Below, one piece after another: positions 1-34,692 of a DNA stretch of 34,692 nt. Position 1 is the first letter of the stretch. Every line of letters starts with the position of its first letter. The DNA lies in contig JABICI010000088.1 of assembly GCA_018652335.1 (NCBI GenBank), positions 1 through 34,692 on the forward strand, given 5' to 3'. The notes under the pieces are model-generated. The model did not search any database and was not told where the DNA came from. It saw only the letters and a list, made by a program, of their open reading frames with translations. The DNA is from Flavobacteriales bacterium. Its GTDB lineage: Bacteria; Bacteroidota; Bacteroidia; Flavobacteriales; BACL11. The position numbers were made by a program, and so were the translations under genes.

Positions 1-390
1 GTGCATACCTTAAAAGAAAATACTGATAAAGATTACGACGATGCTCTTGAGCTATGTATGAAAAATATTGATTTAGTATCAGTTTGTGCAGGAACTCATA
101 ACGAAAACTCCTCAAAAAAATTAATTAATTTAATTGAAAATTACAATATTAGAAAAGATGATGATAGGATTTACTTCTCTCAACTTTTAGGTATGAGTGA
201 TAATATTTCTTACAATACTTCAAAAGCTGGATTCAATGTTGCAAAATATGTTCCATACGGTCCAGTTAAAGATGTTATTCCATATTTAATTAGGAGAGCT
301 GAAGAAAACAAATCTATAGCAGGTCAAATGGGAAGAGAGCTACAAAATATTGTTACTGAGAAAAGAAGAAGAAAATCTAATAAATCATAA
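1..390 (+). CDS. Proline dehydrogenase, C-terminal part (gene begins upstream of the window)
   Basis: C-terminal motif YVPYGPVKDVIPYLIRRAEEN is typical of proline dehydrogenase; the frame is open to the window edge. Confidence 0.85.
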   Translation: MHTLKENTDKDYDDALELCMKNIDLVSVCAGTHNENSSKKLINLIENYNIRKDDDRIYFSQLLGMSDNISYNTSKAGFNVAKYVPYGPVKDVIPYLIRRAEENKSIAGQMGRELQNIVTEKRRRKSNKS

Positions 391-415
391 AAAATTACTT
401 TTATCGGTAATTTTT
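390..415. terminator. Bidirectional intrinsic terminator between convergent genes
   Basis: Inverted repeat AAAAATTAC-ttttatcg-GTAATTTTT between convergent ORFs. Confidence 0.55.
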
Positions 416-830
416 AATTATCACATATTTTTAATTCATTATTAAAGTAAAATTTCATAACCCGAACACTCTTATCATTATAATAACACAACTCAAACTC
501 AACAGTTACTTTATCTCCTCTTAATATGTTTTCAATTACAAAATATTGACATGGCTCTGAATTTTGATCAGATAAATCAAAATTAACATTACCATCATTT
601 AGAACACCTAATAATTCATCTTTTGAAATATCAAAATAACTTAGTTGACACTCAGACTCATCAGTAAAAAGTGTTTTGTCATTTACTAAATGTGATATAA
701 CTCTTTTATCCATATTAAAGTAATCTATATAAGCATAAAAGGTATTCTTTAACCTATTCTCTGGACCCATTGACAAAAAGAAAATTGAAATTAGGACTCC
801 AAAACCAAAAAAAGAAAGTCTTCTTAGCAT
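414..830 (-). CDS. Small N-terminally membrane-anchored protein, possibly DUF4258-like
   Basis: 138 aa ORF with N-terminal hydrophobic segment; family assignment from memory of similar Flavobacteriia proteins. Confidence 0.5.
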   Translation of the reverse strand: MLRRLSFFGFGVLISIFFLSMGPENRLKNTFYAYIDYFNMDKRVISHLVNDKTLFTDESECQLSYFDISKDELLGVLNDGNVNFDLSDQNSEPCQYFVIENILRGDKVTVEFELCYYNDKSVRVMKFYFNNELKICDN

Positions 831-831
831 A

Positions 832-2037
832 TTATAGAGTAGACATTATTAAATTTAAATCTTTGAATGGAATTTTAAAATTCTTGCTTAATGTTTTATT
901 TGTTAGACAACCATTAAAAGTATAAACTCCTTGCCTAAGAGATTCATAACTTCTAATTGCATTACCTACACCACCCTCCTCAGCTATAATTAATAAAATA
1001 GGTGTTAAGATATTACTTATTGCAATTGAAGCAGTTCTTGATACTCTAGAAGTTATATTAGGAACACAATAATGAACAACATCATGCTCAATATATGTAG
1101 GATTAATATGAGTTGTTAATTTAGATGTTTCAAAACTTCCACCTTGATCAATACTCACATCAATAACTATAGCTCCATTCTTCATGTCAATAACCATTTC
1201 CTCACTTACAATACATGGTACTTTGCCATTACCTACTTGCTGAGCTGAAATAACTACATCTGCTCTTTTCAAAGCTTTTGCAAGTGCTTTAGGCTGGATT
1301 GATGATGTACTTATTTTGTGATTGATATTATTTTGAACCCTTCTAAGTTTAGAAAAAGAATCATCAAAAACAATAACTGAAGCTCCTAAACCTAGTGCAG
1401 TTCTACAAGCATATTCAGCTACAGTTCCAGCCCCTATAACTACGACATTAGTTGGAATTGAACCAGTTATACCGCCTAACATTAAACCCTTTCCGTTCTT
1501 AGTATTTGAGAGATATTCACTTGCAATTAATAGTGAAGTATTTCCAGCGATTTCACTCATACTTCGAACTATTGGTAATTTATCTTGTTTATCTCTAATA
1601 AATTCAAAACCTAAAGAGGAAATATGCTTTTTATTTAGCTCATTAAAATATTCAGTTTTTTGTGTACTCATTTGAACTGCAGAAATTAAGGTCTGATTAG
1701 AACGCATTAATTTAATCTCACTTTTTGTAGGAGGTTCAATCTTTAAAATCAAATCAGATTTAAAAACTTCTTCCTTAGAATACACAATATCAGCACCGTT
1801 TTCTGAATATTCTTTATCTGTAAAGCTAGAAGATTCTCCAGCACCTTTCTCAATAACTATAGTATGACCGTTAGCTACTAATAAACCAACAGAATCTGGT
1901 GTTAAACTAACTCTATTTTCTTGAAAGGAAGATTCTTTTGGAACTCCAATTATCAATTGCATAAAATCAGGTTTAACTTCTAACATTTCTTCTTTTGGTA
2001 GAAGACCAATAGAACTAAATACTTTCTTATTTCCCAT
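832..2037 (-). CDS. ald: Alanine dehydrogenase
   Basis: IGVPKESSFQENRVSLTPDSV N-terminus, GAGTVAEYACRTALGLGASV Rossmann motif. Confidence 0.88.
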   Translation of the reverse strand: MGNKKVFSSIGLLPKEEMLEVKPDFMQLIIGVPKESSFQENRVSLTPDSVGLLVANGHTIVIEKGAGESSSFTDKEYSENGADIVYSKEEVFKSDLILKIEPPTKSEIKLMRSNQTLISAVQMSTQKTEYFNELNKKHISSLGFEFIRDKQDKLPIVRSMSEIAGNTSLLIASEYLSNTKNGKGLMLGGITGSIPTNVVVIGAGTVAEYACRTALGLGASVIVFDDSFSKLRRVQNNINHKISTSSIQPKALAKALKRADVVISAQQVGNGKVPCIVSEEMVIDMKNGAIVIDVSIDQGGSFETSKLTTHINPTYIEHDVVHYCVPNITSRVSRTASIAISNILTPILLIIAEEGGVGNAIRSYESLRQGVYTFNGCLTNKTLSKNFKIPFKDLNLIMSTL

Positions 2038-2039
2038 AG

Positions 2040-2459
2040 CTAAATAATTATTTCAATAATTCGACGTATTCCTTCTAATTTAATTTTTATAACTATCATA
2101 TCATCTTCAACTAATGACGGAATTCTCTGTGGCCATTCAATAAAACAATAATTATCACTAGCAAAATATTCATTAACACCAATATCTAATGCTTCACTTT
2201 CATTTTCTAATCTATAAAAATCAAAATGATAGATTTTCTTAGCATCATTAATTACATATTCATTAACTATTGAAAAGGTAGGACTACTTACAATATCAAC
2301 AGCACCTAATTGCAAAGATAACTCTTTTATTAGAGTAGTCTTTCCAACACCCATTTCACCATAAAATAAATATCTTTTTGAAGAACTAGTATATTCTAAA
2401 ATTCTGCCTGCAACTTGACTGAGTTCATTTAAATTGTTTAATGTCAGATTTAAAGACAT
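2040..2459 (-). CDS. tsaE: tRNA t6A threonylcarbamoyladenosine biosynthesis ATPase TsaE
   Basis: GEMGVGKTTLIKEL Walker A, SSPTFSIVNEY and HFDFYRL motifs. Confidence 0.93.
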   Translation of the reverse strand: MSLNLTLNNLNELSQVAGRILEYTSSSKRYLFYGEMGVGKTTLIKELSLQLGAVDIVSSPTFSIVNEYVINDAKKIYHFDFYRLENESEALDIGVNEYFASDNYCFIEWPQRIPSLVEDDMIVIKIKLEGIRRIIEIII

Positions 2460-2461
2460 AA

Positions 2462-4006
2462 TTATTTAGATTTTAAGCTAATAACTGGTATTAACATTTC
2501 TTCCATAGAGATACCCCCATGTTGATATGTGTTCTTATAAAGATTAGCGAACTTATTGTAATTATTTTGATATACAAAATACAAATCTTCTTTCGCAAAG
2601 ATATATTTACTACTTAAATTTTGAGATGGCAGGAAATATTCATTTGGATTATTTATAATAAAAACATCATTTTTGTTAAAGTTTAAATTTTTACCCTGCT
2701 TGTACCTTAGGTTAGAATTGACACTTCTATCCCCTATTATCCGTGAAGGTTTATTAACGTTAATTGTTCCGTGATCAGTTGTTATGATTAAGTTAGCCTT
2801 TTGTTTTGCGATTTCGTTCATTATGTCTTTTAAGGGAGAGTGAGAAAACCAAGATGCTGTTATGGATCTATATGCAGAATCATCATCAGCTAATTCTTTT
2901 ATAACTTTCATATCAGTTCTTGCATGAGAAAGCATATCAACAAAATTATATACAATAACATTTAACAAATTAGACTTCATATTCATTATTTTAGATATTG
3001 TCTTTCTTCCAGAATCAATATTTGTTATTTTAGTATAACTAATTTTATCCCTTCCCTTACCTAAACGTTGAAAATTATCTAATAAGAAGTCATTCTCATA
3101 ATTATTTTTTCCTCCTTCATCTTCATCATTTTTCCATTTATTAGGATATTTCTTTTCTAATTCAGATGGTAATAGTCCTGAAAAAATAGAATTTCGAGAA
3201 TATTGAGTGGAAGTAGGTAGAATACTTGTATATAAATCATCATCTATTAAATTAAAATCTTCTAAAATATATGGTTCAATAATTTTCCATTGATCGTATC
3301 TTAAGTTATCAATAAGAATCATATATGTAGGTGTTGCATCAGTAACTAGTGGAATAACTTTTTTGCGAATTAGATTATGAGACATCAATGGAGAATTTAT
3401 TCCAGATAACCAATCTTTATAATTATTCTTTACAAATTTAAAGTATTGGGAATTAGCATCAGATTTCTGCATTTCTAATATTTGCTCAATACTATTATCA
3501 CCTATTTTTTCAAGTTCTAATTCCCAATAAACTAATTTTTTATAAATCTTGTACCATTCTTCCTTATCCAAGTTAGAAGATATTTTTAAACTTAAGTTTC
3601 TGAAATCCTGTTGATAATTACTGGTTATTCTTTGATCAACTAATCTGTTTGAATCTATATTCTTTTTTATTGCTAATAGTATCTGATTTGGATTTACAGG
3701 TTTAATTAAATAGTCAGAAATTTTAGAGCCAATTGCCTCTTCCATAATACTTTCTTCCTCACTCTTTGTTATCATTATTACTGGAACATTAGCATATTTT
3801 TCTTTAATAATAGTCAAAGTTTCAAGTCCATTAAGTCCTGGCATATTTTCATCTAAAAAGATTAAATCAAATGTATTGACATCAAGGATTTCAAGGGCTT
3901 CATCTCCACTTTTAGCACTAGTTAAGTTATAACCCTTGCTTTCCAAATATATAATATGTGGTTTTAATAATTCAATCTCATCATCTGCCCAAAGAATTTT
4001 AATCAT
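2462..4006 (-). CDS. porX: T9SS-associated response regulator with C-terminal PglZ/alkaline-phosphatase-fold domain (PorX)
   Basis: N-terminal CheY-like receiver (ILWADDEIELLKPHI...FLDENMPG...ITKSEEE...KPV); C-terminal PglZ-type residues (LIDNLRYDQWK, TTDHGTINV, HGGISMEEMLIPV). Confidence 0.92.
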   Translation of the reverse strand: MIKILWADDEIELLKPHIIYLESKGYNLTSAKSGDEALEILDVNTFDLIFLDENMPGLNGLETLTIIKEKYANVPVIMITKSEEESIMEEAIGSKISDYLIKPVNPNQILLAIKKNIDSNRLVDQRITSNYQQDFRNLSLKISSNLDKEEWYKIYKKLVYWELELEKIGDNSIEQILEMQKSDANSQYFKFVKNNYKDWLSGINSPLMSHNLIRKKVIPLVTDATPTYMILIDNLRYDQWKIIEPYILEDFNLIDDDLYTSILPTSTQYSRNSIFSGLLPSELEKKYPNKWKNDEDEGGKNNYENDFLLDNFQRLGKGRDKISYTKITNIDSGRKTISKIMNMKSNLLNVIVYNFVDMLSHARTDMKVIKELADDDSAYRSITASWFSHSPLKDIMNEIAKQKANLIITTDHGTINVNKPSRIIGDRSVNSNLRYKQGKNLNFNKNDVFIINNPNEYFLPSQNLSSKYIFAKEDLYFVYQNNYNKFANLYKNTYQHGGISMEEMLIPVISLKSK

Positions 4007-4057
4007 ATTTATTAGCTTTTAATTATAGAAAACGAAAACAAAATACGTTATTTGTGT

Positions 4058-5287
4058 ATGCTTTCAAATAACAAAGATAAAATTATTAACGACCCAATTT
4101 ATGGATTTATTACAATTGATGAGGGAATTATTAAAGATTTAATTGATCATAAATATTTTCAAAGACTAAGAAAAATATCACAATTAGGACTTTCACACTT
4201 AGTTTATCCTGGCGCACATCACAGTAGGTTTCATCATGCTATTGGATGTCTACACTTAATGAATAAAGCAATAAGCCAATTAAGAAAAAAAGGACATATA
4301 ATTACTGATAAAGAAGCAGAGGGATTAAAAATTGCTATACTTCTACATGATATTGGGCATGGTCCATTTTCTCATGCTTTAGAGAATACAATAATCAAGG
4401 AATTAAGTCACGAAGATATGTCATTGATATATATGCAAGATCTTAACATCCAATTTAATGGAAAACTATCAATTGCAATACAAATTTTTAAAAATAGTTA
4501 TTCAAAAAAATTTCTTCATCAGCTTGTCTCTTCTCAACTAGACATGGATAGGCTAGATTATCTAAAAAGAGATAGTTTTTTTTCTGGAGTAACTGAAGGA
4601 AATATTGGAACAGAAAGAATTATAAATATGTTAGATGTTAGAGATGGTAAATTAGTTGTTGAAGAGAAAGGAATTTATTCTATTGAAAAGTTTCTCTTTT
4701 CAAGAAGACTAATGTATTGGCAAGTTTATTTACACAAAACTGTTGTATCTGCAGAACAAATGTTAATTAAGATAATAGAGCGTGTTAAATTCCTTTTAAA
4801 ATCTAAAAATAATATCTTTGTTACTGCTTCATTAGAGATATTCTTAAAACAAGATTTTAACAAAAAAGATTTTAGAAACAATAGTGAATTAATACTTTTA
4901 TTTTCTGAAATTGATGATTATGACATATATACATGTCTGAAATATTGGAAAAAAAATGAAGATTTTGTACTTTCAGAATTATCTAAAATGATGTTGAATA
5001 GAAACATCTTGAAAACAAAGATTTCTAAAAAAGATTTTAGCAAAAATGATAAAGAAAAACTTATTAATAATTTTTGCAAACTTAAGAAATGTTCTACTAA
5101 AGAAGCAGAGTATTTTATTTTTTCGAATAAAATAAGTAACAGTACATATAATATTCAGCAATCTAATATTAATATCTTAATGAAAGATGAGAAGATTTTA
5201 GATATAACATTAGCCTCTGATCAATTTGATATTAAGGTATTAAACAAAACTGTAAATAAATATTTTCTCTGCTACCCCACAGTTTAA
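4058..5287 (+). CDS. HD-domain phosphohydrolase (dNTPase-like)
   Basis: HHAIGCLHLM...ILLHDIGHGPFSHALE HD motifs; ATG at 4058 preferred over the TTG at 4052. Confidence 0.88.
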   Translation: MLSNNKDKIINDPIYGFITIDEGIIKDLIDHKYFQRLRKISQLGLSHLVYPGAHHSRFHHAIGCLHLMNKAISQLRKKGHIITDKEAEGLKIAILLHDIGHGPFSHALENTIIKELSHEDMSLIYMQDLNIQFNGKLSIAIQIFKNSYSKKFLHQLVSSQLDMDRLDYLKRDSFFSGVTEGNIGTERIINMLDVRDGKLVVEEKGIYSIEKFLFSRRLMYWQVYLHKTVVSAEQMLIKIIERVKFLLKSKNNIFVTASLEIFLKQDFNKKDFRNNSELILLFSEIDDYDIYTCLKYWKKNEDFVLSELSKMMLNRNILKTKISKKDFSKNDKEKLINNFCKLKKCSTKEAEYFIFSNKISNSTYNIQQSNINILMKDEKILDITLASDQFDIKVLNKTVNKYFLCYPTV

Positions 5288-5317
5288 TCTAAATCAATTA
5301 AAATAAATATAATTTTT

Positions 5318-5325
5318 TAGATTTG
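5318..5325 (+). promoter_or_regulatory. Bacteroidota -7 promoter element TAGATTTG upstream of lpxD
   Basis: Exact TAnnTTTG match; its end is 4 nt before the lpxD ATG; no clear -33 TTTG. Confidence 0.5.
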
Positions 5326-5329
5326 CATT

Positions 5330-6352
5330 ATGATTTTTAAAGTTCAAGAAATAGCTGATTTTATTAATGGAAAAATAGAAGGAGATTCTCAAGTATTAAT
5401 AAACTCGGTTGGAAAGATTGAAGACTGCAAGTCTGGAGATATTTGTTTCTTAGCTAATGAAAAATATATAAAGTACACTTACACAACTAAAGCTTCAGCA
5501 ATAATAGTTGGAACATCATTTAAATTAGATATATCAAAAATTATAACACCAGTTCTTATTAGAGTTGCAGATCCTTATTCATCATTTAGCAAATTACTTG
5601 AAATATATAACAAAAAGAGATATGATAAGACTGGTATCTCTAAACATTCTGATATTTCAGAAAATTGTAAAATTGGAGAGAACTGCTTCATAGGTTCATT
5701 CACGAAAATTGAAGATAATGTAATAATTGGGGAAAATGTCAAGATTCACTCAAATTGCTACATTGGAGAAAATGTAATTATTGAAAAAAATTCTATTATA
5801 TTTTCAAATGTTTCAATCTATCATGATACTAAAATAGGTGCTCATAATATTATACACTCTGGATCAATACTTGGATCTGATGGTTTTGGTTTTGCTGCAA
5901 ATAATAATAAGTTTAATAAAATAATGCAAATTGGTAATGTAGTAACTAAAAATAACGTGGAGATTGGAGCAAATACATGCATTGATCGAGCTACTATGGG
6001 CTCAACAAAAATATGTGCTGGAGTAAAATTAGACAATCTTATTCAAGTAGCTCACAATGTTGAAATTGGAGAGAATACTGTTATTGCTTCACAAACTGCT
6101 ATTGCAGGATCTACAAAAATTGGTAAAAACTGTATGATTGGTGGACAAGTTGCTATAGCGGGACATTTAGTTATCGCTGATAAAGTAAAAATAGCTGGAC
6201 AAAGTGGTGTTGCATCCAGTATAACAAAAATAGGTTCTGTAGTTCAAGGCCCTTTAGCTTTTGATATAAAACGGTTTCAAAGATCTTACATATTATTTAA
6301 GAAGCTTCCTGAACTATTTAAAGCAGTAGAATCAAATAAAAATATCAAGTAA
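5330..6352 (+). CDS. lpxD: UDP-3-O-(3-hydroxyacyl)glucosamine N-acyltransferase
   Basis: Left-handed beta-helix hexapeptide repeats, GSDGFGFA motif, position before lpxC-fabZ. Confidence 0.95.
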   Translation: MIFKVQEIADFINGKIEGDSQVLINSVGKIEDCKSGDICFLANEKYIKYTYTTKASAIIVGTSFKLDISKIITPVLIRVADPYSSFSKLLEIYNKKRYDKTGISKHSDISENCKIGENCFIGSFTKIEDNVIIGENVKIHSNCYIGENVIIEKNSIIFSNVSIYHDTKIGAHNIIHSGSILGSDGFGFAANNNKFNKIMQIGNVVTKNNVEIGANTCIDRATMGSTKICAGVKLDNLIQVAHNVEIGENTVIASQTAIAGSTKIGKNCMIGGQVAIAGHLVIADKVKIAGQSGVASSITKIGSVVQGPLAFDIKRFQRSYILFKKLPELFKAVESNKNIK

Positions 6353-7743
6353 TGTCTGAAATGCAACAAACATTAAAAAATGATATTTGCTTTAGTGGTA
6401 AAGGAATTCACACAGGAGTTAAAACTAATATGAGATTATTACCTGCTACAGAAGATACTGGTATTGTATTTGTAAGAACAGATCTTGAAGGAAAGCCAAT
6501 TATTCAAGCAGACATTTCTAATTTATTAAGCACAAATAGAAGTACTTGTTTAAAACAAGGAATTGCTGAAATACATACAGTAGAACATATTCTTGCCTCT
6601 ATTATTGGCAATGGAATTGATAATTTAATTATTGAGGTAGATAATATTGAAATTCCTATTCTTGATGGAAGTGCAAAAGAATTTTCAGAAAAAATACTTG
6701 AATCTGGTGTTCGAATTCAAGACTGCAAAAGAAAATACTTTGAAATCAAAAAAGAATTAAAATATTTTGATAAGGAAAGCGGAACTGAAATAATAGCTTC
6801 ACCCGCAAAATCATATATTATAGATGTTTCTATTGATTATGAATCAAAAATTTTAGGAATTCAAAATGCATCTCTATCTAGCATTAAAAATTTCAATACA
6901 GAAATTGCCTCAAGTAGAACATTTTGTTTTCTACATGAATTAGAATATCTTCTTAGCAAAAAATTAGTTAAGGGTGGAGATATTAATAATGCCATTGTAG
7001 TTGTTGAGAAAGAAATCTCTGAAGATGCTTTACTAAATCTCAAGAAAGAATTTAATAAAAATGATATTAGTATTAATGAACAAGGTTACCTCAATAATCT
7101 TTCTCTAAGATATGTTAATGAACCGGCACGACATAAACTTCTAGATGTTATTGGAGATCTTTCTCTTTTAGGAATTAGAATTAAAGGAAAAATTACTGCA
7201 TATAAGCCCGGACATAAAAACAATACTAAATTTGCAAAATATTTAAAAAAAATAATGAAAGAAGAAATTAATAAAACTGCTCCTAAAATAGACTTTACTA
7301 AAGAACCCCTTTACAATAAAGAAAAAATTAAATCAATATTGCCTCATAGAGACCCTTTCTTATTTATTGATGAAATTAGAGAGATTGGTGATGATTATAT
7401 TGTTGGTGTAAAGTTTGTAAAAGATTCTGAAGACTATTTTAAAGGTCATTTCCCACAAGAACCTGTTATGCCCGGAGTTTTGCAGTTAGAGACAATGGCT
7501 CAAACTGGTGGTGTTTTAATATTAAATACTGTAGAAGACCCTCAAAATTATCTTACTTTTTTCATGAAAATAGACAATGCAAAATTTAAACGCAAAGTTG
7601 TCCCAGGAAATACTATTATTTTTAGATTAAGTTTAATATCTCCTATAAGAAGAGGTTTGTGTCATATGCACGGTGTTGGTTTTGTAGATGGTAAAATCGT
7701 TGCAGAAGCAGACCTACTTGCTCAAATAGCACCAAAAAAATAA
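6352..7743 (+). CDS. lpxC-fabZ: Bifunctional UDP-3-O-acyl-GlcNAc deacetylase / 3-hydroxyacyl-ACP dehydratase (LpxC-FabZ fusion)
   Basis: LpxC motifs (TVEHILASIIGNGIDN, HKLLDVIGDLSLLG, KPGHKNN) followed by FabZ (LPHRDPFLFIDEI, GHFPQEPVMPGVLQLETMAQ). Confidence 0.97.
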   Translation: MSEMQQTLKNDICFSGKGIHTGVKTNMRLLPATEDTGIVFVRTDLEGKPIIQADISNLLSTNRSTCLKQGIAEIHTVEHILASIIGNGIDNLIIEVDNIEIPILDGSAKEFSEKILESGVRIQDCKRKYFEIKKELKYFDKESGTEIIASPAKSYIIDVSIDYESKILGIQNASLSSIKNFNTEIASSRTFCFLHELEYLLSKKLVKGGDINNAIVVVEKEISEDALLNLKKEFNKNDISINEQGYLNNLSLRYVNEPARHKLLDVIGDLSLLGIRIKGKITAYKPGHKNNTKFAKYLKKIMKEEINKTAPKIDFTKEPLYNKEKIKSILPHRDPFLFIDEIREIGDDYIVGVKFVKDSEDYFKGHFPQEPVMPGVLQLETMAQTGGVLILNTVEDPQNYLTFFMKIDNAKFKRKVVPGNTIIFRLSLISPIRRGLCHMHGVGFVDGKIVAEADLLAQIAPKK

Positions 7744-7746
7744 ACT

Positions 7747-8529
7747 ATGCATCAACCTCTAGCTTATATTCATTCAGATACAAATATTGCAAGAAATGTT
7801 GTAATTGAACCATTTGTTACAATAGAAAAAAATGTGTCTATTGGTGAAGGAACATGGATTGGAAGTAATGTAACAATAATGGAAGGTGCTCAAATTGGAA
7901 AAAACTGTAGAATTTTTCCAGGAGCAGTAATATCTGCTATTCCACAAGATCTAAAATTTAATGGTGAATACTCACTTACTATTATAGGTGACAATTGTAC
8001 AATTAGAGAATGTGCAACTATTAATAGAGGGACTTCAGCAAGTGGAAAAACAATAGTTGGAGATGGTTGTTTAATAATGGCATATGCACATATAGCACAT
8101 GATTGTATTATTGGTAATAATTGCATAATAGTAAATAGTGTATCTTTAGGAGGACATGTAAAAATAGGTGATTTTGCAATTATAGGTGGACTATCAGCTG
8201 TACATCAATTTGCTAGCATTGGTAAGCATTCAATGGTTTCGGGAGGTTCATTAGTAAGAAAAGATGTACCACCATATGTAAAAGCAGCACGAGAACCTCT
8301 ATCTTTTGTAGGAATTAATTCAATAGGCTTAAGGAGAAGAGAATTTTCAGACTCAAAAATTAAAGAAATTCAAGATATTTTCAGAATCCTTTATCAGAAA
8401 AATCTAAATAACACTCAAGCAATACTAAAAATAGAAACTGAAATTGATGCCTCACCAGAGAGAGATGAAATAATTTCATTTGTTCAAAATTCTGGTCGAG
8501 GGATCATGAAAGGTTTTAATCAAAAATAA
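7747..8529 (+). CDS. lpxA: Acyl-[ACP]--UDP-N-acetylglucosamine O-acyltransferase
   Basis: Hexapeptide repeats, SAIPQDLKFNGE, NRGT, VHQFASIGKHSMVSGGSLVRKDVPP. Confidence 0.96.
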   Translation: MHQPLAYIHSDTNIARNVVIEPFVTIEKNVSIGEGTWIGSNVTIMEGAQIGKNCRIFPGAVISAIPQDLKFNGEYSLTIIGDNCTIRECATINRGTSASGKTIVGDGCLIMAYAHIAHDCIIGNNCIIVNSVSLGGHVKIGDFAIIGGLSAVHQFASIGKHSMVSGGSLVRKDVPPYVKAAREPLSFVGINSIGLRRREFSDSKIKEIQDIFRILYQKNLNNTQAILKIETEIDASPERDEIISFVQNSGRGIMKGFNQK

Positions 8530-8533
8530 TATT

Positions 8534-9100
8534 ATGGCAACAACAGCAGATTTTAGAAATGGATTATGTTTTAACTACAATGGTGACCCTTGGAAAATAG
8601 TATCTTTCTTACATGTTAAGCCTGGCAAAGGCCCTGCTTTTGTTAGAACTAAAATTAGAAATTTAAATACGGGAAGGCTTTTAGAAAACACTTTTACCTC
8701 CGGAATAAAAATTGATGTCATTAGAGTAGAAAACAGAAAATATCAATTCTTATATTCAGAAAATAATGATTATCATTTAATGAATAATGAAGATTATGAG
8801 CAAATAATGATGCAAAAAGATTTTATTGAAGGTGTTGAATTCTTAAAAGAAGGTGGAATAATAGAAGTACTTTTTCATGCGGATGAAGGAATGCCACTAT
8901 CTGCACAAGTGCCATCTCATGTAGTTCTTGAAATAACTTTTACTGAACCAGGTGTAAAAGGAAATACTGCAACTAATGCTACAAAGCCAGCAACAACTGA
9001 ATCTGGTGCTTTAATTAATGTTCCATTATTTATTAATGAGGGAGATAAAATTAAAATTGACACAGAGAAAGGAACTTATATAGAACGAATTAAAGAATAA
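8534..9100 (+). CDS. efp: Elongation factor P
   Basis: HVKPGKGPAFVRTKIRNLNTG and C-terminal VPLFINEGDKIKIDTEKGTYIERI. Confidence 0.97.
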   Translation: MATTADFRNGLCFNYNGDPWKIVSFLHVKPGKGPAFVRTKIRNLNTGRLLENTFTSGIKIDVIRVENRKYQFLYSENNDYHLMNNEDYEQIMMQKDFIEGVEFLKEGGIIEVLFHADEGMPLSAQVPSHVVLEITFTEPGVKGNTATNATKPATTESGALINVPLFINEGDKIKIDTEKGTYIERIKE

Positions 9101-10164
9101 TGAAAAAACATAATTTTTCAGCAGGACCATGTATACTTCCTGAAGAAGTATTAAAAGAAGCGTCAAAAGCCGTAATTAATTTTAATAATGATAATTTATC
9201 TCTTATTGAAATTTCTCACAGAAGCAAACCTTTTATTAACGTAATGAATAATGCAAAAGACCTTGTAAGAGAATTGCTTAATGTTCCTCAAGACTATTCA
9301 ATATTATTTTTACAAGGTGGTGCAAGTTTAGAATTTCTTATGGTTCCTTTTAACTTAATGAAGATAAATGGAAATGCTTCATATCTAAACACTGGAATTT
9401 GGTCAAAAAAAGCTATACAAGAAGCGAAAGGTTTTGGTAAGGTCACTATAAGTGGTGACTCATCTGATAAGAATTTCAACTATATACCAAAAAATTATGA
9501 AATTCCAGATAATATGGATTACTTTCACTGTACATCAAATAATACAATATACGGAACTCAGATAAAAAACTTTCCAAATTGCAAAACACATTTAGTGTGT
9601 GATATGAGTTCAGATATATTCAGTCGTAAAATTGATGTTAGAAAATTCGCATTAATATATGCTGGCGCTCAAAAAAATATGGGACCTGCAGGAGCTACAC
9701 TTGTGATAGTAAAGAATGAAATCTTAGGAAAAACAAATAGAAAAATTCCTACAATGTTAAACTACCAAACTCATATAACTGGTGAAAGTATGTTTAATAC
9801 ACCTCCTGTATTTCCTATATACGTTTCAATGCTTACCCTAAAGTGGATAAAAAAGCAAGGTGGTGTAAGTGTAATTGAAAAAAGAAATATCAAAAAAGCT
9901 AAATTACTATACTCAGAAATTGACAGAAATTCACTTTTTAATGGAACAGCACTAATTGAAGATAGATCATTAATGAATATTTGTTTTTTACTTAATGATG
10001 AATCAAAAAAAGATATGTTTGATAAAATGTGTGAAGATGCAGGAATTAATGGAATTAAAGGACACAAATCAGTAGGTGGGTATAGAGCTTCTGTATATAA
10101 TGCAATGCCAATTGAGAGTATTAAAGTATTAGTTGATTTAATGAGAAAACTAGAAAAAAATTAA
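9100..10164 (+). CDS. serC: Phosphoserine aminotransferase
   Basis: HNFSAGPCILPEEVL, LFLQGGASLEF, YAGAQKNMGPAG. Confidence 0.97.
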   Translation: MKKHNFSAGPCILPEEVLKEASKAVINFNNDNLSLIEISHRSKPFINVMNNAKDLVRELLNVPQDYSILFLQGGASLEFLMVPFNLMKINGNASYLNTGIWSKKAIQEAKGFGKVTISGDSSDKNFNYIPKNYEIPDNMDYFHCTSNNTIYGTQIKNFPNCKTHLVCDMSSDIFSRKIDVRKFALIYAGAQKNMGPAGATLVIVKNEILGKTNRKIPTMLNYQTHITGESMFNTPPVFPIYVSMLTLKWIKKQGGVSVIEKRNIKKAKLLYSEIDRNSLFNGTALIEDRSLMNICFLLNDESKKDMFDKMCEDAGINGIKGHKSVGGYRASVYNAMPIESIKVLVDLMRKLEKN

Positions 10165-10165
10165 A

Positions 10166-11125
10166 ATGATAAAAATATTAGCAAACGATGGAATATCTCA
10201 ATCTGGAATTAGTGCTTTAGAATCTAAAGGATTTAAAATTGATACAGAACAGGTGCCTCAAGATCAGTTAGCCCAAGAAATCAACTCGCAAAACTATGAA
10301 GTGCTGTTAGTTAGAAGTGCTACTACCGTTAGAAAAGATTTAATTGATGCATGTCCTAAGTTAAAAATTATAGGTAGAGGAGGTGTTGGAATGGATAATA
10401 TTGATGTTGTTTATGCTCGTAAAAAAGGAATTACAGTTTTTAATACTCCAGCAGCAGCATCTTCATCAGTTGCTGAACTTGTTTTTGCACATTTATTTGG
10501 AATGGTACGTTTCCTCTTTGATAGTAATCGCCAAATGCCATTAAGCGGCGATGCTGATTTCAAAGCGCTTAAAAAATCTTATTCTAATGGAACTGAATTA
10601 GCTGGAAAAACTTTAGGAATCGTTGGATTTGGCAGAATAGGACAAGAAGTTGCAAAAAAAGCCATAGGTTTAGGAATGAATGTAATAGCCAATGATAAAT
10701 TTGTTAAAGAAGAAGTTATTACGTTAGATTTTTTTAATGGAGATAAGAAGTCGTTTAAGATAGTCACACAAAAGTTAAAATATGTTTTAAATAAATCAGA
10801 TTTTGTCACACTACATGTACCAAAAGATGGAAATAAAGCAGTAATTGGTGCAGAAGAGATTGGATTAATGAAAACTGGAGCAGGAATTTTAAATGTTTCT
10901 CGAGGAGGTGTAGTTGATGAAACAGCATTAATGTTTGCTCTTGACAAACAAAAATTAGCATATGCAGGTTTAGATGTTTATGACAATGAGCCAAATCCAA
11001 GTATTCACATATGCATGCATAATGCTATAAGTTTAACTCCACATATTGGTGCAGCAACTAAAGAGGCACAACAAAGAATTGGAACTGAACTTGCGAATCA
11101 AATTTCTAGTTATTTTGAAAAATAA
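10166..11125 (+). CDS. serA: D-3-phosphoglycerate dehydrogenase-type 2-hydroxyacid dehydrogenase
   Basis: GRGGVGMDNID, GKTLGIVGFGRIGQEVAKKA, NVSRGGVVDE, LTPHIGAAT; downstream of serC. Confidence 0.9.
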   Translation: MIKILANDGISQSGISALESKGFKIDTEQVPQDQLAQEINSQNYEVLLVRSATTVRKDLIDACPKLKIIGRGGVGMDNIDVVYARKKGITVFNTPAAASSSVAELVFAHLFGMVRFLFDSNRQMPLSGDADFKALKKSYSNGTELAGKTLGIVGFGRIGQEVAKKAIGLGMNVIANDKFVKEEVITLDFFNGDKKSFKIVTQKLKYVLNKSDFVTLHVPKDGNKAVIGAEEIGLMKTGAGILNVSRGGVVDETALMFALDKQKLAYAGLDVYDNEPNPSIHICMHNAISLTPHIGAATKEAQQRIGTELANQISSYFEK

Positions 11126-11127
11126 TT

Positions 11128-12333
11128 ATGGCAAATATTCAACCTTTTAGAGCCATCAGACCAACAAGAGATAAAGCAAGTCTTGTTGCAACACGTTCAT
11201 ATCTTTCGTACAATGAAGAAACTATAAAAGAAAAATTAAATCATAATCCTTACACATTTTTACATGTAATAAATCCTGATTATAACAAAAATTTAAGGTC
11301 AGAAGGAAAAGCAAAATACGAACTAATAAAACAGAAAATAAAAAGCTTTATTAAAAGTCAAATTCTTTTTAAAGAAGACTCTAGCAGTTACTACATCTAC
11401 CAAAAAAGCGATAAAAACTACTCCTACACTGGAATAATAGCTGCAACTTCAATTAACGATTATTTGAATAATAAAATCAAAATACACGAACAAACAATTT
11501 CAAAAAGAGAAAAAATGTTCAGAGATTATTTAGATATCACTGAATTTAATGCAGAGCCTGTATTACTATCACATACTCCAAATGAAAAAATAAATATAAT
11601 TCTGAAAAAATATGTAGACTTTAGATCAGAATATGAATTTACTACAACAAATAAATGTCTTCATAAATTATGGATAGTTAATGATTCTAAAGATATATTA
11701 AATATAACTAATTCTTTTAAAGAAATAGATACCCTTTATATTGCAGATGGTCATCATAGATGTGCATCTTCCGCATTGTTATCAAATGATAAACTGAGTG
11801 AAGAAAGCAATTATTTTATGAGTTTTTTAATTAATGAAAATCAATTGAATATCTTAAATTTTAATAGACTTATAAAACATACCAATAATTTATCTGTTGA
11901 TGAATTAATAGATAGAATCAAAGTTTCTTTCAAAGTAACTATTAAAAATAATACCTTCGCTCCTACTTTAAAAAATGAAATAGGTATGTATATTAATAAT
12001 AAATGGTATTCATTAATTGCAAAAAAAAAGAAATACTCTTCAATTTCATCATCCTTAGATCCTTCAATATTAACTGATTATATACTTAAGCCTATTTTAA
12101 AAATTAAAGATGAAAGAACAGATGAAAACCTTGGATTCTACAATGGAAATATTACGTTAGATAATATTAAACTAAAGGTAGACAGCAAAGAATATGCTGT
12201 CGCATTTATTCTAAAACCTATTCCTTTTAATTCTATTAAAAAAGTTGCTGATAACAATGAGATATTACCTCCCAAAAGCACATATGTAGAACCTAAAATT
12301 AGATCTGGATTAACTATATACCCTTTAAAATAA
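11128..12333 (+). CDS. DUF1015 family protein with DGHHR motif
   Basis: FRAIRPTRDKA N-terminus, LYIADGHHRCASSALL, and serC-serA-DUF1015 gene order. Confidence 0.85.
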   Translation: MANIQPFRAIRPTRDKASLVATRSYLSYNEETIKEKLNHNPYTFLHVINPDYNKNLRSEGKAKYELIKQKIKSFIKSQILFKEDSSSYYIYQKSDKNYSYTGIIAATSINDYLNNKIKIHEQTISKREKMFRDYLDITEFNAEPVLLSHTPNEKINIILKKYVDFRSEYEFTTTNKCLHKLWIVNDSKDILNITNSFKEIDTLYIADGHHRCASSALLSNDKLSEESNYFMSFLINENQLNILNFNRLIKHTNNLSVDELIDRIKVSFKVTIKNNTFAPTLKNEIGMYINNKWYSLIAKKKKYSSISSSLDPSILTDYILKPILKIKDERTDENLGFYNGNITLDNIKLKVDSKEYAVAFILKPIPFNSIKKVADNNEILPPKSTYVEPKIRSGLTIYPLK

Positions 12334-12974
12334 TGGGTATTAAAAAAAATCTTGAAAAATTACGAAACAGCATCCCAAAAGAGATAACTCTTGTTGCTGT
12401 ATCAAAAACAAAACCTATTTCAGATATCCTTGTAGCATATGAGTCTGGACAGAGAATATTTGGAGAAAATAAAGTCCAAGAATTAGAAATGAAACACACA
12501 AAATTACCATCAGATATAGAATGGCATATGATTGGTCATTTACAGAGTAATAAAGTGAAGTATATTGCGCCATTTATTAGCTTAATTCATGCTGTAGATT
12601 CATTAAAACTACTAAAAGAAATAAATAGAAGAGCAAAACAAAATAATAGAATTATTAATTGTTTACTACAAGTGCATATTGCAAGTGAAAGAACAAAGTT
12701 TGGTTTTGAAATTAATGAAATTAATGAAATTTTAGATGAATCTAATAAATTAGAGAATATTTGCATTAAAGGTCTTATGGGTATGGCAACATTTACAGAG
12801 GAAAAATCACAATTAAATTCAGAATTTACTAAAATTAATAATTTATTTAAAAAAATAAAAAACAAAAAAATTAGTACACTCTCTATTGGTATGAGTGGAG
12901 ATTATGAACTTGCAATTAATAATGGTAGTACAATGATTAGAATTGGAAGTACTATATTTGGAAATAGAAATTAA
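12333..12974 (+). CDS. YggS/PROSC family pyridoxal phosphate homeostasis protein
   Basis: LVAVSKTKP, FGENKVQE, WHMIGHLQSNKVK, LSIGMSGDYELAI. Confidence 0.95.
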   Translation: MGIKKNLEKLRNSIPKEITLVAVSKTKPISDILVAYESGQRIFGENKVQELEMKHTKLPSDIEWHMIGHLQSNKVKYIAPFISLIHAVDSLKLLKEINRRAKQNNRIINCLLQVHIASERTKFGFEINEINEILDESNKLENICIKGLMGMATFTEEKSQLNSEFTKINNLFKKIKNKKISTLSIGMSGDYELAINNGSTMIRIGSTIFGNRN

Positions 12975-12975
12975 T

Positions 12976-13353
12976 ATGAAAAAAGTTATATCAACAAATA
13001 AAGCACCAAAAGCAATCGGACCATACAGTCAAGCTATTTTAAGTAATGATACTTTATATTGTTCAGGTCAAATAGCAATAGATCCAAAAACAAGTTGTTT
13101 AATTATTGATAATATCAAAAATGAAACTTCTCGAATTATGCAAAACATTTGTGCAGTTTTAGAAGAAGCAGGAATGAATACACAAAATATTGTCAAGTGC
13201 TCAATTTTTATTAAAAATATGAATGACTATGATGAAATAAACGAGATCTACTCACAGTATTTCAAATCAGAATATCCTGCTCGCGAAGTAATACAAGTTT
13301 CTGCTTTACCCAAAAATGTAAATGTTGAAATCTCTATCATTGCAGTTAAATAA
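12976..13353 (+). CDS. RidA family reactive imine/enamine deaminase
   Basis: APKAIGPYSQAI, YCSGQIAIDP, YPAREVIQVSALP; ATG at 12976 chosen over the ORF-track start at 12943. Confidence 0.93.
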   Translation: MKKVISTNKAPKAIGPYSQAILSNDTLYCSGQIAIDPKTSCLIIDNIKNETSRIMQNICAVLEEAGMNTQNIVKCSIFIKNMNDYDEINEIYSQYFKSEYPAREVIQVSALPKNVNVEISIIAVK

Positions 13354-14301
13354 ATGAATCTTTCTAAGCAAATAATTGCTGGTAATATAACTGCTTTAAG
13401 TAAAGGTATTACATTATTAGAAAGTACGCTTGAAAGTGATGAAAATAAGGCAAGAAAATTAGTTAATGATTGTCTTCCTGAAAGTGGTAATTCAATTAGA
13501 ATTGGTATTACAGGAGTACCAGGGGTTGGAAAAAGCACATTCATTGAAACATTTGGAAAACTGCTTACAAGTAAAGGCAAAAAAGTTGCTGTTCTAGCAG
13601 TTGATCCAACATCTGAAAAAACTCACGGAAGTATTTTAGGAGACAAAAATAGAATGCATGAATTATCAACTGACAAAAATGCTTTTATTAGGCCAAGCCC
13701 TAATAAAGGAACGCTTGGAGGAGTCACAAATAAAACGCAAGACAGTATTGTGTTATGTGAAGCCGCTGGATTTAATATTATTCTTATTGAAACTGTAGGA
13801 GTAGGACAAAGTGAGACAACAGTAAGTAATTTAGTTGATTTCTTTCTTTTATTAATGTTAGCTGGAGCAGGCGATGAATTACAAGGTATTAAAAGAGGAA
13901 TAATGGAACTTGCTGATGCTCTTATTATTACTAAATCAGATGGTGAGAATATCCAAAATGCAAAGAATGCATGCTTAGAATACAAAAGAGCTTTACATAT
14001 GTTTCCAGAGCTAACCAATGGATGGACTCCTCAAGTTGGTATATGCTCAGCGATTGAGAATTCAGGAATAACTAAAATATATGATATAGTTGAAAAATTT
14101 AACTCTCAGATGCTAGCTAATGGCTGGAAAAATGAAAATAGAGAAAAACAAAAAATATTCTGGTTACATCAGACAATAAAAGAAGAATTTGGAAAAAAGA
14201 AATACCAAAATTTAATTAAACATAAACGTATTAAAGAATTTGAGAAACAAATTAAAAATGGAGAAAATATGTACGAAATATTATTAAAGATTGATAATTA
14301 A
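13354..14301 (+). CDS. meaB: Methylmalonyl-CoA mutase-associated GTPase MeaB
   Basis: GITGVPGVGKSTFIE, VLAVDPTS, DKNRM, LIETVGVGQSE, LAGAGDELQGIKRGIMELAD. Confidence 0.95.
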   Translation: MNLSKQIIAGNITALSKGITLLESTLESDENKARKLVNDCLPESGNSIRIGITGVPGVGKSTFIETFGKLLTSKGKKVAVLAVDPTSEKTHGSILGDKNRMHELSTDKNAFIRPSPNKGTLGGVTNKTQDSIVLCEAAGFNIILIETVGVGQSETTVSNLVDFFLLLMLAGAGDELQGIKRGIMELADALIITKSDGENIQNAKNACLEYKRALHMFPELTNGWTPQVGICSAIENSGITKIYDIVEKFNSQMLANGWKNENREKQKIFWLHQTIKEEFGKKKYQNLIKHKRIKEFEKQIKNGENMYEILLKIDN

Positions 14302-14317
14302 TATTTCTAATATATTA

Positions 14318-15451
14318 TCAATTAAGAGTAAAATTAATTGGAATTGTAAACATAACTCTAGCTGGCTTTCCTCTTTGCTTTCCTGGCTTATATTTTGGCA
14401 ATGAATTAACTACTCTTACAGCCTCTGCATCAAGATTTTTGTCAACACCTCTAACAATTTTAACGTTACTAACATATCCTGATTTTTCAACTATAAAACT
14501 GACATAAACTTTTCCTGTAATATTATACTGCTTAGATATTGGAGGATATTTTACATTTTTTTGAATGTATTTCATAAGCCCTAGATCCCCTCCAGGAAAT
14601 TCTGGCATATTTTCCACAACCATAAAGAATTCATCATCATACTCATCTTCAATTTCAATCATCTCATATTCATTTGATTCAGTATCTTCTATCTCAATCT
14701 CATCCTCTATTTCAACTTCATCCTCAACAATTTCAATTACTTCGGGTGGTGGTGGTGGTACTGGATTAAATTTATTTTTTTGAACATAGGTATCAACTTC
14801 ATTGTCTCTCATTATACAAATACGTCTATTTCTTTCAGAAATATATCTATTACTAAATTCTTCGTTTAACAAAGAAATAAGACTGTTCTCAGCAACTTTA
14901 GTTCCCTTTGTATGAATTAAAAATATTGCTAATGAACCTCTACTATCAAGATAATTTGATATTGATTCAGAAAGTATATTCTTATAAGAATAGGTAGTAA
15001 CTAACTCCTCAGTAGCTTCATAATAGTAGTCTTCCTCATCTTCGTAAGAATAATCTTTTTCGTCTTCATAAGAGTAGTCTTCTTCATCTTCGAAAGAGTA
15101 ATCGTCTTCATAATAAAAATCATTATCATAATCATGAGCTTGAGCGTTCATTCTTTTGGCACTCCATATTGCTGGAAAATAAAAAAACCCTTCAGAAATT
15201 ATATTATCTGATGTATCAATAGAAATATAAAATACCTTGCCTTTCGAGATTTGATGTAAAATAGCTTTACTATCTTCAAAAAAAAGCTCACAAATATCTT
15301 GATATTTATATTTTTTTATTTTTTGCTCATCTACAGATTCAAAATTTTTGTTATTTAGATTCTTATTTTTAATCTTTGATAAAGTTTCATTTACATTATT
15401 ACATCCAAAAAAAATAAATAAAATTAAAAAGAGTATTGAAATATTTTTCAT
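14318..15451 (-). CDS. Lipoprotein with acidic/tyrosine tandem repeats, Pro-rich linker and C-terminal TonB domain
   Basis: MKNISILFLILFIFFGC lipobox; DYSYEDEE repeats; NPVPPPPPEVIEIVEDEVE; TonB_C motif NMPEFPGGDLGLMKYIQKNVKYPP...GKVYVSFIVEKSG. Start at 15451 preferred over 15577 because the long version runs into the divergent aminotransferase. Confidence 0.85.
   Translation of the reverse strand: MKNISILFLILFIFFGCNNVNETLSKIKNKNLNNKNFESVDEQKIKKYKYQDICELFFEDSKAILHQISKGKVFYISIDTSDNIISEGFFYFPAIWSAKRMNAQAHDYDNDFYYEDDYSFEDEEDYSYEDEKDYSYEDEEDYYYEATEELVTTYSYKNILSESISNYLDSRGSLAIFLIHTKGTKVAENSLISLLNEEFSNRYISERNRRICIMRDNEVDTYVQKNKFNPVPPPPPEVIEIVEDEVEIEDEIEIEDTESNEYEMIEIEDEYDDEFFMVVENMPEFPGGDLGLMKYIQKNVKYPPISKQYNITGKVYVSFIVEKSGYVSNVKIVRGVDKNLDAEAVRVVNSLPKYKPGKQRGKPARVMFTIPINFTLN
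15027..15112. repeat. 24-bp tandem repeat, about 3.5 units, in the coding region (8-aa DYSYEDEE unit)
   Basis: tagtcttcctcatcttcgtaagaa / taatctttttcgtcttcataagag / tagtcttcttcatcttcgaaagag / taatcgtcttcata. Confidence 0.85.
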
Positions 15452-15507
15452 ATTGTAAATGTATAAAACTTTTGTCACCATTAGTATATGATGTAGATTC
15501 TTAATAT

Positions 15508-15515
15508 TATCTTTG
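15508..15515 (+). promoter_or_regulatory. -7 promoter element TATCTTTG upstream of the aminotransferase
   Basis: Exact TAnnTTTG match 17 nt before the ATG. Confidence 0.5.
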
Positions 15516-15531
15516 TAAATAAATAATTGTA

Positions 15532-16728
15532 ATGACCAAAGTATCCGGAAGATTAAACCGACTTGCAGAATCAGCAACTCTAGCTATGGCTAGAATGAGT
15601 AGAGAATTACAAGCAAAAGGAGTTAATATTATTGCTCTTAGTCTTGGAGAGCCTGATTTTGATACTCCTGAATTTATTAAAGAAGCTGCAAAGAAAGCAA
15701 TTGATGACAATTTCTCTCATTATACTCCTGTTCCTGGATTACCAGAGCTAAGAAGTTCAATTTCAGCTAAATTCAAGAGAGATAACCACTTAGAATATAC
15801 ACCAGATCAGATTGTTGTGTCAACAGGAGCAAAACAATCATTAGCAAATGTATGTTTAAGCTTACTAGATCCGGAAGATGAAGTTTTACTACCATGCCCA
15901 TATTGGGTTAGTTATGCTGAGATAATCAAACTTGCAGAAGGAGTTCCTGTTGAAATAAAATCAACTATTGACTCAGATTTCAAGATAACACCAAGCCAAC
16001 TTGAAGCTTCAATCACTTCAAGAACAAAAATGATAATGTTTAGCTCTCCATGTAATCCTAGTGGCACTGTATATACCCAGTCAGAACTTGAAGCTATTGC
16101 TAAAATGTTAGATAAATATCCAAATATTTATATTGTTTCTGATGAAATCTATGAACATATTAACTTTACTGATAAACATTATAGTATCGGCACTATACCC
16201 TCAATGAAAGATAGAACCGTAACGGTGAATGGTGTATCAAAAGGATTTGCTATGACAGGATGGAGAGTGGGTTTTATTGGAGCCCCACTATGGATTGCCA
16301 AAGCATGCAATAAAATTCAAGGTCAGGTAACATCAGCTACTTGTGCAATAGCACAAAAAGCCACTGAAAGAGCAATGCTTGCAGAACCAAGATCAACAAC
16401 AAAAGAAATGAAAGAAACATTTCTTAAAAGAAGGAATATGCTAGTAAGTTTACTTAAAGATATACCAGGAATTAAATGCAATATTCCTCAAGGAGCCTTT
16501 TATGTATTTCCTGATATAAGTTCATACTTTGGAAAAAGTTATGCTAATGAGGTTATAAATAATGCTAATGATTTTTGTATGTATTTGCTAAATTTCGCTC
16601 ACGTAGCTTGTGTTGCTGGAGATGCTTTTGGAAATCCTGAATGTATTAGAATCTCTTATGCTGCATCAGATAAAAAACTCACTGATGCAGTTAGTAGAAT
16701 TAAGACACACCTAGCTAAATTAACATAA
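15532..16728 (+). CDS. Pyridoxal phosphate-dependent aminotransferase (aspartate aminotransferase family)
   Basis: LSLGEPDFDTPEFIKEAA, FSSPCNPSGTVYT, VSDEIYEHI, NGVSKGFAMTGWRVGF. Confidence 0.95.
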   Translation: MTKVSGRLNRLAESATLAMARMSRELQAKGVNIIALSLGEPDFDTPEFIKEAAKKAIDDNFSHYTPVPGLPELRSSISAKFKRDNHLEYTPDQIVVSTGAKQSLANVCLSLLDPEDEVLLPCPYWVSYAEIIKLAEGVPVEIKSTIDSDFKITPSQLEASITSRTKMIMFSSPCNPSGTVYTQSELEAIAKMLDKYPNIYIVSDEIYEHINFTDKHYSIGTIPSMKDRTVTVNGVSKGFAMTGWRVGFIGAPLWIAKACNKIQGQVTSATCAIAQKATERAMLAEPRSTTKEMKETFLKRRNMLVSLLKDIPGIKCNIPQGAFYVFPDISSYFGKSYANEVINNANDFCMYLLNFAHVACVAGDAFGNPECIRISYAASDKKLTDAVSRIKTHLAKLT

Positions 16729-17708
16729 TGAATGTTAAAAACCTTTTTAGTGAGTTTAATTCAAAAAAAATATTAGTCATTGGTGATTCAATGATTGATG
16801 CATATTTGTTTGGTGAAATAAATCGCACCTCTCCTGAAGCGCCAGTACCCGTTGTAGAAACAAAAAAACATGAAATGAGATTAGGAGGAGCAGCTAATGT
16901 AGCATTAAATCTTAAATCACTTGGTGCTACCCCAATACTTTGCAGTGCAATTGGAGATGATAAAGAAGGTAAGCTTTTTATTGAATTAATGAAAAAAGAA
17001 AATTTAATTACAGAAGGCGTGATAATTTCTAAAATTAAGAGGACTACTTTAAAAACTAGAGTTATAGCTAATAATAAACATCAACTAAGAATTGACGAAG
17101 AAGATTCAAGTCCTATAGACAATGAAATAGAGCTTATAGATCTGATTCAAAAACTCATATATAATATTGACGTTGTTGTTTTACAAGATTACAACAAGGG
17201 CGTGTTAACATCAAATGTAATTAATGAAGTTATTAAAATTGCGAATAATAATAATATCCCATCTATAGTAGATCCAAAAAATGATAATTTTTTTAACTAC
17301 AAAAACTGTACAATTTTTAAACCTAATTTAGCTGAAATTAAAATTGGAATGAATATTAATAATGAACTTAGAAATTTAAAAGATCTAAATAAAGTAACAA
17401 CAAAACTAAGACAACAATTAAATTCAGATGCTGTATTACTTACTTTATCTTCAAGGGGAATTTGTTTAGACTCACATAATAATTTCTATCAGTTCCCGAG
17501 TTACAAAAGAAAACTTGTTGATGTATCTGGTGCAGGGGACACAGTAATTTCTGTTGCAGCATTGTGCTTATCAACAAATATAAATTATTCAAATCTCACT
17601 ATTTTATCAAATTTAGCAGGAGGGTTAGTTTGTGAGGCTCTAGGAGTTATTCCAATAAACAAAGAGAAATTTCTAAATGAGGCAATTAAAACTCTTAAGA
17701 ATGAGTAA
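16728..17708 (+). CDS. D-glycero-beta-D-manno-heptose-7-phosphate kinase-like PfkB family kinase
   Basis: VIGDSMIDAYLFGEINRTSPEAPVPVVE, GGAANVALNLKSLGA, VDVSGAGDTVISVAAL. Confidence 0.9.
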   Translation: MNVKNLFSEFNSKKILVIGDSMIDAYLFGEINRTSPEAPVPVVETKKHEMRLGGAANVALNLKSLGATPILCSAIGDDKEGKLFIELMKKENLITEGVIISKIKRTTLKTRVIANNKHQLRIDEEDSSPIDNEIELIDLIQKLIYNIDVVVLQDYNKGVLTSNVINEVIKIANNNNIPSIVDPKNDNFFNYKNCTIFKPNLAEIKIGMNINNELRNLKDLNKVTTKLRQQLNSDAVLLTLSSRGICLDSHNNFYQFPSYKRKLVDVSGAGDTVISVAALCLSTNINYSNLTILSNLAGGLVCEALGVIPINKEKFLNEAIKTLKNE

Positions 17709-18420
17709 AGTTACGCCATACAAAAGCTCAGAAAGCAAAAAAGAACAGATAAAAAGTATGTTTGATAACATAGCTAAGAATTATGATTTTCTTAATCACT
17801 CCTTATCTTTAGGTATGGACAATTTATGGAGAAAAATAGCTATCAAAAACATAAAAAATAATCCAAAAAAAATTCTTGACATAGCTACTGGTACAGCAGA
17901 TTTCGCAATAAGTAGCGCAAAACATACAAATGCTAAAATTATTGGTGTAGACATATCTCAGGGCATGCTTGATGTTGGAGAAATAAAAATTAAGAAGAAA
18001 AAACTAAGCTCAAGAATAAGTCTACAAAATACTGATTGTGAAGACTTACCATTTAAAGAAAATTCATTTGATGCAATTACAGCTGGATTTGGAGTAAGAA
18101 ATTTTGAAAATTTAAATAAAGGATTATCAGAAATGTATAGAGTTCTAGAAAAAAACGGTGTTATAGCAATACTAGAACCATCTTCTCCAAAAAAATTCCC
18201 ACTAAAACAATTATATAATATTTACTTTAATAATATATTACCTACTATAGGTGCATTAATTTCTAAGGATAAAAGTGCATACACATACTTACCAGAATCA
18301 GTTGCAGCCTTCCCATCAGGAGAAAAATTTATTAAAGAGTTAGAAAAAGTTGGATTTAAAGATTGTAAATCTATTTCACTTACTTTTGGAATAGTAGTAT
18401 TATATCTAGCAATAAAATAA
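17701..18420 (+). CDS. ubiE: Demethylmenaquinone methyltransferase (UbiE/MenG)
   Basis: MFDNIAKNYDFLNHSLSLGMDNLWRK, DIATGTADFA, ITAGFGVRNFEN, LEPSSP; ATG at 17701 overlaps the preceding gene. Confidence 0.96.
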   Translation: MSKVTPYKSSESKKEQIKSMFDNIAKNYDFLNHSLSLGMDNLWRKIAIKNIKNNPKKILDIATGTADFAISSAKHTNAKIIGVDISQGMLDVGEIKIKKKKLSSRISLQNTDCEDLPFKENSFDAITAGFGVRNFENLNKGLSEMYRVLEKNGVIAILEPSSPKKFPLKQLYNIYFNNILPTIGALISKDKSAYTYLPESVAAFPSGEKFIKELEKVGFKDCKSISLTFGIVVLYLAIK

Positions 18421-18442
18421 ATTTAATTACGTTAGGTGATTG

Positions 18443-19150
18443 ATGTTAAAAATTACAAAATATCATATAATTATTGTATTCCTATTGATGGGTTTAAATT
18501 CATTAGCTCAACGCAACAAGAAATCACAAAATTTATCTAGATATGATTTTCAGAAAATACATTTTGGATTTACTTTAGGTATTAATGAACTGAATTTTAA
18601 CGTAAAAAAAAATTCAAATACAATTACAAATGATTCTTTAAAAACTTTATATAGTAAAAGTCAAAAAGGATTTAATCTTGGTATTGTTTCAAACCTAAGA
18701 ATTGGAAAATATACAGATTTACGTTTCGTACCTGCTTTAATTTTTGGTGAAAGACAATTAGAATATAGTTTTTCTGATAGTTTAAATACTAATGAAGTAA
18801 AGAAAATAGAATCAACACTAATTGATTTTCCTATTTATATAAAGTATAAATCAGAAAGATATAACAACTTTAGAGCATTTGTAATTGGTGGGTTAAAATA
18901 TAGTTTAGATATAGCTTCTCAAAGTGATATTGACGATGAAGGACAGAAACTTGTTAAGCTAAAGAAAAATGATTTAATGGGGGAAGTTGGTTTTGGATTA
19001 GATTTCTATCTTGAGTATTTTAAATTTTCGCCACAAATCAAATTATCTTATGGTTTAATTAATCTTCTTAAAAGTGAAGATTCTGTTTATTCTAATTCAA
19101 TTAACAGGTTATCAACTAATGGTTGGATGTTGTCATTTACATTTGAATAA
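18443..19150 (+). CDS. porT: PorT-family outer-membrane-type beta-barrel protein
   Basis: Signal peptide ending LNSLAQ, barrel-like pattern (FGFTLGINELNFNVK), terminal aromatic FTFE, adjacency to ubiE and an rRNA/tRNA methyltransferase. Confidence 0.8.
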   Translation: MLKITKYHIIIVFLLMGLNSLAQRNKKSQNLSRYDFQKIHFGFTLGINELNFNVKKNSNTITNDSLKTLYSKSQKGFNLGIVSNLRIGKYTDLRFVPALIFGERQLEYSFSDSLNTNEVKKIESTLIDFPIYIKYKSERYNNFRAFVIGGLKYSLDIASQSDIDDEGQKLVKLKKNDLMGEVGFGLDFYLEYFKFSPQIKLSYGLINLLKSEDSVYSNSINRLSTNGWMLSFTFE

Positions 19151-19256
19151 ATAATCAGCCAATGCACGTGTATATTACAGAATACACATAAAATTTGCAT
19201 ATCACAAATAATTAAATTATAATTGTATGATATTTAAATAATTAAGAACGAAAAAA

Positions 19257-19517
19257 ATGTCTAAAGATCCTTACTTATCATTACTTCTTTTTTTATTAAT
19301 ATATTTTTTAATCTTAATAATAATTAAGTCATTTAATCTTTTTAGAAAAAAAACATCTAAAAGATTTCAACTACTATGTCCAGGATGCAAAGAAAATGTT
19401 ATCAAAAGAATAAAAAGAAAAAATCATGATATGTATCTGAACATAATGACATTACAATTATTTAAATTTAAAAGATATAAATGCACTATTTGTTCATGGG
19501 AAGGTTTGCGCTGGTAA
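19257..19517 (+). CDS. Small membrane protein with C-terminal CxxC...CxxC zinc-ribbon-like motif
   Basis: N-terminal TM helix; LLCPGCKENV...RYKCTICSWEGLRW. Confidence 0.6.
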   Translation: MSKDPYLSLLLFLLIYFLILIIIKSFNLFRKKTSKRFQLLCPGCKENVIKRIKRKNHDMYLNIMTLQLFKFKRYKCTICSWEGLRW

Positions 19518-19518
19518 A

Positions 19519-20238
19519 TTAACGATTAGTTATTTCATACAATATGATAGAAGTTGCAACTGCAACATTTAAGGATTCTGCTTTCGTAGATTTACTGTTA
19601 ATTTTTATTTTTTTAGTGATAAAATTTGAAATTTCTTTGCTTATACCATTTGATTCATTACCCACAACTATATGAACATCATCATTAAAAGCAACATCTT
19701 TGATATTATTACCATCAAAAAGCGTTCCATATACATCAGATTTAACTTTTTTTAAATATTTAGCTAAATCAGTATACATAACTTTAACTCTGAATATTGA
19801 TCCCATAGTAGATTGAACAACCTTGGGGTTATATAAATCAACTGTATTATTAGAACAAACAATTGAACTAATACCAAACCAATCACAAGTCCTAATAATA
19901 GTACCTAAATTTCCAGGATCACTAATATCGTCAAGAACCAAAATCAGCCCTCTTTGATTTAAAATCTTGCTTTCTTTTATACATGCAATAGCCAAAACAT
20001 TATTTGGATTTTTCTGATTGCTAATTTTTAACAACTCTTTGTTTGATACTAATGAAACATTAATAGTAGGATTTAATTTAGACCAATTAGAATTTGCAAA
20101 AATAGTATGCACATCAAAATCAGACTTTATCAATTCTAAAACATTTTTATCACCCTCAACAAGAAACAACTTATGCTTCAATCTGTTTTTTCTTAGAGAT
20201 AAACTCTTTATTAACTTAATCTGATTTTTATTAATCAT
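19519..20238 (-). CDS. TrmH/SpoU family RNA 2'-O-methyltransferase
   Basis: LVLDDISDPGNLGTIIRTCDWFGI, VVGNESNGIS, SLNVAVATSIILYE. Confidence 0.95.
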   Translation of the reverse strand: MINKNQIKLIKSLSLRKNRLKHKLFLVEGDKNVLELIKSDFDVHTIFANSNWSKLNPTINVSLVSNKELLKISNQKNPNNVLAIACIKESKILNQRGLILVLDDISDPGNLGTIIRTCDWFGISSIVCSNNTVDLYNPKVVQSTMGSIFRVKVMYTDLAKYLKKVKSDVYGTLFDGNNIKDVAFNDDVHIVVGNESNGISKEISNFITKKIKINSKSTKAESLNVAVATSIILYEITNR

Positions 20239-20307
20239 AGCTATCTAAATTAAAAATCAATAATATGAATTTATTATAAATTTTTACTTTAATTCGATAC
20301 AATCTTG

Positions 20308-20315
20308 TAGATTTG
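20308..20315 (+). promoter_or_regulatory. -7 promoter element TAGATTTG upstream of fbaA
   Basis: Exact TAnnTTTG match 12 nt before the ATG. Confidence 0.5.
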
Positions 20316-20326
20316 TTTTTAAAAAA

Positions 20327-21394
20327 ATGTCAAAATTTCCAAAAGGTGTACTAACAGGCTCGCAGTTAAAAGAAGTTTTTAATGATGCCAAAACAAATAA
20401 ATATGCACTACCAGCTATAAATGTAACAAACACTAGTACGGTAAATGCAGTAATGGAAACTGCTGCAGAGTTAAATTCCCCAGCAATTATTCAATTCTCA
20501 AATGGAGGGTGTGTATTTTATGCCGGTAAAGCATTATCAAATGATAATCATAGTGCAGCTATAGCTGGTGGAATTTCTGGAGCAATGCATGTACACCAAA
20601 TGGCCGAACTTTATGGCGCAAGTATTATTCTTCACACAGATCACGCAGCATTAAAACTATTACCTTGGATTGATGGACTATTAGATGCTGGTGAAAAATT
20701 TTATAATCAACACAACAAGCCTTTATTCTCTTCACATATGATAGATCTTTCTGAAGAACCATTAAAAGAAAATATCGAAATATGTAAGAAATACCTTAAG
20801 CGAATGAGCGCAATTGACATGACCTTAGAAATTGAGCTAGGAATAACAGGAGGAGAAGAAGATGGAGTAGATAATTCTGATGTAGATATTTCAAAACTAT
20901 ACACACAACCTGAAGAAGTTGCTTACGCTTATGAAGAGCTTATAAAAATAAGTGACAAATTTACTATTGCCGCAGCTTTTGGAAATGTTCATGGGGTTTA
21001 TAAACCTGGTAATGTTGTTCTTACTCCAAAAATATTAGATAATTCACAAAAATACATACAAGAAAAATTTAATACCAAAAATCTTCCTGTAGATTTTGTA
21101 TTTCATGGTGGATCAGGTTCAAGCAAGAAAGAAATCACTGAAGCAATAAGTTATGGTGTAATTAAAATGAATATTGACACTGATCTTCAATGGGGTTTTA
21201 CTATAGGAGTTAGAGATTATTTTAATAAGTTTAATGATTATCTACAATCACAAATAGGTAACCCTGAGGGCTCTGAAAATCCTAACAAAAAATATTACGA
21301 CCCTAGAAAATTTACAAGAGAAGGAGAATTGACGTTTAAGTCACGTTTAATTAAATCATTCGAAGATTTAAATAACATTAATACAATCAAATAA
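20327..21394 (+). CDS. fbaA: Class II fructose-bisphosphate aldolase
   Basis: [53 protein letters not shown]. Confidence 0.96.
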
Positions 21395-21396
21395 AT

Positions 21397-22242
21397 ATGG
21401 ATTGGTTTAAAAGAATTAAAGAAGGAATTACAACTTCAACACATGAGAAGAAAGAAACTCCAGACGGTCTATGGAGTAAATGTCCAAAATGTAAAACAAT
21501 TGTAACTACGAAAGAACAAGAAGAGAATCTATATGTTTGTTTTAATTGTAATTATCATCATAGAATTGGTTCAAAAGAATATTTTAAAATACTTTTTGAC
21601 AATAATAAATTTACAGAATTAGATAAAAATATAGTCTCTGTAGATATTTTGAAATTTAAAGATAAAAAAGCTTACACTGAAAGAATTTCTTCAATGCAGA
21701 GAAATACAGGCTTAAAAGATGCAGTAAGAACAGCTCACGGCAAAATAAATAACAATATAGTTGTAGTAGCGTGTATGGATTTTTCATTTATTGGTGGCTC
21801 AATAGGCTCAGTAGTAGGTGAAAAAATAGCAAGAGCAATCGATTTTGCACGTGTAAAAAATTATCCCCTTTTAATTATTTCAAAATCAGGTGGAGCAAGA
21901 ATGATGGAAGCTGGCATTTCGCTCATGCAACTAGCTAAAACTTCGGCAAAACTTGCACAATTAGCAGAAAAGGGGTTACCATACATATCACTTTGTACAG
22001 ACCCTACTTTTGGTGGTGCTACAGCATCATTTTCCATGCTAGGTGACTTAAATATTGCAGAACCAAATGCACTAATTGGATTTGCTGGACCAAAAGTAGT
22101 TAAAGAAACAATAGGAAAAGACCTACCTGAGGGTTTTCAGACTGCTGAATTTTTAAAAGAGAAAGGATTTATTGATATTATTATTGACAGAAAAGATTTA
22201 AAAGAAAAGATATCGCAATTGTTTAGAATAATGAAAAAATAA
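21397..22242 (+). CDS. accD: Acetyl-CoA carboxylase carboxyltransferase subunit beta
   Basis: CxxC zinc ribbon ([10 protein letters not shown]...[12 protein letters not shown]), [34 protein letters not shown]. Confidence 0.97.
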
Positions 22243-22280
22243 TTTGTTTCAAAAAAAACAGATTAATTAAATAAGTTTAC

Positions 22281-22288
22281 TACTTTTG
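22281..22288 (+). promoter_or_regulatory. -7 promoter element TACTTTTG upstream of rpsO
   Basis: Exact TAnnTTTG match in the accD-rpsO intergenic region. Confidence 0.5.
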
Positions 22289-22325
22289 CAAACCATAAAT
22301 TAGGTTGAAAATAACAAATATTAAT

Positions 22326-22595
22326 ATGAGTTTAAGTTCAAAAGAAAAGGAAGGTATTTTTAAGAAATTTGGTAATGACAACAAAGATTCAGGTTCAGTG
22401 TATTCTCAGGTTGCTTTATTCACTAAAAAGATTTCAGAATTAACAGATCATTTAAAAGAGAATCGTAAAGATTTTGGAACTCAGAGGTCATTACAATTAA
22501 TGGTTGGTAAAAGAAGAAACCTTTTAGACTATCTTCAAGGAAAGGACATAATTAAATACAGAGAATTAGTAAAAGATTTAGGTCTTAGAAGATAG
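22326..22595 (+). CDS. rpsO: 30S ribosomal protein S15
   Basis: GSVYSQVALFTKKISELTDHLKENRKDFGTQRSLQLMVGKRRNLLDYL; ATG at 22326 chosen. Confidence 0.96.
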   Translation: MSLSSKEKEGIFKKFGNDNKDSGSVYSQVALFTKKISELTDHLKENRKDFGTQRSLQLMVGKRRNLLDYLQGKDIIKYRELVKDLGLRR

Positions 22596-22612
22596 ACTTA
22601 AATTTAAAAAAG

Positions 22613-22642
22613 AAAAAAAGGCAATAGATTTATTGCCTTTTT
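22613..22642 (+). terminator. Intrinsic terminator/attenuator between rpsO and pnp
   Basis: AAAAAAAGGCAATA-gatt-TATTGCCTTTTTT hairpin with T tract. Confidence 0.75.
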
Positions 22643-22666
22643 TAATTTATAAACAAAGAAAACAAG

Positions 22667-24799
22667 ATGATAAAAGAAAAAAAACAAATTATTAAATTAA
22701 TCGATGGTAGAGAGATTTCTATCTCAACGGGAAAATTAGCTAAACAAGCCCACGGTTCAGTAGAAGTAAGAATGGGTAATACACATTTACTAGCAACAGT
22801 AGTATCAAGTTTTGAAGCAAGAGAAGGTGTAGATTTCCTACCATTAACAGTTGATTACAGAGAAAAATTTTCAGCAGATGGCAGATTTCCAGGTGGATTT
22901 CTAAAAAGAGAAGCAAGACCAACAGATCAAGAAATACTAATTATGAGACTAGTTGATAGAATTCTTAGACCAATGTTTCCAAGTGACTATCATGCTGAAG
23001 TTCAAATAATGATATCACTTAATTCACATGACCCAGAAGTTAAACCAGATGCACTTGCAGCACTTGCAGCATCATCTGCACTTGCAGTTTCTGACATACC
23101 ATTTAATGGTCCTATTTCTGAATGCCGTGTAGCGAGAATAGATGGTAAATACAAAATTAACCCATCATCAACTGAATTAGAAAATGCTGACATGGATCTT
23201 ATGATAGGTGCTTCTGCAGATAGCGTTGCAATGGTTGAAGGTGAGATGAATGAAGTATCAGAAAGTGAAATGATTGAAGCAATTAAAATAGGTCATGAAG
23301 CAATAAAAGAACAATGCGCAGCACAATTAGAATTAGCAGCAAAAGCAGAAATAACATCTAATAAAAGAGAATATTGTCATGAAATACACGACGAAGACTT
23401 AAAAACAAGAATAAAGAAAGATACTTATAATGATGTATATGCTGTTGCTTCTGAAGGATTAGAAAAAACTGAAAGGTCAGAAAAATTTAAGGCTGTAAAA
23501 GAAAATTGGATTTCAAAACTAAACGAAGAAGAAGTAGAAAAATACGATTCTAAATTAATTGGAGTTTACTATCACGATGTAGAAAAAGAAGCGGTAAGAA
23601 ATTTAGTTTTATCTGAAGGAATAAGATTAGACGGAAGAGAAACAAGTGAAATCAGACCAATATGGTGTGAAATTGATTACTTACATAGCCCACATGGATC
23701 TGCAGTGTTTACAAGAGGAGAAACTCAATCATTAACAACTGTAACACTTGGGTCAGCAACAGATGTAAACCGTTTAGATGGAGTAACACATCAAGGTCAC
23801 GAATCTTTCTATTTACATTATAATTTTCCTCCTTTCTCAACAGGTGAAGCAAGAATGAAATTCAGTGTTAGTAGAAGAGAAATAGGACATGGAAACTTAG
23901 CCCAAAGAGCTCTTAAAAAAATGATTCCTACTGACAATCCATACACAGTTAGAATAGTTTCTGATATTTTAGAATCAAATGGGTCTTCATCAATGGCAAC
24001 TGTTTGTGCAGGCACGCTAGCTCTAATGGATGCTGGAGTTAAAATACAGAAACCTGTTTCTGGAATTGCGATGGGATTAATTTCAGATGAAGAGAATCCA
24101 AATAACTATGCTGTATTATCTGACATTTTAGGTGATGAAGATCATTTAGGTGATATGGATTTTAAAATTTGTGGTACTGCTGATGGTATTACTGCTTGTC
24201 AGATGGATATTAAAGTTCAAGGACTTTCGTATGAAATTTTAGAAAAGGCATTAATGCAAGCTAAAGATGGAAGATTACATATTTTAGATAAATTGATAGA
24301 GACTATTTCTGAACCAAGAGTACAATTAAAACCACAAACTCCTAAAATAATCGTTCTTAAAGTTCCGAAATCAACAATAGGTGGAATTATTGGGCCTGGA
24401 GGTAAAATCATTCAAGAGTTACAAGCTTCAACTGAAACAAATATTTCAATTCAAGAAGTTGATGATATTGGTGTTGTAGAAATATTAGGAACAGATCAAC
24501 AAAAAATTGACCTAGCAGTTGAAAAAATTAGATCAATAGCATTTATTCCTGAAGTCGGTGAAATATATAAGGGTAAAGTAAAATCAATTATGCCTTATGG
24601 AGCATTTGTTGGAATTTCATCAAATACTGATGGTTTAGTACATATATCAGAATTAGCATGGGAAAAAGTTGAAAAAGTTGAAGATGTTTTAAAAGAAGGA
24701 GAAACAATTGAGGTTAAACTTATAGCTATAGATGAAAGGAGTGGTAAATTAAAACTATCAAGAAAAGTTTTACTGCCAAAACCTGAAAAAAGTAAATAA
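22667..24799 (+). CDS. pnp: Polyribonucleotide nucleotidyltransferase
   Basis: [31 protein letters not shown]-domain [16 protein letters not shown]1 domain [21 protein letters not shown]. Confidence 0.98.
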
Positions 24800-24866
24800 A
24801 TTAAATAACTGTAACTTTTTAAATATTGATACGTAAACAGAACTCTAAAAAAACATTTAAGATCTT

Positions 24867-25730
24867 ATGAGACAATTAAAAATTACTAAGCAAGTTACCA
24901 ACAGAGAGACTGCTTCTTTAGACAAATACTTACAAGAAATTGGAAGAGTTGAGCTAATTACAGCTGAAGAAGAAGTAGAATTAGCACAAAAGATTAAAGC
25001 TGGTGACGAAAGAGCTTTAGATAAATTAACTAAGGCAAATTTACGTTTTGTTGTCTCAGTTTCAAAACAATACCAGAATCAAGGACTTACTCTACCTGAT
25101 TTAATTAACGAAGGTAATCTAGGTCTGATAAAAGCTGCTAAAAGATTTGACGAAACAAGAGGTTTTAAATTTATATCATATGCTGTATGGTGGATTAGAC
25201 AATCAATACTTCAAGCTTTAGCAGAACAATCAAGAATTGTCAGGTTGCCACTTAATAAAATTGGGTCAATAAATAAAATAAATAAGGCATATGCTGTTCT
25301 AGAACAGAAGTTTGAAAGACCACCTACCCCAGAAGAGATATCTGAATTAGTTGAACTATCAATTACTGAAGTTAAACAATCATTAAAAAATACAGGCAGA
25401 CATATCTCAATGGATGCTCCTTTAATAGAAGGTGAAGACAGTAGCTTATATGATGTTATGGGCTCTGAAGATAGTCCAAATCCAGATGCAGATTTAATGC
25501 TAGAATCATTACGAGAAGAAATTAGAAGAGCTTTAGACACATTAACTCCAAGAGAAGCTGATGTTGTTTCCTCATATTTTGGACTTAATGGTGGCTATGC
25601 AATGACTCTAGAAGAGATTGGTGAAAAATTTGATCTCACGAGAGAAAGAGTTAGACAAATTAAAGAAAAAGCTGTAAGAAGACTAAAACAAACTTCTAGA
25701 AGTAAAATTTTAAAAACTTACTTAGGTTAG
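24867..25730 (+). CDS. rpoD: Primary sigma factor RpoD/SigA, short Bacteroidota form
   Basis: [78 protein letters not shown]. Confidence 0.97.
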
Positions 25731-25773
25731 TATTAATTATCAAGAGGACTTCTAGCCCTTTTTATATATAATT

Positions 25774-26424
25774 ATGAAACATAAAATAGCTCCATCAATA
25801 CTAGCTGCAGATTTTGGAAATCTTCAAAGAGATTGTGAAATGGTTAATAACAGTGAGGCTGATTGGTTTCATATTGATGTAATGGATGGACATTTTGTTC
25901 CAAACATTTCATACGGAATGCCAGTTATTAAAGCAATTAAAAAGCATGCAAGAAAACCTCTTGATGTCCACTTAATGATTGAAAAGCCTGAGAGATATAT
26001 TGAAGAATTTGCAGAAATTGGTGCAGACATAATAACTGTGCATTATGAATCAACTGTACATCTGCATAGAACACTAACACAAATAGAAAATGCTGGATGT
26101 AAAGCTGGTATAGTATTAAATTTAACAACACCTGTATCTGTACTAGAAGATATCTTACCCAAATGCTATATGGTTTTATTAATGTCAATAAATCCGGGAT
26201 TTGGAGGGCAAAAACTGGAAGAAATCACATACAGTAAAATAAGCCAACTTAGAGATATGATTAATCATAAAAGATTAAATACATTAATTGAGATAGATGG
26301 AGGTGTAAATGGAAGCAATTCGAGAAAACTTATTGAACGTGGTGCAGATGTTCTAGTTGCAGGAAGTTATGTTTTTAAATCAGAAAATCCAATAAAAACT
26401 ATTTCAGAATTAAAATCTATTTAA
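25774..26424 (+). CDS. rpe: Ribulose-phosphate 3-epimerase
   Basis: IAPSILAADFGNL, FHIDVMDGHFVPNIS, MSINPGFGGQ, EIDGGVN. Confidence 0.97.
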   Translation: MKHKIAPSILAADFGNLQRDCEMVNNSEADWFHIDVMDGHFVPNISYGMPVIKAIKKHARKPLDVHLMIEKPERYIEEFAEIGADIITVHYESTVHLHRTLTQIENAGCKAGIVLNLTTPVSVLEDILPKCYMVLLMSINPGFGGQKLEEITYSKISQLRDMINHKRLNTLIEIDGGVNGSNSRKLIERGADVLVAGSYVFKSENPIKTISELKSI

Positions 26425-27619
26425 TTTGCTCTAGAAAATCTCTTAAGTACTCAAAATCAGATGTTAAATCACCATTATCACAAATAGTAGCACCTTTGAT
26501 AACATCTGAATCATTACAATTAAATAATAACGGAAAGATCTCGTTCAGCATCTGACTACCAAAATCTTCAGAAGAATCTTTAGGTAATTCACATGGAAGA
26601 TTATCTACAGCCATCACTGATATCACGCTATCCTTATCAAATTCATCTTCAGTTTCTGTAACAGGATTATAACCATATATGGGATTTTGAATTGTTGAGG
26701 ATCTAATTGTTGAAGCAACTGGACCGTTTATATCACAAGATATGTCTGCGACAGTTCGTATATTAAATAATGTAGATTTTACATCTTCTCTTGTGAACAG
26801 ATATGGAGAGCCTTGAGCGTAATAATGTCCAGCAATTAAAATATCAGCACACGAAGCATAGTCCATAAAAGTAGATCTAAAAAGTTTAGGATTTGAAAAA
26901 AAATCATTTGATAAAAAAGTTGAACCATCTATTCTAACATTATAGTCTGAAAAATCTAAATGCACATAAACAGGCACATCATATTTATTATTTTTAAAAT
27001 CAGCTTTACTAACTTCCTTTATTGCAAGTAATTTAATAATCTCTAATGCACCTTTACCTACCCTACCATTTCCTGTAACAATAATTTTACTATTACCTAA
27101 GTTTACCTTCTTAAGTTCAGATTCTAATTCTTTTCTATCAGCACAAAGATATGCCGGTTTTAAATTAAAGAGCTGAGTTCTTTTTCCATATGTAAGAATA
27201 CCATTGTAACATCCAACAACTCCAGCATAACGACCAAATCCTAATAATCGCTTTCCATTATTTTTTAGAACCTCATAATCAATCATCTTAACTTTTAAAT
27301 CCAACATACAAGAAAGTAAATTACGATTATATGGTTGCATCTTAATTGTATGAGAGAAGAAAAAATAAGTCTTACCATATAATAATAGTTCTAATGGCAC
27401 CTCTTTGACCCCAAACAAAATATCGCAATCACTAACATCATTAACAATATCTGTTCCAGATAGCATGTATTCTTCATCAGTAAAGCATCTATATTCACTA
27501 CTTTGAACAACGAGTTCAATTTGTGGAAACTTATGCTTAAATAACTTACATTGATAAGGAGTCATAATAACTCTTTTATCAACTGGAAACTTACATTCCT
27601 TAATTAATCCTATCTTCAT
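26417..27619 (-). CDS. Saccharopine dehydrogenase-like / alanine dehydrogenase-PNT-family NAD(P)-binding protein
   Basis: IGLIKECKFPVDKRVIMTPYQC N-terminus, KIIVTGNGRVGKGALEIIKLL Rossmann motif, VADISCDINGPVAST. Confidence 0.8.
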   Translation of the reverse strand: MKIGLIKECKFPVDKRVIMTPYQCKLFKHKFPQIELVVQSSEYRCFTDEEYMLSGTDIVNDVSDCDILFGVKEVPLELLLYGKTYFFFSHTIKMQPYNRNLLSCMLDLKVKMIDYEVLKNNGKRLLGFGRYAGVVGCYNGILTYGKRTQLFNLKPAYLCADRKELESELKKVNLGNSKIIVTGNGRVGKGALEIIKLLAIKEVSKADFKNNKYDVPVYVHLDFSDYNVRIDGSTFLSNDFFSNPKLFRSTFMDYASCADILIAGHYYAQGSPYLFTREDVKSTLFNIRTVADISCDINGPVASTIRSSTIQNPIYGYNPVTETEDEFDKDSVISVMAVDNLPCELPKDSSEDFGSQMLNEIFPLLFNCNDSDVIKGATICDNGDLTSDFEYLRDFLEQIK

Positions 27620-27677
27620 ACAAAATCATTAAGATACAAAAGTATAAAATTGAATAGCAAGAAGACTTATTAATTTA

Positions 27678-27685
27678 TAAATTTG
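27678..27685 (+). promoter_or_regulatory. -7 promoter element TAAATTTG upstream of ssrA
   Basis: Exact TAnnTTTG match about 20 nt before the mature tmRNA 5' end. Confidence 0.5.
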
Positions 27686-27705
27686 CAAAAGTTCATTGAT
27701 TTCTT

Positions 27706-28075
27706 GGGGCTGACTGGATTTGACAGCAAATGCATAAAATAGTAAGCATGTTGAGCATTGTATTTTAGCTCATAAATATTAAAATTCAACTTTTTTAAAC
27801 GGCGAAAATAATTACGCTTTAGCTGCCTAATTTATATAATTACGTAAGCTTTTGTCTCTTTTATAGGACCTCCTGACTCCTATAGATCATGAGGCATAAT
27901 TAAGTTCAGGATAGTTAGATTATTGCTTTTATAATCTAGCAAAATTTTAAAAAGCTAAGAATTAATTTTGGTTGCTTTTAACCTACTTAATTTCGAAAAT
28001 TAAAAAAAGATAAACATGTAGAAAGTTATTATATCCTTTGTTTGGACGGGGGTTCGATACCCCCCAGCTCCACCA
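27706..28075 (+). ncRNA. ssrA: tmRNA with encoded tag GENNYALAA
   Basis: 5' GGGGCTGACTGGATTTGACAGC; 3' GGTTCGATACCCCCCAGCTCCACCA; acceptor stem GGGGCTG/CAGCTCC with G3-U wobble; tag ORF ggcgaaaataattacgctttagctgcc TAA at 27801-27830. Confidence 0.96.
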
Positions 28076-28118
28076 AAGCGGAATCCATCTCATTATGAGT
28101 TAAGATTCCGCTTTTTTT
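28076..28118 (+). terminator. Intrinsic terminator of ssrA
   Basis: AAGCGGAATC...GATTCCGCTT followed by T tract. Confidence 0.85.
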
Positions 28119-28259
28119 ATTTTGTTAAATAAATTTTACAAGCTCTATTTAAATATACCTATTACTCCAATTTTGCCCGTGTGTGCGTGAAAGACCATCA
28201 CCGATTACCATATAATTACCTTTTAAGATTTAGGCTACCCCCCAAAAAAAAATTAATAT

Positions 28260-28281
28260 GTATGAATAGACTTATTCATAC
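28260..28281. repeat. Perfect 9-bp inverted repeat with 4-nt spacer, candidate operator or hairpin
   Basis: GTATGAATA-gact-TATTCATAC in the intergenic region upstream of the lipoprotein ORF. Confidence 0.7.
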
Positions 28282-28323
28282 TTACCTACTCTCATTTACT
28301 TATAATTATTATTTGCATAAAAG

Positions 28324-28331
28324 TATTTTTG
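28324..28331 (+). promoter_or_regulatory. -7 promoter element TATTTTTG upstream of the lipocalin-like lipoprotein
   Basis: Exact TAnnTTTG match about 30 nt before the ATG. Confidence 0.45.
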
Positions 28332-28361
28332 GGGATTATTAATTTAAAAAACTATAAAAAA

Positions 28362-28853
28362 ATGAATTTAAAAACATCAATTATTCTAGGTTTAACTTTA
28401 ACCTTACTTTCAATAGTATCATGTAGTAAAAGTGATTCAGTTGATCCTATTAATCCATCTAATATTATTGCAGAAAACACTGCTAAACTTATTGGTTCTT
28501 GGGAAATAGAAAACATTATTACTGCTAACTGTACTGATCCTAATGATAATGAAACTCTTGAATCTGGCTGCGAAACAGAAGAAGGTTCAGAAGTATGTCT
28601 TTTAGGTATACAAACATTTTTTCAAGATAATACATTTTCTCTTGAATATATTATGACAGTGGATGGAGATACAATGGAAACAGAAACAGATTTTGGTAAT
28701 TGGGAGATATTAAACAGTGATAATATTTCAATTACTACAGAAGAAGAAACCGTTAGTAAAAATTATGTATTGACTGACAATACATTTAGTATGATTTCAA
28801 CTGATGGTGAATTTGGATGTGATGAAACAATAAATGCAATAAAAAACAAATAA
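28362..28853 (+). CDS. Lipocalin-like lipoprotein
   Basis: MNLKTSIILGLTLTLLSIVSC lipobox; AKLIGSWEIENI ... TFFQDNTFSLEY ... GNWEI pattern of lipocalin-like domains; ATG at 28362 chosen. Confidence 0.7.
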   Translation: MNLKTSIILGLTLTLLSIVSCSKSDSVDPINPSNIIAENTAKLIGSWEIENIITANCTDPNDNETLESGCETEEGSEVCLLGIQTFFQDNTFSLEYIMTVDGDTMETETDFGNWEILNSDNISITTEEETVSKNYVLTDNTFSMISTDGEFGCDETINAIKNK

Positions 28854-28902
28854 TTAGTTGATATATCCGTTAAAACAAAGTATTAAAAATTATATAGAAT
28901 AA

Positions 28903-29967
28903 ATGAATTCGTCACTTGTTCATATTATACCATCAGTAGCTATTTTTTTTAATGCTTTGTTTTTAGGGATATTGTTCTTAATTGTAAAATCTAAAAATAA
29001 AAAAGCAAATAATTATTTAGCAATTTTTCTTCTGTTACATTGCATAAATATTTTAAATAACTTTTTTGGTGAATTTGAAGAGCTATTTGAAATTCATTTT
29101 GTTTTTGAGCCTATTTTATTTGTTTTTCCTCTTTTATATTTTTACTTGATTTCTACGATTAATATTAAAAGAAAAATATGGTATTATTTTTTCTTTATAC
29201 CAGGGATTATTTTAAATATTTTACTTAATAGTAATTTTTTGTTAAGCGAAGAGTTATTAGTCAATATTGAGATATTTTTTTATACAATAGAGATATTGAT
29301 TCCAATTTTAGCTTATATGTTATTACATGAACACAATGAGAAAATACGCAATTATTTTTCAGATATAGAAAATAAAACACTTCAGTGGCTAAAAAATATT
29401 TTCACTATAAATGTAATTATTCATTTTTTAAATTTAATTACTTTTTGTTTTGATTTATCAACTTTAGAAAATCTAGAATTCTTAATTGATTCAACTTCTA
29501 TATTTCTTACAGTTTTTATGTTATTCTATATAGGTTATAATGGATATGCACAACATAAAATTATCTTTAATAATAGTTTGAATTTTTCAAATTATAAGTC
29601 TAAAGTAATCGAAGAAAAATTAAGTTTAATTAAGTTTAATTCAATAAAGAAACATATTCAGTCTGAAAAGATTTACTTAGATGAGAATATTAATTTAAGA
29701 GCAGTTTCATTGATTTATAATTTAAATGAAAATGAACTTTCTAGGATGATAAATAAGTTTGAAAAAACTAACTTCTATTTTTTCATAAATAAATTTCGTG
29801 TACATGAATTTAAAGAACTTATTAAATTATACAGGCATGATAAACTTACGCTATTTTCAGTTGCTAATGAAGCAGGGTTTAAAAATAAATCAACTTTTAA
29901 TACTTCTTTTAAAAGGTTTGAAGGAATGACTCCAAGTTCATATTTAAAAAGTATTGAAAATGAATAA
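28903..29967 (+). CDS. AraC-family transcriptional regulator with N-terminal multi-TM domain
   Basis: About 220 aa of hydrophobic TM segments, then AraC HTH (LSRMINKFEKTNFYFFINKFRVHEFKEL...FSVANEAGFKNKSTFNTSFKRFEGMTPSSYLKS). Confidence 0.88.
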   Translation: MNSSLVHIIPSVAIFFNALFLGILFLIVKSKNKKANNYLAIFLLLHCINILNNFFGEFEELFEIHFVFEPILFVFPLLYFYLISTINIKRKIWYYFFFIPGIILNILLNSNFLLSEELLVNIEIFFYTIEILIPILAYMLLHEHNEKIRNYFSDIENKTLQWLKNIFTINVIIHFLNLITFCFDLSTLENLEFLIDSTSIFLTVFMLFYIGYNGYAQHKIIFNNSLNFSNYKSKVIEEKLSLIKFNSIKKHIQSEKIYLDENINLRAVSLIYNLNENELSRMINKFEKTNFYFFINKFRVHEFKELIKLYRHDKLTLFSVANEAGFKNKSTFNTSFKRFEGMTPSSYLKSIENE

Positions 29968-30841
29968 TATTCAAAAAATAATAATTTTTAGTTTTGTAGG
30001 AATAGTATTTGGCTCTTGTAATAAACATGATATTACAGGATATGTACCTGCAGTAAACGACATAAATAATAGAACTGCATTAGAATACGCATATGAATGT
30101 GAAAATGAATTAGGACCACTTCCTAGATTTAGTTGTTCTGATGCTATTGAAGTTCCAACAACAAAAAATGGTGTACCTGTATCATTTCCACAGGGAGAAG
30201 AAGGAAGTGGTAGTACAAATCCAAATGATTGTGATCATCCATGGGCATTTGGAATGGCTTGTCAAACAGGAAATAAAATAGGACGTTATGCAGGTCTAAA
30301 TCTTGATGGTTCCGAAAATTCAGATGTTGTATTTATAACATTTTGTCGTGATGGTGGGTTAGGAGTTATTGGATATAAGTATTCTACTGGTCAGACTTGT
30401 TTTTTTTCTATAAAAGATGGTTACAACACTAACAATCCTCCAAAACCTGGTGAAAATGGATATAATAATGCATGGATGAGCCCAAGAGTTGTTGCTGATG
30501 ATAAGTGTATGAATTGTCATATGGCAAGTCCTTTTTTACACACACCAGCTGTGAATCAATTATACAACCCAAATAATACTTCTGAATTACTTGTTCCAAT
30601 GACTGGAAATAATCCATACTCTATAATTGGGGCTGAGTTTCAACAGCCACATACTACAGGAATTCAAAATTCATGCACTTCATGTCATAGACCTCAGTGC
30701 ACTCAGCATTTTGAAAATTATCCATTAGACGAATTGGTTATGCCTCCACCTTTTCAAAACGCAACCGACTTTGATCATAGTACAATTTCAAATGCAGACA
30801 GACAGGCAATCAGGGATTGGTGTAATACCTTAAACTTATAA
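29960..30841 (+). CDS. Lipoprotein with two CxxCH heme-binding motifs
   Basis: Lipobox FGSC; CMNCH and CTSCH motifs; ATG at 29960 overlaps the end of the AraC gene. Confidence 0.72.
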   Translation: MNNIQKIIIFSFVGIVFGSCNKHDITGYVPAVNDINNRTALEYAYECENELGPLPRFSCSDAIEVPTTKNGVPVSFPQGEEGSGSTNPNDCDHPWAFGMACQTGNKIGRYAGLNLDGSENSDVVFITFCRDGGLGVIGYKYSTGQTCFFSIKDGYNTNNPPKPGENGYNNAWMSPRVVADDKCMNCHMASPFLHTPAVNQLYNPNNTSELLVPMTGNNPYSIIGAEFQQPHTTGIQNSCTSCHRPQCTQHFENYPLDELVMPPPFQNATDFDHSTISNADRQAIRDWCNTLNL

Positions 30842-30850
30842 ATTAATACA

Positions 30851-31222
30851 TTGAAAAATTACACACAATTAAAAATTTGGTTAAACGCGGTTTTTTTCAC
30901 TAGCTTGATGATGGGGTGTACAAAAGGGTACATCCCTCAGGATATTGAGTCAAATCCACCATATAATAGTGATACTATAACTTATGAATCGAAAATTAAG
31001 GACATAATTTCTAATAATTGTATCAGTTGTCACTCAGAAAGTAATCCCCAGGGAAATTTGCTTTTAGAAAATTATAATCAAGTACGTAGTGCATCCGAAA
31101 ACGGAACATTAATTCAAAGAATTAATGATGTATCAAACCCAATGCCTACTACTGGATTAATGCCATCATCAAAGAGAGCATTCTTTGACGAATGGGTTCA
31201 AGATGCATTTTTAGAAAATTAA
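30851..31222 (+). CDS. Small c-type cytochrome-like lipoprotein (one CxxCH)
   Basis: Lipobox LMMGC; IKDIISNNCISCHSESNPQGNLLLENYNQV...NPMPTTGLMP (candidate Met ligand); apparent TTG start. Confidence 0.78.
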   Translation: MKNYTQLKIWLNAVFFTSLMMGCTKGYIPQDIESNPPYNSDTITYESKIKDIISNNCISCHSESNPQGNLLLENYNQVRSASENGTLIQRINDVSNPMPTTGLMPSSKRAFFDEWVQDAFLEN

Positions 31223-31228
31223 TAATTA

Positions 31229-31774
31229 ATGAAAAGAACAAACTTAATAATTATTATACTATTCACTAGCATTGTTTGTAATGCCCAAAAGTATTACACA
31301 AGATCTGGTGTAACAGAATTCAATGCTTCAGAAAAAGCTTTTGAGCCTGTAGTAGCGATAAATAACAGTACTACAGCTATTTTTGACATTAATACAGGCG
31401 AAGTAGTTGGTCAAGTTTTTATTGCATCATTTGAGTTTAAAAATGCACTCATGCAAGAGCATTTTAACGAGAATTACATGGAAAGTAGCTCGTATCCTAA
31501 AGCTATTTTTAAAGGCAAGATTGATAATTTCTCAAAAGATAGATTAAAAACAGTAAGTGAATTTGATTTAGTAGGAATACTTACAGTTAGAGGAAAAGAA
31601 AAAAAAATCTCAACAAAAGTATTAGTGAAAGAAATAAACAAGAAATTAATTATAACATCAAACTTTATGGTTAAACCTGAATACTTCTATATTAAAATTC
31701 CTTCAATTGTTCAAGAAAAAATTGCCAATCAAATTCAAATCAGCATTAAGTATGAGCTTGTTGAAAAAAAATAA
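31229..31774 (+). CDS. YceI-like secreted protein
   Basis: Signal peptide ending VCNAQ; FKNALMQEHFNENYMESSSYPKAIFKGKI and LTVRGKEKKI are YceI-like. Confidence 0.82.
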   Translation: MKRTNLIIIILFTSIVCNAQKYYTRSGVTEFNASEKAFEPVVAINNSTTAIFDINTGEVVGQVFIASFEFKNALMQEHFNENYMESSSYPKAIFKGKIDNFSKDRLKTVSEFDLVGILTVRGKEKKISTKVLVKEINKKLIITSNFMVKPEYFYIKIPSIVQEKIANQIQISIKYELVEKK

Positions 31775-32147
31775 AATCATAGTCATTTCTTTTCTCGTGG
31801 TTATGTTTGGAATTGGAGTTTACACATTTTATAATTATGTGTTTTCAGAGCCTACAAAAGTAATAAACATAGCTTCTGAATTTATAGGTCAATCTGATGA
31901 ATTTAAATATTTATTTACTGAAGACCTTGAAGGGTGGAGCAATAAAGTTGTAGAAATAAAAGGCACTATAACTGGGATTTATGATAACGGTGTTCTTCTC
32001 GATGAAAATATATATTGCCAATTTGATCAAAATACAGACTTATCTTCAATTGTAGTTAATAAAGAGGTTGTAATAAAAGGAAAAGTTGTAGGGTTTGATG
32101 AGTTGTTAATGGAAATAAAATTAAATCAATGTATTATCATACAATAG
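31752..32147 (+). CDS. Membrane-anchored OB-fold protein (tRNA_anti-like domain family)
   Basis: Single N-terminal TM helix; VVEIKGTITGIYDNGVLLDENIYCQF...VVIKGKVVGFDELLMEIKLNQCII; ATG at 31752 chosen. Confidence 0.7.
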   Translation: MSLLKKNKIIVISFLVVMFGIGVYTFYNYVFSEPTKVINIASEFIGQSDEFKYLFTEDLEGWSNKVVEIKGTITGIYDNGVLLDENIYCQFDQNTDLSSIVVNKEVVIKGKVVGFDELLMEIKLNQCIIIQ

Positions 32148-33046
32148 GTAAATCACTTTTATTAATGTTTTTTTTAGGCTTTTATTCAACGAATGCTCAA
32201 GAAAATAATTTATTCAAAGAATTAAATAATTTAACCAATGATAAAGTAACCTATTCGCCCCCTGCATTTAAAGCTTTACAAATTGGCAATTTACAATCTA
32301 CCAAAATGGTTGGACAAAAAGAATTTTACATGCTTGTTGCACATAGGTTTGGCTATCTTAAGGGCGGTATCAATGACTTCTATGGATTAGATCAAGCAAA
32401 TACGAAAATTCAGTTTCTTTATGGAATTAAAAAGAAAATTCAAATAGGTATCAGTAGGGATAGCTATAATAAAACTTATTCTGGTTCAGGAAAAGTTAGC
32501 ATAAAAAAGCAATCAGAGAGTTTCCCCATTAATCTAGTTTTGTATAATAGTATGGATATCAACACCTTAATAAAAAAAATATCTTATCCAGGCCTATTAT
32601 TTTTTGATCGTTTTGCATACACGACGCAAGTATTAATGTCTAGAAGATTTTCAGAAAATTTATCTTTAGCAATTACACCGGTTTATGTGCGAAAAAACTT
32701 AATAGATTTGAATTACACAAAAAATCCTATTCTAACTTCTAATGAACCTTTAAGTTTTATCACTGAGCCTTGGAATCAATATCTTTTGGCTTTAGGAGGA
32801 AGATATAAGTTTTCTAAAAGAATGAGCTTAAATATGGATTATGCTTATAATTTAAGTAAAAATAAAAATTCATTATATAAAAATCCTCTAACTGTTGGTA
32901 TAGATATAGAAACTGGAGGACATGTTTTTCAACTTCTTTTCACTAACTCTAGATCAAGTAGTGATGCAGTTTTTTTAACTGAAACACTTGGTGATTGGTC
33001 TAAAGGCGACATTTCATTTGGATTTAATATTTTGAGGATATTTTAG
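32129..33046 (+). CDS. DUF5777-like outer-membrane beta-barrel protein
   Basis: Signal peptide ending STNAQ; KEFYMLVAHRFGYLKGGINDFYGLDQANTKIQFLYGI; alternating barrel strands; terminal aromatic FGFNILRIF. Confidence 0.75.
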   Translation: MYYHTIGKSLLLMFFLGFYSTNAQENNLFKELNNLTNDKVTYSPPAFKALQIGNLQSTKMVGQKEFYMLVAHRFGYLKGGINDFYGLDQANTKIQFLYGIKKKIQIGISRDSYNKTYSGSGKVSIKKQSESFPINLVLYNSMDINTLIKKISYPGLLFFDRFAYTTQVLMSRRFSENLSLAITPVYVRKNLIDLNYTKNPILTSNEPLSFITEPWNQYLLALGGRYKFSKRMSLNMDYAYNLSKNKNSLYKNPLTVGIDIETGGHVFQLLFTNSRSSSDAVFLTETLGDWSKGDISFGFNILRIF

Positions 33047-33068
33047 AAAATATTATTCTACAATAATA

Positions 33069-33109
33069 AAGTTCGAAACTGGGACCGAGAGGTCCACCAA
33101 AAGAAACCC
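33069..33109. repeat. Direct repeat copy 1, containing hairpin GGACC-GAGA-GGTCC
   Basis: aagttcgaaactgggaccgagaggtccaccaaaagaaaccc; near-identical copy at 34540. Confidence 0.85.
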
Positions 33110-33130
33110 ACTCAAATGAGTGGGTTTTTA
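33104..33130. terminator. Intrinsic terminator, likely bidirectional between convergent genes
   Basis: AAACCCACTC-aaat-GAGTGGGTTT followed by TTA. Confidence 0.75.
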
Positions 33131-33131
33131 T

Positions 33132-34508
33132 TTATTCAATAACCATTTTCTTCTTCACTGTTCCATCATCATAAATGTAAAAAAGAGGTTGATTCTTTAA
33201 ATTAGAATTTCTTCCAATAATATCAATGATAAATTTTAGATTATACCTTTTATTGCTTTCACTTACATAGGTAGAATTTGAGATTGAGAAAGGATATATA
33301 CAAAAAGTTGAAGGTGTACCAGCAAACCAACCTGTTATTAAATGAAGTTCACCATTAAATGGAAATGAAATAGTTTGTTGAATTTCTAAATCTCTTATTT
33401 CAGTATTAAAAGAAACCAGTCCAAAAACATTTCCAGCTGTATTGATGTTTTCATAAGCAACTGTATCTCCATTATTATCTAATAAAACAAACCCACAATA
33501 TGCAAAATCATTACTATTACTAATATTAAGTGTTTGAACGTCAAAAGTAACTTGATTAGGAATAGTTGAAGAATCAATTGAAGATTGAAAAAACATTAAG
33601 GAATCACAAAAAGCTTGAGAACAATTGTTACTATAGTACATTTGAGGATCTAAAGTCAGTAAAAAGCATGTGTTATCCCAGTTTAAATTTGAATAAGAAG
33701 TATCATCAACATTAATACATGTTAAATTAGGATTGCCAAAAAATCTAATAGCACAAATTGGAATATTAGTGTTATTTCCATTTCTCAAATCAATATTCGA
33801 AAGATTACATGCAGAAACATCTACAATATTTAATAAACTATTATATGTTAAGTCTAAAGATGTTATAGGATTTTGATAACAAGAAAAATTTTGAAGATTT
33901 ATATTATTCGATAAATCTAATGATGTTAAACTATTACCACCACATTGAAAAAGTCCTAAATTAATATTATTTGAAATATCTAACGAAGTTAACTGATTAG
34001 CTACACAACTTAATTGTGTCAACGCAGTACAATTTGTTACATCAAGATTTTGTAATTGATTTTGACTACATATTAAAGTTTCTAAATTAAAACAGTTAGA
34101 AACTTGGATAAATGACAAGTTATTTTGATCACATCTTATATACTCTATAGAACTACTTTCAACAAATAATAAAGTATCCAAATCATTTAATCCACAATTT
34201 ATATATTCTAAATTAGGACTATTAGCTAAATTTAATGTTCCCGAAAGAAATTGAGCTTGTGCATCAAAGTATTCTAATGAGAAAAAAAATTGAATACCTG
34301 TAATATCATAAATGTATTCTAATGTAGTTTGAGGAAATGCAATATCTAAGTAAGTTATTGTATCAATAGCAGATAAACTTACAGAATCATCTAATAAATT
34401 ATCAACTCCTAAATTGATTAATTCCTGCTCAAAAGCATCATCAGGTATATATATATTCTGACTAAAACTAATTAAAGGAAAGCAAAATATTAAGAGTAGT
34501 TTCTTCAT
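33132..34508 (-). CDS. Secreted leucine-rich-repeat protein with T9SS type A C-terminal sorting domain
   Basis: Signal peptide ISFSQN; repeats LTSLDISNNINLGLFQCGGNSLTSLDLSNNINLQNFSCYQN; C-terminus IIDIIGRNSNLKNQPLFYIYDDGTVKKKMVIE. Confidence 0.88.
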   Translation of the reverse strand: MKKLLLIFCFPLISFSQNIYIPDDAFEQELINLGVDNLLDDSVSLSAIDTITYLDIAFPQTTLEYIYDITGIQFFFSLEYFDAQAQFLSGTLNLANSPNLEYINCGLNDLDTLLFVESSSIEYIRCDQNNLSFIQVSNCFNLETLICSQNQLQNLDVTNCTALTQLSCVANQLTSLDISNNINLGLFQCGGNSLTSLDLSNNINLQNFSCYQNPITSLDLTYNSLLNIVDVSACNLSNIDLRNGNNTNIPICAIRFFGNPNLTCINVDDTSYSNLNWDNTCFLLTLDPQMYYSNNCSQAFCDSLMFFQSSIDSSTIPNQVTFDVQTLNISNSNDFAYCGFVLLDNNGDTVAYENINTAGNVFGLVSFNTEIRDLEIQQTISFPFNGELHLITGWFAGTPSTFCIYPFSISNSTYVSESNKRYNLKFIIDIIGRNSNLKNQPLFYIYDDGTVKKKMVIE

Positions 34509-34539
34509 AAGACAAAATTATGCAATAATTTGCTAAAAA

Positions 34540-34582
34540 AAGTTCGAAATAAGGACCGAGAGGTCCACCAAAAAGAAACCCT
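34540..34582. repeat. Direct repeat copy 2, containing hairpin GGACC-GAGA-GGTCC
   Basis: aagttcgaaataaggaccgagaggtccaccaaaaagaaaccc; differs from copy 1 by 3 substitutions and a 1-nt indel. Confidence 0.85.
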
Positions 34583-34692
34583 CTAAAATGTAGTGGATCT
34601 TTATTATTAGTCGTGTTTAGAGGATTAGAACCCCTACCCTTTTATCTAGAACATTTTAGTTTTTAATAATCAAAAATGAACCAGTAATTGTA

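Follow-up and report, generated by a model that had tools for sequence, protein, structure and literature searches.

A rare variant of a widespread Bacteroidota gene set with a DUF5777 barrel, a YceI lipocalin and heme lipoproteins: a candidate envelope electron-transfer module

What might an operon that packs heme lipoproteins, a YceI-like lipocalin and an outer-membrane barrel behind a membrane regulator do for a member of the Flavobacteriales, and is such a gene set peculiar to this organism? The operon occupies positions 28903-33046 of the window, by which the whole analysed stretch of 34,692 nucleotides is meant (Flavobacteriales bacterium, assembly GCA_018652335.1, contig JABICI010000088.1, positions 1 to 34,692, forward strand). 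Its genes, and the sites in and before them that are discussed below, are as follows.

27706..28075, + strand: tmRNA gene (ARAGORN; RF00023 match)
28324..28331, + strand: Bacteroidota-type -7 promoter-like element, TATTTTTG (consensus match only)
28353..28853, + strand: Lip0, lipocalin-like lipoprotein (weak Lipocalin_4/NlpE)
28903..29967, + strand: membrane AraC-type regulator (about 6 TM segments and HTH_18)
29960..30841, + strand: Cyt1, diheme lipoprotein, rare (ORF; distant kin beside molybdenum hydroxylases)
30506..30520, + strand: CMNCH heme-c motif of Cyt1, invariant in relatives
30674..30688, + strand: CTSCH heme-c motif of Cyt1, invariant in relatives
30851..31222, + strand: Cyt2, monoheme c-type lipoprotein, core component (ORF, profile model)
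31019..31033, + strand: CISCH heme-c motif of Cyt2
31142..31144, + strand: Met98 of Cyt2, probable axial heme ligand, in MP
31229..31774, + strand: YceI lipocalin with signal peptide, periplasmic, core component (Pfam YceI)
31752..32147, + strand: OB-fold protein with N-terminal membrane anchor, frequent component (ORF, relatives)
32129..33046, + strand: DUF5777 outer-membrane beta-barrel, core component (Pfam; modelled with 12 strands)
32342..32344, + strand: His72 of DUF5777, in 156/158 sequences
32921..32923, + strand: His265 of DUF5777, in 156/158 sequences, the two exceptions also being without His72

The sequence-only reading had described six same-strand genes with overlaps or tiny gaps, and the ORF coordinates bear this out: the AraC gene overlaps Cyt1 (ATG 29960) by 8 nt, gaps of 9 and 6 nt separate Cyt1 from Cyt2 (TTG 30851) and Cyt2 from YceI (31229), and overlaps of 23 and 19 nt join YceI to the OB-fold gene (ATG 31752) and the latter to DUF5777 (32129). 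The count of six was incomplete in that the lipoprotein gene Lip0, which ends 49 nt upstream of AraC, had been overlooked in front; it is counted in the cluster because its counterpart sits between AraC and Cyt2 in another locus (L072). Further upstream, TAnnTTTG occurs only once between tmRNA and AraC, at the promoter-like element listed above, with no -33 element established with it, and the tmRNA gene is a possible integration site. A repeat at 33071 and 34542 was considered as a pair of att sites of a cassette and rejected; relatives carry the same element scattered over intergenic regions, so it is read as a dispersed repeat.

The barrel gene proved to be a member of DUF5777 (PF19089), as the earlier reading had proposed, since its match covers positions 1-247 of the 247 in the model at 265.9 bits against a curated cut-off of 23.1 (3.8e-79). 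Its structure model has 12 strands (pLDDT 79) and falls by Foldseek among small specific porins such as NanC. The two near-invariant histidines have been lost together only in two sequences of one genus, that is, in at most one event. Their assignment to a single bis-His heme site in the lumen is not supported, because strand parity sets both on the lipid-facing side. The YceI assignment likewise held, with a PF04264 match of 40.9 bits (cut-off 23.7; 3.5e-10), and a Sec-type signal marks the protein as a soluble, secreted lipocalin, so that its reading as a lipoprotein was discarded. This YceI is a divergent one, with Arg121 where 84% of sequences have His and Tyr152 where 91% have Asp, and a sequence comparison with the PDB gave no significant relative. 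The window copy of the OB-fold protein has no significant Pfam match, and its fold is supported by relatives, one of which (in L032) matches tRNA_anti-like PF12869 at 1.7e-20.

With respect to the heme proteins, the proposed CMNCH, CTSCH and CISCH motifs are all present, and Cyt1 and Cyt2 each begin with a lipobox-type signal peptide. No curated Pfam family scores above its cut-off for Cyt2. The 125 single-domain matches to the Cyt2 profile model all carry a heme-c motif, either CxxCH (103) or CX4CH (22), while Met98 is kept in 97% of Cyt2-type sequences. By its sequence, Cyt2 thus has the CxxCH and the conserved axial Met of a c-type cytochrome, and it is monoheme and probably Met-ligated. 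The segment NPMPTTGLMP, singled out before as Met-rich, loses its special standing, its first Met being that probable axial ligand, and a Met-rich copper site in Cyt2 was rejected on the same ground. A cytochrome c assembly protein is encoded in the genome of the window organism. The Cyt2 family is on average acidic at +4 to +8 after the lipidated cysteine, a loose likeness to the published surface lipoprotein export signal (LES), in which acidic residues directly follow that cysteine (PMC5080379); the window copy, which starts CTKGYIPQDIE, fits it poorly.

Whether these genes belong together was addressed in 393 sampled Bacteroidota genomes, 157 of which carry DUF5777. YceI lies within five genes of it in 127 cases; for a Cyt2-type monoheme lipoprotein the figure is 122 and for the OB-fold gene 56, and only 3/157 lacked all three. 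This linkage is seen in every family group sampled and is more than chance (Fisher p at or below 1e-11 in comparison with the remainder of these loci, which are mutually dependent). Co-occurrence elsewhere in Bacteroidota, as the earlier reading suggested for parts of the set, is therefore real. The conserved redox module that had been proposed stands for YceI, the CxxCH lipoproteins and DUF5777, but not for the AraC regulator and the diheme lipoprotein, which occur in 3/157 DUF5777 loci and are placed outside the module as rare add-ons. As judged from genes and profiles, the set is widespread in Bacteroidota and without a name, with a core of DUF5777 barrel, secreted YceI and monoheme lipoprotein to which the OB-fold protein is often added. 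None of the open-access papers searched mentions DUF5777; in a Riemerella table on iron limitation a YceI gene appears, without the module.

The window operon is probably a rare variant of this widespread module, acquired horizontally: its DUF5777 barrel groups with other families, apart from the host's own relatives. The host's native DUF5777 region, PurB included, is absent from the assembly. The AraC protein is, as first described, a multi-TM regulator (about six hydrophobic segments; HTH_18 at 1.2e-12) that may, as was also proposed, control its own operon, and its relatives adjoin Cyt1 in L072-L074 and L204. Cyt1 is homologous, at 26-28% identity and with both CxxCH motifs and many common cysteines, to cytochrome subunits of molybdenum hydroxylases on plasmids of Burkholderia pyrrocinia and Salipiger abyssi, whereas in the window it has no adjoining molybdenum enzyme genes. 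Plasmid carriage of Cyt1 is limited to such distant homologues in Proteobacteria, and no homologues were found in phages. Its structure model (pLDDT 41) was unusable and left out of the structure search. AraC, Lip0 and Cyt1 would form an accessory unit in the window, probably an extra electron entry or exit point.

Variation among the loci is informative about function. Cyt2 is missing from 6 of the 7 loci that have a Rieske protein and from 2 of the 5 that have a cupredoxin; the carrier changes at least six times on the tree, and in 27/157 loci no carrier was recognised close to the barrel. On an Emticicia plasmid, genes for CcsA, a sigma factor, a barrel, a Rieske protein, DUF5777, YceI and a cytochrome are clustered. 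No locus combines YceI, present in 127, with an NrfD/Fe-S quinone-type complex, present in 8. The NrfD and Fe-S proteins of this second subtype, absent from the window, are nearest to DsrP/DsrO and QrcD/QrcC among curated families (DsrMKJOP and Qrc), with scores below the cut-offs, and two of its clusters encode a hexaheme lipoprotein, weakly DmsE-like in the one scanned (L150). Cupredoxin and DOMON-like neighbours bear type IX sorting tails, whose sequence is that of a signal sending some module neighbours to the cell surface; as the DOMON profile contains the sorting tail and is unspecific, only the Pfam-checked DOMON-like protein was used. Finally, ECF sigma factors lie near the module in about 30 loci and are often the linked regulator in other genomes, where FecR-type regulators also adjoin it.

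Carrier swapping, the mutual exclusion of YceI and NrfD, the type IX tails and the conserved heme motif and Met together argue that electron transfer at the cell envelope is the most likely role of the gene set. The best reading is that of an envelope electron relay linked to YceI, which would work like LcoA-BcnA of Burkholderia and end at the outer membrane. Ligands of YceI proteins are ubiquinone-8 or isoprenoids, and with cytochrome b561 these proteins counter lipid peroxyl radicals (PMC9113575). In such a relay, YceI would carry a prenylated redox cofactor of menaquinone type across the periplasm, picking up electrons at the inner membrane for exchange with a barrel-docked monoheme lipoprotein; the electrons would arrive at the outer membrane or cell surface, there quenching an oxidant, and the NrfD/Fe-S quinol-type complex, where it replaces YceI, would supply this barrel and lipoprotein along a different path. 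That the window operon is a variant of a widespread Bacteroidota electron-transfer set of just this composition (barrel, YceI shuttle and monoheme lipoprotein leading to the outer membrane) has, on the gene content, about an even chance of being right.

The module and LcoA-BcnA both place a secreted YceI lipocalin beside a redox protein under stress-type regulation. However, LcoA-BcnA pairs it with an inner-membrane cytochrome b561, for which the operon's proteins gave no match, whereas the module pairs it with an outer-membrane-type c-cytochrome lipoprotein (or Rieske or cupredoxin) and a beta-barrel. It is possible, if doubtful, that the module is simply the Bacteroidota counterpart and serves antioxidant recycling only, with YceI-bound quinol quenching lipid peroxyl radicals at the outer membrane, Cyt2, Rieske or cupredoxin re-reducing or draining it, and the barrel as a dock. 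The family's function, the adjoining ECF sigma and FecR-type regulators and the constancy of YceI as partner would all fit, but a non-systematic look recognised no b561 gene in the clusters inspected, and the surface-targeted redox proteins and the DmsE-like hexaheme of the NrfD subtype would be left unexplained. These features, with the class I cytochrome of that subtype and a barrel-monoheme pair resembling a split Cyc2 (PMC8406198), speak instead for electron transfer to outside acceptors, a reading which is rather unlikely. MtrCAB, too, is an outer-membrane assembly of a barrel with heme proteins, but the strict analogy to such porin-cytochrome conduits fails: an Mtr-type barrel of about 26 strands encloses a multiheme cytochrome, whereas 12 strands with small-porin matches are far too few to hold one, most loci have no multiheme protein and the window has no multiheme gene. 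As modelled, a 12-strand barrel cannot by itself pass electrons through its lumen. Cyc2, an Fe(II)-oxidizing protein, shares one heme c and one outer-membrane barrel with the module, but fuses its monoheme domain to a 16-strand porin, while the module has separate genes and YceI and OB partners; none of the 157 DUF5777 ORFs is a barrel-cytochrome fusion or carries a heme motif.

The NanC-like placement of the barrel would also suit a small-molecule or metal transporter whose cargo is handled by the redox proteins at the membrane, for instance by reductive release or detoxification, and cofactor-neutral carrier swapping fits this too; it is improbable, since uptake genes, a TonB receptor or a substrate enzyme are never constant neighbours. 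Co-location without joint function, in which one clade's synteny mimics conservation, is largely refuted and hardly credible: the block MFS-Cyt2-YceI-DUF5777-LhgO is indeed vertical synteny within one family (f1), and LhgO and PurB were dismissed as functional partners for being vertically syntenic in a few families only, but the linkage of the module persists where gene order or strand has changed and where strands diverge, and it is found in other families and on plasmids as well.

Beyond the electron relay itself, a bolder and fairly unlikely proposal is that DUF5777 and the monoheme lipoprotein form a novel type of redox terminus at the outer membrane, supplied by a YceI quinol ferry or an NrfD feed and using exchangeable heme, Rieske or copper carriers, which the paired barrel histidines would hold or dock. 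If the relay is real, a common phylum would possess an undescribed envelope redox route between quinones and the outer membrane, YceI proteins would gain a defined electron partner in Bacteroidota, and its function would be within reach of simple deletions in laboratory Flavobacterium strains.

The open reading frames confirmed the order, strand and overlaps of the six genes that the sequence-only reading had placed at 28903-33046. The operon is counted here as seven genes, because Lip0 ends 49 nt upstream of AraC and a gene of its type lies inside the same cluster at L072, a locus from another genome:

28353-28853, forward strand, Lip0, a lipocalin-like lipoprotein
28903-33046, forward strand, AraC, Cyt1 (diheme lipoprotein), Cyt2 (monoheme lipoprotein), YceI (31229-31774), OB (OB-fold protein) and DUF5777 (barrel)

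The sole Bacteroidota -7 type element upstream, TAnnTTTG at 28324, precedes Lip0 and is a consensus match rather than promoter evidence. Pfam searches recognised the AraC HTH (1.2e-12), YceI (3.5e-10) and DUF5777 (3.8e-79), with weak scores for Cyt1 and Cyt2 against cytochrome models and no significant match for the window OB protein, relatives of which match the OB-fold family tRNA_anti-like (1.7e-20 in locus L032). OB carries a single N-terminal membrane segment and AraC about six, and the genome encodes a cytochrome c assembly protein. Behind the operon, a 30-base element (AAGTTCGAAA...GGACCGAGAGGTCCACCA) with a GAGA-loop hairpin and a terminal CCA occurs at 33071-33104 and 34542-34575, flanking an LRR gene (33132-34508). 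The same element is dispersed between genes in relatives (several copies in L071; also L226), as would fit a so far undescribed intergenic repeat in this family.

The co-occurrence in other Bacteroidota that the sequence-only reading had suggested was borne out: the set is a real, conserved one. DUF5777 was found in 41 of 60 near relatives and, above cut-off, in 157 of 393 genomes across the phylum, and was absent from all 14 control genomes. In 160 loci around DUF5777 genes, where ORFs were called and searched with iterative profiles built from the window proteins, YceI lies within five genes of DUF5777 in 127 of 157 cases, Cyt2 in 122 and OB in 56; the three are jointly missing at only three, at least one of which is at a contig end. 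Partners are enriched near DUF5777 when compared with the more distant genes of these loci (Fisher p 1e-11 to 1e-27, for loci that are related and were selected around DUF5777). Gene order and strand vary (Cyt2-YceI-OB-DUF5777, DUF5777-Cyt2-YceI, divergent pairs), and YceI or Cyt2 adjoins DUF5777 in every sampled family group, although group codes and NCBI names may count one family twice. On named plasmids of Aureibacter, Persicobacter, Hymenobacter and Emticicia, YceI adjoins an NCBI-labelled 'DUF5777 family beta-barrel protein'. A second DUF5777 gene on a Hymenobacter volaticus plasmid (L243:1-2903) precedes a truncated hemoglobin and hemA, neighbours that hint at nitric oxide or heme metabolism.

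The proposed likeness to porin-cytochrome conduits is not supported. The DUF5777 model (AlphaFold2, 17 sequences, pLDDT 79) has 12 strands, whereas MtrCAB barrels have 26 and Cyc2 has 16 (PMC8406198), so that a cytochrome would not fit inside. DUF5777 has no sequence relative in the PDB, and Foldseek of the model returned general porins, with NanC-like 12-strand porins giving the top target-normalised scores (TM 0.67). Two histidines of the barrel, His72 and His265, are conserved in 156 of 158 sequences; by strand parity in the model, both would face the lipid. The two sequences lacking both are paralogues from one genus (L097 and L178), with Asn and Leu instead.

The proposed redox role, in turn, is well supported. 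A heme-c motif is kept in all 125 single-domain matches to the Cyt2 profile, as CxxCH in 103 and, in many lineages (e.g. L033, L057, L124), as CX4CH in 22. In a 114-row alignment of Cyt2 proteins beside DUF5777, Met98 (97%) and Pro99 (96%) show the conservation pattern of a predicted His/Met heme. Moreover, six loci with YceI and DUF5777 lack Cyt2 and have a Rieske protein adjacent to the barrel or close by; a seventh Rieske locus also has Cyt2, and an eighth (L095) carries a looser motif. Cupredoxins occur in five loci, two of them without Cyt2. Pfam matches confirmed the Rieske proteins of L149, L157 and L105 (3e-10 to 3e-8), and those of L141 and L108 were to Copper-bind; the DUF5777 tree requires at least six carrier changes. 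The electron carrier of the module is thus exchangeable. Type IX secretion tails on neighbours, including a cupredoxin and a DOMON-like protein, imply that part of the partner proteins function on the cell surface. The published surface-export signal consists of acidic residues after the cysteine (PMC5080379); the Cyt2 family is acidic there on average, and the window Cyt2 fits poorly.

An alternative set, also supporting a redox role, occurs in eight loci (L066, L150, L159, L163, L166, L167, L170 and L176), where Cyt2-DUF5777 is joined by NrfD (4.8e-31), a Tat-type Fe-S protein, a protein of about 283 residues of no known kind and, at most of these loci, a class I cytochrome. The closest curated families of the Fe-S and NrfD proteins are DsrO/DsrP and QrcC/QrcD, with scores below cut-off. 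Hexaheme lipoproteins appear in L066 and L150, the latter weakly DmsE-like. A gene from an ethylbenzene-dehydrogenase heme-domain cluster, of which one member was confirmed as EB_dh (4.8e-22), lies nearby in six of 157 DUF5777 loci, three of them also with NrfD. YceI is found in none of the eight NrfD loci and NrfD in none of the 127 YceI loci. As both are generally quinone-linked, this exclusion suggests two routes feeding one terminus, and the NrfD subtype is apparently an undescribed quinol-to-outer-membrane cluster.

The window combination is a rare, accessory-loaded variant of the module: no more than three of the 157 DUF5777 loci (L072-L074) also contain AraC and Cyt1. Within the class, Cyt1 was found in eight of 395 genomes, a figure that includes the window's own genome and several weak partial matches; it is absent from the other 59 nearest relatives, and reaches 82% identity in a different family. 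Outside the module, L203 has a solitary Cyt1 gene, L204 has Cyt1 in tandem together with AraC, and L205 has a truncated copy. The window DUF5777 clusters with L072-L074 (SH-aLRT 99), then with Tenacibaculum and other Flavobacteriaceae, rather than with the 22 sequences of its own family. The segment 28076-28131, immediately after the tmRNA, also occurs in a relative (G009, locus L219) that carries a serine recombinase gene at this place, so that the 3′ side of the tmRNA is a possible integration hotspot; no recombinase was recognised within the window. Together, Cyt1 rarity, tree position and this shared segment point to probable horizontal acquisition near the tmRNA. Plasmids of Burkholderia pyrrocinia and Salipiger abyssi encode distant Cyt1 homologues (26-28% identity) in operons where the cytochrome gene comes third, after those of a molybdopterin hydroxylase and its 2Fe-2S subunit (L239:2688-6909, L240:2553-6906). 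These homologues, which matched no Pfam or NCBIfam model above its cut-off, seem to form an uncurated cytochrome subunit family; by analogy with them, Cyt1 would accept electrons. In the window YceI, Arg replaces a His conserved at 84% and Tyr replaces an Asp conserved at 91%, substitutions that suggest an altered ligand or function.

A last question concerns how the module would work. Ubiquinone-8 or isoprenoids are the ligands of YceI lipocalins, which act together with cytochrome b561 to guard Burkholderia against lipid peroxyl radicals, b561 having been proposed to re-reduce the YceI-bound quinone (PMC9113575). The module is rated among the YceI-linked envelope redox systems, an already known type, and is unlikely to be categorically new. 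ECF sigma factors near about 30 loci fit a stress response; in 17 loci they accompany a membrane protein with a C-terminal outer-membrane-barrel-like domain. Such neighbours (L181:4912-6201, L242:4121-5374 and about 16 more) have an anti-sigma-like region at the N-terminus and a single membrane segment in addition to the barrel-like domain. Since the module in Bacteroidota shares this lipocalin but pairs it with a partner of outer-membrane type, the favoured reading is a relay in which inner-membrane quinol would reduce YceI, which would pass electrons to Cyt2 at the DUF5777 barrel and from there to an oxidant at the outer membrane.
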